A stretch of DNA of 64,000 nucleotides, taken from Bacteroidetes bacterium UKL13-3. GTDB taxonomy: Bacteria; Bacteroidota; Bacteroidia; UKL13-3. The stretch lies in the NCBI GenBank assembly GCA_001602415.1, contig CP012155.1:2660223-2724222 (forward strand). Direction: 5' to 3'. Both the position numbers and the translations under genes were made by a program. Shown piece after piece: positions 1 through 64,000 of the stretch. The notes under the pieces were generated by a model. That model was not told where the DNA came from. It made no database searches and worked only from the letters and a program-made list of their open reading frames with translations. Every line of letters starts with the position of its first letter. Position 1 is the first letter of the stretch.

Positions 1-1253
1 GTTCTGCTACCATCGGACAAGCCGAACAGGATCTTTTGTACGATCGGAATAACTTCAAACGCAGGGTTTCTGTTCCAAGTTTTTACATGGATGAAACTGA
101 AGTTTCAAACTTCCATTACACTGAATACCTGTATTGGTTATCTCGTGTATATGTGAGCAATCCTATCATTTACACTGCTGCATTGCCAGATACATTGGTA
201 TGGAGAGATAAATTATCATACAACGAACCATACGTATTGTATTACCTACGTCATCCTGCCTACAGAGATTACCCTGTTGTTGGTGTGAGTTGGTTACAAG
301 CTAAAGCATACGCTGAATGGCGCACTGATCGTGTAAACGAAATGATTTTAGCACGCGAAGGCTTTATCGATATGGATGTTACCAAAACAGTTGACGATAA
401 CAACTTTAATACCGAAGCTTATTTATTGGGATTGTATACTCCAACCATCAAAAAACAATTGAAAGATTATGCACCAAACGGAAGTAAACGCAATGTAAAA
501 ATGGAAGATGGTATTTTATTACCAGAGTACCGTTTGCCAACCGAAACTGAGTGGGAATATGCAGCATACGGATACTACTCCCCTTCATACAACGAAAATA
601 TTGACGTTAGAAGGATTTATCCTTGGGATGGTTTAACCTTACGAAGAAACGACACCGAGAAAAATCGTGGTTTAATGTATGCCAACTATCAGCGTGGTAG
701 AGGTGACGTTGCTGGTGTAGCAGGTAAATTAAATGATGGAGCTTTTTACACAACATTCGTAAAACCTAAAGATATGCTTCCAAATGATTTTGGATTGTAT
801 CACATGGCAGGTAATGTAAGTGAATGGACAATGGATGTTTACCGCCCGTTATCTTCCGAAGATATGACAGACGTAAATCCTTTTAGGGGTAATGTTTACA
901 AAACCAAAGTTACCGATGCTGATGGTATTGTTTCTGAAAAAGATAGTTTAGGAAGAATTCCTTACCGTGAGGTAAAAGAAGAAGAAAACATCAAACGCAG
1001 AAACTACAAAAAAGCGAACAATATTGGCTATAAAGATGAGTTAACATATGCTGAACTTGATCAACAATACGAATACAGCGTTTCATCGCTAATTGATAAC
1101 AAAGCACGTGTATATAAAGGTGGTTCTTGGAGAGACCGCGCATACTGGTTACACCCGGGAACACGCAGGTATTTGGATGAAGAATTATCGACTGCAACTA
1201 TTGGTTTCCGTTGTGTAATGGACCGTGTTGGAGATCCGAGAAAAAAGAAATAA
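1..1253 (+). CDS. gldJ: Gliding motility / T9SS lipoprotein GldJ (5' end missing)
   Basis: GldJ is an outer-membrane-associated lipoprotein with a formylglycine-generating-enzyme (SUMF1) fold. In Bacteroidota it is needed for gliding and for stability of the T9SS component GldK. The frame is open to the left edge, so the true start and the lipobox lie outside. Family signatures visible are LPDTLVWR, VVGVSWLQAKAYAEW, LPTETEWEYAAYG, MAGNVSEWTMDVY, GGSWRDRAYW and IGFRCV near the C-terminus. The LPDTLVW segment and the long insert before LPTETEWE fit GldJ better than GldK. The gene ends before a strong bidirectional hairpin, so it closes its transcription unit. In flavobacteria gldJ is often followed by murF; here it is not. 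Confidence 0.88.
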   Translation, partial: SATIGQAEQDLLYDRNNFKRRVSVPSFYMDETEVSNFHYTEYLYWLSRVYVSNPIIYTAALPDTLVWRDKLSYNEPYVLYYLRHPAYRDYPVVGVSWLQAKAYAEWRTDRVNEMILAREGFIDMDVTKTVDDNNFNTEAYLLGLYTPTIKKQLKDYAPNGSKRNVKMEDGILLPEYRLPTETEWEYAAYGYYSPSYNENIDVRRIYPWDGLTLRRNDTEKNRGLMYANYQRGRGDVAGVAGKLNDGAFYTTFVKPKDMLPNDFGLYHMAGNVSEWTMDVYRPLSSEDMTDVNPFRGNVYKTKVTDADGIVSEKDSLGRIPYREVKEEENIKRRNYKKANNIGYKDELTYAELDQQYEYSVSSLIDNKARVYKGGSWRDRAYWLHPGTRRYLDEELSTATIGFRCVMDRVGDPRKKK

Positions 1254-1271
1254 GAATTCACTAATACGCAT

Positions 1272-1306
1272 AAAAAAAGCTCTGATAAACCAGAGCTTTT
1301 TTTTTG
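1272..1306. terminator. Bidirectional intrinsic terminator between gldJ and nadC
   Basis: The stem AAAAGCTCTG / CAGAGCTTTT has a 6-nt loop, with a T run on the right and an A run on the left. It can therefore stop gldJ on the plus strand and nadC on the minus strand. Confidence 0.85.
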
Positions 1307-1325
1307 CGTATTAGTCAACACTATT

Positions 1326-2180
1326 TTACACTGCTCTCATACTTAAATCCAAACTTTTAACCGAGTGCGTTAATGCGCCCGATGAAATAAAATCAACACC
1401 CGTTTCGGCATAACCCCTAAGTGTTTCCAATGTTATCCCACCCGAAGCTTCCGTTTCAAATCGTCCATCAATCATCTTAACTGCCTCATGCAACATGGGT
1501 ACTGAGAAATTATCCAACATAATGCGATTCACCCCACCAATACTAAGCACCTCATTTACTTCATTAAAACTCCGTGTTTCAATCTCTATTTTTAAGTTAA
1601 GGTTGTTTTCCTGCAAATAATGCTTGGTACGGCTTAAAGCCTGAGCAATTCCACCTGCAAAATCAATATGATTGTCTTTAATCAAAATCATATCATACAA
1701 ACCAATACGATGATTGGCTCCTCCTCCATTTTTAACGGCCCATTTTTCCAATAAGCGCATACCTGGGGTTGTTTTACGTGTATCCAAAATCTGTGTATGC
1801 AATCCGTGCAATACCTTAACATAACGATTGGTTTGGGTGGAAACACCGCTCAATCGCTGCACAAAATTTAATACGGTTCGTTCGGCAGTTAACATGCTAA
1901 TGGTGCTCCCTTCTATTTCCATCACCACATCACCAGCTTTTACAGCATCACCATCTTGTTTCAGCAATTTTACTGTAAGTTGGCTATCCACCTTTTTAAA
2001 AATGTACTCGCCCAACAATACCCCAGCAAGTATTCCTTCTTCTTTGGCTACAATAATCGATTTTCCTGTTGCGTCCTTGTTAATGGTTGCAAGTGAGGTA
2101 TGGTCGCCACTACCAATATCCTCAGAAAATGACATTTCTATCAGCTTTATAACCAGCGGATGATTCAATAATTCGTTCAT
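1326..2180 (-). CDS. nadC: Nicotinate-nucleotide pyrophosphorylase (carboxylating)
   Basis: Quinolinate phosphoribosyltransferase converts quinolinate and PRPP to nicotinate mononucleotide, CO2 and PPi in de novo NAD synthesis. The 284-aa length is normal for the family. Visible signatures are the N-terminal EDIGSGDHTS, the PRPP/quinolinate-binding stretch DTRKTTPGMR followed by KWAVKNGGGANHR, the KDNHI motif near residue 170, and a C-terminal barrel segment with EASGGITLE. The start follows the stop of the small exported protein upstream by 4 bp, so the two are probably cotranscribed. No nadA or nadB is present in the window. Confidence 0.96.
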   Translation of the reverse strand: MNELLNHPLVIKLIEMSFSEDIGSGDHTSLATINKDATGKSIIVAKEEGILAGVLLGEYIFKKVDSQLTVKLLKQDGDAVKAGDVVMEIEGSTISMLTAERTVLNFVQRLSGVSTQTNRYVKVLHGLHTQILDTRKTTPGMRLLEKWAVKNGGGANHRIGLYDMILIKDNHIDFAGGIAQALSRTKHYLQENNLNLKIEIETRSFNEVNEVLSIGGVNRIMLDNFSVPMLHEAVKMIDGRFETEASGGITLETLRGYAETGVDFISSGALTHSVKSLDLSMRAV

Positions 2181-2184
2181 GTAT

Positions 2185-2571
2185 TTATTCTTTTTCGAAA
2201 CGCAACTCGTGAATAAGCATACCCGCTCCCGAGTCTTTCATAAAAATATAAGCCCTATATTTACCTTGCTGACATTCATACACGGCAATGGCATATTTAG
2301 AGCCTTGAGCTGATGATCCTTTGTGCTGTATAGTAATATTTTTAGGAGGATTAGCTGCTAAAAAATTCTTTAAAATTATTTCGGCTTGTTGCTTGCTGTA
2401 TACTCCTTCGCTGTTAAGCACAGTGAGCTCCACAGTAGCATTAAAATGAGTTGCAACTTCTTTGGCATTTGAGTTTTTAATAGCAGCTACAACATCATCA
2501 AAACCATCAGCGTATGCCACAAAAGAAATTAGGAAAGCAAATATTGTTTGTAAAACGTGTTTTCTCATCAT
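2185..2571 (-). CDS. DUF4783-type small exported protein
   Basis: A 128-aa protein with an N-terminal signal peptide (basic MMRKH, hydrophobic LQTIFAFLISFVAYA, cleavage near YADG). It is followed by a compact alpha/beta domain typical of the DUF4783 family, a Bacteroidota-restricted periplasmic family of unknown function with an NTF2-like look. The start at 2571 is chosen because the signal peptide begins there; a longer frame to 2616 would add 15 residues that spoil it. It lies 4 bp before nadC on the same strand. Cotranscription is likely, but no functional link to NAD synthesis can be inferred. Confidence 0.75.
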   Translation of the reverse strand: MMRKHVLQTIFAFLISFVAYADGFDDVVAAIKNSNAKEVATHFNATVELTVLNSEGVYSKQQAEIILKNFLAANPPKNITIQHKGSSAQGSKYAIAVYECQQGKYRAYIFMKDSGAGMLIHELRFEKE

Positions 2572-2685
2572 GCAGCTTCTTAGCAAAGTACTTTCAATTG
2601 ACCAAAACCATGCCATTGTGCAAATTAATAAAATACTTGTTTACGTAACCCTAAAATGCAAAAAAGTTTTTCACGCAGTTATCAC

Positions 2686-2693
2686 TACATTTG
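2686..2693 (+). promoter_or_regulatory. Bacteroidota -7 promoter element before gpmI
   Basis: TACATTTG matches the Bacteroidota -7 consensus TANNTTTG exactly. It ends only 4 nt before the gpmI ATG, so the predicted mRNA would have almost no leader. No clear -33 TTG is visible at the expected distance. Confidence 0.55.
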
Positions 2694-2697
2694 CCAT

Positions 2698-4227
2698 ATG
2701 AGTAAAAGAACAATATTGTTAATTTTAGATGGCTGGGGAAACGGTAGACAATACGATGGAAATGCAATTGGCATTGCCAATAAGCCTGTTTTTGATTCAT
2801 TAATTAAACAGTATCCAACCGCTGAACTTAAAACTTCGGGAGAAGATGTGGGATTACCTGCAGGACAAATGGGAAACTCTGAAGTTGGACACATGAATAT
2901 TGGTGCCGGAAGAGTTGTTTATCAGCAATTAGTACTGATTAATAAAGCCTTTCGCGAAAAAACAATTTTTAGCAATACAACTCTGGTAGATGCTATTTCA
3001 TACGCCAAAACCAACAATAAAAAAATACATTTAATTGGGTTGGTAAGTGATGGAGGAGTACACTCATCAATTGAACATTTGAAAGGCCTTTGTCGAATGA
3101 TGAGCGAACAACACATGGACAATTTCTATATCCACGCATTTACAGATGGCAGGGATACAGATCCGAAAGGTGGTTTGCATTATTTACAAGATGTGATAAA
3201 TACCCTGCAACAAACAGGTGGCAAACTTGCGAGTGTAACAGGGCGCTATTATGCCATGGATAGAGATAAACGTTGGGAACGGGTTAAGCTGGCGTATGAT
3301 GCAATGGTAAATGCTGAAGGTGAAAAAAGTGGTGATATTCTTTATACGCTTCAACAACGTTATGCAGCAAAGGAAACGGATGAATTTATCAAACCGATTA
3401 TTGGTGTAGATCAAACAAACAAGCCATTGGCAACAATTAACGAAGGGGATGTTGTGATATGTTTTAATTTTAGAACTGATCGCGGGCGTGAAATTACGCA
3501 GGTACTTACGCAAGAAAATTTCCATGAGTTTAACATGCACAAATTAAATGTTCAGTATATAACTTTAACTGATTACGATAAAACATTTAAAAATGTATCT
3601 GTAGTATTTCCGGATTTAGAGTTGAATATGACCCTAGGTGAAGTGTTAGCAAAAAATAATAAAAAACAGGTGCGTATTGCCGAAACTGAAAAATACCCTC
3701 ATGTAACATTCTTTTTCTCGGGCGGACGAGAAACTCCTTTTGATGGTGAAACCCGTTACATGGCGCCATCACCCAAAGTTGCTACGTATGATTTAATGCC
3801 AGAAATGAGTGCCGAGCAAGTTTGCGGATTTACCCTTGATGAAATTGCAAAAGCTGAAGCCGACTTTATTTGCGTAAACTTTGCAAATCCGGATATGGTT
3901 GGACATACAGGTGTTGTGAGTGCCGAAATAAAAGCTGTTGAAACAGTAGATAGTTGTGTTGGACGAATTGTTCCGGCAGCGTTGGCAAAAGGGTATTCGT
4001 TATTGATTACTGCCGATCATGGTAATGGGGAATACATGATTAACGAAGAAGATGGAACACCTAACACAGCTCATACCACCAACAAAGTGCCGCTTATTTT
4101 GGTACAACCGGAAGTTACATCTAAAATTAAAGATGGTCGTTTAGCCGACCTTGCTCCAACAATTTTAGCGTTGCTCAACATTGAACAACCAAAAGAAATG
4201 AATGGTGAAAATTTATTGATAGGATGA
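2698..4227 (+). CDS. gpmI: 2,3-bisphosphoglycerate-independent phosphoglycerate mutase
   Basis: Mn-dependent enzyme interconverting 3- and 2-phosphoglycerate in glycolysis. The 509 aa match the family. Seen: LLILDGWGNG (first metal site), the phosphoserine-forming MGNSEVGHMNIGAGRVV near residue 60, HAFTDGRDTDP, SVTGRYYAMDRDKRWER, FNFRTDRGREI, FANPDMVGHTG and the C-terminal metal site TADHGNGE. The ATG at 2698 is chosen because the conserved N-terminus begins there; upstream codons are not family-like and overlap the promoter. The stop overlaps the start of the following lipoprotein gene by 4 bp (ATGA), implying translational coupling. Confidence 0.97.
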   Translation: MSKRTILLILDGWGNGRQYDGNAIGIANKPVFDSLIKQYPTAELKTSGEDVGLPAGQMGNSEVGHMNIGAGRVVYQQLVLINKAFREKTIFSNTTLVDAISYAKTNNKKIHLIGLVSDGGVHSSIEHLKGLCRMMSEQHMDNFYIHAFTDGRDTDPKGGLHYLQDVINTLQQTGGKLASVTGRYYAMDRDKRWERVKLAYDAMVNAEGEKSGDILYTLQQRYAAKETDEFIKPIIGVDQTNKPLATINEGDVVICFNFRTDRGREITQVLTQENFHEFNMHKLNVQYITLTDYDKTFKNVSVVFPDLELNMTLGEVLAKNNKKQVRIAETEKYPHVTFFFSGGRETPFDGETRYMAPSPKVATYDLMPEMSAEQVCGFTLDEIAKAEADFICVNFANPDMVGHTGVVSAEIKAVETVDSCVGRIVPAALAKGYSLLITADHGNGEYMINEEDGTPNTAHTTNKVPLILVQPEVTSKIKDGRLADLAPTILALLNIEQPKEMNGENLLIG

Positions 4228-4775
4228 AAAAAAATTGGGTAATCGTTTTATGTATTGGGGTAATCGTTTCATGCACACCATCAAGCAAAAATGCCATTGT
4301 TCCATACATGGATACAAAGCTGTTGTTTGAAAAGGCCATCAAACAGCTTAATACCGAACACAAAATATTAAATAAAACATTGGTGTTTGGTGATAGTGTT
4401 GCCATTCAAAATGTAAAGGATGTAGACTGGGAAACAGAACTGCGCCCTTTTACCGAAATCGACTTACGTAAAAATACTTATAAAGGAAGATTTAACATCA
4501 AATTAGAGCGAGATGACGAGCATTATATTTCGGTTAAATACATAGCCACAGACAGCAAAACAGATTTAAAAGAATTGTCAGTAACAGCAACCAAACCCGA
4601 CAGCATGTTGTTTGAATTGAAAGCAATTTTTACTGAGCAAAATACATTGTATTCAGCAACCAAAAATATGATTTATTATGCTGATAGCTTATTCACAATT
4701 AACGGATCACAACAAGCAAAACTGGGAAATGAAGTTACTTATAGCGTAACAGGAACAATTAACGCAGGTCAATAA
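4224..4775 (+). CDS. Hypothetical lipoprotein coupled to gpmI
   Basis: 183 aa, not assigned to a named family. The N-terminus MKKNWVIVLCIGVIVSC is a lipoprotein signal with the cysteine at residue 17. The rest is a soluble, beta-rich, polar domain with no obvious catalytic motif; an imprecise resemblance to small domains that accompany cell-envelope proteins is possible. It overlaps gpmI by 4 bp and its 3' end overlaps the convergent LolA-like gene by 17 bp, so both reading frames are under dual constraint there. Confidence 0.7.
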   Translation: MKKNWVIVLCIGVIVSCTPSSKNAIVPYMDTKLLFEKAIKQLNTEHKILNKTLVFGDSVAIQNVKDVDWETELRPFTEIDLRKNTYKGRFNIKLERDDEHYISVKYIATDSKTDLKELSVTATKPDSMLFELKAIFTEQNTLYSATKNMIYYADSLFTINGSQQAKLGNEVTYSVTGTINAGQ

Positions 4776-5409
4776 CTTCTACTTTGGGGTATTTTGCAGC
4801 ATCAAACTCAAAAGTTTTATCCTCTAATTTAACATTAGGAAATTGGTTGGTTATGGTATAGGTATGAACCGTTCCATTCTTATCATACACAACAGATTTT
4901 AAAATGGTTTGATTGGTTTTATCAATGGTTAGTTTGATTTTATGATAGTTCTTTTTCTTGTCTTTGGGGGTAAGTTCGACAATAGCAATCTCCTTGTTAC
5001 CCTCTCTTAACTCCTCAGCTATCTTATACAAAAACCCTTTACCGTACATAGTAAAAATATCATCTAACCTAATAGCATTTTCTTTCGGATTATACTTATT
5101 TACCTGCACTTCGTTTACTTCTTTGCTGTAGGTCCACAAAGTTTGATTGTTGCAAATAATAAGCTGCCCTGCAATATCTAATTTGAATTTATTGCCTTTA
5201 ACCAACAACGTGCCTTTTTGCTTTTCTACAATTTTATCGGCTTTGCTTTCAATACCGTAAACAAAGTCGGCTTTCATTGTTTTAAAATTTTTATACCGTT
5301 TGCTAATGGTGTTAAGCAACTTGTCAGCACTTTTGTCTATTGGCTTAGGAGTTTGCCCGTGAGCAGATACTAAGATGAAAGAGAATAAGAATAGGATGAT
5401 TTTTTTCAC
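4759..5409 (-). CDS. LolA-like outer-membrane lipoprotein carrier
   Basis: Periplasmic chaperone family that carries lipoproteins from the LolCDE exporter to the outer membrane. 216 aa from a GTG start, chosen because VKKIILFLFSFILVSAHG is a good signal peptide starting there; a longer frame reaches 5445. The mature domain shows the LolA pattern: a long amphipathic N-terminal helix (LLNTISKRYKNFKTMKADF), a GTLLVKGNKFKLDI strand pair, and QTLWTYSKEVNEVQV followed by KYNPKE. No lolB is seen nearby, as expected in Bacteroidota. Confidence 0.82.
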   Translation of the reverse strand: MKKIILFLFSFILVSAHGQTPKPIDKSADKLLNTISKRYKNFKTMKADFVYGIESKADKIVEKQKGTLLVKGNKFKLDIAGQLIICNNQTLWTYSKEVNEVQVNKYNPKENAIRLDDIFTMYGKGFLYKIAEELREGNKEIAIVELTPKDKKKNYHKIKLTIDKTNQTILKSVVYDKNGTVHTYTITNQFPNVKLEDKTFEFDAAKYPKVEVIDLR

Positions 5410-5475
5410 GGTACAAATATCTTGGTTATATGAAAGAATAGACAAAATGTGTGCCTAAAAGTTTAATGACAAATA

Positions 5476-6816
5476 TCACTCAAGTTCGGAGCGGTCAATT
5501 AATGTTTGTGGAATGGCTTTGGTAGCCTTTGCTCCAAGTTTCTTCAAGTCTTCGGAACGTTTAACTAAATTCCCTGTACCTTGGTGTAACTTGTTCATGG
5601 CAGCTTCATAGGCTTTTTGCGAGTCGCGCATTTTATTTCCCAATCCGATTAAATCATCAACAAAACCAACAAATTTATCATACATATCGCCCGCTTTATT
5701 GGCAATATCTATGGCATTTTTATTCTGATTTTCTTGTCGCCAAATATTCGCAACGGTTCTAAGTGTGGCTAGTAAAGTAGAAGGACTTACAATAACAATA
5801 TTTCGCTCAAAAGCATCATTAAACAACTGTGCATCATTTTGCACAGATAAAGCAAAAGCCGACTCAATAGGCACGAATAGTAGAACAAAGTCTAAGCTTT
5901 TAGCCCCATATAAATTTTGGTAGTTTTTATCACTTAGCCCTTTGATATGTGAACGAACGGATTGCAAATGCTCCTTTAATGAAAGCGCTTTTACCATTTC
6001 ATCATCAGCTGATACATAACGTTCGTAAGCAACCAACGAAACTTTTGAATCAATAACCAAACATTTACCATCTGGTAGGTTGATCAAAATATCAGGCTGA
6101 AAACGTTTTCCATCTTCAGTAGATATACTTGCCTGTGCAATGTATTCGCGATCTTTAACCAACCCAGATTTTTCCAAAATACTCTCTAAAATAAATTCGC
6201 CCCAGTTACCTTGCATTTTAGCATCACCTTTTAAGGCTTTGGTTAAGTTTTGCGCATCTTGGTGCATCAATTGGTTGAGCGACATGAGTTGTTTGATTTC
6301 TCCCTTAAGCATGTTACGCTCTGCTGCCTCGGTATCATATACCTTTTGAACCTTATCTTCAAAATCCTTGATTTTTTCCTTTAATGGATTTAGAATAGTA
6401 TCCAAAGACTGCTTGTTTTGCTCCGTAAATTTTTGTGATTTCTCTTCTAAAATTTTTGCTGCTAGATTTTCAAACTCAACTTTAAACCGCTGGTTTAACT
6501 GCTCCATTTCACCTTTTTGCTCGGCTAAACGTTGTTCTATATTTTTTTCGGCACTCATTGCCGCTGTAAGTTCGTTATTCAATTTAAGTACATGCGCATG
6601 CGAGTCGTTTAACTTAGCCGACAAGTCATTTTTATCACTTTGCAACATTTGATTTGAACGAGTTACGGCACTCATTTCATTGGATGTTTCCATCAATTGT
6701 TTGCGCAGCAAAACCATTTCTTCGTTATCAATAACCCCTGTTTGTTGTCCCTTTTTTAACAAAAATCCAACCAGTGCGCCAACAACTAAACCTATCAATA
6801 AAAATACAATTTCCAT
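5476..6816 (-). CDS. rmuC: DNA recombination protein RmuC
   Basis: RmuC proteins limit inversions at short inverted repeats in E. coli and carry a predicted nuclease-like core. 446 aa. An N-terminal membrane anchor (MEIVFLLIGLVVGALVGFLL) precedes a long coiled coil (about 30-150). Then comes the RmuC core with MQGNWGEFILESILEKSGL, RFQPDILINLPDGKCLVIDSK and the lysine-rich C-terminal helix region. The start at 6816 puts the anchor at the very N-terminus; the frame extends 9 codons further. The gene stands alone between the LolA-like gene and the decayed sigma operon. Confidence 0.93.
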   Translation of the reverse strand: MEIVFLLIGLVVGALVGFLLKKGQQTGVIDNEEMVLLRKQLMETSNEMSAVTRSNQMLQSDKNDLSAKLNDSHAHVLKLNNELTAAMSAEKNIEQRLAEQKGEMEQLNQRFKVEFENLAAKILEEKSQKFTEQNKQSLDTILNPLKEKIKDFEDKVQKVYDTEAAERNMLKGEIKQLMSLNQLMHQDAQNLTKALKGDAKMQGNWGEFILESILEKSGLVKDREYIAQASISTEDGKRFQPDILINLPDGKCLVIDSKVSLVAYERYVSADDEMVKALSLKEHLQSVRSHIKGLSDKNYQNLYGAKSLDFVLLFVPIESAFALSVQNDAQLFNDAFERNIVIVSPSTLLATLRTVANIWRQENQNKNAIDIANKAGDMYDKFVGFVDDLIGLGNKMRDSQKAYEAAMNKLHQGTGNLVKRSEDLKKLGAKATKAIPQTLIDRSELE

Positions 6817-6941
6817 CTCCAAAATTTTGCTGTGAAAATACAAGCAATACCTGCTTAAGCCAAACTATTTTAACTTTTGTGAAACATTATTTTTAAACCA
6901 AATGCCGCATTTCATATCTTACAACAGTTGAACAACAAAAT

Positions 6942-7489
6942 ATGCTAAGCAGCAAAAGCGAAGACAAAGAACTTTTGGTGGCATTTGGATTGGCCGAAAC
7001 CAAAAACAAAGCCTTTGAATGTTTACTGGATAAATACCAGAAACGTGTGTTTTGGCATGTGCGTAGAATTGTAATTGATCATGATGATGCAGATGATGTA
7101 ACGCAAAATACATTCATAAAAGTGTGGACTCAGTTGGAACATTACCTTGGAGAATCTAAATTGTACACCTAGTTGTACCGTGTTGCTACCAATGAAGCTT
7201 TACATTTTTTAAGCAAGAAAAAAGCAAATAAAAACATTCCGATAGAAAGCAACGATTTAGATTTACTTAACACACTGGAAAGCGCTCACTATTTTGATGG
7301 AAATGCTTTGGAACTTAAATTACAAACAGCCATTTTATCATTACCTACCAAACAACGCACTGTTTTTAACTTAAAGTATTTTGAAAATATGAAGATATGA
7401 GTGAAGTGCTCGAAACATCAGTTGGTGGGCTAAAGGCTTCGTATCATTATGCTGTTAAAAAAATTGAATCCTTTTTCGAGAAAAGTTAA
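6942..7489 (+). pseudogene. ECF sigma factor, broken by a stop and a frameshift
   Basis: Region 2 (AFECLLDKYQKRVFWHVRRI, DDADDVTQNTFIKVW) and region 4 (LPTKQRTVFNLKYFENMK, then MSEVLETSVGGLKASYHYAV in another frame) of a sigma-70 family ECF factor are easily read. TAG at 7170-7172 interrupts the frame between T and LYRVATNEAL, where the family normally has Trp. Near 7398 the frame shifts: ENMKI-stop in one frame, MSEVLETS onward in another, ending at 7489. The conserved KYEEM stretch is missing its middle, consistent with a short deletion. The remainder is well preserved, so inactivation looks recent. It is the first of three consecutive broken genes. Confidence 0.85.
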
Positions 7490-7520
7490 ACCATTACGCA
7501 TATCATTCATCCAAAAATAA

Positions 7521-8005
7521 ATGCTTACCGAAAACGACCATATTAACCACAGTAAACTAAAGGCCATCAAAACTGAAGGCGGTTTCACTGTACCTCAAAG
7601 CTATTTTGAAAACATGAGAACCCATGTGTTGCAACAAACATCACAAACACCAAAAGAAAAATTCTACAGTGTTCCTGAAGGTTATTTTGAGACCTCCCAC
7701 GCAGCAATTTTAGCTCAAACCAGTCACAAAAAAATACCATTCGTTTATAGTATAAGCTTTCAATTATAAAATATGCTGCTGCTGCAATTATTCTAATCTC
7801 TGCTGCTTTATACCTTACAAAAAATAGCAGTCAATCAAATTTACAAAGCATGTCGGATGATGATATCATCTTGTACTTAGAAGAAAATTCGAACGATATT
7901 AATATCACTGATATATCATTTGTAGTGAAGAGCACACAACTTAATAGTGAAGACCATTACTTGATTAATAACATCGATGAACAATCGATAATAGAAGAAT
8001 TATGA
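7521..8005 (+). pseudogene. Anti-sigma factor-like membrane protein, frameshifted
   Basis: The first part (7521-7769) encodes a cytosolic domain with two copies of a short motif (FTVPQSYFENMRTHVL and YSVPEGYFETSHAAIL) typical of Bacteroidota anti-sigma proteins partnered with ECF factors. The frame then breaks. In another frame from about 7763 the protein continues with a transmembrane segment (IIKYAAAAIILISAALYL) and an acidic tail that ends at TGA 8003-8005. One indel near 7745-7763 explains the break. The stop overlaps the next ATG (8002) as ATGA, so the ancestral operon was translationally coupled. Confidence 0.78.
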
Positions 8006-8451
8006 AAAAATACTTATCCTAACATCTTGCTTGTTAAGAACTGTCTTTTTTGCAATAGCGCAAGAAGAGCATCCAGCAAAAAACGACAAAATTGAATCGT
8101 ATAAAATCGCTTTCATCACTGAAAGATTAAACCTTTCACCCAAAGATGCAACTGTTTTTTGGCCTGTGTACAACGAGTTTAGTGATCAACTCAGAAAAAT
8201 GAAACAAGCCGAAAAAGAAAGAGTTCGAGCTTTTAAAGATAAAATACAACCTACAGATGCTGAATCGGAAAAAGTTTACTGCTGATTTAATCTCTTTTAA
8301 ACAGCAGGACCTATACTTAACCAGAAAGTATATCGTAGAATTTAAAAAAGTATTATCACCCGCCAAAGTAGCCAAACTTATTACCTTAGAACAAGAGTTT
8401 AAAATGGCGTTGCTGCACAAATTAAAAGACAAACACGGTACGAACCGATAA
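8002..8451 (+). pseudogene. Spy-like periplasmic sensor protein, frameshifted twice
   Basis: Reads as an exported small helical protein of the type annotated as sensor of ECF-type sigma factor in Bacteroidota. It has a signal peptide (KK-LILTSCLLRTVFFAIAQ), then ITERLNLSPKDATVFWPVYN and LSPAKVAKLITLEQEFK. Two homopolymer indels break it. One A is missing in the A run at 8005-8010, which gives an early TAA. One A is extra near 8267-8271, which gives a TGA at 8283. Correcting both restores a single frame to 8451. It completes a sigma / anti-sigma / sensor trio in which all three genes are damaged. Confidence 0.78.
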
Positions 8452-8538
8452 AGACTATAGGCTAAATGCTCTGGATTAGCCTCAGTTGTTCAACTTCAAA
8501 TTAGCTAAACCTTTGGTTTTTTATTAACCTAGGGGGCT

Positions 8539-8546
8539 TATATTTG
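8539..8546 (+). promoter_or_regulatory. Bacteroidota promoter before the DHS-like gene
   Basis: TATATTTG matches TANNTTTG exactly. A TTTG at 8512-8515 sits at roughly the right distance to serve as the -33 element. The predicted leader to the ATG at 8565 is about 13 nt. Confidence 0.6.
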
Positions 8547-8564
8547 CCGCAAATAATTACGAAA

Positions 8565-9539
8565 ATGATTAAAGGACCTATTTCTCAGTTTATTGAAACG
8601 CACTATAAACACTTTAACGCAGCTGCACTCGTAGATGCTGCAAAAGGATATGAAACCCACCTTACCGAAGGCGGCAAAATGATGGTAACCCTTGCAGGTG
8701 CGATGAGCACTGCCGAATTGGGAAAATCATTGTCCGAAATGATTCGCCAAGGGAAAGTAGATATTATTAGCTGTACCGGAGCTAACTTAGAAGAAGATAT
8801 TATGAATTTGGTAGCACACTCTCATTATAAAAGGGTGCCTAATTACCGTGATTTATCTCCACAAGATGAGTGGGATTTACTAGAAAACCATTACAACCGT
8901 GTAACCGATACGTGTATTCCTGAGGAAGAAGCTTTCCGCAGGTTGCAAAAACATATTCATAAAATTTGGAAAGATGCCGATACAGCAGGCGAGCGTTTTT
9001 TTCCGCATGAGTACATGTACAAAATTTTGAATAGTGGAGAGTTAGAACAGTACTACGAAATTGACCCTAAGAACTCTTGGATGCTTGCAGCTGCCGAACG
9101 AAATTTACCTATTGTGGTGCCTGGTTGGGAAGATTCAACCATGGGTAACATCTTTGCTTCATACGTTATCAAAAACGAAATCAAAGCTTCCACAATGAAA
9201 AGTGGTATTGAGTATATGGCTTGGTTGGCCAATTGGTATGTAAAAAACAGCGAAGGAAAAGGTTTAGGATTCTTCCAAATTGGTGGTGGCATTGCAGGCG
9301 ATTTTCCTATTTGTGTGGTACCGATGCTATACCAAGATATGGAAATGGAAAACATTCCGTTCTGGAGTTATTTCTGCCAAATTAGTGATTCAACTACATC
9401 CTATGGTTCATACTCAGGAGCTGTTCCCAATGAAAAAATTACATGGGGAAAGTTAGACATTCATACACCTAAATTTATTGTAGAAAGTGATGCCACAATT
9501 GTTGCCCCTTTAATGTTTGCATGGATTTTGGGGTGGTAA
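8565..9539 (+). CDS. Deoxyhypusine synthase family protein
   Basis: 324 aa with the deoxyhypusine-synthase fold, NAD-dependent enzymes that transfer the aminobutyl group of spermidine. Bacteria lack eIF5A, so bacterial members are thought to act in polyamine metabolism (homospermidine-type reactions) or on unknown acceptors; substrate not predictable here. Seen: LAGAMSTAELGKSLSEMIR, VDIISCTGANLEEDI, GGGIAGDFPICVVPML, and SGAVPNEKITWGKLD, which contains the lysine equivalent to the catalytic one of DHS. The ATG at 8565 is preferred over an upstream TTG that lies within the promoter. Monocistronic: promoter before, strong terminator after. Confidence 0.9.
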   Translation: MIKGPISQFIETHYKHFNAAALVDAAKGYETHLTEGGKMMVTLAGAMSTAELGKSLSEMIRQGKVDIISCTGANLEEDIMNLVAHSHYKRVPNYRDLSPQDEWDLLENHYNRVTDTCIPEEEAFRRLQKHIHKIWKDADTAGERFFPHEYMYKILNSGELEQYYEIDPKNSWMLAAAERNLPIVVPGWEDSTMGNIFASYVIKNEIKASTMKSGIEYMAWLANWYVKNSEGKGLGFFQIGGGIAGDFPICVVPMLYQDMEMENIPFWSYFCQISDSTTSYGSYSGAVPNEKITWGKLDIHTPKFIVESDATIVAPLMFAWILGW

Positions 9540-9559
9540 TTGGTTAGTCTGCATTTTTC

Positions 9560-9592
9560 AAAAAACCACTTCGTATTCGGAGTGGTTTTTTT
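9560..9592 (+). terminator. Intrinsic terminator after the DHS-like gene
   Basis: AAAAACCACT pairs with AGTGGTTTTT around a short loop and runs into seven T residues. Confidence 0.88.
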
Positions 9593-9737
9593 ATGCCCCC
9601 CCCTCAAACAATACAAAACATCAACTATTGAAATTCAACAGCATACGTATATTTTTGTTTAATTAAAATGAAATCAGAACGATATCAGTCTGTTGAGGCA
9701 CACTATTTTCAATGCAGTTATTTACATTTACAAAACC

Positions 9738-10442
9738 ATGAAACTAAAACTTTTTACTCTGGCATTGGGCATACTGGGTATGTGCTCTGCTACATTTGCT
9801 TAAAAGAAAATCGGAATTATCAATTTTTCATTTGACGGAAAAGACCGTATGGCTTCTGTTGGGAGTATGGACAACTCCGGTCCAAGTGAACTTTACTTCA
9901 TAGGATCCAACTCTGCTCGATTAAACGATACAACTCGAACATCAGATGAAATAGTAAAGTATACCGAAAATGCGCTAAAAGACTTCTTTAGCAATGAGAT
10001 GAATCCTGTAAACCTTAACCGTTCTTCTGCAGTTCCCGATGAAATGAATGGTTCCTTGTGGATGATGGAAACCATTACCGAAAAAGCCGCTTTTACTAAA
10101 TTTAACTATGACGAAGCAATAACTATTAATGCCAGAATTTACTCAGGTGGATCAATGGGTAGCAGCTACACTCCTGTAATAGAAATAACTGTTGTAGTTG
10201 TAAATAGAGATGGTAAGAAAGTGTGGAAGAAGTCGGAAAAACTACGATTAAAAGGCGTTAAAGTAGAAAAACGATTGGTTGAGATAGAAGATGGAAATAC
10301 CTCACTAAGCATTGCTGATATTAGGAAAGCCATCAAAGGAACAAAAGAAAAAACTGGGTCAGAAACAGGTAGTGGCTTTCCTGCTATACAAATTTTGGAT
10401 TGGTACAAACAGTGTTTAATAAATTTATTGTTGAGTAAATAA
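9738..10442 (+). pseudogene. Exported protein with TAA right after the signal peptide
   Basis: ATG at 9738 starts a textbook signal peptide (MKLKLFTLALGILGMCSATFA). The next codon, 9801-9803, is TAA. The same frame then stays open for 213 codons (KKIGIINFSFDGKD onward) to 10442. The expected residue after FA is Gln (CAA), judging from other exported proteins here such as FAQQ and FAQE. A single C-to-T change therefore explains the stop. The downstream part is a soluble domain with no recognised family. Either a fresh nonsense mutation or readthrough; no good internal start with a signal peptide exists. Confidence 0.75.
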
Positions 10443-10530
10443 GCAGTTCTATGCAATACTAGATATAAGTTGTTTGTTACAAGTGTGCATCTAAACAACC
10501 TTTAAAAAAATATTTACGCATATTTGTAGC

Positions 10531-11721
10531 ATGCACATTAGCAACCGCCAATTATTCCTTCACCACCAGGCTCAGACTACACGTTTTCCGTTGTTACTCG
10601 AATTTGAGAAGGCCGAAGGTATTTACCTGATTGATACGTTAGGCAAAAAGTATATTGACCTCATATCGGGAATTAGCGTGAGTAGTTTGGGCCATGCTAA
10701 CCAAACCGTGAACAATGCCATTAAAGAGCAAGTAGATAAATACATGCACTTAATGGTGTATGGTGAATACGTGCAAGCGCCACAGGTGCAACTTGCCAAA
10801 CTTCTTACTTCGCTTTTACCAGAGTGGCTTAACTGTGTATACCTTGTAAACTCAGGGTCCGAAGCCACGGATGGTGCCTTAAAATTGGCAAAACGTGTTA
10901 CCGGAAGAAGTGAGATTGTTGCCTTTAAACATGCATATCATGGAAGCAGTCATGCAGCACTCAGTTTGAATAGTGAAGAATATTACAAAAACACCTTCCG
11001 CCCATTATTGCCTGATATCCGATTTTTAACCAACGGAAACCATGATGAACTTAAAAACATAACCGACAAAACAGCCTGTGTTTTGATTGAAGTGGTTCGG
11101 GGTGAGGCCGGTTATATTCCAACGGATGAAGCCTTTTTGAAAGCGATCAGAAAACAATGTGATGATCATTGTGTGTTGCTCATTTTTGACGAAATACAAA
11201 CAGGCATGGGCCGTACTGGCAAAATGTTTGCTTTTGAACATAGCGGTGTAGTACCAGATATTTTATTGCTAGGAAAAGCTTTGGGAGCTGGAATGCCCAT
11301 TGGCGCATTTGTAGCCAAACATGAAATGATGATGACATTAGCTGAAAATCCAATGCTTGGACATATCACTACTTTTGGGGGACATCCGGTAATAGCTGCT
11401 GCAGCGCATGCAGGAATTCAGGAATTGCTTTCGCATAATTGGATACAAGAGATTGCACAAAAGGAAGCCCTATTCCGTAAACTGTTGGTGCATCATGCTA
11501 TTAAAAGCATTGAAGGCAAAGGACTGATGTTATCATTAGAATTTGAAAGTTTTGAATTCACCAAAACCTTGATTGATGCGTGTATAGCCGATGGGTTGAT
11601 AACCGATTGGTTTTTGTTTGCCACCAATCGTTTACGCATAGCTCCTCCCCTTATTATCACTGAGCAGCAAATTGAAGATGCTTGTTTAATAATCTTAAGC
11701 AACATTAAAAAATTAACCTAG
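10531..11721 (+). CDS. Class III PLP-dependent aminotransferase
   Basis: 396 aa, acetylornithine/ornithine-aminotransferase subgroup fold. Seen: GISVSSLGHAN, VYLVNSGSEATDGALKLAKR (PLP phosphate region), AFKHAYHGSSHAALS, FDEIQTGMGRTGKMFAFEH (PLP ring-contacting Asp) and LLGKALGAGMPIGAF with the Schiff-base lysine. Close Bacteroidota proteins are usually annotated only as aspartate aminotransferase family protein, and no arginine genes flank it, so the substrate is uncertain. A near-consensus -7 element (CATATTTG, 10519-10526) lies 4 nt before the ATG, suggesting a very short leader. Confidence 0.88.
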   Translation: MHISNRQLFLHHQAQTTRFPLLLEFEKAEGIYLIDTLGKKYIDLISGISVSSLGHANQTVNNAIKEQVDKYMHLMVYGEYVQAPQVQLAKLLTSLLPEWLNCVYLVNSGSEATDGALKLAKRVTGRSEIVAFKHAYHGSSHAALSLNSEEYYKNTFRPLLPDIRFLTNGNHDELKNITDKTACVLIEVVRGEAGYIPTDEAFLKAIRKQCDDHCVLLIFDEIQTGMGRTGKMFAFEHSGVVPDILLLGKALGAGMPIGAFVAKHEMMMTLAENPMLGHITTFGGHPVIAAAAHAGIQELLSHNWIQEIAQKEALFRKLLVHHAIKSIEGKGLMLSLEFESFEFTKTLIDACIADGLITDWFLFATNRLRIAPPLIITEQQIEDACLIILSNIKKLT

Positions 11722-11769
11722 AATAAACCTTTTGCCATACATTACATCAAAATACCAAATCATAAAATA

Positions 11770-12663
11770 ATGAAACAGCTATTCACTTATGTAATTATTG
11801 GCATTGCCGCTTTAAGTATCACTGTTTCGTCTTGCAAAAAGAAAGATATAGACGAAAACGATGATGATACAACCATCCAAACGCAACAAGTGTCGGATGA
11901 ATCACTTTTCCTCAACGAATCAGAAAACTCGTTGGATGAGGTAAACATTGCCATCAGCGGCTCAACGTTTGGCAAAACCCGAACCATTGCAGGAGCAACG
12001 ATTGTTGACAGCCCTTTAATTAAAGCTGTTTTTATTACCTACAATGGATTAAGTGGTGATGGGAAAAGAATGCGTGTGGGCGAAGTAAAAATACAACTGG
12101 TAACAGGGAATAATTGGGGAGAAGCAGGCGCTAAAGTTCGCGTTACATATAGCAATTTACGCATCACAAACATACAAACATCAAAATCAATTACCTTAAA
12201 TGGATTTCATTTGCTAACCAATGTAACCGGTGGGAGAGCATTTGTAGATGCCTCGGTAATGCATACCATCAGGGGCGAAATGCAACTATTTTTTGATAAT
12301 GCAGCATCTAGAAATTGGCAAATAGCACGTAAACGGATAGTTAATTATAATAATGGAAACTATGATATCACCATATCTGGAGACACAACAATTTCGGGGT
12401 ACACGAATATTGCTGTTTGGGGAACAAACAGAAACGGAAATGATTTTTACACACAGCTAGCGCAACCAATTATATTTAATAGTATATGTCTGGGTAAGCC
12501 TGTTTCAGGACAAAAAGTTCACAAGAAACTAGCTCGCGAGATAACTGTAACATATGGTGTAGATGCGAATGGTAATGTGGTTATTGGAACTTGTCCTTAC
12601 GGTTTAAAAGTAAATTGGATCAATATTCGAAACGTAAACAAAACAGTTGTTATAAGTTATTAG
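11770..12663 (+). CDS. Hypothetical lipoprotein
   Basis: 297 aa, no family recognised. MKQLFTYVIIGIAALSITVSSC is a lipoprotein signal with the cysteine at about residue 22. An acidic linker (KKKDIDENDDDTT) follows, which in Bacteroidota often resembles the surface-export signal after the lipid cysteine. The rest is a beta-rich domain with paired repeats of hydrophobic strands ending in VNWINIRNVNKTVVIS. It lies 48 bp after the aminotransferase and before a bidirectional hairpin; probably its own or a shared transcript. Confidence 0.7.
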   Translation: MKQLFTYVIIGIAALSITVSSCKKKDIDENDDDTTIQTQQVSDESLFLNESENSLDEVNIAISGSTFGKTRTIAGATIVDSPLIKAVFITYNGLSGDGKRMRVGEVKIQLVTGNNWGEAGAKVRVTYSNLRITNIQTSKSITLNGFHLLTNVTGGRAFVDASVMHTIRGEMQLFFDNAASRNWQIARKRIVNYNNGNYDITISGDTTISGYTNIAVWGTNRNGNDFYTQLAQPIIFNSICLGKPVSGQKVHKKLAREITVTYGVDANGNVVIGTCPYGLKVNWINIRNVNKTVVISY

Positions 12664-12684
12664 CAAACTAATAACTTAATTATT

Positions 12685-12718
12685 AAAAATCCTGTGATAC
12701 ATTGTCACGGGATTTTTT
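12685..12718. terminator. Bidirectional terminator, lipoprotein and glycosyltransferase
   Basis: AAAAATCC-t-GTGA pairs with TCAC-g-GGATTTTT with one G-T wobble. T runs lie on both exits, between two convergent genes. Confidence 0.85.
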
Positions 12719-13751
12719 ATTCTTGCTTTTTCAGATCACTGAAATATTGTTTCTTTCCGATGAAATGTTCGGCAACTACACTTCCGTTGTAAACACCATA
12801 GAAGTTTTCGTTTTTAAATATTGGTTGGACTTGTTTTCGCAGTTTCCACCATTTACGAAACTTAAAAAAGTAATCGGCATGAGCACGGTGAACAGCTGCA
12901 CTGTGTGAAGGAAATCCGTTTATCAAAAAGAATATAGAACTTAATAAATCAAGTGTAGACCTTACCGGAATTAACCATAATAATGTTGGCCATGGTAAAT
13001 TTTTGGTGAGCATAATGAGGTTGTTCCGAAAGTTGAGATACGTTTTTTGAGAACTCATTTTATTGAGTGTTCCTCCTCCAACATGGTAAACAAAAGAAGT
13101 TGGAATCACTTTTAATTTGTAGCCCAGCAATTGAATTCGCCAGCATAAATCTACTTCTTCCATGTGCGCAAAAAAGTGCTCGTCAAATCCTCCTGCTGCA
13201 TGAAACACGTTACTTCTTACAAACAAACATGCCCCGGTTGCCCAAAATATTTCAGCCTCAGTATCATATTGCCCTCTATCTTCTTCTAGTTTTTCAAATA
13301 ACCTACCGCGGCAAAACACATATCCCAATCTATCCATGTATCCGCCACAAGCACCTGCATATTCAAAACTACTTTTGTTTTTATAATCCAACATTTTGGG
13401 TTGGCATGCCCCCACCGATGGTTCGCGTTCCATTGCCTCAATAACAGGTTCAATCCAATGTTGAGGCACTTCAATATCGTTGTTCAACAATACATAATAA
13501 TCGGCATTCACATGTTTGAGTGCATGATTGTAACCACCTGCATACCCGTAGTTATCATCGTTTTGTACAATTGTAACATTGGGAAAATGAGTTTTTACAA
13601 AAGCTACTGAATCATCTGTAGAGTTATTATCGGCTACAACAATTTCGAGATTAGGATAAGTTGAAGCACACACCGAAGGTAAAAACTGCTCAAGCAAATT
13701 TTTACGGTTCCAATGAATAATAACTACTGCTACTTTTGGGTATGATTTCAT
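12717..13751 (-). CDS. Glycosyltransferase family 2
   Basis: 344 aa GT-A fold inverting glycosyltransferase. Seen: VAVVIIHWNRKNLLEQFLPSV at the N-terminus, NLEIVVADNNSTDDS (nucleotide-sugar site), YVLLNNDIEVP (DxD-like metal site near residue 93), GACLFVRSNVFHAAGGFDE and FFAHMEEVDLCWRIQLLGY. This pattern is that of the rhamnosyl/galactofuranosyl-like GT2 group used in surface polysaccharide synthesis; donor and acceptor cannot be assigned. It follows the small protein at 13769 by 17 bp, so it is probably the last gene of a minus-strand unit. Confidence 0.92.
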   Translation of the reverse strand: MKSYPKVAVVIIHWNRKNLLEQFLPSVCASTYPNLEIVVADNNSTDDSVAFVKTHFPNVTIVQNDDNYGYAGGYNHALKHVNADYYVLLNNDIEVPQHWIEPVIEAMEREPSVGACQPKMLDYKNKSSFEYAGACGGYMDRLGYVFCRGRLFEKLEEDRGQYDTEAEIFWATGACLFVRSNVFHAAGGFDEHFFAHMEEVDLCWRIQLLGYKLKVIPTSFVYHVGGGTLNKMSSQKTYLNFRNNLIMLTKNLPWPTLLWLIPVRSTLDLLSSIFFLINGFPSHSAAVHRAHADYFFKFRKWWKLRKQVQPIFKNENFYGVYNGSVVAEHFIGKKQYFSDLKKQE

Positions 13752-13768
13752 AACTTAGGAATTGCGAG

Positions 13769-14128
13769 TTAGCTTTTATACGGCACAAAAACAAAGCTCG
13801 CAACGGTGGCTGTGAGTAGCATGATGCACATAAACTTTTTGGGATCTTTGTAGGTGCGAATAAATTCCGCTTTTTTACTTTCCAACACCAATTGTTTGTC
13901 AACCATCTCTTCCAAAGTGGTTGCATAAATACTATACGTGGCAGCGTGATCATTTTTTTCCAAAATCAATTCTCCCAGTTTTACTTCATGCTCCGTGGCG
14001 ATAAAAACAGGGTACTGGGTGAAACCTTCAGCAATCATATCCAACGAAACGTCCTTAATCATTTCATCGTAGATTTTAAGGTCTACTTTCAACTCTTCTA
14101 TTAATTTATTAAAATCTTCTTCTGTCAT
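13769..14128 (-). CDS. Hypothetical membrane-tailed protein
   Basis: 119 aa. The N-terminal part is mostly helical and acidic (MTEEDFNKLIEELKVDLKIYDE). It is followed by a beta segment (YPVFIATEHEVKLGELIL) and a single C-terminal hydrophobic helix (FMCIMLLTATVASFVFVPY), so it is probably tail-anchored in the inner membrane. No family recognised. Placed 17 bp before the GT2 gene and about 100 bp after rlmD. Confidence 0.65.
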   Translation of the reverse strand: MTEEDFNKLIEELKVDLKIYDEMIKDVSLDMIAEGFTQYPVFIATEHEVKLGELILEKNDHAATYSIYATTLEEMVDKQLVLESKKAEFIRTYKDPKKFMCIMLLTATVASFVFVPYKS

Positions 14129-14188
14129 CTTTCTATTTTTTCGTGATGTTGAACAATTGTGTTGAGCGTTCGACTTTGTTTATTTTTC

Positions 14189-14216
14189 TTGCCACCGATT
14201 AACACAGAATAAATTT
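14189..14216. repeat. Dispersed GATTAACACA repeat, copy 1
   Basis: TTGCCACCGATTAACACA followed by gaataaattt. A second copy (TTGCCACAGATTAACACA then aattt) is at 19084-19106. This CCACAGATTAACACA-type sequence is a familiar intergenic repeat in many Bacteroidota genomes. Both copies are intergenic. Confidence 0.6.
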
Positions 14217-14232
14217 AAACCCCAAATACCAT

Positions 14233-15651
14233 TTAACTTGATACACGGAGTTCGAGTAACGCCACATTTTCAACATGGTGCGTATGTGGGAACATATCAA
14301 CCGGTTGTACTTTGGTTACTTCATACAATTCTTGCATCAAAGCAATATCGCGTGCTTGTGTGGCAGGATTACAGCTTACATACACAATTTTTTGTGGAGC
14401 AACTTCCATCAATTTTTGAATCACCTTTTCATCCATTCCGGCACGTGGCGGATCTGTAATCACCACATCCGGCTTTCCATGTTTGGCAATCAATTCATCA
14501 TTCAGCATATCCTTCATATCGCCAGCATAAAAATGCGTATTCGTATTTTGATTCAGATTGGCATTGTGTTTAGCATCCACAATGGCTTGCTCCACATATT
14601 CAATTCCTACAACTTGCTTTGCTTTCTCGGCAACATACAAGGCAATGGTGCCCACACCTGTGTATAAATCATACACATTTTCTGAGCCGGTTAATCCTGC
14701 AAAATCCCGGGCAACGTTATACAGATTGATGGTTTGATCGGTGTTGGTTTGAAAAAAAGATTTAGCACCAATATGAAATTGGGTGTTCCCCAAACGCTCA
14801 ACCAAATGATCTTTACCCGCAAAAACATGCACAGGCAAATCATGAATAGTGTCATTCATTTTACCATTAATAACATATAGGAGCGAAGTGATTTGCGGAA
14901 ATTGTTGCTGCAAGTGTAACATCAGCGGTTGAATTTTTTCTTGGTCGTTCTCCTTAAATACCACCACCACCATCCACTCGCCTGTTGATGCGTTTCGTAT
15001 GATAATATTACGCATAAATCCATCTTGCGAATGGGCGTTGTGAAAAGTATGTCCGGCCTTGATGGCAAAATCGCGGACAGCCAGCCTAATTTGATTTGAT
15101 GGATCGGGTTGGTGGTAACAATGCTCAATATCGAGCACTTTATCAAACCTTCCCGGCACGTGAAATCCAAGTCCTTTGTGCTCCGATTCGGTCATTTGCT
15201 CCTTATCCGAAACCTCTGTTAACCATTTCCGATCTGTGAAAGAATACTCGAGTTTATTACGGTAACCTTGTGTTTTAGCTGAGCCCAATATGGGCAAAAA
15301 AGGCAGGAAAGGAAACTTACCAATACGTTCGAATGCATCCAATACCTGCTGATTTTTATAGCGCAGCTGAGCCGTATAACTCATTTGTTGCCATTTACAC
15401 CCTCCGCAAATTCCAAAGTGCGAACAAAAGGGCTCCACCCTATCGGGAGATGAGGTGATGATTTTCTCAACCTTTCCAAAATTCACTTTTTTTCTGGATG
15501 AGATAACACGTAAATCAACAATATCGCCCGGCACAGCGTAATCAACAAGCACCACCTTTTCATCTTGCCGGGCTATGCTTTTACCTTCGCTACCAGCATT
15601 GGTAATAGGAATATTTGTTAATACGTATTGTTTAAACTTACTTTTTCGCAT
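14233..15651 (-). CDS. rlmD: 23S rRNA (uracil-5-)-methyltransferase RlmD-type
   Basis: TrmA/RumA family S-adenosylmethionine methyltransferase making m5U in rRNA or tRNA. 472 aa. An N-terminal TRAM domain (about 15-70) precedes the [4Fe-4S] cysteine cluster (CSHFGICGGCKW near 95). The SAM site is VYDLYTGVGTIALYVA, the catalytic region is ITDPPRAGMDEKV, and YVSCNPATQARDI supplies the nucleophilic cysteine. Exact target (U1939 as RlmD, or U747) cannot be proved from sequence. It lies downstream of murB on the same strand. Confidence 0.9.
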   Translation of the reverse strand: MRKSKFKQYVLTNIPITNAGSEGKSIARQDEKVVLVDYAVPGDIVDLRVISSRKKVNFGKVEKIITSSPDRVEPFCSHFGICGGCKWQQMSYTAQLRYKNQQVLDAFERIGKFPFLPFLPILGSAKTQGYRNKLEYSFTDRKWLTEVSDKEQMTESEHKGLGFHVPGRFDKVLDIEHCYHQPDPSNQIRLAVRDFAIKAGHTFHNAHSQDGFMRNIIIRNASTGEWMVVVVFKENDQEKIQPLMLHLQQQFPQITSLLYVINGKMNDTIHDLPVHVFAGKDHLVERLGNTQFHIGAKSFFQTNTDQTINLYNVARDFAGLTGSENVYDLYTGVGTIALYVAEKAKQVVGIEYVEQAIVDAKHNANLNQNTNTHFYAGDMKDMLNDELIAKHGKPDVVITDPPRAGMDEKVIQKLMEVAPQKIVYVSCNPATQARDIALMQELYEVTKVQPVDMFPHTHHVENVALLELRVSS

Positions 15652-15741
15652 GATGGGAATACCTCTATTGAGGCAATTATAAGCTGCGAAAATAAGGGTT
15701 ATTCCTGAGGTAAGAAAACGAGAGTTTTAGAGATGAGTAGT

Positions 15742-16758
15742 TTAAATAACATTTACCTCGGGCGTAATGGTTACTCCAAACTTTTCATGCACACTTTGCT
15801 GAATATCCATTGCCAGCTGCCAAATTTCCTTGCCAGTAGCACCTCCGTAATTTACCAATACCAGCGCCTGATCTTTATGAGAGCCAACATGCCCAACAAC
15901 TTTACCCTTCCACCCACATTGCTCAATCATCCAACCTGCCGCAACTTTGGTGTAACCTTCGGATGCAGGATAACCCACAATATCAGGAAACTGTTGTTTT
16001 AAAGACGCAAACTGAACATTTGGAATTTCTGGGTTTTTAAAAAAACTTCCTGCATTACCCAACACTTTAGGATTAGGCAATTTTGACGAACGAATTTCAA
16101 TCACTGCATCACTGATCGCTTTAACTGACGGTTCAACAACACCATTCTTTTGTAACGTTTGTTGAATGGCTCCGTATGTAGTATTAAAGTTTGGTTGCTT
16201 ACTTAGTTTGAAGGTTACTGAAAGAATGATGTATTTGCCTTTTGCTTCTTGCTTAAATACACTCTCACGGTAACCAAATTTACATTCGGCATGGCTAAAA
16301 GTTTTTATAGTTCCCCCGTCTAACTCGATAGCTTCGAGTGAATCAAACGTATGTTTAATTTCTACCCCGTAGGCTCCAATATTTTGCATGGGAGATGCTC
16401 CAACACAGCCGGGGATAAGCGATAGGTTTTCCAAACCACCATAACCATTGCGAACCGACCACATTACTAAATCATGCCAAACCTCACCTGCCATAGCCTT
16501 TACCCATAAATGATCATCGTTTTCGGCAATTACCGAAATTCCTTTCAGGGAAACTTTAATAACCATTCCATCCACATCTTGCGTAAGCAACATATTGCTG
16601 CCTCCACCCAAAACAAGCACATTTCTATCCTTTAAATTAAAATTGGTGCAGAGAACAACTAATTCCTCTTTCGACTTTATTTCAACAAACTCCTTCGCCT
16701 TGGCTTCAATGCCAAATGTGTTGAGGGATTTTAAAGATACGTTTTGTTGTATGTTCAT
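15742..16758 (-). CDS. murB: UDP-N-acetylenolpyruvoylglucosamine reductase
   Basis: FAD-dependent reductase of the second committed step of peptidoglycan precursor synthesis. 338 aa, type I MurB. Seen: NVSLKSLNTFG, VLVLGGGSNMLLTQ (FAD site), SLIPGCVGASPMQNIGAYGVEI, CKFGYRESVFK, LGNAGSFFKNPEI (catalytic Ser) and AAGWMIEQCGWKG, with a C-terminal ITPEVNVI carrying the catalytic Glu. The ATG at 16758 is chosen; the frame also offers a TTG 3 codons earlier, with no ribosome-binding sequence favouring it. Confidence 0.96.
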   Translation of the reverse strand: MNIQQNVSLKSLNTFGIEAKAKEFVEIKSKEELVVLCTNFNLKDRNVLVLGGGSNMLLTQDVDGMVIKVSLKGISVIAENDDHLWVKAMAGEVWHDLVMWSVRNGYGGLENLSLIPGCVGASPMQNIGAYGVEIKHTFDSLEAIELDGGTIKTFSHAECKFGYRESVFKQEAKGKYIILSVTFKLSKQPNFNTTYGAIQQTLQKNGVVEPSVKAISDAVIEIRSSKLPNPKVLGNAGSFFKNPEIPNVQFASLKQQFPDIVGYPASEGYTKVAAGWMIEQCGWKGKVVGHVGSHKDQALVLVNYGGATGKEIWQLAMDIQQSVHEKFGVTITPEVNVI

Positions 16759-16829
16759 CGGAGGCAAATAAACAAATAGGTTTCAAAATTCCATGATGTA
16801 TTTACAAATAGTATATTCGTGCCAACAAA

Positions 16830-18686
16830 GTGAATTGGACTAACCTACATATACTGGCAAAACGACTCGCATGGGTATACATACTCTACACCTTCTGTCG
16901 GCTCACTTTTTTCATTGCCAACTTTGCTTCATTCAACGCATTCAGCCCAAACGAAATTCTGTATTCTTTTGTAATGGGTTTGCGTTTTGATACCACAGCC
17001 ATTGTATATACCAACGGATTATTCATACTTCTTCAAATCATGCCACTGCCGTTTCGTGAGAATACCGCATTTCAACGTGGGCTTAAATGGCTTTTTATCC
17101 TTACAAACAGCATCGCATTATTCTTAAACTTTGTTGATGTTGGTTACTATCCTTTTAGTGGAAAACGCAGTGGAGTTGAATTGCTAGGAATGCAGCGAGA
17201 CGCAGCTGACCAAAGTATTCAATACATCAAAGATTATTGCTATTTAGCATTGTTACTTATTGGATGTATTTGGTTAATGATAAGTTATTACCCTCCATAT
17301 AAACAATCAAAACCTAGAGCAAAAACACCGCTACTCATCGAACTCTTTATATTGGTTTTAGTTGCTGGTATGATGTTTGGCGCGGCAAGGGGAACTGTTG
17401 GACTTAAGCCGTTAAATACACTTGATGCCGCCAGATTAACTCAATCGGGATTAGCCGCGTTAACGCTAAACACACCTTTTCAATTTATCATGACCGTGCA
17501 GCAAACAGGTGTAGATGAAAAATTTTATATGGATAAGAAAGATGCGGCAGCACTTATTAATTTTCATCATCACGATTCGGCAATAAAGCCAACGCACAAA
17601 AATGTTGTATTAATAATCGTTGAGAGCCTAGGAAAAGAATACGTAGGCTTTTACAACAACGGCAAGGGATATACTCCTTTCTTGGATTCATTGGCTTTAT
17701 ATAGCACCATTTACAAAAATGCCTACGCAAACGGCAAACGATCCATTGAAGGGATTCCTGCAATAGTGGCCTCTATGCCATCATTAATGAATAATGACTA
17801 TATGAACAGTTATTATCAATCGAACACGCTTGAAAGTACCGGAAGTTTATTGCAACACTTAGGCTATGAAACATCCTTTTACCATGGTGGTAAAAATGGA
17901 ACGATGAGTTTTGATAATTTTATTTCGGCCACACATGCAGGAAAATATTATGGATTAAACGAATACCCAAATCCTACAGATAATGACGGCAATTGGGGTA
18001 TTTATGATGAACCGTATTTGCGCTATGTTGCAAATCAACTAACTGAGCAAGAACAACCATTTTTCAGTACAGTTTTTACACTCTCTTCGCATCATCCATA
18101 CAATATTCCAACAGCACTTAAACAGCAATTCCAAGAAGGCACGTTGCCTATCCATAAAACAATCCGGTATGTTGATTTTGCGCTTCAACAGTTTTTCGAG
18201 GAGGCTAAACAAACCACATGGTATGATAGTACTATCTTTATCATTACAGCGGATCATTCTTCAACCAACGAATTGCCAAATTTTAATACTGAAGAAGGAA
18301 TGTATCGCATACCGTTAATGGTATTTGAACCGAAAAATCACGCACTACGATATATTGATCAAACCACACAGCAAATTGATATCATGCCCATAATTTTAAA
18401 ACAAGCTGGTTATAACAAACCTTATTTGGCAATGGGATTATCTTCGGTTGATTCAGGTGGTTTTGCGATACAATACATTAATAATATGTACCAGTTTATT
18501 CAACATCCATACATATTGCAATTTGATGGTGAAAAGACAATACAGTTTACGAAACTGAATAAAAAAGATGTATTGGAAAACTGCACAGAATTAGATCGTA
18601 AGAAGTTAATGGAGCAATCGCTTAAAGCATTTATCCAGCAATACAACTCGGCATTAATACACAATAACACAGTGGTAAAACCTTAG
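16830..18686 (+). CDS. LTA synthase family sulfatase-type membrane protein
   Basis: 618 aa from a GTG start. About five transmembrane helices fill the first 190 residues. A periplasmic alkaline-phosphatase-superfamily domain follows, with NVVLIIVESLGKEY (metal-binding Glu), KRSIEGIPAIVASMPSL (Ser-containing nucleophile region near 304) and IFIITADHSS (metal-binding Asp-His). This architecture is that of LtaS / phosphoglycerol or phosphoethanolamine transferases. In a Gram-negative the likely role is modifying lipid or glycan head groups in the periplasm. Its 3' end overlaps the convergent YjbR gene by 4 bp. A near-consensus promoter TATATTCG lies just upstream. Confidence 0.88.
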   Translation: MNWTNLHILAKRLAWVYILYTFCRLTFFIANFASFNAFSPNEILYSFVMGLRFDTTAIVYTNGLFILLQIMPLPFRENTAFQRGLKWLFILTNSIALFLNFVDVGYYPFSGKRSGVELLGMQRDAADQSIQYIKDYCYLALLLIGCIWLMISYYPPYKQSKPRAKTPLLIELFILVLVAGMMFGAARGTVGLKPLNTLDAARLTQSGLAALTLNTPFQFIMTVQQTGVDEKFYMDKKDAAALINFHHHDSAIKPTHKNVVLIIVESLGKEYVGFYNNGKGYTPFLDSLALYSTIYKNAYANGKRSIEGIPAIVASMPSLMNNDYMNSYYQSNTLESTGSLLQHLGYETSFYHGGKNGTMSFDNFISATHAGKYYGLNEYPNPTDNDGNWGIYDEPYLRYVANQLTEQEQPFFSTVFTLSSHHPYNIPTALKQQFQEGTLPIHKTIRYVDFALQQFFEEAKQTTWYDSTIFIITADHSSTNELPNFNTEEGMYRIPLMVFEPKNHALRYIDQTTQQIDIMPIILKQAGYNKPYLAMGLSSVDSGGFAIQYINNMYQFIQHPYILQFDGEKTIQFTKLNKKDVLENCTELDRKKLMEQSLKAFIQQYNSALIHNNTVVKP

Positions 18687-19027
18687 AGCGATTCACGTAC
18701 TTTTTTAGGTAAACTTTTTACAACAAGATTATAAGAATCATTCACCATTTGTAATAAGTGTGCATCTGTTACATCTTCATTAAATGTTACTGTATTCCAA
18801 TGTATTTTGTTCATGTGATAACCCGGCTTTACCGCACTGTAATTAACTCTCAACTCCTCACTTAGTTCTGGGTCGCACTTTACATTCACACTCGTTGGAT
18901 TGGACAATGAAGTTAGTGCAAACATCTTACCCGCAACCTTAAAAACGAGGGTATCATTATCGAACGGAAACTCCTCTGTTACCGAGGTTAAACTCATACA
19001 ATGTTCTCTGAGTAATTCAATATGCAT
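18683..19027 (-). CDS. MmcQ/YjbR family protein
   Basis: 114 aa, full length for the family. N-terminal LREHCMSLTSVTEEFPFDNDTLVFKV, then a GKMFALTSL strand, CDPELSEELR and the diagnostic GYHMNKIHWNTV. Members have a CyaY-like fold with a double-wing surface suggested to bind DNA; their cellular role is not established. Single gene, tail-to-tail with the sulfatase gene. Confidence 0.9.
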   Translation of the reverse strand: MHIELLREHCMSLTSVTEEFPFDNDTLVFKVAGKMFALTSLSNPTSVNVKCDPELSEELRVNYSAVKPGYHMNKIHWNTVTFNEDVTDAHLLQMVNDSYNLVVKSLPKKVRESL

Positions 19028-19083
19028 ACTTCAAACAATAATGGTATTAAAATAGTATTATTCCCAATACCTAAATCATTTTG

Positions 19084-19106
19084 TTGCCACAGATTAACAC
19101 AAATTT
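19084..19106. repeat. Dispersed GATTAACACA repeat, copy 2
   Basis: TTGCCACAGATTAACACA followed by aattt. It matches copy 1 at 14189-14216 apart from single substitutions and a short deletion. It sits in the 165-bp spacer before the secDF terminator. Confidence 0.6.
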
Positions 19107-19135
19107 ATTTGTTAATTAGCTCAATTAGCGGCTAA

Positions 19136-19170
19136 TAAAAAAACGCGCCTTGTTTTCACAAAGCGCGTTT
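19136..19170 (-). terminator. Terminator of secDF
   Basis: Read on the minus strand, AAACGCGC and CGCGTTT pair around a loop and lead into a run of seven T residues, 23 bp after the secDF stop. Confidence 0.85.
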
Positions 19171-19192
19171 GGTGAGAATATTTTATTAGCAG

Positions 19193-22162
19193 TTATGCTA
19201 TTGATTTCTCTTCATTGTTGCTCTTATCAAAATCTACTACAATTGGTGTTGCAATAGCTATAGATGAGTATGTACCAAAGACGATACCTACCAATAAGGC
19301 GAAGGTAAATCCTTTGATAACTTCACCACCAAATAAGAACAAAATTAAGGTAACCAAAAATACTGTTAATGAAGTGATGATTGTACGGTTTAAGGTATTG
19401 TTCAATGCATTATTGATAACCATTTTCTTGTTGCTTTCGTGGTGATGCGTTCCTAAGAACTCACGAATACGATCAAACACAACCACGGTATCGTTAATTG
19501 AGAAACCTATGATGGTTAACACAGCAGCAATAAAGGTTTGATCAACTTCCATTGTAAATGGCAAGATACCATCTAAAATAGAGTAGAAACTCAACATCAT
19601 TAATACGTCATGCGCCAAAGCAATGATCGCTCCAAGAGCATATTGCCATTTGCGGAAACGAACCAAAATATACAATCCAATACATACTAGGGCAATAATA
19701 GTAGCCCAATACGAGGCTGTTAAAATATCATTAGCAATGGTTGGACCTACTTTAGCCGAACTCAAAATAGTTGAATTACCGCCTAGTGTTTTTAAACCTT
19801 CTGCCAATTTTGCTTCAACCATATCGCCAGCTCCTTCACTCTGATCGTTAATCATGTAGGTAGTAGTGATTTTGTATTTGTTACCACTTCCAAACGTTTT
19901 AACTTCGGGAGCCATACCAAACACAGGAGTTAGCTTTTCACGGATTTCGCTAGCTGTTTCATCTTTATCAAACTGAACAACATACGTCCAACCACCTTTA
20001 AAATCAACGCCTAACGTAAATCCTTTTGTGAACATAGAAACTAGTCCACCTATAATAATTAAACCAGAGAAAATGTAGAAACGTTTACGTTTTCCAACCC
20101 AGTCGTATGTTGAGCCTTGGAAAGCTCTTTCAGAAAACGCTCTTGAGTATTTTACGATTTGTTGTTTATCAATTCTCCACTCTGTAATTACACGGGTTAA
20201 TAATACTGCTGTAAACATTGATGAAAGTATACCAATAATTAAGGTAATGGCAAATCCTTGAACAGGACCGGTTCCAAACGTGTATAGCACAAAACCTGCG
20301 ATTAACGTTGTTAAGTTGGCATCAATAATAGACGAGCTTGCAGCCGCATATCCATCGGCAATTGCATTTTTTAAACTGCGAGCGTTGAGCAATTCTTCTT
20401 TCACGCGCTCGTTAATCAAAACGTTTGCATCAACCGCCATACCTATTGTTAACACAATACCGGCAATACCAGGTAACGTTAATGCTGCGCCTAGCGAAGC
20501 TAACACACCCATAATAAAGAATACGTTTATTAATACAGCGATATCAGCGATGTAACCTGAGTTGTTGTAGTAAACAACCATGAAAATTAGGATAACAACA
20601 GTTGCAATAACCATTGATAACAGTCCACTTGAAATGGCTTCTGCACCTAATGATGGACCAACAACTGCTTCTTCAACAATGCGACTTGGTGCAGGTAATT
20701 TACCCGCTTTTAAAATGTTTGCTAAATCGCTTGCTTCTTCGTTTGTAAATCCACCCGAGATAGAAGAACGTCCGTTAGGAATTTCGTTTTGTACGTTTGG
20801 AGATGAATACACAACATCATCCAGTACAATAGCAATACTGTGACCAACATTTGCTTTGGTTAATTTTCTCCAAATGTTTGCACCTTCAGCATTCATGCTC
20901 ATCGACACTTCTGTTTGTCCCGATTGCGAAATATCTCTGCGTGCATCCGTAATTTTATCACCTTCTAATGATGCCTTTCCATCTTTAGACGCTTTTACTG
21001 CATGTAAAATTACACCTTCGCCATTATCACCAAATCCTTTGTAAGCCCAAAGGAAACGAATATTTGAAGGCATTGCTGCTCTCACTTCCGGAAGACTTAA
21101 GTATGAGTTAATTTTTGCAGTATCTTTAACTAAAGCTGTTCCACACATTGATCCTTTTGCAATCAACATATTTTGTTCATCAGCATAAGGGCGTAACAAC
21201 ACAAACAATGGATTTTCCTTGGTAAACTGTTCAATTGTTTTCTGAGCAGTATCGCTTTTGGAAGAGTCTGCTTTTACTTCAGTAGTAGCTTTTGTTCCCA
21301 ATCCGGCAAGTGCACTTGTTGCTGTTGCAGTATCGGCAGTGGCTGTTGTATCAGTTGTTATTGTTGAAACCCCATTTTTTTCGTTAGCCAACACCTTTTT
21401 AAGCATATCGTTGGCAGACGATAGATGTTTGAACGCTTCTGGGTTATCAAACGTTTCCCAGAACTCTAGCTTAGCAGTTCCTTGTAATAATTTACGAACA
21501 CGTGTTGGATTATCTACACCCGGTAATTCAACTAAAATACGACCACTACCTTCAAGCTTTTGAATATTAGGTTGCGTTACGCCAAACTTATCAATACGAG
21601 CACGTAAGATTTGGAACGATCGATCGATGGCTTGATCGGCCTCACCTTTTAAATACGCTAATACTTCTTCATTTGTGGAGCTTATTTTAATTTGATCTTT
21701 ATTGCTGGCATTTGCGAAAATAGCTGCAAGTTTTGCGTTAGGATCTAATTCTTTGTATGACTCACCAAATAAGGTTACATAATCTTTTGTACTGGTTTTA
21801 ATTTTTTCGTTGGTTGCTGCAATTGCTTTCCCAAAAGTAGCATCAGGATTATCATTCGATAACGAACGAATCAAATCCCCAATGGAAACTTCTAACGTTA
21901 CGTTCATTCCACCTTGCAAATCCAAACCTAAATTTAATTCACGTTCTTTACATTGTAAATAAGTGAACTCGGCAACACCTAAATTATAAACCGGCAAGCG
22001 GGCTATAGAGTCTAGGTATTCTCTTTCTTTGATTGGATCTCCGTTAGCAAATTCCTTTGCTTCATTCTCTACCTTGTTGGTAACCCACGTAAACGATAGC
22101 TGGAAAATACACACAATAGTTAGTGCGATTGCAAACAGCTTTACTGCGCCTTTACTTTTCAT
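19193..22162 (-). CDS. secDF: Fused protein translocase subunit SecDF
   Basis: Proton-driven accessory of SecYEG that pulls exported proteins into the periplasm. SecD and SecF are fused in one 989-aa chain, as is usual in Bacteroidota. An N-terminal TM helix precedes the large periplasmic P1 domain, which contains LGLDLQGGMNVTLEV and RIDKFGVTQPNIQ. The SecD transmembrane block holds NVFFIMGVLASLGAALTLPG and GMAVDANVLINERV. After the GKRKRFYIFSGL junction, the SecF half has LGVDFKGGWTYVV and GFSINDTVVVFDRIRE. A Ser/Thr/Ala-rich linker lies near residues 265-300. Single gene with its own terminator. Confidence 0.97.
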   Translation of the reverse strand: MKSKGAVKLFAIALTIVCIFQLSFTWVTNKVENEAKEFANGDPIKEREYLDSIARLPVYNLGVAEFTYLQCKERELNLGLDLQGGMNVTLEVSIGDLIRSLSNDNPDATFGKAIAATNEKIKTSTKDYVTLFGESYKELDPNAKLAAIFANASNKDQIKISSTNEEVLAYLKGEADQAIDRSFQILRARIDKFGVTQPNIQKLEGSGRILVELPGVDNPTRVRKLLQGTAKLEFWETFDNPEAFKHLSSANDMLKKVLANEKNGVSTITTDTTATADTATATSALAGLGTKATTEVKADSSKSDTAQKTIEQFTKENPLFVLLRPYADEQNMLIAKGSMCGTALVKDTAKINSYLSLPEVRAAMPSNIRFLWAYKGFGDNGEGVILHAVKASKDGKASLEGDKITDARRDISQSGQTEVSMSMNAEGANIWRKLTKANVGHSIAIVLDDVVYSSPNVQNEIPNGRSSISGGFTNEEASDLANILKAGKLPAPSRIVEEAVVGPSLGAEAISSGLLSMVIATVVILIFMVVYYNNSGYIADIAVLINVFFIMGVLASLGAALTLPGIAGIVLTIGMAVDANVLINERVKEELLNARSLKNAIADGYAAASSSIIDANLTTLIAGFVLYTFGTGPVQGFAITLIIGILSSMFTAVLLTRVITEWRIDKQQIVKYSRAFSERAFQGSTYDWVGKRKRFYIFSGLIIIGGLVSMFTKGFTLGVDFKGGWTYVVQFDKDETASEIREKLTPVFGMAPEVKTFGSGNKYKITTTYMINDQSEGAGDMVEAKLAEGLKTLGGNSTILSSAKVGPTIANDILTASYWATIIALVCIGLYILVRFRKWQYALGAIIALAHDVLMMLSFYSILDGILPFTMEVDQTFIAAVLTIIGFSINDTVVVFDRIREFLGTHHHESNKKMVINNALNNTLNRTIITSLTVFLVTLILFLFGGEVIKGFTFALLVGIVFGTYSSIAIATPIVVDFDKSNNEEKSIA

Positions 22163-22354
22163 TTTGTCTCTGTTATCTGTTTTTTAATTATTACTTCAAG
22201 TTATGCTGCTTTCAACCGAGCATCTTTCATTTGTTTCGAAGAATTAGGCTACTGATTAAAATCATACGAAAGCGAGCAAATATAGGTTTTGGCACCACAT
22301 TTTACAACCTATCTGCACATTGTATCTTATTATTTGAAAATGAGTAGCATAGCT

Positions 22355-22987
22355 TTACTTCCCATCTTTCAATATCCACCTAAAGTGATCTTCAACTACT
22401 TTTAAGCTATTTTGAAAATGCTCGTTGTTGTTGATAACAATATCGGCCTTGCCTTTATATGGCTCCAAGTATTGCCTGTATGCTGGCATTACATGATTAA
22501 TCCATTGGTATTGCACAAAATCTGCTGGAATATTTCGCTCAAACGTATCACGTTTTAAACGTCTTTCCAACTGGAGGTGTTCTTGTGCTTCTACAAAAAT
22601 TTTAAGGTTAAACTGTTTTAAAATATCTTCCTTGTAAAAAATAAATAACCCCTCAATTATAATGATGGGTGCCGATGCAAAATGAAGCCAATCGCCTAAT
22701 TGATCTTCATGCTGAAAACGATATTCTCGTCTCTTAATATTGTTTCCATTTTTTAACTCAACCATATCATCATGAAAGGCATCTAAATCTAAACAATCTG
22801 GAAGGTCGTAATTAATGTGTCCATTGGGGTCCTTAGTTTGCATAGCTGCAGATTTATAATAATTGTCCTGTGAAAGGATACACACTTGTGATTTGTCAAA
22901 TAAATTGCCTATTTCTTTTAAGAAACTGGTTTTTCCACTTGCACTTCCGCCTGTAACTCCTACTATATAAGGCTGTTGATATTTCAT
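22355..22987 (-). CDS. udk: Uridine kinase
   Basis: 210 aa P-loop kinase phosphorylating uridine/cytidine in pyrimidine salvage. Seen: IVGVTGGSASGKTSFL (Walker A), CILSQDNYYK, INYDLPDCLDLDAFHDDM, PIIIIEGLFIFY (Walker B region) and the lid RRLKRDTFER. The family is sometimes annotated as phosphoribulokinase/uridine kinase; specificity is inferred. Nothing shares its transcript: the upstream 530 bp are noncoding. Confidence 0.92.
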   Translation of the reverse strand: MKYQQPYIVGVTGGSASGKTSFLKEIGNLFDKSQVCILSQDNYYKSAAMQTKDPNGHINYDLPDCLDLDAFHDDMVELKNGNNIKRREYRFQHEDQLGDWLHFASAPIIIIEGLFIFYKEDILKQFNLKIFVEAQEHLQLERRLKRDTFERNIPADFVQYQWINHVMPAYRQYLEPYKGKADIVINNNEHFQNSLKVVEDHFRWILKDGK

Positions 22988-23049
22988 TTTGTGTAATTAC
23001 TTGGTACCGCAATTAGCGCATTTACGCTCAATTTGGCAAACTTTATCTT

Positions 23050-23077
23050 TAGCTATTGGTGATTAGCTGTTGGCTAA
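23050..23077. repeat. AGCT/TTGGC dispersed repeat
   Basis: TAGCTATTGG..GATTAGCTGTTGGC resembles the reverse complement of a sequence between groES and groEL (62985-63018), where GCCAACAGCTAAAGG and CCAACAGCCAATAGCC occur. It looks like a short dispersed intergenic repeat family. Confidence 0.5.
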
Positions 23078-23116
23078 ATTACTTTCGAATCTACTTTAAT
23101 CTATATCGGAGAACGC

Positions 23117-23200
23117 AATCCATCCCACTGTGCCCTTGACCTTTCCACTTCGTTGAGCTCGGGCACCCTTGACTACTCTGCCATTCTTGCCTTCAACTTA
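23117..23200. repeat. Imperfect direct repeat, copy 1
   Basis: Begins AATCCATCCCACTGTGCC, continues TTGACCTTTCC, then CTCGGGCAC, and ends near TTCTTGCC and AACTTAG. Copy 2 starts 125 bp further on. Confidence 0.75.
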
Positions 23201-23241
23201 GTTTCCCAATCAATCCAATAACTTAATCAACCAGTCAACTG

Positions 23242-23329
23242 AATCCATCCCACTGTGCCTTGACCTTTCCTCTTCTTGAAACTCGGGCACATTTTACTTC
23301 TTTGCCATTCATTCTTGCCACCAGCTTAA
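23242..23329. repeat. Imperfect direct repeat, copy 2
   Basis: Same start AATCCATCCCACTGTGCC and the same order of blocks (TTGACCTTTCC, CTCGGGCAC, TGCCATTC, TTCTTGCC). It has a few substitutions and small indels relative to copy 1. Confidence 0.75.
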
Positions 23330-23441
23330 TTAACCCAATAACTTAATCACTTAATCAACTCAATTACTTATTCAACTTAATCAACCCAATAACCAACATC
23401 CACCGATAAATTCCATCCACTTACCGACACTTTAGAAACAC

Positions 23442-23471
23442 TGGAAACTTTTTATTCAAAAATAGTTTCCA
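23442..23471. promoter_or_regulatory. Palindromic operator candidate of the TetR-led operon
   Basis: TGGAAACT and AGTTTCCA form a perfect 8-bp inverted repeat separated by 14 bp. The right half ends 16 bp before the -7 element, so the site overlaps the expected -33 region. This is the usual placement for an autoregulating TetR repressor; inference from position and symmetry only. Confidence 0.6.
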
Positions 23472-23487
23472 ATATCAAAAACGTTCT

Positions 23488-23495
23488 TACCTTTG
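23488..23495 (+). promoter_or_regulatory. Bacteroidota -7 element of the efflux operon
   Basis: TACCTTTG matches TANNTTTG exactly, 22 nt before the tetR ATG. An AGGA ribosome-binding sequence lies just before the start. Confidence 0.65.
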
Positions 23496-23517
23496 ACCGC
23501 GATTTCAAAAAGGAACA

Positions 23518-24129
23518 ATGGACGAATCAAAATTGAAAATACTAACAGGAGCCCAATCACTATTTCTGCGTTATGGCTTTAAAAGTATTACCATGGATGA
23601 TATATCTAGAGAGCTAGGCATTTCAAAAAAAACGCTTTACCAATACTTTACAGATAAAAACGACTTGGTTAATCAGGCTGTAGAAAATCACTTGAGTGAG
23701 GAAAAGGCCTTTTGTTTGGAATTGGATGTTACGGAAAAGGATCCGATTGCCTATTTACTGGCTATAAGCAACAAGTTTAGTAGTGAAGAAAAATACATTA
23801 ACCCGGCAGTGTTATTTGAGTTAAAAAAATACTTTAAAGAGGCGTGGGATAAGGTTGAACAATACAGGAAGGAATTTATATACGAGCAAGTACTAACCAA
23901 TCTTCAACAAGGTAAAAGTAAAAGTTTGTATCGCAAAGAGTTAAAAGAAAAAATTATTGCATTGCATTACGTTCACATGATTCAGTTTATGGTGAACCCC
24001 GAGAATTATTATAAGGAAGAGCGCAACTTTAACGTTGTTCACAGAGAAATGATGAGTTATCACCTTCATGGCATCCTTACTGAAAAAGGCCTAAAACAAT
24101 TAGACAAATTATTAAACCAACCACAATAA
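23518..24129 (+). CDS. TetR/AcrR family transcriptional regulator
   Basis: 203 aa. The N-terminal TetR DNA-binding domain is clear: LFLRYGFKSITMDDISRELG then ISKKTLYQYFTDKNDLV (helix-turn-helix at about 25-50). The C-terminal half is a helical ligand/dimer domain with no specific family. It is the first gene of a four-gene efflux operon (2-bp gap to the TolC gene), so it most likely represses that operon from the palindrome at 23442-23471 and responds to a pump substrate. Confidence 0.92.
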   Translation: MDESKLKILTGAQSLFLRYGFKSITMDDISRELGISKKTLYQYFTDKNDLVNQAVENHLSEEKAFCLELDVTEKDPIAYLLAISNKFSSEEKYINPAVLFELKKYFKEAWDKVEQYRKEFIYEQVLTNLQQGKSKSLYRKELKEKIIALHYVHMIQFMVNPENYYKEERNFNVVHREMMSYHLHGILTEKGLKQLDKLLNQPQ

Positions 24130-24131
24130 AT

Positions 24132-25496
24132 ATGAAGCGAACCATTTATTTACTCGTTTGCACCTTGCTTAGTGTGCAACTCTTTGCACAAGAGAAGCCG
24201 ATACAAAGTTTTTCGTTAAAACAAGCTGTTGAGTTTGCTAAGAAAAACAACTATGCCCTTAAAAATAATCAGTTAGACGTATTAGCTGCTCAAAAAAAAG
24301 TAAAAGAGATTTTATCAAGTGGATTACCCCAAGTAAGTGCCACTGGTAATTTTATCAATAATACAACCATTGCCACTCAAGTTTTACCAAACTTTTTAAA
24401 GCCAACATTTGTGCAACTTGGTATGCCAGGAGCCAATGAGTTAAGTGATTTTATTCCTGCTCAGTTTGGTCAAAAATTTTCGGCTACCGGAAGCATCTCT
24501 GCATCGCAGCTATTATTTGATGGCGGTTTTTTAATGGGTGTGAAAGCCGCTAAGGAATATGTGGCACTTGCTGAAATAAATGTTAACCGAGGAAATATTG
24601 AAACGGAAGTTAACGTAAGCAAAGCCTATTACGCAGTGTTGCTACTTCAAACCAATGTCAAACTCCTTACCACCAATTTAGAAACGTTAACCAAAGCAAA
24701 AGGTGATATGGAGAAACTTTACAAAGCAGGATTGGTAGAAAAAACAGATTTTGATAGGATAACTTTACAGCAATCAACAATTGACGTAACACGAAGTAAA
24801 ATAGCAGATCAACAACGTATTGCAAGTATGATTTTGAAACTTCAACTTGGAATGAATGTTAACGATAGCATATTGCTAACGGATGATCTACAAAAAATGT
24901 TTACATCAGTTCAAACAGTTGCTGTTGAATCCAAAGCAGATTACAATAAACGCACCGAGTATCAATTATTAAACCAATCAATCAAACTAAATACATTAGA
25001 TAAAAAACGTTATCAATATGGGTATGCTCCTTCATTGGTTGCCATTGCCGCAACCCAACGAAATACATTCGGATCTAATTTTAGTGATTTAGGAAATACA
25101 TGGTTTCCAGGAACTTATTGGGGCTTAAATTTGAGCATTCCTATTTTTGATGGTTTGCGTAAATCGGCACAAATTCAACAATCCAAAATAAACATCACCA
25201 AAGCCGAAAATGACAAGAAAACTATGGAGAATGTGATTGAACAACAAGTATTGCAATCCAAACTCACTTTTTTAAGAACAGGTGAACAACTCGCCATTCA
25301 GGAAAAGAACATGACACTTGCCCAAGATATATATGACAGGGTGCAACTTAAATACAAAAATGGAGTTGGTTCAAGTTTAGAATTAACAATCTCTCAAAAC
25401 GATTTGGAAACGGCACGCACCAATTATTTATCAACCGTGTACGACTATTTTGTAGCTCAACTCGAATTACGTAAAGCCATGGGTGACATCAAATAA
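24132..25496 (+). CDS. TolC-family outer membrane efflux protein
   Basis: 454 aa outer-membrane channel of a tripartite pump. MKRTIYLLVCTLLSVQLFAQ is a signal peptide with cleavage before QEKP. Two OEP repeats follow: the first begins FSLKQAVEFAKKNNYALKNN, the second is centred on NQSIKLNTLDKKRYQYGYAPSL. Conserved GLNLSIPIFDGLRKSAQIQQ and the C-terminal KNGVGSSLELTISQNDLETAR are visible. Encoded between the regulator and the adaptor, matching the pump order regulator-channel-adaptor-permease. Confidence 0.94.
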   Translation: MKRTIYLLVCTLLSVQLFAQEKPIQSFSLKQAVEFAKKNNYALKNNQLDVLAAQKKVKEILSSGLPQVSATGNFINNTTIATQVLPNFLKPTFVQLGMPGANELSDFIPAQFGQKFSATGSISASQLLFDGGFLMGVKAAKEYVALAEINVNRGNIETEVNVSKAYYAVLLLQTNVKLLTTNLETLTKAKGDMEKLYKAGLVEKTDFDRITLQQSTIDVTRSKIADQQRIASMILKLQLGMNVNDSILLTDDLQKMFTSVQTVAVESKADYNKRTEYQLLNQSIKLNTLDKKRYQYGYAPSLVAIAATQRNTFGSNFSDLGNTWFPGTYWGLNLSIPIFDGLRKSAQIQQSKINITKAENDKKTMENVIEQQVLQSKLTFLRTGEQLAIQEKNMTLAQDIYDRVQLKYKNGVGSSLELTISQNDLETARTNYLSTVYDYFVAQLELRKAMGDIK

Positions 25497-25532
25497 TTTA
25501 TAACCACTAAGAAAAAGTAAAAATATACGCAT

Positions 25533-26666
25533 ATGAAAAAAGTAATAGGAATTATGTTATCACTTGCAATAGTAGCCATAGCTGCATGCAGTGGAGGAAG
25601 TTCAGTGGAAAAGAAAAAAGCTGAACTCGAAAAATTAAAAACACAGCAAACAGAACTAGCTGCGAAGATTGCAACGATTGAAGATGAGTTAAAGGCAGCA
25701 GGCGATTCATTGAGTGAAGAAGATACGCGTTCGAAAGTTGTGGCCATAAGCCCTATAACCAGACAAACTTTCGTTCACGCGATAGATATTCAAGGAAAAG
25801 TTGATGGAGATGAAAATATCACCTACAGCGCTAAAGTTCCAAGCATTGTTACAAAAATAAACGTTAAAAACGGGCAGAATATTACAACAGGAACCATTCT
25901 TGCCGAGCTTGATACCAAAATAGTAAAAGCTCAAATGGATGTTGTAAAAAAACAATATGAATTGGTTAAAACACTTTATGAAAAACGTAAAGAATTATGG
26001 GATCAAAAAGTGGGCAGTGAAATTGAATTTTTGCAAGCCAAAAACCAAAAAGAGAGCCTAGAAAAACAACTGGAAAGCATTAAAGAAAATTTGGATATGT
26101 ATTACATCCGTGCCGAGTTTAATGGAACAATTGATGAAGTTGCAATTAAAGTAGGGCAAAATGTTGCCCCTGGAGTTAAATGTGTAACTGTTGTAAACCC
26201 TGGTAAACTTAAAATAAAAGCGAACCTTTCAGAGTCGTACTCAAGTTTTGTAAAAACAGGTAACCCAACAAAAATATATTTCCCAGATATCCCTAAAACC
26301 ATTTCAGCTAAAGTTAGCTACTCATCAAAAACAATTGATATGTTAACCCGCACATTCAATGTGGAAGTGATGCTTCCTAACGATAACGACTTACACCCTA
26401 ATATGGTTGCCGAACTAAAAATTATTGACTACGAAAAACCAAATAGCATAATTGTTCCAATTAATGCCATACAGCAAATTGATGGTACCGATAATGTTTT
26501 TATTACCGTAAGCAGAGGCTCACAACGAATTGCTAAGAAAGTGACCGTTAAAGTTGGAAAGCAATATAACGGAGTGGCCGAAATCCTTGAAGGATTAAAC
26601 GAAGGTGATGAGTTGATCACAACCGGATTTCAAGATTTAACAGATGGACAATCGTTGAAACTATAA
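25533..26666 (+). CDS. RND efflux periplasmic adaptor (lipoprotein)
   Basis: 377 aa membrane-fusion protein. MKKVIGIMLSLAIVAIAAC gives a lipid-anchored N-terminus. A coiled coil (about 25-60, KKKAELEKLKTQQTELAAKI) precedes the lipoyl half VDGDENITYSAKVPSIVTKI and NGQNITTGTILAELD. The hairpin, the second lipoyl half (IRAEFNGTIDEVAIKVGQNV), a beta-barrel and the membrane-proximal domain ending GLNEGDELITTGFQDL follow. The short coiled coil before the lipoyl domain is an extra segment often seen in Bacteroidota adaptors. Confidence 0.94.
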   Translation: MKKVIGIMLSLAIVAIAACSGGSSVEKKKAELEKLKTQQTELAAKIATIEDELKAAGDSLSEEDTRSKVVAISPITRQTFVHAIDIQGKVDGDENITYSAKVPSIVTKINVKNGQNITTGTILAELDTKIVKAQMDVVKKQYELVKTLYEKRKELWDQKVGSEIEFLQAKNQKESLEKQLESIKENLDMYYIRAEFNGTIDEVAIKVGQNVAPGVKCVTVVNPGKLKIKANLSESYSSFVKTGNPTKIYFPDIPKTISAKVSYSSKTIDMLTRTFNVEVMLPNDNDLHPNMVAELKIIDYEKPNSIIVPINAIQQIDGTDNVFITVSRGSQRIAKKVTVKVGKQYNGVAEILEGLNEGDELITTGFQDLTDGQSLKL

Positions 26667-26703
26667 CCTCTCACCATTATTTAACAGAAAAATATAACTT
26701 GTT

Positions 26704-29700
26704 ATGCAAGATTTAAATAAAGAATTTAAACCTTCGAGTTGGAGTATAAATAATAAAACAAGTATTTACATACTTACCATTATTATTACACTTGCAGGGC
26801 TGTTTTCATACAACAGTTTACCTAAGGAGCAATTTCCTGAAGTTAAGTTTCCCAGCATCCTCATCACTACCATATACCCAGGAACCTCTCCAAACGATAT
26901 GGAGCAATTGGTTACCAAAAATTTAGAAAAACAACTTGGTACACTCTCGGGTGTAAAAAAGATAAAGAGCAATTCTGTTCAGGATTTCTCGGTAATTAAT
27001 GTTGAATTTAACACCGACCAAAATGTAGATTTATCACTTCAACGTGTTAAAGATGCTGTTGCAAAAGCCAAGAACGATTTACCTGATAACTTACCCAGAG
27101 ATCCTCAGGTAACCGACATTGATGCCTCGCAGTTTCCAATTATGCAAGTGCATATCAATGGTGATTTACCGTTGGATAAAATGAAAAAATTTGCAGACCA
27201 ATTGCAAGATGAAATTGAAGGATTAAAAGAAATTACCGAAGCGCGCATGTCGGGTGCATTGGAACGTGAAATCCAAGTAAACGTTGATATGTATAAAGCC
27301 GAAGTTGCTTCTATCAGTTTTCAAGACATCAACAGCGCTATTAACTATGAAAACATGACCATTAGCGGTGGACTTGTTGACATGGACGGATTAAAACGTT
27401 CTATCAGTGTAAAGGGACAATATGCAGACCCTCAAAAACTAGGCGATATTATTATCAGAGGCCCAACAGGAGCAACTATTTACCTTAAAGATATTGCCGA
27501 AATTAAAGATGATTACAAGGAGAAAGAAAGCTACGCCCGCCTTGAACACAAAAATGTAATCACACTAAACATAATAAAAAAGAGTGGTGAAAATCTAATT
27601 GAAGCCTCTGATAAAATTAAAGCCATTTCAGAACGTTACGAAAAAAGTGTATTCCCTGATGGCTTAAAAATAACCATTACAGGTGATCAGTCGGAAAAAA
27701 CCCGTACCACTTTGCATGATTTGATTAATACCATCATTATTGGATTTGTTTTGGTAACCGTTATTCTCATGTTTTTTATGGGAGCAACCAATGCCATCTT
27801 TGTGGCAATGTCGGTTCCACTATCATGCGCTATCGCCTTTCTTGTCTTTCCGGCAATCGGATTCAAACTAAACTTTATTGTTCTTTTCTCTTTCTTGCTT
27901 GCATTGGGTATTGTGGTAGATGACGCTATTGTTGTTGCAGAAAACACCCATCGTATTTTTGCCAACGGAAAAGTGCCAATCAAAAAAGCTGCTAAAATGG
28001 CTGCGGGTGAGGTGTTTTTGCCAGTATTCTCAGGAACGATGACAACCCTCGCTCCTTTTATTCCATTGGCATTCTGGCAAGGTGTTATTGGTAAATTCAT
28101 GTTCTTCTTACCTATTACACTTATTGTAACATTGCTTGCTTCCCTTTTAGTTGCTTATATCATCAATCCTGTTTTTGCTGTTGATTTTATGAAGACCCAC
28201 GAAGAAGAAGACAAGGTGCGTAACAACAAAAAAGGCTATAAAATTACTGCCGTTATTTTTGCCGTTATCGCTTTGCTATCCTATTTAGTAGGCAATATTG
28301 GTACAGGTAATTTTGTTGTTGTACTCTTTGGTTTATACTCGCTTAACCGTTTCATTTTGTGGAAATGGATTAAAACTTTCCAAGAAGTTCGTTGGCCGAA
28401 GGTTCAAGATGCCTACAAACGTTTAATGGAATGGACTCTTCAAAAAAGAAGGCCAATTTGGATGATGGTTGCCACTGTGGCGCTGTTCATCTTCACCTTT
28501 ATATTCACAGCTATCCGTTCGCCTAAAGTTGTGTTTTTTCCTCAGTCGGATCCAAACTTTATATACACATACATAACGCTCCCTACCGGAACATCGGCAG
28601 CCTACACCGATTCTATTACGCAAATAGTAGAGAACAGAGTGTATAAAGTAATGGGAGATCATAACCCCATTGTTGAATCCATCATTTCAAACGTAGCGGT
28701 GGGAGCAAATGATCCTTCACAATTTGAATATAATTTTAGTCCTACTCCTCACCTTGGGAAAGTAACGGTTGCATTTGTTGATTTCACCAAACGCAATGGC
28801 GAATCCTCTTCACAATACTTAGACAAAATAAGAGAAGCTACTAAAGGTATTCCAGGAGCAGAAATTGTTGTTGACCAAGAAAAAGGTGGTCCGCCAACCG
28901 GTAAACCTATTGCTATCGACATCAAGGGAGATGATATTAACCAATTAGTAAAAGTAAGTGCCGACATTAAACGCTATTTAGACTCAATTGGAATTGCCGG
29001 AGTTGAAGAACTTAAATCAGATGTTCAATCAAACAAACCAGAAATAGTTGTAGAAGTTGACAGAGAAAGGGCCAACCGCGAGGGAATTAGTACAGGCCAA
29101 ATTGGTGGCCAGTTGCGTAATGCCATTTTTGGACTGGATCAGCCAAGTAAACTAAAAGATGCGAATGATGAATACCCTATTCAAATAAGATACCGAAAAG
29201 ATCAGCGTAATAACGTGAATGCACTAATGAATTTAAAACTCACTTTCCGTGATATGAATATGGGTGGGCAAATTCGCCAAGTGCCTTTATCATCTGTTGC
29301 AACTGTTCGTTATGGAAATACATTTGGCGGTATCAAACGTTACAACGAAAAGCCCATTATTACATTATCATCTAATGTGCTTAATGGATTTAACGCAAAC
29401 GAAATTGTAGGCAAAATTGATAAGAGTTTAAAACGATATCCAATACCTGCGGGTGTAACTGTAAAAATGGGTGGTGAGCAAGAAGAACAAGCCGAAACTG
29501 GAGCTTTTTTAGGAACTGCCTTATTGGTTTCGTTAGGGCTAATATTCTTAATTTTGGTAACACAGTTTAACTCTATTTCAAAACCAATCATCATTTTAAG
29601 CGAGATTTTGCTAAGTTTAATTGGCGTATTCTTAGGGTTTTCACTTTTCAATATGCAAATTTCCATTATCATGACAGGTGTTGGAATTATAGCCCTAGCA

Positions 29701-30114
29701 GGTATTGTGGTACGAAATGGAATTTTACTAGTAGAATTTACCGAGATTTTATTGGGCGAAGGCATGCCATTGCGCGAAGCAATCATTGAGGCAGGTCGCA
29801 CACGCATGACACCGGTAATTTTAACAGCAACAGCTACCATGCTTGGATTAATACCACTTGCATTAGGATTAAATATTGATTTTGCGTTATTGTTCCAAAC
29901 AGGTAACCCTCATATTTTCTTTGGAGGAGACAGTGTTGCGTTTTGGGGGCCATTATCCTGGACCATGATTTTTGGGTTAGGTTTTGCAACTATTTTAACT
30001 TTGGTGTTGGTTCCAGTGATGCTTTACCTGAGTGAAAATTTAAAATTACGTATAGGAATTCAACCAAAGCACAAGTTCGATCATCCAACGGAAACAAATG
30101 CCGAAACACTCTAA
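26704..30114 (+). CDS. RND efflux permease (AcrB/HAE1 type)
   Basis: 1136 aa inner-membrane proton/drug antiporter. Seen: SIYILTIIITLAGLFSYNSLPKE..FP at TM1, the porter domains, and TM2-6 including LALGIVVDDAIVVAENTHR, where the consecutive Asp residues of the proton relay lie. The second porter block and IVVRNGILLVEF in the C-terminal TM bundle follow. Between TM6 and TM7, residues about 514-555 form two extra hydrophobic helices (ITAVIFAVIALLSYLVG and FVVVLFGLYSL) flanked by charged residues; classical AcrB lacks these. Last gene of the operon; a weak hairpin follows at about 30124-30160. Confidence 0.94.
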   Translation: MQDLNKEFKPSSWSINNKTSIYILTIIITLAGLFSYNSLPKEQFPEVKFPSILITTIYPGTSPNDMEQLVTKNLEKQLGTLSGVKKIKSNSVQDFSVINVEFNTDQNVDLSLQRVKDAVAKAKNDLPDNLPRDPQVTDIDASQFPIMQVHINGDLPLDKMKKFADQLQDEIEGLKEITEARMSGALEREIQVNVDMYKAEVASISFQDINSAINYENMTISGGLVDMDGLKRSISVKGQYADPQKLGDIIIRGPTGATIYLKDIAEIKDDYKEKESYARLEHKNVITLNIIKKSGENLIEASDKIKAISERYEKSVFPDGLKITITGDQSEKTRTTLHDLINTIIIGFVLVTVILMFFMGATNAIFVAMSVPLSCAIAFLVFPAIGFKLNFIVLFSFLLALGIVVDDAIVVAENTHRIFANGKVPIKKAAKMAAGEVFLPVFSGTMTTLAPFIPLAFWQGVIGKFMFFLPITLIVTLLASLLVAYIINPVFAVDFMKTHEEEDKVRNNKKGYKITAVIFAVIALLSYLVGNIGTGNFVVVLFGLYSLNRFILWKWIKTFQEVRWPKVQDAYKRLMEWTLQKRRPIWMMVATVALFIFTFIFTAIRSPKVVFFPQSDPNFIYTYITLPTGTSAAYTDSITQIVENRVYKVMGDHNPIVESIISNVAVGANDPSQFEYNFSPTPHLGKVTVAFVDFTKRNGESSSQYLDKIREATKGIPGAEIVVDQEKGGPPTGKPIAIDIKGDDINQLVKVSADIKRYLDSIGIAGVEELKSDVQSNKPEIVVEVDRERANREGISTGQIGGQLRNAIFGLDQPSKLKDANDEYPIQIRYRKDQRNNVNALMNLKLTFRDMNMGGQIRQVPLSSVATVRYGNTFGGIKRYNEKPIITLSSNVLNGFNANEIVGKIDKSLKRYPIPAGVTVKMGGEQEEQAETGAFLGTALLVSLGLIFLILVTQFNSISKPIIILSEILLSLIGVFLGFSLFNMQISIIMTGVGIIALAGIVVRNGILLVEFTEILLGEGMPLREAIIEAGRTRMTPVILTATATMLGLIPLALGLNIDFALLFQTGNPHIFFGGDSVAFWGPLSWTMIFGLGFATILTLVLVPVMLYLSENLKLRIGIQPKHKFDHPTETNAETL

Positions 30115-30163
30115 AAAAACAAGATGCTTTATCCATGTTAAAACGAGATATAGCATTTTTAAC

Positions 30164-30377
30164 CGTTCTTTAATAAAGCAGGAAATATTGTGTATTAAGG
30201 GGAAAATTAGGTACTAAATATTCATTATTTTAAAAGAATGACAAAAGTCATACATTGTATTTTTTGAAACAAGTAGCAGATTAATAATTTTACAAGCGGA
30301 AAGTGAGTTTAAACAATAAACACCACGATTCAACGTTCCTTGTTTAAATCAATCAACATCATTCTTAATATAAGATT
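30164..30377. other. Noncoding region upstream of RNA module 1
   Basis: No gene. A perfect inverted repeat TTTAAACAA / TTGTTTAAA occupies 30308-30348. The stretch around AATAAAC...GTTCCT (to 30340) has a loose match upstream of module 2 (about 30514-30532), hinting that promoter or 5' sequence was duplicated with the modules. Confidence 0.45.
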
Positions 30378-30451
30378 TTGCATCTATTGAGTAGAGGTGC
30401 AATTTGTTTCATAGGCTATGATAGACCCTCGAAAGAGGGTTTATCTTTTTT
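30378..30451 (+). ncRNA. Structured RNA module 1 (hairpin + terminator)
   Basis: Hairpin 1 is TTGCATCT (30378-30385) paired with AGGTGCAA (30395-30402), one G-U wobble, loop ATTGAGTAG. Then linker TTTGTTTCATAGG. Then an 11-bp stem GATAGACCCTC / GAGGGTTTATC with GAAA tetraloop (30420-30445), followed by T6. Module 2 repeats the same plan with compensatory changes in the terminator stem. No gene lies between the two modules, so module 1 is most simply a short sRNA ending at its own terminator. The 5' end is not defined. Not matched to a family I can name. Confidence 0.7.
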
Positions 30452-30564
30452 CCTAAAAAACATTATCCTTTATGACAGAAATATGATAGAAATAATGGTA
30501 TGCATGCATAATAATAAACGATATTTGTTCCTGTAATTATTAGTTATCAGTTTGACTTAAGAGT

Positions 30565-30635
30565 TTGCATCTATGAGTAGAGGTGCAATTTGTTTCATAG
30601 GTTAGAAAGGCCCCCGAAAGGGGGCTTTTCGTTTT
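30565..30635 (+). ncRNA. Structured RNA module 2 (hairpin + terminator)
   Basis: Hairpin 1 is TTGCATCT (30565-30572) with AGGTGCAA (30581-30588), loop ATGAGTAG. Linker TTTGTTTCATAGG is identical to module 1. The 11-bp stem GAAAGGCCCCC / GGGGGCTTTTC with GAAA loop (30605-30630) is followed by GTTTT. Loop ATGA can pair with TCAT of the linker (30595-30598), a possible pseudoknot; module 1 can form it only with a bulged T. The module ends about 26 nt before the ArsC-like ATG, so it is either an independent sRNA or a cis-acting leader of that gene. Confidence 0.7.
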
Positions 30636-30661
30636 ATAGCACAATCCTTTATCCTTGTAGG

Positions 30662-31006
30662 ATGAAAATAATTCTTTATCATAATCAAGCATGTTCAAAA
30701 AGTTGTGAGGTGCTATCTATTTTGCAACATGTTGGTGAAGATATTACAATCATAAACTACCTAATTACTCCACCCTCCGTTGAAACTTTAACACAAATTG
30801 TAGGCATGCTCGGAATTGAAGCAAAAGATCTTGTTCGTAAAAAGGAACATCTCTACATACAACAATTCCAGGATAAACAATACACAAACTCCGAATGGAT
30901 CAAGGTCTTAAGTAAATATCCTGGGTTAATGGAGCGTCCAATCGTCATTAAAAATGGTAAAGCCATAATCGGTAGACCTCCACGAACAGTAGAAACTATT
31001 TTATAA
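30662..31006 (+). CDS. ArsC/Spx-like thioredoxin-fold protein
   Basis: 114 aa, the size of the ArsC/YffB family. ILYHNQACSKSCEVLSIL carries the Cys at the end of strand 1 with a second Cys four residues on (CSKSC). Also seen are the YLITPPSVETLTQIVGMLG helix, DLVRKKE, LMERPIVIKNGKAIIGRPP (cis-Pro and active-site Arg region) and ETIL at the C-terminus. It could be a glutaredoxin-dependent arsenate reductase, but no ars genes flank it, so a general redox role is equally likely. The ATG at 30662 is preferred over frames running back into the RNA module terminator. Confidence 0.85.
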   Translation: MKIILYHNQACSKSCEVLSILQHVGEDITIINYLITPPSVETLTQIVGMLGIEAKDLVRKKEHLYIQQFQDKQYTNSEWIKVLSKYPGLMERPIVIKNGKAIIGRPPRTVETIL

Positions 31007-31112
31007 GCCAACCGTCAATGTTTTATTCATAACATTTAACCCCATGTATATCCATTTGTGTAAATCACACCTTTACATTATTATTGATTGCTATCTTTCA
31101 CAAAAAAACAAC

Positions 31113-32684
31113 ATGAAGAAAATAATACTTTGCGTCTTTCTATTGACTCAAACATCCCTAATGCTTTGGGCGCAAAAAACCGCTCCCGAAAATTGGTACA
31201 ACCTTGATTTGAAAAAAGATAAGATTCCAGGTGTAAGCACCGAACGTGCATACAACGAATTGCTAAAAGACAAACAGTCGAACACAGTTATTGTGGCTGT
31301 AATTGACGGAGGAACTGAGGTTGACCATGAAGATTTACTACCCGTTATTTGGATTAATAAAGGAGAAATACCAAACAACAATATTGACGATGATAAAAAC
31401 GGTTATTTGGATGATGTGCACGGATGGAATTTTATAGGCGGAAAAAACGGTGATGTAAACGAAGATAACTTGGAACTAACTCGCGTATACAAACAACTAA
31501 CCGAAAAGTATAAAGGTGACGCTCAGAAAACAGGAACCGAGTATGAAGAATACCTTCAAATTAAAACCGACTATGAGAAACGCTACAGCCAAGCTCAAAA
31601 AATGACGAGCTATTTCACCGACTTGCAAAAAGGTATTGCTGATATTCAAAAAGCAACAGGCAAAAAGAATATTGGGATTGATGATCTGAAAAGTTACAGC
31701 GCAAAAGAAACGTATCAATTAACGTCCGTAAAATTACTAACCATCGCAGCCAAGAAAAAAGTTCCAACAGCCTCAGTTTTGGCAGAAATATCGGGAGCAA
31801 AAGAATATTATGGAAAACAGCTATCCACAGACTTAAACAAAGAGATTAACTCGCGCAATATTATTGGTGATAATTATGCTGATGTAACAGAGAAGTACTA
31901 TGGAAATAACCATTACGAAGGTCCAGCAGGTGACCATGGAACCCATGTTGCCGGTATAATTGCTGCTGTAAGAAATAACGGTAAAGGTATGAATGGTGTT
32001 GCGGATAATGTTAAAATTATGGTTGTACGAGTTGTACCCGATGGAGATGAGCACGACAAAGATATTGCAAACGGTATTCGTTATGCAGTTGATAACGGAG
32101 CTAAAATTATCAATATGAGTTTTGGGAAGAATTATTCGCCATACAAAAGTGCTGTTGATGATGCTGTGAAGTATGCAGTAAGTAAAGATGTATTACTTGT
32201 TCATGCAGCAGGAAACGATGGCAAAAATACAGATACCACTAATAATTTTCCAAGAGATGTATATGCTAGCAATACAGAATTAGCCTCATCTTGGATAGAG
32301 ATTGGAGCTTCCAATTGGAAAAAAGGCAAGCATATTACTGCCGAGTTTTCAAATTATGGAAAGAAGAATGTTGATGTATTTGCTCCAGGAGTTGATATTT
32401 ACTCAACCATCCCCGATTCAAAATATGCAAGCTTTAGTGGCACCAGCATGGCCGCACCGGTAACGTCTGGAGTGGCTGCTATGTTACGTTCATATTACCC
32501 AACACTTACAGCCAATCAAGTGAAAGAAATTTTAATGCAATCATCTGTAAAAGTTAAAGGAAAAGTATTTTTACCAGGTGCTGATAAACGTAAAGTTAAA
32601 ATGACCGACTTATGCGCAACAGGGGGTATAATTAATGCATACGAAGCTGTTAAATTGGCCGATCAAATCGTATCCAAGAAATAA
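31113..32684 (+). CDS. S8 family serine peptidase (subtilase), exported
   Basis: 523 aa with signal peptide MKKIILCVFLLTQTSLMLWAQ. Catalytic triad residues are visible: VAVIDGGTEVDHEDL (Asp, about 64), GDHGTHVAGIIAA (His, about 275) and SFSGTSMAAPVTSGVAAML (Ser, about 444). The oxyanion Asn sits in LLVHAAGNDGKN. Between Asp and His lies a roughly 150-residue charged helical insert (from RVYKQLTEKYKGD to KEINSRNIIGD) characteristic of a Bacteroidota subgroup. There is no T9SS C-terminal domain, so it is probably periplasmic or secreted by another route. The ATG at 31113 starts the signal peptide. Confidence 0.94.
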   Translation: MKKIILCVFLLTQTSLMLWAQKTAPENWYNLDLKKDKIPGVSTERAYNELLKDKQSNTVIVAVIDGGTEVDHEDLLPVIWINKGEIPNNNIDDDKNGYLDDVHGWNFIGGKNGDVNEDNLELTRVYKQLTEKYKGDAQKTGTEYEEYLQIKTDYEKRYSQAQKMTSYFTDLQKGIADIQKATGKKNIGIDDLKSYSAKETYQLTSVKLLTIAAKKKVPTASVLAEISGAKEYYGKQLSTDLNKEINSRNIIGDNYADVTEKYYGNNHYEGPAGDHGTHVAGIIAAVRNNGKGMNGVADNVKIMVVRVVPDGDEHDKDIANGIRYAVDNGAKIINMSFGKNYSPYKSAVDDAVKYAVSKDVLLVHAAGNDGKNTDTTNNFPRDVYASNTELASSWIEIGASNWKKGKHITAEFSNYGKKNVDVFAPGVDIYSTIPDSKYASFSGTSMAAPVTSGVAAMLRSYYPTLTANQVKEILMQSSVKVKGKVFLPGADKRKVKMTDLCATGGIINAYEAVKLADQIVSKK

Positions 32685-32703
32685 GATATCACTAAATAAA
32701 ATG

Positions 32704-32736
32704 AACGCCATTCCTCAGCAGGGATGGCGTTTTTAT
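32704..32736. terminator. Terminator between the subtilase and DUF2238 genes
   Basis: ACGCCAT..CC pairs with GG..ATGGCGT around TCAGCA, then TTTTTA. It serves the plus-strand subtilase; the stop of the minus-strand gene abuts it. Confidence 0.8.
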
Positions 32737-33377
32737 TACATCGGTTTACGCAGCTTTACCAAAACAAAAGTAACAAACATTGATACTATGGCACCAACAA
32801 ATGCGAGTGCCATATCTTTTTGGGCATCCCATACATCTCCTTGGGTTCCCAAATAGGCTGCTCCTTCGGCAGGAAAAAAAACTTCGGCAACAAGCCATTC
32901 AATTATTTCATAAATACCACTAAAACTCATGGTGATTTCTATTGGTAATATAAAACATACCCAAACCGGCCATTGAAACCAATTTCTAAAATAATCACGC
33001 AAAGGGTAGCCCAATAATAAGCCGAAACTACAATGCACAATTCTATCATAATGGTTACGCGCCAACCCTAAAACATCCTTCAGCCAATAGCCCAATGGAT
33101 TCTCGGAATACGTATACTCTGCACCATAAATATGCAACAACATATAAATAAAAATGAGCGTATAACTCAAATCACTGAACACAAATTTTCTGTACGAATA
33201 GGTTAATCCTACCAGAAAAATAACTGTCAAGGTATTCTCTGTATACCAATTAGCACGGTCGGTAGTATTGATAAATGTTACGATCCAACAAACAGCAAAA
33301 ATCAGCAGGAATACCTGTAACAATCTGTTTTGAAAGAATGGGGTTCGGTGTTGGGAAGAAGCGGTTGAGTATGACAT
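32736..33377 (-). CDS. DUF2238 (YjdF-like) inner membrane protein
   Basis: 213 aa, about six transmembrane helices. Seen: VFLLIFAVCWIVTFI, TVIFLVGLTYSYRKF, YTLIFIYMLLHIYGAEYTYS and NHYDRIVHCSFGLLLGYPLRD, with the family's HYDR..H pattern. Also present are SGIYEIIEWLVAEVF and GDVWDAQKDMALAFVGAIVS. The acidic and histidine residues inside the helices are conserved in the family, but its function is unknown. The ATG at 33377 gives the family-like start. Confidence 0.88.
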   Translation of the reverse strand: MSYSTASSQHRTPFFQNRLLQVFLLIFAVCWIVTFINTTDRANWYTENTLTVIFLVGLTYSYRKFVFSDLSYTLIFIYMLLHIYGAEYTYSENPLGYWLKDVLGLARNHYDRIVHCSFGLLLGYPLRDYFRNWFQWPVWVCFILPIEITMSFSGIYEIIEWLVAEVFFPAEGAAYLGTQGDVWDAQKDMALAFVGAIVSMFVTFVLVKLRKPM

Positions 33378-33456
33378 AGGATAAGTTTGTTTACAGCAAG
33401 GTACAAAAAAATATCCCACTTAATAGCGAGGTATTTAAATACAAGAATGTAAATAA

Positions 33457-34350
33457 CTATTGCTTAATCATTCGTTGGGTATATGTATTCAAACCTTGTT
33501 GCATTGTTACAACATACATCCCATTGGCTAAATGCTGAGTAGAAAGCTGTTGAAACTGATTAATTGTTCCTTTTGCAACAAGTATTCCGGTAATGGTGTA
33601 AATTGAAACAACTACATCCTCAATAGAACTTACTTTAACAAAATCGATTGTTGGATTTGGATATAACCTAATCACATTCTGTGAAGAAAATGCATTCAAC
33701 CCAGTTGTAACGGTTCTCGATGAATTAACGGTTAGGTCAACTTCCTTATTCAGGTTTGAGCTATCTAACACAACCGTTTTTGCATTTGCAGTAGGCACAT
33801 TAATCATATCAACAATAATTTTATAGGTACCAACTGGTAAGTTAGCAGTTGTAAATTTACCTGAATCATTTGTGTTAGTCATTTTAATAAATACACCGGC
33901 ATCGTTTTTAATAACCACTCGTACATTTTTTAACAGATCACCCGCAGTTTTTAGTAAGCCTTCAGTTAATGCGCCACTAATACTTGCCGGACCTGTAAAT
34001 GACGGATTAGGTAACATTCCTTCGTTGCAAATAGCACTATCCTTTGAATCCAAGTCAATATCTAAAGCTTCATCCCAAACTGGTTTCATTGGATGCCAAG
34101 TTGTAATGTATTTAGCATACACCATGCTTGAATGCAATCGGTAAATGCCCGAATTTAAACTATCAAATGTCCATGTTCCGCTGTCTTCATCCTTGGTTTT
34201 GATAAGTGCATAAGAGTTGTCGGCTTGCTTTTGGTACAAACTGTAAGTAATAATTGTTCCGCCAACACGCGATTCAACTCTTATCCATTTAGTTTAAGCA
34301 AAACTTGTTAGGGTTGAAATGAGGGCAATGAGTAGTAATGATTTTTTCAT
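33457..34350 (-). pseudogene. T9SS-sorted protein with TAA right after the signal peptide
   Basis: On the minus strand ATG at 34350 starts a signal peptide (MKKSLLLIALISTLTSFA). The next codon (34296-34294) is TAA, and the same frame then stays open for about 278 codons to 33457. The body has carboxypeptidase-regulatory-like/Ig-like repeats (LPVGTYKIIVDMI). It ends in a type A T9SS sorting domain (VIRLYPNPTIDFVKVS, GMYVVTMQQGLNTYTQRMI). A single C-to-T change in a CAA Gln codon explains the stop. Apart from this codon the gene looks intact. Confidence 0.78.
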
Positions 34351-34474
34351 GATTGTTTTGTCTGTTGTTCAAAAGTAGGTGTATTAACGAGCCTATCATA
34401 TACGTTAGTAAACGTATTCTCACTTTGTTGAACCTTTAACCCAAATAAGTGTATAACTAATAAAATCAATTAGC

Positions 34475-35629
34475 ATGAAAATAGTTAATCTTCTTTTTAT
34501 TCTGCTGCTCTCTCATTTCTGCTTTGCCCAACAACCACAACATATTCATGGTTTTGCCATTGACAAAAAACCCAATACTTGGTACAAACAACAAATAGCG
34601 TTATGGAGGGCCGAATTGGATAAAAATCCTACAAACAGTTATGCGTGGTACAATTATTATCGCTCTACACGCAATCATATACGAACAGATGTGGAGGATA
34701 AAAGAACACCAGCAGAAAAAAGCGCACAGCTAGCAGCCCTTGTGAATGCTATGGAAAAAGTCGTTCCCGAATCATTTGAATACAATCTTTGTAAATGGAT
34801 GGATGGAGGAAATGACTATGAACACAATCTTTCCTATTTAAAAAAAGCAGCGCAACTCGGACCCGAACGAATTGAAATTCTTAGCGAGATGATTGTTTGG
34901 GCAGAAATTGAACGCGACATAACCAAACGAGATAAGTACTCACAAAAATGGTTCGAATCTCCACTGTTATCACCCGGCTTATTGTATTACAACTACAATG
35001 TACTCATTGGATTAAAGTCCAATGCCATTCTCATTACACAAGGCGATAATGATACCTATCCTATTTGGATTCTGCAATCGCAAGGAATCAGACAAGATGT
35101 AACAGTACTTAATACTTCTTTGTTAAACATTGATTCATACCGAACAAAAGTATTTGCTGAATTGGGTATTACCAAATGGGAAACAACAATGCTCAATACC
35201 ATAAGTGACGGAAGCCAGCGGTATAGCAATGAATTAGTAAAACACCTTGCTTCCAATTCAAAAAAAAATCAGGTATATATAGCGTTAACTGTAGGTGAAG
35301 AACTAACCAAGCCCATAGCCGAACATCTTTACTTAACAGGATTAGCATATGAATACAGCCCAACTTCAATAGATAATATTGCTTTAATGAAGAAAAACTT
35401 TGAACAGGAGTATGCATTAGACTATCTGGAGAAACCCTTCTATCAAGATATTTCAGCTTACTGGTCAAAACATAGTTCAAAAAACTACATAGTTCCCATG
35501 ATTAAATTGTATGACCACTACAAAACCTCAGGCGATCAAGCTAGGATGGAATGGATCAAAAAGAAAATTGTTTCTATTGTAAAAGGTTCTGCGGAAGAAC
35601 AAAGCACGCTAAACTATTTAAGCAAATAA
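34475..35629 (+). CDS. Exported helical-repeat protein resembling the DUF2723 C-terminal part
   Basis: 384 aa with signal peptide MKIVNLLFILLLSHFCFAQ. The N-terminal part is a TPR-like helical stretch (WRAELDKNPTNSYAWYNYYR). The middle segment NAILITQGDNDTYPIWILQS followed by GIRQDVTVLNTSLLN resembles the soluble segment of DUF2723 membrane proteins, but the membrane domain is absent. One base separates its stop from the GTG of an ECF sigma factor, so the three genes to 36832 probably form one transcript. Function unknown; it may be an envelope component sensed or controlled by that sigma factor. Confidence 0.75.
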   Translation: MKIVNLLFILLLSHFCFAQQPQHIHGFAIDKKPNTWYKQQIALWRAELDKNPTNSYAWYNYYRSTRNHIRTDVEDKRTPAEKSAQLAALVNAMEKVVPESFEYNLCKWMDGGNDYEHNLSYLKKAAQLGPERIEILSEMIVWAEIERDITKRDKYSQKWFESPLLSPGLLYYNYNVLIGLKSNAILITQGDNDTYPIWILQSQGIRQDVTVLNTSLLNIDSYRTKVFAELGITKWETTMLNTISDGSQRYSNELVKHLASNSKKNQVYIALTVGEELTKPIAEHLYLTGLAYEYSPTSIDNIALMKKNFEQEYALDYLEKPFYQDISAYWSKHSSKNYIVPMIKLYDHYKTSGDQARMEWIKKKIVSIVKGSAEEQSTLNYLSK

Positions 35630-35630
35630 A

Positions 35631-36197
35631 GTGACGTTCTTCTTCAAGTCATATAAAAGTTATTCTGATGAACAACTCATGAAGTTGCTATCACTTGAAA
35701 TGGATGGTAAAGTGTTAGAAGAACTCTATCAGCGATACGCGAGAAAGCTAACATCGTTTTGTAATCGCATGCTATCCAATAAGGAAAAAGCCGGAGATAT
35801 GGTACAAGAAGTATTTATAAAAATTATTGAGAAACCGAATGCGTTTGATACCCAACAAAAATTCTCAACATGGATTTTTACCGTGGCAAATAATTTGTGT
35901 TTAAATGCCATTCGGAATGAACAAAACCGCCAACGATTATTAAGCGAACATTATATCATAGATGAGCAATTTATTCAGCACCCAACATTGGATGTAAAGC
36001 TTATCAAAACCAAAATGAATATTATTTTTAAAGATTTATCGGAAAAAGAAAAGGCTGTTTTCATTTTCCGATTTGAGCACGAATTAAACATAAAGGAAAT
36101 TGCTACTATTTTAAATATCCCAGAAGGAAGCGTGAAATCCTGTTTATACTACATGCTTAAAAAAATATCCAATCACTTAACACCTTACACAAACTAA
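35631..36197 (+). CDS. ECF RNA polymerase sigma factor
   Basis: 188 aa from a GTG start. Region 2: LYQRYARKLTSFCNRMLSNK, AGDMVQEVFIKIIE and WIFTVANNLCLNAIR. Region 4: LSEKEKAVFIFRFEHELNIK then EIATILNIPEGSVKSCLYYMLKK. It sits between the exported helical-repeat protein (1-bp gap) and a membrane-anchored anti-sigma candidate (2-bp gap), the usual coupling for cell-surface regulation. Confidence 0.92.
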   Translation: MTFFFKSYKSYSDEQLMKLLSLEMDGKVLEELYQRYARKLTSFCNRMLSNKEKAGDMVQEVFIKIIEKPNAFDTQQKFSTWIFTVANNLCLNAIRNEQNRQRLLSEHYIIDEQFIQHPTLDVKLIKTKMNIIFKDLSEKEKAVFIFRFEHELNIKEIATILNIPEGSVKSCLYYMLKKISNHLTPYTN

Positions 36198-36199
36198 TT

Positions 36200-36832
36200 A
36201 TGGAACATATACCCGATTATTTATTTGACCTATTGAACCAAAAGGATTTTGATGAACTCACCTCTGAAGAGCATTCAATAGTGTTATCTATAATGGATAA
36301 AGATACTTACAGCTCCATGCGTGCAGCATCTCATGCAGCTCGGCAATTTTTAGAGGATGAATATCCTGTTTTTATCCCCTCAAACCAGCTTGACCAAATT
36401 CTGAAAGCAGTTGAACGCAAAAAGATGGATGAGCCAACCATTGTATGGAACAGACCAATTGCTTTGTGGAAAGCTGCTGCCCTGTTTTTGTTATTAGGAG
36501 GCGGATGGTTGGTATTCGTGTTAACCAATAAAAATACTGTTATTCAAACATCTTACATTACTAAACTCGACACGGTATTTGTAGAAAAAGAAATACCCGG
36601 AGAAAAAATACATGATACCGTTTATATTGAATACGAGAGGAAGCAAAAGCGAAATTTAGAGCATCTACCAATTGATAATTCATCTTTACCCAAACAGGAA
36701 ATAAATATACCAACGATGAACGATATAAATATTATTGGTATTAAAGAAAAAGATAAGCCAGTTAACAACGCAAAAGGGAATAGCATTAAAGATGATTCAT
36801 TAATCAATGCGTTTCAATTTGTAACTTTATAA
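36200..36832 (+). CDS. Putative anti-sigma factor (membrane-anchored)
   Basis: 210 aa. The cytosolic N-terminus (about 1-90, with YLFDLLNQKDFDELTSEEHS) precedes one TM helix (LWKAAALFLLLGGGWLVFVL). A polar periplasmic tail contains TKLDTVFVEKEIPGEKIHDT. No named domain is recognised; the role is inferred from position 2 bp after the ECF sigma gene and from the one-TM topology. A terminator follows directly. Confidence 0.7.
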   Translation: MEHIPDYLFDLLNQKDFDELTSEEHSIVLSIMDKDTYSSMRAASHAARQFLEDEYPVFIPSNQLDQILKAVERKKMDEPTIVWNRPIALWKAAALFLLLGGGWLVFVLTNKNTVIQTSYITKLDTVFVEKEIPGEKIHDTVYIEYERKQKRNLEHLPIDNSSLPKQEINIPTMNDINIIGIKEKDKPVNNAKGNSIKDDSLINAFQFVTL

Positions 36833-36833
36833 A

Positions 36834-36858
36834 AAAAGCGGTCCGAAGACCGCTTTAC
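36834..36858. terminator. Bidirectional terminator, anti-sigma gene and aconitase
   Basis: AAAGCGGTC / GACCGCTTT with CGAA loop, preceded by an A run that acts as a T run for the convergent aconitase gene. Confidence 0.8.
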
Positions 36859-36884
36859 TGAGTTATTTGTTATGGTTACAATAA

Positions 36885-39152
36885 TTATTTCCCAACACTT
36901 GCTCTGATGATATTCAGTGCTCCACCGGCTTTGAACCACTCTATTTGTTGTTCGTTGTAGGTATGGTTTACACTTATTTCTTCTTTGCTTCCATCTGCAT
37001 GGTGCAATACCAATGTTAAGGGTTGGTTTGGAGCGAAAGAAGTTAATCCAAGAATATCAATTGTATCGTTCTCCTGAATTTTTTCATAATCATTTTTATC
37101 GTTAAACGTTAAGGCCAACATTCCTTGTTTTTTCAAGTTGGTTTCATGAATACGGGCAAACGATTTTACCAATACCGCACGAACACCTAAGTGACGAGGC
37201 TCCATGGCTGCATGCTCGCGTGATGAACCTTCTCCGTAGTTTTCATCACCCACAACAATACTTCCAATACCTTGAGCTTTGTAAACACGTTGTACTTTAG
37301 GAACGGATTGATACTCGCCTGTTAACTGATTTTTTACGTTATCGGTTTTTTCGTTAAAGAAATTCACCGCGCCAATCAACATATTGTTTGAGATATTATC
37401 CAAATGTCCACGATACTTTAACCATGGACCAGCCATTGATATATGATCGGTAGTACATTTTCCTTTGGCTTTAATCAATAGTTTTAATCCACTCAAATCA
37501 GAACCTTCCCATGCTGCAAAAGGATTCAATAATTGCAAACGATCAGAAGTTGGCGAAACAGCTACTTGCACCGAACTACCATCGGCAGCAGGAGCTATAA
37601 ATCCTGCATCTTCCACTGCAAATCCTTTAGTTGGCAATTCATCACCGGCAGGTGGATCTAATTTAACGGCCTCCCCCTTGTTATTAACCAAGGTATCCGT
37701 AATTGGGTTAAACGATAAATCGCCCGCAATAGCAATTGCTGCTACCATTTCAGGTGAGGCAACAAAAGCATACGTATTCGGATTGCCATCGGCACGTTTG
37801 GCGAAGTTACGGTTGAATGAATGAACGATTGTGTTTTTTTCGGCCTTCTCAGCACCCACGCGATCCCACATTCCGATACACGGTCCGCAAGCATTGGTGA
37901 ATATGGTAGCATTCAAATCAGTAAAACTTTTAATTAATCCATCACGGTCGGCTGTATAACGCACTTGCTCCGAACCTGGATTGATTCCGAATTCTGCTTT
38001 CGTAACAAGTCCTTTATCAACTGCTTGTTTAGCAATAGATGCCGCACGACTCAAATCTTCATAAGAAGAGTTGGTACACGAACCAATTAATCCCCATTCT
38101 ACTTTAGTTGGCCAATTATTTTTAGCTGCTTCCTCTTTCATTTTCGAAACAGGTGTAGCCAAATCAGGAGTAAATGGTCCATTTAAGTATGGCTCCATTT
38201 CGCTCAAGTTAATTTCAATGATTTGATCAAAGTATGCTTCAGGGTTTGCATATACTTCAGGATCTCCTGTTAAGTGATGTTTGATAGCATTTGCAGCATC
38301 AGCCACATCAGCACGACCTGTTGCACGCAAGTAACGCTCCATGCTTTCATCGTATCCAAATGTAGAAGTAGTGGCACCAATTTCGGCACCCATATTACAA
38401 ATCGTTCCTTTTCCGGTACAACTCATAGACGTTGCGCCATCCCCAAAATATTCAACAATAGCTCCAGTTCCACCTTTTACAGTGAGAATACCGGCAACTT
38501 TTAAAATAACATCTTTAGGAGAAACCCAACCGTTTAATTTACCAGTTAATTTCACACCAATCAATTTCGGGAATTTAAGTTCCCATGGCAAACCGGCCAT
38601 CACATCACAAGCATCTGCTCCACCCACACCAATCGCGACCATTCCTAATCCGCCAGCGTTTACTGTATGTGAATCGGTTCCAATCATCATTCCACCTGGG
38701 AAAGCATAATTTTCTAATACAACCTGATGAATAATCCCGGCACCCGGTTTCCAAAATCCGATACCGTATTTATTGGATACAGATGCAAGAAAATCATACA
38801 CTTCTTTACTTTCTGTATTGGCTACTTGCAAATCATTTTTAGCACCAACTTTTGCAGTAATCAAGTGATCACAATGAACGGTGGATGGCACAGCTACTTT
38901 AGGACGGCCTGCCTGCATAAATTGCAACAAGGCCATTTGAGCGGTTGCATCTTGCATAGCAACTCTATCCGGACCAAAATCTACATAATCTTTTCCTCTT
39001 GAATAAGCTTTTGTTGCAGCACCTTCGGTTAAGTGACTATACAATATTTTTTCGGTAAGGGTGAGAGGTTTGTTGGTTACTTTTCTGGCTGCATCAATAC
39101 GCTCTTCCATTCGGGCGTAAACAGCTTTGATCATGTCTAAATCAAATGTCAT
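36885..39152 (-). CDS. acn: Aconitate hydratase (mitochondrial-type)
   Basis: TCA-cycle enzyme isomerising citrate to isocitrate through a [4Fe-4S] cluster. 755 aa, the length of the mitochondrial-like group usual in Bacteroidota rather than AcnA (about 890) or AcnB. Seen: [32 protein letters not shown] (first cluster Cys, about 356), [12 protein letters not shown] (other two Cys, about 420), [14 protein letters not shown] and the swivel-domain [15 protein letters not shown]. Isolated gene. gltA and lpdA of the same metabolism are elsewhere in the window. Confidence 0.96.
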
Positions 39153-39304
39153 ATCAGTGTTGTATTAAGTTCGAAATTAATCTCGAAATTCGAAACGAAT
39201 ATTGAATTTCGTTTTAAAAGTGGTGCAATATTACGGAAATATTTACTGTGATTAGCAGCCATATTGCCAATTTATGCTAAAGTTTTTTTTACTTTTAACA
39301 CATT

Positions 39305-39665
39305 ATGAAACAAGTTTTATTTCTAATTGTGCTATTTATTGGCATTCAAAACATTACACATGCAAGCAGCATCACCGATAGTTTGCAAAAACAACTAACG
39401 GGTAAAAAAGATACCAATGAAGTAATGCTGCTGAGTGAATTATGCTGGCAGTTTTGTAATAACTCTATCCACTAAGTATTAATTTTTGGACAGAAGGCAG
39501 CGTTACTGCTGGAGGAATATATACTCGCGCAATGGTCTAATGCGTGCGCAAATTGGAATTGACTCTTCACCCGGAATTGGCACCACTATTTTTATATATA
39601 TTCCGTTAATATTAAAAGATGGATCTATACTTGAACCCAAATTTGGTTATATGATATCACAATAG
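39305..39665 (+). pseudogene. Remnant of an exported TPR-type sensor histidine kinase
   Basis: ATG at 39305 starts a signal peptide and the N-terminus of a TPR-linked kinase (MKQVLFLIVLFIGIQNI, then DSLQKQLTGKKDTNEVMLLS). It stops at TAA within SIH-stop, continues in frame with VLIFGQKAALLLEEYI, then breaks. In another frame the very C-terminus of a histidine kinase ATPase domain survives (NGLMRAQIGIDSSPGIGTTI, then FIYIPL). The whole middle, including the His box and most of the ATPase domain, has been deleted. About 360 bp are left of what would normally be 1.8-2 kb. Confidence 0.7.
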
Positions 39666-39704
39666 TTATCAATTTCATTTGAACGAAATGTATAAACACA
39701 TAGC

Positions 39705-40763
39705 ATGAAACTAAGTTATAAAGCGCGTTATCAAAAAAGCGAATCTCCCAAACCATTTACGGTTGATGTGAGCTTTGCCAGAGAAGGGATATCAATAACT
39801 TATAGAGATATACAAGGCAACTACAACCAGCAATTTTGGCCAAAAGAAGAAATCAAAGAGGTTGTTTCATCCGTAATTATTGAACTACAACATGAGAAAG
39901 AGCAACTGGAAATAACCGATCAGAAAGCAATTACTGAGTACAAAAATATATTCAAAAATCGGACTCAAAAATACCGTAGCAGAACATTCACTGCAAAAGG
40001 CGCTCTGCTAATTATAGCATCGATTTTTTCATTACTAACCCTGAGTTACATTTACCTTTTACCTTTTGTTGCGGATAAAATTGCCCAGCATTTCCCTGTG
40101 GATATTGAAGTATCTATGGGAGATAAAATGTATCAATCGATACTAGAAACATCTGAAATTGATTCTCTAAAAACTGAGTTCATCAATCACTTTTTTGAGC
40201 AGCTCCATGTTCAAAGTGAGTACCCTATTCGTATCACGGTTATTAAAGATACCATCGTAAATGCATTTGCTGTTCCAGGTGGTGGAATAATAGTTTATGA
40301 TGCTATGTTAACCGATATGAAAAATCCGGAAGCCCTTGCCGCGCTGCTGGCTCATGAATATTCACATGTAGCACTCAAACATGCAACCCGAAATGTATTT
40401 AGAAGCCTTGCAGGATATTTATTCCTTTCAATAGTATTGAGTGATGTAAACAGTATTGCAGCTATTGTTTTAAATAATTCCGAAAATCTTCAAACGCTCA
40501 AATACTCTAGGACTTTGGAACAAGAAGCCGATGCGAGTGCGTTGCTGATATTAAAAAAGAATAGTATATCGACTAACGGAATGATTCAACTCTTTGAACA
40601 ACTCAAAAAAAATGAGACTGTTGCTATCAGCGAAACATTCAGTACCCATCCTGAACTAGATTCGAGAATTGCATTTGTTTCTACTTTTACTAAAGAAAAT
40701 TATTACTCGGCCAAACAAAACGACAGCCTCCATTTCTATTTTACTAAACTCAAAAGAGAATAA
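39705..40763 (+). CDS. M48 family metallopeptidase
   Basis: 352 aa. An unusual cytosolic N-terminal domain of about 95 residues (FTVDVSFAREGISITYRDIQ) is followed by one TM helix (LIIASIFSLLTLSYIYLLPF) and a zinc protease domain. The motif is LAALLAHEYSHVALKHATR (HExxH), and the third ligand Glu lies in LEQEADASALLIL. NAFAVPGGGIIVYDAML is the family's substrate-side loop. Members act in membrane or periplasmic quality control. Two bp separate it from the small gene downstream. Confidence 0.92.
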   Translation: MKLSYKARYQKSESPKPFTVDVSFAREGISITYRDIQGNYNQQFWPKEEIKEVVSSVIIELQHEKEQLEITDQKAITEYKNIFKNRTQKYRSRTFTAKGALLIIASIFSLLTLSYIYLLPFVADKIAQHFPVDIEVSMGDKMYQSILETSEIDSLKTEFINHFFEQLHVQSEYPIRITVIKDTIVNAFAVPGGGIIVYDAMLTDMKNPEALAALLAHEYSHVALKHATRNVFRSLAGYLFLSIVLSDVNSIAAIVLNNSENLQTLKYSRTLEQEADASALLILKKNSISTNGMIQLFEQLKKNETVAISETFSTHPELDSRIAFVSTFTKENYYSAKQNDSLHFYFTKLKRE

Positions 40764-40765
40764 TC

Positions 40766-41059
40766 ATGTTAGATGAATCATTGCTTCCCGATACCATTCA
40801 ATCCATTCAAAAATATATGGAAATGGAATCCACTCCTACCTATGAAAACGTCCTAGAAGTTCTCACTTCATCGGTAATGTATCTGCTGCTACACGACATG
40901 GAAAAGCTATTGAATATTTTATACCGTATAGATGTAAATGAACCAAAAGTTAAAGCGGCATTTGCACAAAACAACCCTAAACTTATTGCTCCCACAATTG
41001 CTCAACTAATACTGGATAGGGAATTGCAAAAAGCTGAATCGCGGAGGAAATATAAATAA
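40766..41059 (+). CDS. Small helical hypothetical protein
   Basis: 97 aa, all-helical, no signal peptide, no recognised family. Regular heptad-like hydrophobics run through YENVLEVLTSSVMYLLLHDM. A C-terminal basic helix (LDRELQKAESRRKYK) ends it. It is 2 bp after the M48 protease gene and is probably translated from the same mRNA; that coupling is the only clue to function. Confidence 0.7.
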   Translation: MLDESLLPDTIQSIQKYMEMESTPTYENVLEVLTSSVMYLLLHDMEKLLNILYRIDVNEPKVKAAFAQNNPKLIAPTIAQLILDRELQKAESRRKYK

Positions 41060-41165
41060 GTGTACTTTTACGCACTTGTGGATTCTAACCAACTCATTGA
41101 CAGCGAAGCCATGTAATAGCAATAAAAATTGACAGAGATCAGTTTCCTGCTGCGCTGCAATAACC

Positions 41166-41173
41166 TACCTTTG
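41166..41173 (+). promoter_or_regulatory. Bacteroidota -7 element before the desaturase
   Basis: TACCTTTG matches TANNTTTG exactly, 26 nt before the ATG at 41200. Confidence 0.55.
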
Positions 41174-41199
41174 CGATCTAAATTCTGCAATTTCAACAC

Positions 41200-41943
41200 A
41201 TGGCTATTTTTATATTTTTTGTTCTTCATTGGTATTTATCTCTTTTCGGACAAACGTTTTTCCTTCACCGCTATTCAGCTCATAAAATGTTTACTTTAAC
41301 CAAAGGTTGGGAAAAGTTTTGGTATATTTTTTCATGGGTTACACAAGGTTCATCATACTTGAATGCAAGGGCTTATGCAATTTTACACCGTATGCACCAT
41401 GCATACAGCGATACTGAAAAAGATCCGCATTCACCAGTATTTTTTAAAGAAGTATTTACCATGATGATGTATACCCGCAAAGTATACAATGGTGTATTAC
41501 ATGGAACGATGGAGGTAGAAGAGAAATTTGACCGCAACTTTCCAGTATATCCCAAAATTGACCGCATTGCCGATGCCTGGTATACGCGTATTGCATTTGG
41601 TCTAGGTTATGTTACCTTTTATATTGTTTTTGCTACCCAGTGGTGGATGTACTTATTGCTGCCTGTACATTTTTTAATGGGACCTGTGCATGGAGCAATT
41701 GTTAATTGGGCAGGACATAAATATGGGTACACCAACTACAACGAAGGTGATCATTCCAAAAATACTTTGATATTCGACTTTTTGATGTTGGGCGAATTGT
41801 TCCAAAACAATCATCATCATGCAGGTTCCAAACCAAACTTTGCTGCTAAATGGTGGGAGTTTGATCCGGTTTATCCGATAATGCGCTTGTTCCACAAAAT
41901 TGGGATAATCAAATTGCAACCTTCTGTTGTAAACAATAAATAG
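41200..41943 (+). CDS. Fatty acid (acyl-CoA) desaturase
   Basis: 247 aa diiron membrane desaturase, short form common in Bacteroidota. The three histidine boxes are visible: HRYSAHKMF (HxxxxH), LHRMHHAYSD (HxxHH) and NNHHHAGSKPNF (HxxHH-like). Four hydrophobic helices, two before box 1 and 2 and two before box 3, place the active site on the cytosolic face. It introduces a double bond in membrane acyl chains; regiospecificity cannot be predicted. Own promoter; mnmE follows with its own promoter element. Confidence 0.92.
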   Translation: MAIFIFFVLHWYLSLFGQTFFLHRYSAHKMFTLTKGWEKFWYIFSWVTQGSSYLNARAYAILHRMHHAYSDTEKDPHSPVFFKEVFTMMMYTRKVYNGVLHGTMEVEEKFDRNFPVYPKIDRIADAWYTRIAFGLGYVTFYIVFATQWWMYLLLPVHFLMGPVHGAIVNWAGHKYGYTNYNEGDHSKNTLIFDFLMLGELFQNNHHHAGSKPNFAAKWWEFDPVYPIMRLFHKIGIIKLQPSVVNNK

Positions 41944-41968
41944 AATCGTCCATATCATTTTGGTTCAT

Positions 41969-41976
41969 TACTTTTG
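41969..41976 (+). promoter_or_regulatory. Bacteroidota -7 element before mnmE
   Basis: TACTTTTG matches TANNTTTG, only 6 nt before the mnmE ATG, predicting a nearly leaderless mRNA. Confidence 0.5.
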
Positions 41977-41982
41977 CCACCA

Positions 41983-43371
41983 ATGAACCATTACCTCAAA
42001 ACCGATTTGGATGATACCATTTGTGCCCTTGCAACTGCAGGAGGTATAGGTGCTATAGGTGTTATACGTATTAGTGGAAGCAATACACTTCCACTTGTAA
42101 ACAGCCTTTTTAAAGGAAAAAACCTTGAACAAGCTGATTCACACACGTTGCATTTTGGGAAAATAATACAAGATGATATTATTCTTGACGAGGTGTTGGC
42201 TTCGGTTTTTAAAAATCCAAAATCCTATACCGGAGAAGATACTATTGAGTTAAGCTGTCATGGTTCTCCATATATTCTTCAAAAAATACTGGAGCTGTTA
42301 GTACAAAAAGGTGCTCGTTTAGCCAAACCAGGGGAATTTACCTTGCGTGCCTTTCTCAATAAAAAGTTAGACCTTTCACAAGCCGAAGCTGTTGCTGATT
42401 TAATTGCTGCAGATAGTGCCGCATCTCATCAAACCGCTATGCAACAGATGCGTGGCGGGTACTCACAACAAATACAAAACCTTCGCGAAAAGCTTATCAA
42501 CTTTGCCTCACTTATTGAGTTGGAACTAGATTTTGCAGAGGAAGATGTAGAATTTGCAAGCAAAAGCGAACTCTTTCAACTTGTGCAAAACATACACTCA
42601 TTATTGCAATCGTTATTGCAATCCTTTCAATATGGAAATGTATTGAAAAATGGTGTGCCAACAGTGATTGCCGGACGACCCAACGCAGGAAAATCGACCT
42701 TGCTTAACGCTCTATTAAAAGAAGAAAGAGCCATTGTAAGCAATATTGCCGGAACCACACGCGACACCATAGAAGAATCGTTTGTGGTAGATGGCGTAAC
42801 CTTTCGATTGATTGATACAGCAGGTATTCGCCACTCCAATGATACCATTGAAAGTATTGGAATTGAACGAACTTTCGAGGCCATGCAAAAAGCCTCACTC
42901 ATCTTGTATATTTTTGATGCCAGCCAAACAACTCCTGAGGAATTACAAGTAGAGCTATCACAAATTCCAGCTGGTAACCACCTTATCATTCCTATAGGAA
43001 ATAAAGTAGATCTTCTAACCAAATCTGTTAACCAACTAACCCAACTACCTGCCAACTCCCCTGAAATTACTTACCTATCCTCACTCAACAAACATGGCAT
43101 CGATGAGTTGATAGAACGACTAAAAAACTTCATCCGAACAAACAAAAGAGGAAACGATATAGTGGTAAGTAACTTGCGTCATTTCGAAGCACTGCAACAA
43201 GCTTCTAATGCGTTGGAGCAAGTGTTGCAAGCCATCAATTTGCAAATGAGCGGAGAGTTGTTGTCCTTAGATATTCGCAAAGCCATTTTTCATTTAGGAG
43301 AAATCACAGGAGAAATCACAACAGAAGATTTATTGGGTAATATTTTTAGTAAGTTTTGTATCGGAAAGTAA
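41983..43371 (+). CDS. mnmE: tRNA modification GTPase MnmE
   Basis: With MnmG, MnmE makes the 5-carboxymethylaminomethyl group on U34 of certain tRNAs. 462 aa. The N-terminal formyl-THF-binding domain has CALATAGGIGAIGVIRISG. The helical domain follows, and the G domain has AGRPNAGKSTLLNALL (G1, about 230), GTTRDTIEE (G2) and LIDTAGIRHS (G3). The NKVD motif (G4) is in IGNKVDLL. The C-terminal CIGK tail carries the essential cysteine. The ATG at 41983 is used; an upstream TTG lies inside the promoter box. Confidence 0.97.
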   Translation: MNHYLKTDLDDTICALATAGGIGAIGVIRISGSNTLPLVNSLFKGKNLEQADSHTLHFGKIIQDDIILDEVLASVFKNPKSYTGEDTIELSCHGSPYILQKILELLVQKGARLAKPGEFTLRAFLNKKLDLSQAEAVADLIAADSAASHQTAMQQMRGGYSQQIQNLREKLINFASLIELELDFAEEDVEFASKSELFQLVQNIHSLLQSLLQSFQYGNVLKNGVPTVIAGRPNAGKSTLLNALLKEERAIVSNIAGTTRDTIEESFVVDGVTFRLIDTAGIRHSNDTIESIGIERTFEAMQKASLILYIFDASQTTPEELQVELSQIPAGNHLIIPIGNKVDLLTKSVNQLTQLPANSPEITYLSSLNKHGIDELIERLKNFIRTNKRGNDIVVSNLRHFEALQQASNALEQVLQAINLQMSGELLSLDIRKAIFHLGEITGEITTEDLLGNIFSKFCIGK

Positions 43372-43525
43372 TTTGAGTATTTATTGCATCTAAACACGCT
43401 AAAAACATCTTTAAATGGCCCTTAAAAACCCATCAACCAAACTCATATTAATCAATTAAACAGAAAATTACAACAAAAACGTCCTGTTTATTAACAAAAT
43501 ATAAACAACAAATTGCTTTTTTACC

Positions 43526-43533
43526 TATTTTTG
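43526..43533 (+). promoter_or_regulatory. Bacteroidota -7 element before the 123-aa gene
   Basis: TATTTTTG matches TANNTTTG, about 46 nt before the ATG at 43580. Confidence 0.5.
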
Positions 43534-43579
43534 ATAATTGTTCCAAAGCGGTGCAATACCAATACCATTAAATATACAT

Positions 43580-43951
43580 ATGAGAGACGCAGGAATGTAC
43601 ACGCAACTTTGGAAGAAATACCTCCCGGTAATACGCTTGTTGCTTAAGAAAACATCAGATGGAGACCAAAAACTCCAATTATACAAACACGAATTTGAAG
43701 CTACTGGTGCTCGAAACAAACTAGGATATATCTTTTCACTCGAAATGATGAATGGTAAACCGGTAAATAAAAGTAACAAAACTGCCGTATCTCATGACTT
43801 ATGTGTGTTAATCTCTGAAAATGAAACCATCGCTTCGTGGATGAGAGAACAACATATTAAAATTAGCGTAAACCGCGCTTGTGAAATGTCTTTCTCCGTT
43901 ATTGCAAAACAAGAAGTGGCCGAACCTTTGGCTGAAGTTGCTGAAGCGTAA
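43580..43951 (+). CDS. Hypothetical cytosolic protein
   Basis: 123 aa, no recognised family. Basic alpha/beta N-terminal segment (MYTQLWKKYLPVIRLLLKK), then a beta-containing core (LGYIFSLEMMNGKPVN). It ends with a hydrophobic segment ISVNRACEMSFSVIAKQE and an Ala/Glu-rich tail. Starts at ATG 43580 after a consensus promoter; a second ATG lies at 43595. Followed by a strong terminator, so it is a single-gene unit. Confidence 0.75.
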   Translation: MRDAGMYTQLWKKYLPVIRLLLKKTSDGDQKLQLYKHEFEATGARNKLGYIFSLEMMNGKPVNKSNKTAVSHDLCVLISENETIASWMREQHIKISVNRACEMSFSVIAKQEVAEPLAEVAEA

Positions 43952-43974
43952 AAACTAACTATTATATTCTAGTT

Positions 43975-44016
43975 CAAAAGGTTGATAGCATTTCACATTG
44001 TTATCAACCTTTTTAT
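43975..44016 (+). terminator. Terminator after the 123-aa gene
   Basis: AAAAGGTTGATA pairs with TATCAACCTTTT (12 bp) around a 14-nt loop and ends in a T run. Confidence 0.85.
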
Positions 44017-44540
44017 GCTTTTAAAAACTTTACATACGCTTAAAATTACTATAACATTCATTTTGTGATTCATTTTTATGTTAAAACCTCTGTCAGGAGC
44101 CATTACACTTAGTTATTCTGTTAATTATTTAGGAATAGACTACTACAATGTGGCTTTTTCAGGCGCTTAGTGAAAAAGACAATCATCAACAATTCTCTCC
44201 TTTTTATCATTGTTAATTTTCTTATGTTGATGGCTAAACAGAGCGAGATGTATATTATTTCATTTGAAAGGAAGTATTTTAAATACAAGTGTTGCTATAG
44301 TTTTGTTAGCAAGGAATTTACATCATTTTACTGTCCAGTGCGTTTTGCTAAATAACAACTAAAATTACTCAAAAGTACAGGCTAAACCGATGATCAGAAA
44401 AAGTTAAAAAGTAAGGGAAACATATTCAAGAACTCCAACCATAAGAGGGCTAGTCTTATGATTGGATCTTGATTCCAAAGGGTACAGCTTGAAATGCTGC
44501 AATTTTTTCACTCAAAACAATGGGCCCATAGGTTAACATG
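44017..44540. other. Gene-poor region with several hairpins
   Basis: More than 500 bp with no convincing gene. Three short hairpins occur in a row: CATAAGA/TCTTATG (44440-44460), TTGGA/TCCAA (44463-44477) and CAGC/GCTG followed by a T-rich stretch (44485-44506). CATAGGTTA at 44527-44535 also occurs in RNA module 2 (30596-30604). The area could be a structured noncoding RNA or gene debris. Confidence 0.4.
44170..44355 (+). CDS. Doubtful small membrane-type ORF
   Basis: 61 aa from GTG. The N-terminus MKKTIINNSLLFIIVNFLMLMA is signal-like or a TM helix; the rest is Lys/Phe/Tyr-rich with Cys pair KCC and no family. It is in a region of low coding potential and could be chance. Listed because it is the only ORF on the plus strand here with a plausible signal sequence. 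Confidence 0.25.
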   Translation: MKKTIINNSLLFIIVNFLMLMAKQSEMYIISFERKYFKYKCCYSFVSKEFTSFYCPVRFAK

Positions 44541-44595
44541 CTAAGCAATAGATTTTTGAGTAGAGGTCTATTTGGGCTGAGGCTTAGTTTTATTT
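44541..44595 (+). ncRNA. Third hairpin carrying the TGAGTAGAGGT core
   Basis: AATAGATTT (44547-44555) pairs with AGGTCTATT (44564-44572), with two G-U pairs, around loop TTGAGTAG. An outer stem CTAAGC / GCTTAG (44541-44546 with 44582-44587) is separated on the 3' side by a 9-nt bulge and followed by TTTTATTT. The loop and the ATYT/AGGT stem top are the same as in the modules at 30378 and 30565. The lower stem differs in sequence but stays paired. Confidence 0.45.
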
Positions 44596-44771
44596 CGTGA
44601 CTTATTAATCATATCAACTATCTTGTTTATTTCTACTTCATTATCAAAATCTAAAAGCACTGCATCTAAAAAGCTAGTTGTAAGAATTTGATTTTTTATT
44701 GCTTGATAGCTGAAGGTGAAGCCATAATTAAAAATTGCTATTGTAAAAATAGTTTGGGAGCTATTTAACAT
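44568..44771 (-). CDS. Doubtful small hypothetical protein
   Basis: 67 aa from ATG on the minus strand, no family recognised. A hydrophobic N-terminal half (IFTIAIFNYGFTF) is followed by acidic-basic helices (LLDFDNEVEINKIVDMINKS). Its stop lies inside the hairpin at 44541-44595, so the ORF and the RNA structure compete as explanations for this stretch. Confidence 0.3.
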   Translation of the reverse strand: MLNSSQTIFTIAIFNYGFTFSYQAIKNQILTTSFLDAVLLDFDNEVEINKIVDMINKSRNKTKPQPK

Positions 44772-44951
44772 GATAGAGGGAAAACCCCCAAAAGACCAGA
44801 TTTAGTATATAATATGCTGATTTTCATTGCCATAATTTTTATTTTTACATTATTGAATGCTTATTTCAATTTATATAAACATAGTTTAAATAAAAATTAG
44901 GAGCGGAAATTAAAATCTATAAATACTTTTGTTCAAGATGTATTTGAATAA

Positions 44952-45626
44952 ATGCTAAACACACAACTGTCCATTATTAAAGTAGGAATTGCCGATGATC
45001 AATCGATCTTCAGAAATGGGGTAATTTCCTCTCTCCGACCCTATTCTAATATTAAAATAATATGCGAAGCCACAAGCGGCAAAACCTTGCTTGAGCAATT
45101 AGCTCAAACCTCAATAGATGTATTGCTATTGGATATGAAAATGGAAGATATGGACGGGATAGAAATTTGTAAAACCATCAAAAAGTTATATCCAAAAATT
45201 AGAGTTATCGGACTTTCTGTTTACGACCATTACTATTACATATCGAGTATGTTTGAAGCAGGCGCAAGCAGTTATTTACTTAAAGATATTGATATTGGCG
45301 AGATGGTAACTGCTATCCAATCGGTTTACAAAGATGGATCATACATGACAGAAAAAGCATCTATTCCGCTCATCAAAAAACTTATTGATATCAAACATCC
45401 ATCTGTTTATTATCATGTTGAACACATTACCCCTTTTAAAGATTATGAGTTAGATATTTTAAAACTCATTGCAAAGGAATATACCACTCAGGAAATTGCT
45501 AATTCAATGGATCTGAGCCGAAAAACAATTGAAAACTATCGGGGAATAATGCTTGCTAAAGTTGGTGCAAAAAATACAGCGGGTTTAATTACCTATGCAA
45601 TTAAAAAGGGCCTTATTGATTTATAA
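44952..45626 (+). CDS. NarL/FixJ-type response regulator
   Basis: 224 aa. Receiver domain (about 8-130): VGIADDQSIFRNGV (acidic pocket), DVLLLDMKMEDMDG with the phosphoacceptor Asp, RVIGLSVYDH and YLLKDIDIGEM with the conserved Lys. C-terminal LuxR helix-turn-helix: DYELDILKLIAKEYTTQEIA then LSRKTIENYRGIMLAKVGAK. No sensor kinase is adjacent. The HisKA_3-type kinase at 50270, 4.6 kb away on the same strand, is of the matching class and is a candidate partner. Confidence 0.93.
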   Translation: MLNTQLSIIKVGIADDQSIFRNGVISSLRPYSNIKIICEATSGKTLLEQLAQTSIDVLLLDMKMEDMDGIEICKTIKKLYPKIRVIGLSVYDHYYYISSMFEAGASSYLLKDIDIGEMVTAIQSVYKDGSYMTEKASIPLIKKLIDIKHPSVYYHVEHITPFKDYELDILKLIAKEYTTQEIANSMDLSRKTIENYRGIMLAKVGAKNTAGLITYAIKKGLIDL

Positions 45627-45634
45627 AAATCTGA

Positions 45635-47032
45635 TTACATATGTAACGCTCGGTTGGCTGTTGCAACTAATGCCGCTTCTTTTACAGCCTCGGCATAGGT
45701 AGGATGTGCGTGGCTCATACGCGAAATATCTTCGGCACTTGCGCGGAATTCCATGGCGGTAACTGCTTCAGCAATTAAATCGGCAACACGCGGACCAATC
45801 ATGTGAACACCTAATACTTCATCCGTTTCGGCATCTGCCAAAACTTTAACAAAGCCATCAATATCCCCACTGGCTCTTGCTCTACCCAAAGCACGCATTG
45901 GGAATGAGCCAACTTTATATTTGCTTCCCGCCTTTTTCAATTCCTCTTCTGTTGCTCCTACTCCGGCAACTTCAGGCCATGTATACACAACACCAGGAAT
46001 CAAATTGTAGTTGATATGTGGTTTTTGACCAGCCATTATCTCGGCTACAAACACACCCTCTTCTTCGGCCTTATGAGCAAGCATAGCTCCTTTTACTACG
46101 TCACCCACTGCGTATACTCCTTTTACAGCTGTTTCTAAATGAGCATCTGTTTCTACACGTCCACGCTCATCGGTTTTTAATCCAATATTTTCCAATCCTA
46201 AACCATCGGTAAAGGCTCTTCTTCCAACTGACACCAAACAATAATCACCTGTAAAAGTAACCTCTTCCCCTTTTTCATTATCAGCCACCACGGTTACTTC
46301 TTTACCTTTTGTTTTAGCACTTTTCACCTTATGGTTAAAGTGAAAGTCAAATCCTTGCTTGCGCAATACACGTTGCAACTCCTTACCCAAAGCGCCATCC
46401 ATTGTTGGTATAATGCTTGATGTATATTCGATAACCGAAACTTTAGCACCTAAGCGAGCATACACTGACCCCAATTCCAAACCAATTACACCGCCACCAA
46501 TTATAATCATCTGTTTGGGAACCTCAGTCATGTTAAGTGCTTCAGTTGAGGTAATCACACGTTTTTTGTCAATTTCAATACCTGGTAATGATGCAGGTTT
46601 AGAGCCCGTAGCAATAATTACTTTATCTGTTTCTATCTCCAACGTTTGCTCTCCAGTAACCTTAATTTTATTTTTATTTACAAATGAACCTATGCCTTTA
46701 TAAACGTCTACTTTGTTTTTCTTCATCAGAAAACCAATGCCATCACATGTTTGTTTAACAACACCGTTCTTTCGCTCCACCATTTGTTTAAGATTAACTT
46801 CGATGTTACCTTTTATATCAATACCATGTGTGGTAAACGTATGCACTGCATTATGATAGTGTTCAGAAGAATCGAGCATCGCTTTAGATGGAATACATCC
46901 AACATTTAAGCACGTACCGCCTAAGGTTGAATATTTTTCAATCAAAGCTGTTTTCATTCCTAGTTGCGCACAACGAATTGCTGCCACATATCCACCCGGG
47001 CCCGATCCAATAATAGTTACATCGTATTTCAT
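45635..47032 (-). CDS. lpdA: Dihydrolipoyl dehydrogenase
   Basis: E3 subunit of 2-oxoacid dehydrogenase complexes, reoxidising dihydrolipoamide with NAD+. 465 aa. Seen: VTIIGSGPGGYVAAIRCAQLG (FAD site), GGTCLNVGCIPSKAML (redox-active disulfide), IIIGGGVIGLELGSVYARLG (NAD site), GVYAVGDVVKG and the C-terminal HAHPTYAEAVKEA with the catalytic His-Glu pair. Stands alone, convergent with the response regulator (8-bp gap, no obvious hairpin). Confidence 0.97.
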   Translation of the reverse strand: MKYDVTIIGSGPGGYVAAIRCAQLGMKTALIEKYSTLGGTCLNVGCIPSKAMLDSSEHYHNAVHTFTTHGIDIKGNIEVNLKQMVERKNGVVKQTCDGIGFLMKKNKVDVYKGIGSFVNKNKIKVTGEQTLEIETDKVIIATGSKPASLPGIEIDKKRVITSTEALNMTEVPKQMIIIGGGVIGLELGSVYARLGAKVSVIEYTSSIIPTMDGALGKELQRVLRKQGFDFHFNHKVKSAKTKGKEVTVVADNEKGEEVTFTGDYCLVSVGRRAFTDGLGLENIGLKTDERGRVETDAHLETAVKGVYAVGDVVKGAMLAHKAEEEGVFVAEIMAGQKPHINYNLIPGVVYTWPEVAGVGATEEELKKAGSKYKVGSFPMRALGRARASGDIDGFVKVLADAETDEVLGVHMIGPRVADLIAEAVTAMEFRASAEDISRMSHAHPTYAEAVKEAALVATANRALHM

Positions 47033-47131
47033 GTTGCTTGTTTTTTTTAGTTTAAAGAGGTGAAAGTCTCCATAAATTTTTGTGCCGCAAAGTTAGCCGC
47101 CAAACTGTTTTAAACAAAAAGTAAGCAATAA

Positions 47132-47431
47132 TTACTTTGAGAAGTCAATTACCTTAAAATGAGGAGTATGTACGTTAAAATATCCATATCCATTGGTAAT
47201 GTTAGTTGGCAAGTTCACTACTTCACCTCTAATTTGGTTTACCAAAGTGTTAAACTTTTTCTGAGCTTTTAAGTACTCATAATAACCTTGTGTAATATTT
47301 GAAAGAGCAATTGCAAATGTATCCAATTTAGCATTTGTGAAATTTTTGGTGATTTGATAACGACCTCCAACAATATCTGTTTCACTTAATAAATCGTAAT
47401 CCAATCGTTGTTCGATCAATTTGTGATGAAA
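47132..47431 (-). pseudogene. C-terminal remnant of a DUF4249-type protein
   Basis: Open frame without a proper start (FHHKLIEQRLDYDLLSETD); TAG precedes it at 47434-47432 and directly abuts the miaA stop. The text ITQGYYEYLKAQKKFNTLVN then VVNLPTNITNGYGYFNVHTP is the typical C-terminus of DUF4249 lipoproteins, which accompany SusC-like TonB receptors. About 70% of the protein and its partner receptor are missing, so it is a scrap left by deletion at the miaA 3' end. Confidence 0.7.
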
Positions 47432-47434
47432 CTA

Positions 47435-48361
47435 CTAATCACTCTTTAGTTCAATGAACTGCTTTGCCAACTCAATTTGCTCATTAATAGGAAGGGTTGC
47501 ATTCATCCAATGTATGGGCAGTCCATCACGTTCCATCTTCCTAAAATAAGTCATTTGGCGTTTGGCAAATTGTTGGATAGCTGTTGTAAGTTTTTGCTGC
47601 AATTCCATAAAAGATATTTTTCCTTGCAAATGCCATGTAACAAACTTGTACTCCAAACCATAATACTCCAATTGGTCATCCGATATTATTGCGCGCAACT
47701 CTTGCACTTCTTCAATCAAGCCATGCTGCAACCTTTGTTGTAACCTCTGCGCAATATTTTCTCTACGAATAGTGATAGGTAAGTCCAACCCGAAAACAAT
47801 GGGACGTAAAGTGGGATACATTCTAGGAACGAAGGTATTTGTTCGTAAAAAGGTGTTAATCTCTATGGCTCTTACAAGCCTCTTCACAGTTGTTGTATCG
47901 GCTAATGATGTATATGTTGTTGTAGGCATTTGCGAAAAAATTTCTAACAATTCCTCGTGGGTATGGGTAAGCAATTTACCACGCAATTCACTATCAACCG
48001 GAACGCTTGTGTATTCGAAATTTCGGAGAACGGAATCAATATACAAACCAGTTCCTCCGCATAAAATAGGTGTCTTGCCTTTGGCACAAATACGCTCATA
48101 GGCTGTAAAAAAATCTTTTCTAAATTCATCAATATGATACCTCTCGCCAGCTTGCTTTATATCTATTAAGTGAGTTGGTATCGTATGTTCATCAATCAAA
48201 TATTCCGCATAATCTTTACCAGTGCCTAAATTCATATCACAATACACTTGTCGAGAATCAGCGCTGATAATTTCGGTTTGTAATGTATCTGCAAGATGAG
48301 CAGCTAAGCGCGTTTTTCCGCTGGCAGTAGGACCTAAGATTACTATGATGGTTGGTTTCAT
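47435..48361 (-). CDS. miaA: tRNA dimethylallyltransferase MiaA
   Basis: Transfers dimethylallyl to A37 of tRNAs reading UNN codons. 308 aa. Seen: IVILGPTASGKTRLAAHLA (P-loop), EIISADSRQVYCDMNLGTGK, IPTHLIDI, PILCGGTGLYIDSVL and AIQQFAKRQMTYFRKM. The ATG at 48361 is chosen over a GTG two codons earlier. Single gene; its 3' end abuts the DUF4249 scrap. Confidence 0.96.
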   Translation of the reverse strand: MKPTIIVILGPTASGKTRLAAHLADTLQTEIISADSRQVYCDMNLGTGKDYAEYLIDEHTIPTHLIDIKQAGERYHIDEFRKDFFTAYERICAKGKTPILCGGTGLYIDSVLRNFEYTSVPVDSELRGKLLTHTHEELLEIFSQMPTTTYTSLADTTTVKRLVRAIEINTFLRTNTFVPRMYPTLRPIVFGLDLPITIRRENIAQRLQQRLQHGLIEEVQELRAIISDDQLEYYGLEYKFVTWHLQGKISFMELQQKLTTAIQQFAKRQMTYFRKMERDGLPIHWMNATLPINEQIELAKQFIELKSD

Positions 48362-48515
48362 TTGCACTGCGAAAATACACGTTTTACATTCATGGTTATC
48401 TATTGGTGCAGCAAAGTATTGTGCGAAAGTCGGTTTAGTCGAAAGAGTTTACACCAAACCTCATCTTGCATAATGCCATAGCGTAACATACATTCGTACA
48501 AAAAGAAACATTCCC

Positions 48516-48818
48516 ATGATAAAACATATTGTATTTTGGAAGTTAAAAGATGACGCAAATGGAATGAGCAAAGAACAAAACGCTCAATACATTAAACAAA
48601 AACTGGAAGCGTTGAAAGGAAAAATTGAAGGTTTATTATCTATTGAAGTAGGGTTTGATTTTTTACACTCGACTGAATCAGTTGATATCGCATTGTATAG
48701 CGAGTTTATTGATAAAGATGCTTTACAGTTTTATCAGAATCATCCTTTACACAAAGAAATTATGCCTTTTATTGCAGAATCGCGGAGTGAAAGGCGTGTG
48801 ATTGACTATGAATGTTGA
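48516..48818 (+). CDS. Dabb (stress-responsive A/B barrel) protein
   Basis: 100 aa ferredoxin-like dimeric barrel family. MIKHIVFWKLKDDA at the start, then LEALKGKIEGLLSIEVGFDF, DIALYSEFIDKDALQFYQ and HPLHKEIMPFI, all in family positions. Role unknown; family members include stress-induced proteins. A TACATTCG element just upstream resembles the Bacteroidota promoter. Its 3' end overlaps the convergent gene by 13 bp. Confidence 0.9.
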   Translation: MIKHIVFWKLKDDANGMSKEQNAQYIKQKLEALKGKIEGLLSIEVGFDFLHSTESVDIALYSEFIDKDALQFYQNHPLHKEIMPFIAESRSERRVIDYEC

Positions 48819-49603
48819 CTTCTTCTATCGAGAACATACTTTAAATTCCCCGCATTAAAAACTTGAATATACTTTTGTTGAAAGGGTGATGTAGCAGGCA
48901 ATCGTTCGAATGACTCAGGATCAACCCAGAATAGTTGTGATGGTGTTTTACCAACCTCTGTAAACCCAAGTTTAATATAACCCTCACCCATACTCCAATC
49001 TCTATCAGCATAAGTCATTATATGAGCGGGTTGATGTTGTTCAATAAAGTAATTGAGGAGTTTTCCTAATCCACCTGTTACGGTAATGCCCGTTTTACTT
49101 GCAAAACGAATCAATTCATAACTTCTGTATGGAACAACTCCATCTTTCATTACGCGGCTTTTGCTAAAAGTGGCAACAGCAACAATCTCGCTTTTATATA
49201 CCAACGCATATTTGTAGTAAGAAGAAACATATTGCTGTAAATGGTGCTGGTTCAAAAATGCAGATGCTTCTATTTTATCAATTCGCTTAATAGTTGTTTG
49301 CCTCCCATGTATTCGTTTACGAACACCTATTAACGAAAGCAATCGCGCTTCCACCAATGCTCGCTGTTTAAAGAAAACATCTTCCCAAAGATGAATCATT
49401 TTAAATCCTTTGAGCTGTGATTCATCGCTCAATTGAGCACAAAATTGCGTGTTCAAATTTTCCTTATGTAACAACGGAATACAATGTATGATAATATTAT
49501 GCTTGGGAAGTAGTATTCCGAAAAATGGAGTATTCAGAGGAGGTTCTGTTGAAAATTCCTCTTGCCGAAACAATGTAATGACATGTTGAAAAAATGTACT
49601 CAT
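48806..49603 (-). CDS. Protein resembling phage Hef-like homing endonuclease / GNAT fusions
   Basis: 265 aa. The middle (FKMIHLWEDVFFKQRALVEA then RLLSLIGVRKRIHGRQTT) resembles the end of a Vsr/restriction-like nuclease domain. The C-terminal half (EASAFLNQHHLQQYVSSYYK, YELIRFASKTGITVTGGLGK, IMTYADRDWSMGEGYIKLGF) resembles the acetyltransferase-like domain of phage Hef-like homing endonuclease proteins. Catalytic nuclease residues are not obvious in the N-terminal 90 residues. It overlaps rluE by 4 bp, so it is cotranslated with a housekeeping gene and is unlikely to be mobile now. Assignment is by remembered similarity only. Confidence 0.6.
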   Translation of the reverse strand: MSTFFQHVITLFRQEEFSTEPPLNTPFFGILLPKHNIIIHCIPLLHKENLNTQFCAQLSDESQLKGFKMIHLWEDVFFKQRALVEARLLSLIGVRKRIHGRQTTIKRIDKIEASAFLNQHHLQQYVSSYYKYALVYKSEIVAVATFSKSRVMKDGVVPYRSYELIRFASKTGITVTGGLGKLLNYFIEQHQPAHIMTYADRDWSMGEGYIKLGFTEVGKTPSQLFWVDPESFERLPATSPFQQKYIQVFNAGNLKYVLDRRSQHS

Positions 49604-50175
49604 TCAATATCAAATAATGGAACCTCCAAAACTGCGCCTACGGGTAAATCATTCAAATGCATTTTACCGATGCGTATTCTTATTAGCCTCAAAACAGGAT
49701 AGCCTACGGCTGCACACATTTTTCGAACCTGCCTTAATTTTCCTTCGGTAAGTGTTACAGAAATCCAATAGGTTGGACCATGCCTTTCATCTCTGATTCT
49801 GCGGCTACGCTCTGCGAAAGTGGGTTGCGGATCAAGTAAAATCGCCTTGCATGGACGTGTTTGATATTTTATACCCTTGATACCTATTTCAACACCTTGC
49901 TGCAACTGGTGGATAGCTTCCGCTGAAATCAAACCATCAACTTGAGCATAATACTCCTTTTCAATATGCTTTCTTCTTACCAGCTCACTTACTTTACCAT
50001 CTGTAGTTAGCAATAATAATCCTTCACTATCCTCATCCAACCTACCAATTGCCATTGTTCCTTCGGCAAACGAATATAAATCGCCCAACATTTTCTTCTT
50101 TTTAACATCCGTTTTAAACTGACTGATGTACCCAAATGGTTTGTGTAATATGTAATGATATTGTGTTGACGACAT
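49600..50175 (-). CDS. rluE: 23S rRNA pseudouridine synthase, RluE type
   Basis: 191 aa RsuA/RluE family enzyme. Seen: YILHKPFGYISQFKTD, GRLDEDSEGLLLLTTDG with the catalytic Asp, RRKHIEKEYYAQVDG and ISVTLTEGKLRQVRKMCAAV. No N-terminal S4 domain, which fits RluE (E. coli target U2457) rather than RluB/F. Upstream partner of the 265-aa gene with a 4-bp overlap. Confidence 0.9.
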   Translation of the reverse strand: MSSTQYHYILHKPFGYISQFKTDVKKKKMLGDLYSFAEGTMAIGRLDEDSEGLLLLTTDGKVSELVRRKHIEKEYYAQVDGLISAEAIHQLQQGVEIGIKGIKYQTRPCKAILLDPQPTFAERSRRIRDERHGPTYWISVTLTEGKLRQVRKMCAAVGYPVLRLIRIRIGKMHLNDLPVGAVLEVPLFDIE

Positions 50176-50269
50176 GATTGACTATTGTTGCATAGTTACT
50201 ACAAATTATGCGCTTAAAAATATCCAAATTTTAACAAAGCACTATTAAATGGATATGATTTAGATTATA

Positions 50270-51106
50270 ATGCATACAAATTTAACTAGGCCAAATAATA
50301 TGTTTGAACTACTTGCAGAAATAGAACTAAGCTCCTTTCTTTTTGCAATTACATGTATCCTGCTATTGTTGGTTTTTGCTTTTATGGTTGTGTTTTTTAT
50401 TACTTATAACAGAAACCTAGAAATACAACGCAAGCTCAAAAGAATGGACGATGAGCACAAACAGCATATGATTAATAGCAACCTGCAAACCCTCGAATTA
50501 GAACGCCAGCGATTTGCAGAAGATTTACATGATGAAATTGGAGCCTCTCTATCTGCCATCCGCTTATACGTTGGCAGCATTGATAACCAAGTTAATGATG
50601 ATCACATAAAGGATCAACTGAAAGAAGTGAAGCATACCATTGATCAATCGATGGTAAGTACCCGTAGAATAGCGCATAATATTTTGCCACCGGGTTTAGA
50701 AATAATGGGCCTATCCAAAATTGTTGAAGATTTGGTGCAACAACTTCATTTAACACATAAGCTGAAAGTAGATATTACTACTGAATCTCAAATGCCAAAA
50801 CTCAACTATCAAAAGGAGTTGATTTTATACCGCGTGCTACAAGAACTGTTTAACAATACAATAAAACACGCTGAAGCTAAAAAAGCTAACTTACAATTTT
50901 CCTGCAAAAATGGCTTTTACTTAATTACTTATAGCGATAATGGTAAAGGTTTTAATATGAATGACCTGCAATTTTCCGGAATTGGTTTAAGTAATTTAAA
51001 CAACAGAGTGAATATGATTGGTGGAACCTATCAAGTAATAACAGCTCCAAGTGAGGGATTTTATGTTGAAATAAGTGTGCCATTGAGCGCAACATCAGCA
51101 ATTTAA
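50270..51106 (+). CDS. Sensor histidine kinase (HisKA_3 class)
   Basis: 278 aa. One N-terminal TM helix (SFLFAITCILLLLVFAFMVV) is followed by a short coiled coil. The dimerisation/phosphoacceptor box is ERQRFAEDLHDEIGASLSAI (His near residue 89). The ATPase domain has ELFNNTIKHAEAKKANLQF (N box), YSDNGKGFNM (G1) and GIGLSNLNNRVNMIGG (G2). There is no periplasmic sensor domain, so it senses the membrane or a partner. No regulator lies next to it; the response regulator at 44952 is a candidate. Confidence 0.92.
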   Translation: MHTNLTRPNNMFELLAEIELSSFLFAITCILLLLVFAFMVVFFITYNRNLEIQRKLKRMDDEHKQHMINSNLQTLELERQRFAEDLHDEIGASLSAIRLYVGSIDNQVNDDHIKDQLKEVKHTIDQSMVSTRRIAHNILPPGLEIMGLSKIVEDLVQQLHLTHKLKVDITTESQMPKLNYQKELILYRVLQELFNNTIKHAEAKKANLQFSCKNGFYLITYSDNGKGFNMNDLQFSGIGLSNLNNRVNMIGGTYQVITAPSEGFYVEISVPLSATSAI

Positions 51107-51167
51107 AACGTACACGTTAAATAAGCGTTTGTATTCTTCTCTCCTAAAAACGACCTTTGTCATTAAA

Positions 51168-51299
51168 ATGGCAGGCTGCGGTTATGTATGTCCACAATGC
51201 GAAGGCAAAGGTTTTACCGATGATGGTGAAGTATGCACCTGGTGTAACGTTATTCCCCAAAATGGAGAGGAAAACGATGAACCATCAAACGGTCTATAA
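51168..51299 (+). CDS. Small zinc-ribbon protein (43 aa)
   Basis: MAGCGYVCPQCEGKGF then EVCTWCNVIP and an acidic tail. Two CxxC knuckles (CPQC and CTWC, with an extra nearby Cys) about 12 residues apart form a likely zinc ribbon similar to the DnaJ CxxCxGxG type. ATG at 51168, stop at 51297-51299. A GACCTTTG element, one mismatch from the promoter consensus, lies about 15 bp before the ATG. Very short but with a compelling motif. Confidence 0.72.
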   Translation: MAGCGYVCPQCEGKGFTDDGEVCTWCNVIPQNGEENDEPSNGL

Positions 51300-51355
51300 G
51301 ATGGATTTTTGCAAACAGATTAAATTGCTTACCTTCAGTTCTCAAATTACATCCG

Positions 51356-52117
51356 ATGAACAAATTCTACTATTTAATTATTTGTATAATAGGCCTATCG
51401 TTTAGCAAATTGGCCTATGCTCAACCTTGCACTCCCGATCCAAATCTTACCTACAATGGTATATCTCCTAGTGGGTTACCTCCGGCAATGGCGGGTTATT
51501 ATTATTGGACAACGCTCAGCTTCAAAATACCTAAAGATTCGGTTGTAAAAACCAACGGTTTAGAAATTCCGGTAACTATTGATAGTGCGAAGTTTTTATA
51601 TGCAGCAGGCAAACCTAATAGTTTCACTTTTGCTTGCGATAAACTGGGTTGTACGTGGGTTGGTGGTAGTAAAGGTTGTGCTTTGTTTTCGGGACAAGTT
51701 TCCAAAGAATACACAGATTCAACTCTTGAATACCCGATGAAAATATATACCAAAACATGGTACAGATTTACAGGAGGTGTTGATCAGTTTGACCGTATCG
51801 ACTCTGCAACCAATTATGTATTTCGTATTTTAAAATATAACGGAATTGGCGAGATAACAACTTACACCAATCTTAAAGCATACCCCAATCCTACGCATGG
51901 AAAAGTTACAATTGAACTGCGCGATATCCAAGATGATGTAAACGAAATTACCATTATGGATGCGTTTGGAAAATTGGTTTACTCCCAACAATTTGACAAA
52001 CCCACATCATTTCTTAAAACATACACTGCTGATTTGAGCGCTTACAAACCCGGGCTATATTTGGTAACCTTAAAATCGGGAAACAAAGTAGGTCTATCAA
52101 AAGTAGTATTAAACTAA
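51356..52117 (+). CDS. T9SS type A sorting domain protein
   Basis: 253 aa with signal peptide MNKFYYLIICIIGLSFSKLAYAQ. The central domain of about 140 residues is unassigned and contains four cysteines (TFACDKLGCTWVGGSKGCAL). The C-terminus is a type A T9SS targeting domain: LKAYPNPTHGKVTIEL, ITIMDAFGKLVYSQQF and LSAYKPGLYLVTLKSGNKVG. So it is secreted across the outer membrane and likely surface-attached or released. Its 3' end overlaps the convergent TonB receptor by 4 bp. Confidence 0.88.
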   Translation: MNKFYYLIICIIGLSFSKLAYAQPCTPDPNLTYNGISPSGLPPAMAGYYYWTTLSFKIPKDSVVKTNGLEIPVTIDSAKFLYAAGKPNSFTFACDKLGCTWVGGSKGCALFSGQVSKEYTDSTLEYPMKIYTKTWYRFTGGVDQFDRIDSATNYVFRILKYNGIGEITTYTNLKAYPNPTHGKVTIELRDIQDDVNEITIMDAFGKLVYSQQFDKPTSFLKTYTADLSAYKPGLYLVTLKSGNKVGLSKVVLN

Positions 52118-54486
52118 AACGCAATGCGCATTTGAACAGTAAATGTTCTCATGGGCTCCAATCGGGTTGGGCGAGTTGCATAAGCATGATTGGCCAAATT
52201 GTTAACCAATGCAGCTAGGGTAAAGTTGGGAGTGAGTTTCATGCTTACTCTTATATTATGAACCCAATCTCCTGTACCTACTTGCGATTGAAATTCCTTT
52301 AAACCGGGAATAACAATATACAAAGCATCATCAATTTTTTCGAATACACTAAAGTACTGAGCGTTGTAACCAATGCTCAGTTTTTTGTATGCTAGCTCCA
52401 CATCAACCTTTACCAAATGTCGGTTGCGATAAGGTAATAAACTATTAAATGCCACAGAGTCGGTGCGCGAAATCACCTTTTGATTATCTGCAAATGCTTT
52501 CAAATAATTACTTGTTTTTTGAAGAGATGAATCAGCATACAAATCAACCGGATAGGTAAAGGTGTAACCACATAATGTGCGCACGTTTATCGGACCAATA
52601 TTTCCTTCTCCTTCCAGAGAAAACTCGTAACCTGCTGTGCGGCTCAACGGACGGTTTATGGCTTTAAATCCTAACTTATCCTCTCCAACAACATGTATTC
52701 CATCTTGATCAAAATAATAGGTTGCTCTTTCGTATTGATTAAATCGTAATTCAATCAAATTTTGATACTCCATCCAAAAAACACAGGCATCCAAGGTTGC
52801 GCTAAAACCGCCAATATTAAAACCTTGTTTAACGCCCAACTCTGTGTACCAACCTCTTTCCGTTTCGATAGTTGGGTTCGGAAAAATAGTAATCCCCGAT
52901 GCCTTATCAGAAACATAACGCTCAACTACTGTTGGAAATCGAAATCCTTCACCATACGATATGCGAACAAATGTTTTGCGCGTTGCCTCGTAATTAGCAC
53001 CAAACCTAATCAAAGGCCTTTGTGTTTGCGATAATTCTCCCATTGCATTCAATTCATATCGCAAACCTGTGGTAAGGTTCCATCGTTTTCTATCAAATTC
53101 TAGTTGTGAATATGCTGCTCCCGAATAGCCAGTTCTATCTCCTGGATAAACGTTACCAACTGCATTAAAACTGCTTGCATATATACCTGATGAACTGGTA
53201 AAATATTTAGCAAATCGTTTTTGAAAACTCACATCAAGTGAATTAATTTTAGCGACCGCATCGTTAGGGTTTTTTTCGCTAATGGCTCCAAAAACACCAT
53301 CTCGAACAATGGAATAATGTCGAAATTTTAAACTAATTGAATACGTATTGGCCAAGTAGGTTATGTGCGGATCAACCGAAAAAATACTATACTTATCAAA
53401 TCCAATAATTCCATCAAATGGCCTTAGTGATCCGCTATCGACATCTTTCCATAAAAAGAAACGTCCATTCTTTTTAATCATTGTATTAAAATTAACTCCA
53501 GCACTTAACCCTTTGATATTTTTAAACCGGTAACGCGTTTTTACATATGCGCGAAAACGAAACTCATCATTTGATTGAATATGGCTTCGTGTTGCGCTTC
53601 CATTGGTGCTAGCTACCAAATCAAATTGCCCAAATTTTTGTTTGTGAACCATGAACGTACCTGTGTTAAAAGGTTGTGTGGTGCGCTCCCACCAAATTGA
53701 ATTTTTGTTGCGAGGATTATCTTGTACTCCCTGAAAAAAAGTAATCTTGGTCTCGGGTTTGTTGGTAGGCCATCCTGTACGTACGTTCACTGTTCCACTG
53801 GTAGCACTACTTCCATATAAAACGGATGATGGCCCTTTGATGACTTCAATATTTTCGGCAGCTTCAATGGGTAATAAATCCCACTGCACGTCACCAACGT
53901 CAGGTCCCATTAACGGCATATCATCCAACAACACCATTACCCTGCTTCCAACATTATAACTCCAACCAGTACTTCCCCTAATAATGGCCTGTCCATCCAC
54001 CACACTAACTCCCGGCACTTTATTCAAAACATCTGAAAGTGTAGCTGAGTTTGTGTTGGCAATGAGGTAGGGTTTAATGGAATTTACCGACATCACCTCG
54101 CGCACAATTTGTTTTTCTTGCTTGCTACCCGAAACAACTACTCTATTCAACTCGTTCTCCTTTGGCAATAGCATTAAATTTACCGTCAATCGTTCTTCAA
54201 AACCTACACGCACAATTTGCTCCAAAGGCTGAAATCCAATTAATGTTGCCTGGATTAGTAATTTACCCGCATCGGTTGCAATTTGATAATTCCCTGATGA
54301 ATCGGCAGTTGTTGCATTCTTTTTGTTTACAGAAATAGATACATATGGAAGCGACTCTCCGGTTTGTGCATTGAGCACTTTTCCTTTTACAGTTGAACTT
54401 TGAGCCTTTATATCACTCAAACCAACAACAAAAGGCAAACAAAGCCAGAGTAAAAACCGAAAATTTTGCTTGAATAATTTGAGCAT
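52114..54486 (-). CDS. TonB-dependent outer membrane receptor
   Basis: 790 aa. Signal peptide, then a carboxypeptidase-like regulatory domain (STVKGKVLNAQTGESLPYVS, typical Bacteroidota N-terminal extension). The plug follows (LSDVLNKVPGVSVVDGQAII, IEVIKGPSSVLYGSSATSGT), then a 22-strand barrel ending LEPMRTFTVQMRIAF. Similar to the CirA/FepA-like group rather than SusC (no SusD gene beside it). Substrate unknown: metal-siderophore or vitamin uptake is plausible. Confidence 0.94.
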   Translation of the reverse strand: MLKLFKQNFRFLLWLCLPFVVGLSDIKAQSSTVKGKVLNAQTGESLPYVSISVNKKNATTADSSGNYQIATDAGKLLIQATLIGFQPLEQIVRVGFEERLTVNLMLLPKENELNRVVVSGSKQEKQIVREVMSVNSIKPYLIANTNSATLSDVLNKVPGVSVVDGQAIIRGSTGWSYNVGSRVMVLLDDMPLMGPDVGDVQWDLLPIEAAENIEVIKGPSSVLYGSSATSGTVNVRTGWPTNKPETKITFFQGVQDNPRNKNSIWWERTTQPFNTGTFMVHKQKFGQFDLVASTNGSATRSHIQSNDEFRFRAYVKTRYRFKNIKGLSAGVNFNTMIKKNGRFFLWKDVDSGSLRPFDGIIGFDKYSIFSVDPHITYLANTYSISLKFRHYSIVRDGVFGAISEKNPNDAVAKINSLDVSFQKRFAKYFTSSSGIYASSFNAVGNVYPGDRTGYSGAAYSQLEFDRKRWNLTTGLRYELNAMGELSQTQRPLIRFGANYEATRKTFVRISYGEGFRFPTVVERYVSDKASGITIFPNPTIETERGWYTELGVKQGFNIGGFSATLDACVFWMEYQNLIELRFNQYERATYYFDQDGIHVVGEDKLGFKAINRPLSRTAGYEFSLEGEGNIGPINVRTLCGYTFTYPVDLYADSSLQKTSNYLKAFADNQKVISRTDSVAFNSLLPYRNRHLVKVDVELAYKKLSIGYNAQYFSVFEKIDDALYIVIPGLKEFQSQVGTGDWVHNIRVSMKLTPNFTLAALVNNLANHAYATRPTRLEPMRTFTVQMRIAF

Positions 54487-54563
54487 AGACTGTTTAATGG
54501 TGTGAATATAAAAAAATATTTGGAGTCCGAATGCTTTATTACTTTGCAGCCATCTTCCATATT

Positions 54564-54899
54564 ATGTTAAAACACATCCGACACTCAGAAAATATACACA
54601 TTATACTCTGGCTAATTAAAGACTCGTGTTGGTTACTCCATTTTAAGGTGGGTGGGGTAATAATGGTTATTCCAACTGTTTTCATGGCTATATATATTGC
54701 ATACAAAACACGTAAAACAATGAATTTATTCTTACCAAACCTTGCTGTTTGTTGTTGGATTGCCGCAAATGCCATTTGGATGCTGGGGGAGTTTTTTGAC
54801 TTTTATCATGTTCCCTTTGCGTTAACCTTTTTCTTTTTGGGATTGGTGGTTATCGCCTATTATTTCTCAAGTTATAAGCAACTTGAAAACGATGTTTAG
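54564..54899 (+). CDS. Small membrane protein with four predicted helices
   Basis: 111 aa. After a basic N-terminus, helices at IHIILWLIKDSCWLLHF, GGVIMVIPTVFMAIYI, NLAVCCWIAANAIWMLGEFF and FALTFFFLGLVVIAYYF. Charged residues (KTRK, DFYHV) sit in the loops. No family recognised with confidence. The start at 54564 is chosen because it follows a ribosome-friendly A-rich stretch; the frame reaches 54531. Confidence 0.65.
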   Translation: MLKHIRHSENIHIILWLIKDSCWLLHFKVGGVIMVIPTVFMAIYIAYKTRKTMNLFLPNLAVCCWIAANAIWMLGEFFDFYHVPFALTFFFLGLVVIAYYFSSYKQLENDV

Positions 54900-55031
54900 C
54901 TGGAAAAACCCATCCTGACAATAATTTTACTTACATCTATTTCTTTATTACCAAAAACAAATCGTAATTTTACGGGGTTAATTACATAAAACATTTTCGA
55001 ATCATCATCAATCGTTAAATCCTCTTCATAA

Positions 55032-56351
55032 ATGGATAAATTGAAAAACAAATTTGCCGACAAAGGATTGGCAAAAGCCGCAGAAGTTAAAGAATTTATT
55101 AAAGCCAACAGTGAGCATGTTTTAGGTAGTTACACCGTAGACTCCGTATTCTCAGGAATGAAAGGAATGATCGGTTTGATTACAGAAACATCATTGTTAG
55201 ATGCCGAAGAAGGCATTCGTTTTAGAGGACACAGCATACCTGAGTTAAGAGCTACTTTACCGAAAGTAGCAGGCGGCAGTGAGCCATTACCCGAAGGACT
55301 ATTCTATTTAATGTTAACTGGTGAATTACCAACCGAAGAGGATGTAAATGACGTAACCAACGCTTGGGCACGCAGGGCAATTGTTCCTAAACACGTATTT
55401 AACGTTATAGACTCATTCCCGCTAAATGCGCATCCAATGACTCAGTTCTCGGCAGCAATTATGGCCTTACAAACCGAGTCGGAATTCGCAGCAGCCTACC
55501 GCAAGGGAATCAACAAAAAAGAATATTGGGACTATACATACGAAGATACCATGAACCTGATTGCACGTTTACCGCGTGTAGCAGCATATATTTACCGTAG
55601 AACATACAAGTTTAGCGATCATATCGAACCAAATCCGAAATTAGATTGGGCAGGTAACTTTGCTCATATGTTGGGCTTTGAGGGCGAGGACTTCAAAGAG
55701 TTGATGCGTTTATACATGACCATTCACAGTGACCATGAAGGTGGAAACGTTTCGGCTCATACAACGCATTTAGTTGGTTCGGCTTTGTCAGATCCGTATT
55801 TATCACTTTCAGCAGCCATGAACGGTTTAGCAGGACCATTACATGGATTGGCAAACCAGGAAGTTATTCGTTGGGTGTTGGAATTACAGGAAAACCTTGG
55901 TGGAGGAAAACCAAGTAAAGCTCAAATTGAAGAATACATTAATAAAACCATTAATGAAGGAAAAGTAGTACCGGGTTACGGTCATGCTGTGTTGCGCAAA
56001 ACAGATCCCCGCTTCACTGCACAAATGGAATTTGCTAAAAAACACATGCCAACTGATGAGCTGGTAAATATTGTATGGGATGTTTATGATGTAGCACCAA
56101 CCATTTTGGGTAATTACAAAAAAATTAAAAACCCTTGGCCGAACGTAGATGCTCACTCAGGAGCATTGTTAGTGCACTATGGAATGAAAGAATATGATTT
56201 CTACACAGTATTGTTTGGGGTTTCACGAGCATTGGGTGTGTTAGCGTCATTGGTTTGGGATCGTGCACTTGGTTTGCCACTCGAGAGACCAAAATCAGTA
56301 ACTACTGAATGGTTACAGAATACAATTGCAAAATCTAAAGCTTCGGCTTAA
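55032..56351 (+). CDS. gltA: Citrate synthase
   Basis: Condenses acetyl-CoA and oxaloacetate, first TCA step. 439 aa, eukaryote-like length. Catalytic residues in [16 protein letters not shown] (His, about 235), [12 protein letters not shown] (His, about 315) and [15 protein letters not shown] (Asp, about 373). Seen also: [12 protein letters not shown] and [23 protein letters not shown]. Its TAA overlaps the lptE ATG by 1 bp (TAATG), an unusual coupling of metabolism with LPS assembly. Confidence 0.97.
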
Positions 56352-56869
56352 TGCGCATAGCATTGCACAAAATATATATTAGTTTGGTTACAGCCGGTTT
56401 GTTATTCCTACATTCCGGCTGTGGCTTTTATTCTCACACCGGAGCATCAGTTCCCGCTGATGCTAAAACGGTTACTGTAAGTTATATTTCAAATGTAGCC
56501 AGCATTGTTGCTCCTAATTTAAGTCCTGAACTTACACGTAAGCTGCAACAAAAATTTGTGAACGAAACACAATTAAAACTAGCTGAACGGGATGGCGATT
56601 TGGAATTTAGTGGTAAAGTTTTAGACTACCGTACGGCCCCTGTGGGAGTTCAAGGCAACCAAACAAATGCCGTCAATCAGCTTACAATCAACGTAGAAAT
56701 AACGTTTGAAAACAAAAAAGACGAGAAGAAAAACTTCACCCAAACATTCTCCATCTTCGTTAACTTTCCTGCCGCACAAGATTTTGCAAGTGTTGAAAAT
56801 CAACTTCTACAAACGGCCACCGACCAATTGGTTACTGATATTTTTAACAAAGCCTTTATCAACTGGTAA
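56351..56869 (+). CDS. lptE: LptE-like LPS assembly lipoprotein
   Basis: 172 aa. [24 protein letters not shown] is a lipoprotein signal with GCGFYS after cleavage, the hallmark of Bacteroidota LptE. Then TVSYISNVASIVAPNLSPEL, LAERDGDLEFSGKVLDYR, QLTINVEITFENKKDEKKNF and the C-terminal ATDQLVTDIFNKAF. It plugs the LptD barrel for LPS delivery. Order lptE, TPR protein, secG, groES, groEL is the usual phylum synteny. Confidence 0.9.
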   Translation: MRIALHKIYISLVTAGLLFLHSGCGFYSHTGASVPADAKTVTVSYISNVASIVAPNLSPELTRKLQQKFVNETQLKLAERDGDLEFSGKVLDYRTAPVGVQGNQTNAVNQLTINVEITFENKKDEKKNFTQTFSIFVNFPAAQDFASVENQLLQTATDQLVTDIFNKAFINW

Positions 56870-57021
56870 GCATACCCTATTCAATCAAAAATAGCCGATT
56901 CACCTCTTTTATGAGGTGATTTATGAAATATCTATTTTACATAATCAACTCTGTCAAGCAATCAGTTTCCTGAAACCTTTGGTAATTTTTGTTTATTTTG
57001 CGCCTCCTCAAAAGGTCATAC

Positions 57022-58041
57022 TTGAATAAACAGGAATTCATATCACTCATTGAACAACCCGAACAATTGGGCAAATCAAACATCACTGCGCTAAAGCAAG
57101 TTGTTGCCGATTTCCCCTACTTTCAAGCTGCGCAAGTTTTGCTTACAAAAGCTTTGTACAACGACCATCATTACGAGTTTGAGAAGCAATTAAAGCATAC
57201 TTCACTCCTAGTTCCCGACCGGACAGTGCTGTTTCGTTACATCCACAACCTAAGCGACCAACAGCAACCAACAGAAATAGTTGTCCCAGAAACTTTTCTT
57301 AGTTTGCCGGAACAGCCTATTGAAAATGCACCATTACCTTCAACAGAAATAACTACACCTCAAGAAATTGTTGCTGAGAAACCAGAAGAAATAACAATTT
57401 CGGTTGAAGATATTGTTGCTAAAAATAATATTGAGGAGAAGCCGCAAGTAGAAGAGGCTCCTGTTGTTATTGAGGTGATTGAAGATGTTACAGTTGTTGA
57501 AGATCGTGTATCCGAAACTATTTCGAACATGGAAAACAGGGTTGCCGAAGAAAATGTTCAAGAAGTAAAATCTTCTGAAATTCATTCATTCACCGAGTGG
57601 CTTCAGTTGCAGCAAGGCAAAAAAATAACCATTATAGAAGTACCTGTTGAACCCAAACCACAGCTTGAGCAACCAGTTGCGATTAGTCCAATTGTTCAAG
57701 AAACAGAAAGTTCGGAGAAAACACCAATGGAAACCGAAATTGCCGAACAGGTAAAACGCAGCAATGTGAATGATTTCGAGTCTATTCTCGATAAATTTAT
57801 TCGTGAAAATCCGCGCATTAGCAGAGGCAAGGCTGAGTTTTATAACCCCGTGAACATGGCCAAACAAAGCGTGGAGGAAAATGACGAACTCGTAACTGAA
57901 ACATTAGCAAATGTTTACTACAAGCAAGGCCATTACAAAAAAGCGATTCGTGCATACGAAAAATTATGCTTGATATATCCTCATAAAATGACGTATTTTG
58001 CATCCCTTATACAAAAAATTAAAACCGAAACTAAAGAATAA
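57022..58041 (+). CDS. TPR-containing hypothetical protein of the lptE-secG cluster
   Basis: 339 aa from a TTG start. The N-terminus NKQEFISLIEQPEQL leads into a helical domain (VVADFPYFQAAQVLLTKALY). A long acidic, Glu/Pro/Val-rich low-complexity linker (about 95-250) follows, then a C-terminal pair of TPR-like helices (ETLANVYYKQGHYKKAIRAY). Family is the Bacteroidota protein conserved between lptE and secG; role unknown. An upstream TTG at 56989 overlaps a promoter-like TTATTTTG, so the TTG at 57022 with AAAGGT before it is preferred. Confidence 0.8.
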   Translation: MNKQEFISLIEQPEQLGKSNITALKQVVADFPYFQAAQVLLTKALYNDHHYEFEKQLKHTSLLVPDRTVLFRYIHNLSDQQQPTEIVVPETFLSLPEQPIENAPLPSTEITTPQEIVAEKPEEITISVEDIVAKNNIEEKPQVEEAPVVIEVIEDVTVVEDRVSETISNMENRVAEENVQEVKSSEIHSFTEWLQLQQGKKITIIEVPVEPKPQLEQPVAISPIVQETESSEKTPMETEIAEQVKRSNVNDFESILDKFIRENPRISRGKAEFYNPVNMAKQSVEENDELVTETLANVYYKQGHYKKAIRAYEKLCLIYPHKMTYFASLIQKIKTETKE

Positions 58042-58044
58042 TAT

Positions 58045-58437
58045 ATGTTTTCATTTATCAGCATCCTTATTATAGTAGCCTGCGTGTTGTTAACGTTGGT
58101 AGTATTAATTCAAAACCCAAAAGGAGGAGGAATTGCCTCAAACTTTACCTCTCCCAACCAAATCATGGGTGCACGTAGATCAACTGATGTGGTTGAAAAA
58201 ACAACTTGGATTTTGGCAATCGTATTAATAACGTTCTCATTGGCATCAAACTTTTTCCGCCCTTACGGAGAAGCTGATACTACTGGTGCAGAAACACGCT
58301 TAAAAGAACAAATTGATGGTGCGGCAATGCCTGCTGCTCCAACTCAGCCAGCGCCAATGCAACAGGCTGATCCGAATACAGCTCCTGCAGATCAGAGTGC
58401 ACAACCTACAACTACTGAGCCCGCTCCAGCTAAATAA
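58045..58437 (+). CDS. secG: Preprotein translocase subunit SecG
   Basis: 130 aa. Two TM helices (FISILIIVACVLLTLVVLI and TWILAIVLITFSLASNFF) with the cytosolic loop NPKGGGIASNF and MGARRSTDVVEKTT, the SecG signature. A Pro/Ala/Gln-rich periplasmic tail of about 55 residues follows, typical of Bacteroidota SecG. groES would normally be next; here an IS200-type element and three other genes intervene. Confidence 0.94.
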   Translation: MFSFISILIIVACVLLTLVVLIQNPKGGGIASNFTSPNQIMGARRSTDVVEKTTWILAIVLITFSLASNFFRPYGEADTTGAETRLKEQIDGAAMPAAPTQPAPMQQADPNTAPADQSAQPTTTEPAPAK

Positions 58438-58479
58438 AATATATTAACAAGTGACTGAGAGTCCATCAAAACTAAATTA

Positions 58480-59030
58480 CTCTGCACTGAAAGTGCAGAG
58501 GTTTAGAGGAAGAAGAATGAAATTCTTCTTTCACGTCTCGAGAATCATTGTCCCATCAGTATCGTTAGTCGAATCTCGATGATGATCTAAGTACTTTTGT
58601 ACCATATCATCGGTTATGTTACCTGTACTCCATGCTCCGTAACCTGAGGCCCAAAAGTGACGACCCCAGTAACGCTTCTCTATCCAAGGATACTCCTGTT
58701 GTAACTTACGTGATGTATGACCTTTCAAGCGCTTTACCAAATCAATCACACTTAGTTTAGGAGGGTATTCCAAGTGCATGTGTACATGGTCTTTGCTTAC
58801 TACCCCTTTTAATATTTTAACATCATCCGAATCGCATATTTGAACCAATATATCACGACATCGTTGTTGAACATCACCTTTTAATACATGATAACGATAT
58901 TTTGTTACCCATACTATATGAACCGTTAAACGGGTTGTTGTGTGAGATGACTTCCTATCCATGTCTCAAGTTTAAGACTTTTTCGCTTTACTAAAGACCT
59001 TGCACTGAAGTGCATGGTTTTAAACCAGCG
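58480..59030 (-). mobile_element. IS200-like element (tnpA only)
   Basis: The transposase gene is flanked by two subterminal hairpins in the same orientation: CTCTGCACT/AGTGCAGAG (58480-58500) and TGCACT/AGTGCA (59001-59014). Both are followed by a GGTTT sequence. This is the IS200/IS605 plan, without terminal inverted repeats and without a tnpB gene. An additional AAGAAGAAT/ATTCTTCTT hairpin lies at the tnpA 3' end. Exact ends are uncertain by about 20 bp. It cuts the lipoprotein gene on the right. Confidence 0.8.
58531..58962 (-). CDS. tnpA: IS200/IS605 transposase TnpA (Y1 HUH)
   Basis: 143 aa, full length and apparently intact. Seen: VHIVWVTKYRYHVL (family N-terminus), VSKDHVHMHLEYPP with the HUH motif (HVH), VIDLVKRLKGHTSRKL, and DMVQKYLDHH with the catalytic Tyr. 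These enzymes move single-stranded DNA by a peel-and-paste mechanism and target short tetra/pentanucleotides. The flanking hairpins are its substrates. Confidence 0.95.
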   Translation of the reverse strand: MDRKSSHTTTRLTVHIVWVTKYRYHVLKGDVQQRCRDILVQICDSDDVKILKGVVSKDHVHMHLEYPPKLSVIDLVKRLKGHTSRKLQQEYPWIEKRYWGRHFWASGYGAWSTGNITDDMVQKYLDHHRDSTNDTDGTMILET

Positions 59031-59217
59031 TTTGAGACCAATAAAGGGTATCGTACCCTGTGTAGGGTACTTTACTCAACTCATCATCACTTAGGTTTAC
59101 TGTTTTATATGTGGTTTTTTGAGGGCACCCCGCATCACGGTCTGGGGTGCAATTGTTTAATGAGGTAATGCCAACTATGGCACTCAGCGCAAGGAGCAAC
59201 GTATATATATTTTTCAT
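59020..59217 (-). pseudogene. Lipoprotein gene truncated by the IS
   Basis: 65 codons from ATG: MKNIYTLLLALSAIVGITSL then NNCTPDRDAGCPQ, a lipoprotein-type signal. VNLSDDELSKVPYTGYDTLYW follows, matching the start of Bacteroidota lipoproteins that normally run to about 180-250 aa. Right after DTLYW the sequence enters the IS boundary and stops at 59022-59020. The missing 3' half is not found on the other side of the IS (only 40 bp separate it from secG), so insertion was accompanied by deletion. Confidence 0.65.
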
Positions 59218-59530
59218 TTGTTTGGGTATTTGGAGTTTGAGACTTAAACTGATAATTTAATTGTAAATACGGCACCTCAAAAAAATACTTATAAAAGTAT
59301 ATTCAATTATATGATAATCAATTGTATTAATTTAATGGTAGGGATAAAATCAATAGTGCTAAGTTTTATACTTAACACATTGTTTTTATCAAATTGAAAA
59401 TAATGAGAAGGTGGAGGACAAAAATTAAGTATTGAAAAAATACTTTATTCCGCAATCTTTAGTTGGGAAATTGAGATGAGTGTTTTGCTTAATTTAATGT
59501 ACCCCACTATTATTGAAAGCCTGCACCTCA
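59218..59530. other. Noncoding stretch
   Basis: About 310 AT-rich bases with no ORF of note and no clear promoter; I see nothing specific here apart from the terminator that follows. Confidence 0.5.
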
Positions 59531-59567
59531 AAAAGGGCTGTTGTTAATCAATAACAGCCCTTTTTGC
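59531..59567 (-). terminator. Terminator of the 237-aa gene
   Basis: AAAAAGGGCTGTT pairs with AACAGCCCTTTTT (13 bp) around a 10-nt loop; T runs on both exits, 17 bp after the minus-strand gene's stop. Confidence 0.85.
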
Positions 59568-59583
59568 GTTTTGTAATTTTGTG

Positions 59584-60297
59584 CTAAACGGTTTCTATAT
59601 ATTTCATCAGCATCCGTTTAGCCAACGGGATAATTGTTTCTTCAAGCGGAAATTCAAAAACACTTTCCACCGAAAAGGTAGCAGGATTGGGTAATTTTTT
59701 GCGGCTACGAATCATATCAATTTTGATATTTTCGGACGTGTTTACGAAACTCTTTTTGTAAGAGGTAAGGTATTGTGTTTGTACGGAGCGAAAATTTTCC
59801 TCATCATGCTGAAAAAACTTAACACTAAACTCATACACTTTTATTTCAGGTATATCTCCATCGCGCACCAGCATGTAACCTTCATTGCGGTATATAGGCA
59901 AAATGCCAACAGGCGAAAGGTTGATTTCTTTCTCTATAAAATCATAAATCTCTTTCCCTTCATCTAGGTGCTTTTTTAGTTCGGGAATTGAATAGGAAAC
60001 AACTTCTTCCAAATGATTCATTAAATCATCATTGCTCATTACTTTGGAAAAAGCCATGCGCAAATTTTTCATGTCTATTTCTGTTAATCGCTCAGGAAAA
60101 CTATTGTAAATAGCTTGTTTCTGTTCCACAAAACTGGTAAGGTTTCGGTAATGAAAAACGAGATCGCTTAAAGCAGGATACAAACGTGTTTCGGTAAACT
60201 GCGCATGCACATCTTGCAAATAAGCCAAGAGTACATATTTTTTGTACTCAAAATCAGGAAGGTCTTCAAAAAACCAATTTGGTCGCAACGATTTCAT
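59584..60297 (-). CDS. Conserved hypothetical protein (237 aa)
   Basis: Soluble alpha/beta protein with no signal peptide. Notable segments: NWFFEDLPDFEYKKYVLLAY, FPERLTEIDMKNLRMAFS, VGILPIYRNEGYMLVRDGD and NFRSVQTQYLTSYKKSFV. I recognise the type as a Bacteroidota-conserved hypothetical but know no function. Single gene with its own terminator, about 100 bp away from the beta-barrel gene. Confidence 0.7.
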   Translation of the reverse strand: MKSLRPNWFFEDLPDFEYKKYVLLAYLQDVHAQFTETRLYPALSDLVFHYRNLTSFVEQKQAIYNSFPERLTEIDMKNLRMAFSKVMSNDDLMNHLEEVVSYSIPELKKHLDEGKEIYDFIEKEINLSPVGILPIYRNEGYMLVRDGDIPEIKVYEFSVKFFQHDEENFRSVQTQYLTSYKKSFVNTSENIKIDMIRSRKKLPNPATFSVESVFEFPLEETIIPLAKRMLMKYIETV

Positions 60298-60396
60298 ATT
60301 CGATACAATTAAAAGGTTACCAATAATTAGTTAACGTGAATATAAAAAAGGAATTGTTTGAATCATACACCCCCTTTTTAAGAAGTGTGTAAATTT

Positions 60397-61896
60397 TTAG
60401 AATCGCTTCCGCAAACAAATATTCAATCCTACAAAATACGGATGCTGTTGCACCCAGCGATCGTTACCTATCATTGAGGCTACGCTGTATTTAAACGTTG
60501 GCACAAAACCTACCGAAACATTGTCTCCAAACCGATATGATACTTGAGGCATCAAACTCACAAAAACTGAATTCTTTATTTGCGGAAAGGCATTCTTATC
60601 CTTTAACGCAAAAACGCCCTTATTGTCATACGAAACCATTCCGGCATCTACACCGTTAATAATAGCGTAACTCGCACCCGCTTGTACATCCAAATCCCAA
60701 CGTTCACCCTTACGCACGTTATAGTTTATCATCAATGGTATTTCTGTCCACGAGTATTTGATACGGTTGGTATACCCATTTCCAGTAATTACAGAATCCA
60801 TGGTATAAACAGGACCAAGTGTTTCATTGGGATTAATTGGATTGGTTGCCGCTACCGTATTGTAATCAAACTGCTGCGTAAAATTTGTCATCATCAAACC
60901 AGATGAAATCATCCATTTTTTAGAAATGCGGTAATCTAGTAAAAATCCACCCGACCAATCAACATCTGCACGTTCCAAATTTTTTCGAAGCGCAATGTTT
61001 TCACCAAAATTAAATTGAGGATTTGAAGGTGTTGCATAATCCATCAAACACAAGTGCGCTCCAGCCAAAATGCTAATGGAGAATTTAGTTAAACCTTCAT
61101 CGGACTTGGTATTGGTGCTGTATGTGACACTCACATTGGCTGTATCTTGTTTCTCCACCGCTGGTGTTACTTCACGAACATCATTTTTTGCAGTTACCAT
61201 TGGTAGGTCAATCGGCTCTATTTCACTAGCCACTGAACCCTTATTAACTATTGGTTGTTCGCTTATAATTGCTTTGTTTGAAACCGAATGTACTTGCGGC
61301 AAGGTATTATCCCAAAAGTCTGAATTTCGGTCTTTAACTTTTGGTGAACCAATTGATTGATTCGCTTTTGACGTATTTAATTTCATCAGTTGGCGCGAAT
61401 CCCTATTTTGACTTGTGGCTAATAACGGTTTGGGTGCTTTTGGGGTTGTTGTTTCCGTTTGTGGGGCAACCCTATTAGTGGTATTTGTTGCTGTTATTTT
61501 CGAGTTGCTAGCAGAAGTATTCGAAACACTTTCTGTTTGAGGTTGCTTAACAGTATACGTTTCGACAACAGCTAAGGGTAATTCTTGCTTGTTCCATTCG
61601 GAACCAACCCATAAACCAATAGTAAATAAAAAGGCAAGTGCACCCAAGCCGTAGTATTTTAAACGCGTGTTGGGATTTTTTTCAGCAGGTAACTCGGCAG
61701 CAATTTTCTCCCAAGTATCAGAATACGGTACTTGCTCAAAGTTTTCGAGATTATTTTTTACACCCGTTTCAAACCCATCTTTGGTTATATCCGCATCAAT
61801 ACGATACCACAACGATGTGGAAGGTTTGTATTCCATATCGCCCAACTGCTCTTGTAGCTGATCTTCAAATTTTTTATGTAGCCTGAAAAGGTTCAT
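60397..61896 (-). CDS. Anti-sigma-like protein fused to an outer-membrane beta-barrel domain
   Basis: 499 aa. Cytosolic N-terminus (1-80) with two PxxxxW-type motifs (KPSTSLWYRIDADI and PYSDTWEKIAAEL) as found in anti-sigma factors. Then one TM helix (YYGLGALAFLFTIGLWVG, about 81-98), a Ser/Thr/Asn-rich linker (about 105-265) and a PorT-like barrel domain. Barrel text: FSISILAGAHLCLMDYATPS, WMISSGLMMTNFTQQFDYN, WTEIPLMINYNVRKGERWDL, ending VGLNICLRKRF. Overlaps the sigma gene upstream by 23 bp. The topology would join inner and outer membrane in one chain. Confidence 0.78.
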   Translation of the reverse strand: MNLFRLHKKFEDQLQEQLGDMEYKPSTSLWYRIDADITKDGFETGVKNNLENFEQVPYSDTWEKIAAELPAEKNPNTRLKYYGLGALAFLFTIGLWVGSEWNKQELPLAVVETYTVKQPQTESVSNTSASNSKITATNTTNRVAPQTETTTPKAPKPLLATSQNRDSRQLMKLNTSKANQSIGSPKVKDRNSDFWDNTLPQVHSVSNKAIISEQPIVNKGSVASEIEPIDLPMVTAKNDVREVTPAVEKQDTANVSVTYSTNTKSDEGLTKFSISILAGAHLCLMDYATPSNPQFNFGENIALRKNLERADVDWSGGFLLDYRISKKWMISSGLMMTNFTQQFDYNTVAATNPINPNETLGPVYTMDSVITGNGYTNRIKYSWTEIPLMINYNVRKGERWDLDVQAGASYAIINGVDAGMVSYDNKGVFALKDKNAFPQIKNSVFVSLMPQVSYRFGDNVSVGFVPTFKYSVASMIGNDRWVQQHPYFVGLNICLRKRF

Positions 61897-62434
61897 TTAA
61901 TATCTGATAATGTTTGGCCAAAGCCGCTTGCATATATTGTTTTGCTCTCGAATACTGAGATTTTGATGTTCCTTCCGCAATTCCCAATAACTCCGAAATC
62001 TCCCTGTGGGTATATCCCTCAACAGCATATAAGTTAAATACCATTCGGTATCCTTCGGGCATTTGCTGAACCAATGCCACAATTTCTTTAGCCGAAATCC
62101 TACTCACAATATCATCTTCAAATGGAGCATCGTACCCAACTTGGTCCAAATCTTCCTGAAACTTACGACTGCGGTGCTTAAACCAATTGATGGCTGTAAA
62201 AATCATGATTCTTCGAATCCACCCCTCAAAACTGCCTTCGTTTTTAAATTTAGCTATATTTTGAAATACTTTGATAAATCCTTCCTGCAACATATCCTCT
62301 GCCTCGGCTCTATCCTTAGCATAGCGCATGCATACCCCTAACATTTTAGAGGCAAAATGAGCGTATAAACACTTTTGCGATAAGCGTTTACCATCGATAC
62401 AGTCGCGGATAATATCTTTTTCTACATACACCAT
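61874..62434 (-). CDS. ECF RNA polymerase sigma factor
   Basis: 186 aa. Region 2: MLGVCMRYAKDRAEAEDMLQ, EGFIKVFQNIAKFKNEGSFE, GWIRRIMIFTAINWFKHRSR. Region 4: VQQMPEGYRMVFNLYAVEGY and THREISELLGIAEGTSKSQY. Its 3' end overlaps the start of the beta-barrel/anti-sigma gene by 23 bp, so the pair is translationally coupled. Divergent from groES. Confidence 0.94.
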   Translation of the reverse strand: MVYVEKDIIRDCIDGKRLSQKCLYAHFASKMLGVCMRYAKDRAEAEDMLQEGFIKVFQNIAKFKNEGSFEGWIRRIMIFTAINWFKHRSRKFQEDLDQVGYDAPFEDDIVSRISAKEIVALVQQMPEGYRMVFNLYAVEGYTHREISELLGIAEGTSKSQYSRAKQYMQAALAKHYQILNEPFQAT

Positions 62435-62545
62435 GGGTTACATGCGCTTACGTATAAGTCAAATATGGTATTTGAACAGTTGTATGGCAGGCTAATTTTA
62501 GGATAAAAGTACTTACTGACAGGCTTACCTGCAAATTTATCGCTC

Positions 62546-62570
62546 AAAAGTGAAAATCTGTCACACTTTT
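62546..62570. promoter_or_regulatory. Inverted repeat upstream of groES
   Basis: AAAAGTG and CACTTTT (7 bp perfect, 11 bp apart) lie about 70 bp before the groES ATG in the 204-bp spacer shared with the divergent sigma gene. No CIRCE element (TTAGCACTC-N9-GAGTGCTAA) is present. The repeat could be an operator or simply a weak hairpin. Confidence 0.35.
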
Positions 62571-62638
62571 ACCGTTGGCATCAATTGTGTAAATTGGGTT
62601 TGTACCAAATTAACAACTTAAAACAAATCATTATATCT

Positions 62639-62914
62639 ATGTCAGTTAGCTTAAAACCATTAGCAGACCGAGTTCTGGTAGAACCCGCTGCAGCAGAAGA
62701 GAAAACAGCTTCAGGATTGTACATTCCTGATACAGCTAAAGAAAAACCACAAAGAGGAAAAGTGGTAGCCGCTGGTGAAGGCAAAAAAGATGAACCTATG
62801 ACCGTTAAAGCAGGCGATACCGTTTTGTACGGTAAATACGCAGGTACTGAAATTACCGTAGATGGTAAAGATTACCTCATCATGCGCGAATCAGATATTT
62901 TCGCAATTATCTAG
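62639..62914 (+). CDS. groES: Co-chaperonin GroES
   Basis: 91 aa. [20 protein letters not shown] at the N-terminus, then the mobile loop [20 protein letters not shown] with the hydrophobic GLYIP that docks on Gro[18 protein letters not shown] and [13 protein letters not shown] end it. The ATG at 62639 is chosen; the frame runs upstream to 62585 but is not GroES-like. groEL follows after 125 bp. Confidence 0.97.

Positions 62915-64000
<1,086 letters not shown>

Follow-up and report, generated by a model that had tools for sequence, protein, structure and literature searches.

Behind a complete TetR–TolC–HlyD–RND efflux operon (23518–30114) lie two similar modules in tandem, and the question that they raise is whether they are genes of small RNAs (sRNAs), and of which family, or whether they serve a neighbouring gene in cis. 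The operon and the modules (Table 1) belong to the window, the stretch of 64,000 nucleotides from the genome of Bacteroidetes bacterium UKL13-3 that was analysed.

Table 1. Positions in the window of the efflux operon genes, the two modules and their surroundings.
Feature	Positions	Strand	Basis and remarks
TetR-family regulator, first gene of the efflux operon	23518–24129	+	Pfam
TolC-like outer-membrane efflux protein (OEP)	24132–25496	+	Pfam
HlyD-like membrane-fusion protein	25533–26666	+	Pfam
RND (AcrB-type) efflux pump	26704–30114	+	Pfam; the orthologue is the upstream neighbour of the element in relatives
Module 1, 5′ hairpin	30378–30402	+	Arms TTGCATCT (30378–30385) and AGGTGCAA (30395–30402), loop ATTGAGTAG; from the sequence, folding and covariation in relatives
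Module 1, single-stranded linker TTTGTTTCATAGGCTA, invariant, proposed seed	30403–30418	+	13-nt linker core TTTGTTTCATAGG at 30403–30415
Module 1, intrinsic terminator	30420–30451	+	11-bp stem, GATAGACCCTC (30420–30430), GAAA loop, GAGGGTTTATC (30435–30445), T-run to 30451
Weak candidate −7 box GATATTTG	30520–30527	+	One mismatch to TAnnTTTG, about 45 nt 5′ of the module 2 hairpin
Module 2, 5′ hairpin	30565–30588	+	Arms at 30565–30572 and 30581–30588, loop ATGAGTAG
Module 2, linker TTTGTTTCATAGGTTA, invariant, proposed seed	30589–30604	+	13-nt linker core at 30589–30601
Module 2, intrinsic terminator	30605–30635	+	11-bp stem, GAAAGGCCCCC (30605–30615), GAAA, GGGGGCTTTTC (30620–30630), T-rich tail to 30635
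ArsC-family protein, next gene 3′ of module 2	30662–31006	+	Pfam; at this position in part of the loci only

Variable stems around a fixed loop and linker

The sequence-only reading of this DNA had placed the two modules and described their common hairpin arms, the 13-nt linker and the GAAA-capped 11-bp stems, all of which are exact on direct reading, as are the three pairs of the terminator stem that are swapped between the copies (T-A to A-T, A-T to G-C and T-A to C-G) and the G-U pair kept at position 5 in both. Such compensatory change, which it took as direct evidence for a selected RNA structure, is real, but it affects a stem that belongs to an ordinary intrinsic terminator; selection on the 5′ hairpin is documented by relatives. 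As the arms of this hairpin and the linker are identical in both modules, what is seen within the window is conservation after duplication, with no covariation. Folding z-scores are −3.6 for module 1 and −5.0 for module 2, none of 200 shuffles being equally good, and both terminator stems are detected by a terminator scan. The tandem pair is not unique, since double or triple copies are also present in L044, L046, L048, L050, L057 and L063.

In relatives, the hairpin shows the covariation that is missing between the two window copies. When 39 RND-linked sequences are aligned, 98.9% of the hairpin 1 cells form a pair; 8 of the cells are double changes (1.4 in shuffles), and the paired share is at most 55.5% when the partner is slid by one column or more. 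For 18 representative elements, the native arms form 8.6 contiguous base pairs on average, versus 3.7 when arms are swapped between elements, and none of 20,000 arm permutations reaches the native value. Paralogues are stronger structural evidence than the covariation of the RND-linked copies: within the same genomes their stems have no sequence in common and yet are paired, as in CCTGAAAAG/CTTTTCAGG of L151, CTTGGAAGG/CCTTTCAAG of L144 and TTGCGTTG/CAACGCAA of L143.

Loop and linker, in contrast to the stem, are fixed. The hairpin loop is conserved as CUAGGGGUAG (CTAGGGGTAG in DNA) or UGAGUAG, with TGAGTAG in the clade of the window, and it is followed, after the second arm, by the invariant linker UUUCAUAGG, to which CUA or UUA is usually added. 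The TTTCATAGG part of the linker is unchanged in 30 of 30 sequences of a mixed alignment of RND-linked copies and paralogues, a count in which the paralogues were partly chosen on TTTCATAGG and which leaves outside the RND-linked orthologues L149 and L150, where TTTCATAGG deviates. Given a variable stem and a fixed loop and linker, it is the latter two that are expected to carry the function. The purine loop GGGGUAGA could also pair with UUUGUUUC of the linker (alignment columns 21–28 with 37–44), with many G-U pairs, as a possible weak pseudoknot or seed-masking state.

Distribution and genomic homes of the family

Both modules are members of a real, undescribed RNA family. A search of Rfam 15 gives no match at gathering score in the 64 kb, Flavo-1 included, and covariance searches find the motif in most genomes of the window's order, the genera without it being g4, g12, g13 and g14. 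The generic model R2 matches 52 of 64 order genomes, with five copies in the window genome and six in genome G033; model R1 matches 51 of the 64 (best E 1e-23), its scores resting mainly on sequence because its hairpin string is one column off, while the covariation figures given above come from separate analyses. Outside the order, R1 yields weak and unproven matches in three of about 240 genomes of the class (G110, G113 and G131, E about 1e-4), and R2 yields weak matches in five of 394 genomes of the phylum, two of these, both in family f35, being the starting point for the GUGUUUUUCAUAGGUUAG element described below. Genomes of other Bacteroidota were drawn about 630 times in these overlapping samples, and the family is essentially absent from them; it is restricted to one order. 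In the G131 locus (L279, about 1500–1590, in another family), a hairpin AGACATA-TGGGGG-TATGTTT precedes CATAG and a strong terminator, which is the layout of the family though outside the order, at an E of 2e-4 only.

A pattern scan of GTDB species genomes returned 37 stretches, and 34 of them, in records labelled Bacteroidota, Bacteroidia or Chitinophaga MAGs, have the same hairpin, invariant linker and terminator. The remaining three, in Marithrix and Winogradskyella, are chance matches. Pattern matches in viral contigs also look like chance, none of them having hairpin, loop, linker and terminator together. In the window genome itself, AGAGGTGCAATTTGTTTCATAGG occurs at three or fewer mismatches in exactly two places, both in the window; of the three further copies, L132 (G000:C1:1102100) and L313 (2059014) stand alone and are almost identical, and L312 (1532864), downstream of a NuoL-like gene, is weaker. 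The sequence-only reading had suggested sister sRNAs under selection for RNA structure, a proposal that is supported by the missing Rfam match, the recurrence across the order, the covariation of the stems and the tandem copies elsewhere.

The most constant home of the element is the end of the efflux operon, where the RND orthologue is directly upstream in 32 of 33 informative loci (the other two of the 34 true loci are L051, which begins where its contig ends, and L040, a second copy that stands alone). The distance from the RND stop to the hairpin is about 12–25 nt in one large clade. A second recurrent home is the 3′ UTR of hsp20, a small heat-shock gene identified by eye from its sequence, with the hairpin within a few nucleotides of the stop codon and ribF as the next gene. 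Such a position suggests that the sRNA is made from the heat-shock mRNA. The members at the 3′ end of hsp20 are L314–L318, L320, L321, L323, L325, L137–L139, L142 and L145, and in most of them the hairpin lies within a few nucleotides of the stop. 3′-UTR-derived sRNAs of stress operons, such as CpxQ from cpxP, share their 3′ end, at the terminator, with the mRNA of an envelope-stress or heat-shock gene. The family likewise ends at the terminator of stress mRNAs, a likeness by position to sRNAs of a different phylum, with processing being putative here. Two members in G033, L134 and L136, are found near genes resembling those of conjugation ATPases or recombinases and may have spread on mobile elements.

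Stand-alone copies often carry a Bacteroidota −7 box of their own. TAnnTTTG or TAnnTTGC is found upstream of 9 of 16 such copies, versus 5% in shuffled sequence, and eight of the nine boxes lie 39–45 nt before TTTCATAGG, that is, immediately 5′ of the hairpin; L313 has a TTG about 22 nt upstream of its box. RND-linked copies often have a −7-type box 57–101 nt 5′ of the linker, some of which are part of the RND coding sequence near its end and could also be due to codon usage. No perfect −7 box precedes the window copies; the stand-alone relative of L015 carries TATATTTG about as far from its hairpin as GATATTTG is from that of module 2. What characterizes a trans-acting sRNA gene, namely a conserved structured intergenic element with a terminator and its own promoter, is found in the family, the window copies having a weak promoter candidate only.

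Relation to GibS and FopS, and competing explanations

GibS of B. thetaiotaomicron represses its targets through a single-stranded 5′ seed that pairs at start codons (PMC7366714), and FopS, with 14 paralogues bound by the RRM protein RbpB, represses susC mRNAs at start codons (PMC11697453). FopS (RF04319; PMC11697453) resembles the family in being a set of multicopy paralogous Bacteroidota sRNAs, mostly intergenic with one 3′-UTR-derived member, that have sigma-ABfr promoters and an invariant single-stranded segment followed by a terminator. Further likenesses would be a proposed seed containing UUUUUCAU and a possible RRM-1 partner, one RRM_1 protein being encoded in the window genome. In contrast, the FopS seed is the 5′ end, with no hairpin upstream of it (RF04319 consensus GUGUUUUUCAUgGUAUUAG...), whereas the linker of the family stands between the conserved-loop hairpin and the terminator and continues, unlike FopS, with GGCUA or GGUUA. 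The multicopy family, with its invariant linker, has only UUUCAU(AG) in common with FopS R1. RF04319 (gathering score 56 bits) gives no match over cut-off in the window or in 62 order genomes, and in the window genome no match at all, the module region being unlisted up to E 10. FopS-like units reading GGTTTTTCATAGTTTTAG..., followed by a terminator-like stem, occur in L434 (G006) and L463 (G244), far below the FopS cut-off.

GibS (RF04182; PMC7366714) has UUUCAUAG of its 5′ region GUGUUUUUCAUAG in common with the linker of the family, but it is without the extra hairpin and has the motif at a different position, and the family is multicopy. It is the best sub-threshold Rfam match of module 2 (36.4 bits against a gathering score of 115), a match judged to be mostly chance because the 5′ seed of GibS aligns to upstream sequence and not to the linker; the score is 20.3 bits at the triple-copy locus L057, and GibS is unlisted for L151. 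Membership in either family was rejected, since both Rfam models fail and the extra hairpin contradicts the architecture of FopS. The sequence-only reading recognised no known family, which holds for Rfam and is to be amended by the UUUCAUAG that the invariant linker has in common with the seed-bearing end of GibS. Rfp18 of Flavobacterium psychrophilum (PMC9723704), compared by its description, has its reported pairing region in the third stem-loop, and neither R1 nor R2 finds a strong member of the family outside the window's order.

Another Bacteroidota family, f35, has sRNA-like elements in which a GC-rich stem comes after GUGUUUUUCAUAGGUUAG, and a TAnnTTTG box precedes the element in L423/L450 and L425. 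The f35 genomes of L423, L425, L450, L451 and L452 have a conserved, sRNA-like GTGTTTTTCATAGGTTAGCAACGGCC...GGCC, whose 5′ end is almost the GibS/FopS seed. These elements look intermediate between GibS/FopS and the window family.

The linker UUUCAUAGG is complementary to CCUAUGAAA, in which a lysine codon comes after a start codon (AUGAAA). This complementarity, the UUUCAUAG in common with the 5′ end of GibS and the f35 intermediates lead us to infer that the linker acts as a seed of the GibS/FopS type. In two Winogradskyella genomes, the reverse complement of the chance matches to the linker pattern is a lipoprotein-like start reading MKQIVLVV, so the complement of the linker can be a natural initiation region. 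Target searches gave no enrichment: antisense matches to the 18-nt linker number about 190, versus about 190 in reversed controls (17 genomes, sRNA genes removed), and CCTATGAAA occurs 36 times in the window genome, five of these being sRNA genes, versus 40 in the reversed control. About nine of the CCTATGAAA sites in the window genome are at start codons, several of them of secreted proteins, and no orthologous start-codon site is found between this genome and its genus mate (three genomes were searched, all sites of the window genome and most of those in G001 being read in context). The start codons of the RND operon genes have no conserved complementarity to the linker. A near-identical stretch, gagcatcattacttgcctATGAAATAACCTGAAGTTG, is present four times in the window genome (690573, 2394982, 2451959 and 2497286; L368, L381, L383 and L384).

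Without enriched complementarity, and with neither orthologous targets nor conserved ones in the RND operon, a protein-binding role of loop and linker is a serious rival. The RNA would then be a sponge or docking site for an RNA-binding protein such as the RRM-1 protein, its copies titrating or guiding the protein with no pairing to mRNA. The conservation of both loop and linker on varying stems, the multiple and tandem copies, the encoded RRM_1 protein and the binding of RbpB to the R1-containing part of FopS (PMC11697453) fit such a role, which is nevertheless rather unlikely: the linker can be read as the antisense of a start codon, and 8 nt of it recur in the seed region of GibS, an sRNA that works by pairing; protein site and seed may coincide.

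It could also be argued that the element is only a 3′ end, a conserved terminator or stabiliser of RND and hsp20 mRNAs with no function in trans. It does end in a terminator and follows the RND stop in almost all loci, and in several genomes the hairpin begins within a few nucleotides of the hsp20 stop; this explanation is improbable, as stand-alone copies have their own −7 boxes, copies occur in tandem, and neither a terminator nor a stabiliser needs an invariant linker sequence. The suggestion in the sequence-only reading that module 2 is a cis-leader, or attenuator, of the downstream ArsC-like gene fares worse. The ArsC-like ATG lies 27 nt past the end of module 2, and in about a dozen loci an ArsC-family gene comes next, but only there; elsewhere the next gene is an ABC ATPase, an opposite-strand gene or another one, paralogues sit at unrelated places, and the constant neighbour is the upstream RND gene. 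A downstream gene that differs or lies on the opposite strand in the other loci makes a dedicated ArsC leader very unlikely. A mobile or REP-like palindromic repeat, which several copies per genome, some in tandem and some near conjugation or recombinase genes in G033, could bring to mind, is hardly credible and already contradicted by wholly different stems around a fixed loop and linker, the reverse of the REP pattern, and by orthologous positions that are stable across genera.

A proposed start-codon-masking sRNA family

The explanation that we favour is that each module is probably the gene of a multicopy, stress-linked family of trans-acting sRNAs whose mode of action is that of FopS and which have a 5′ hairpin in addition. 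It builds on a conserved, covarying, multicopy element that ends in a terminator, is linked to RND and hsp20 genes, has promoter boxes on its stand-alone copies and is confined to one order. The scheme that we infer from it extends to expression, 3′-UTR processing, seed function, direction of regulation and protein partner. Stand-alone copies would be transcribed from their own sigma-ABfr-type promoter, and for the RND- and hsp20-linked copies the 3′ UTR of these stress genes would probably be an additional, or the only, source. The mature RNA would consist of the 5′ hairpin with its conserved loop, the invariant single-stranded linker and the intrinsic terminator. Through the linker, it would pair as a seed with translation-initiation regions that contain AUGAAA, blocking ribosome loading as GibS and FopS do. 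The 5′ hairpin would protect and present this seed, and the conserved loop may make a second contact or bind a protein, possibly the RRM-1 (RbpB-like) protein of the genome. Tandem copies would raise the dosage.

More tentatively, one start-codon-masking seed (UUUCAUAG plus a variable 3′ extension) might underlie a class of sRNAs that is widespread in Bacteroidota, with GibS/FopS, the f35 elements and the window family as its branches, a conjecture that we regard as possible and not as likely. What is known of post-transcriptional regulation in Bacteroidota comes from a few genera and a handful of their sRNAs. To our knowledge, an obvious Hfq or ProQ is missing from Bacteroides, for whose sRNAs the route to the targets is still unsettled. 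Paralogous trans-acting sRNAs are already known in Bacteroidota; what is new is a family with no Rfam match that most probably works like GibS and FopS. This family, tied to efflux and heat-shock genes and keeping a short segment that is also present in the GibS/FopS seed region, would make the idea of a common start-codon-masking seed in Bacteroidota testable, and its alignment and model allow the RNA to be annotated in environmental genomes.
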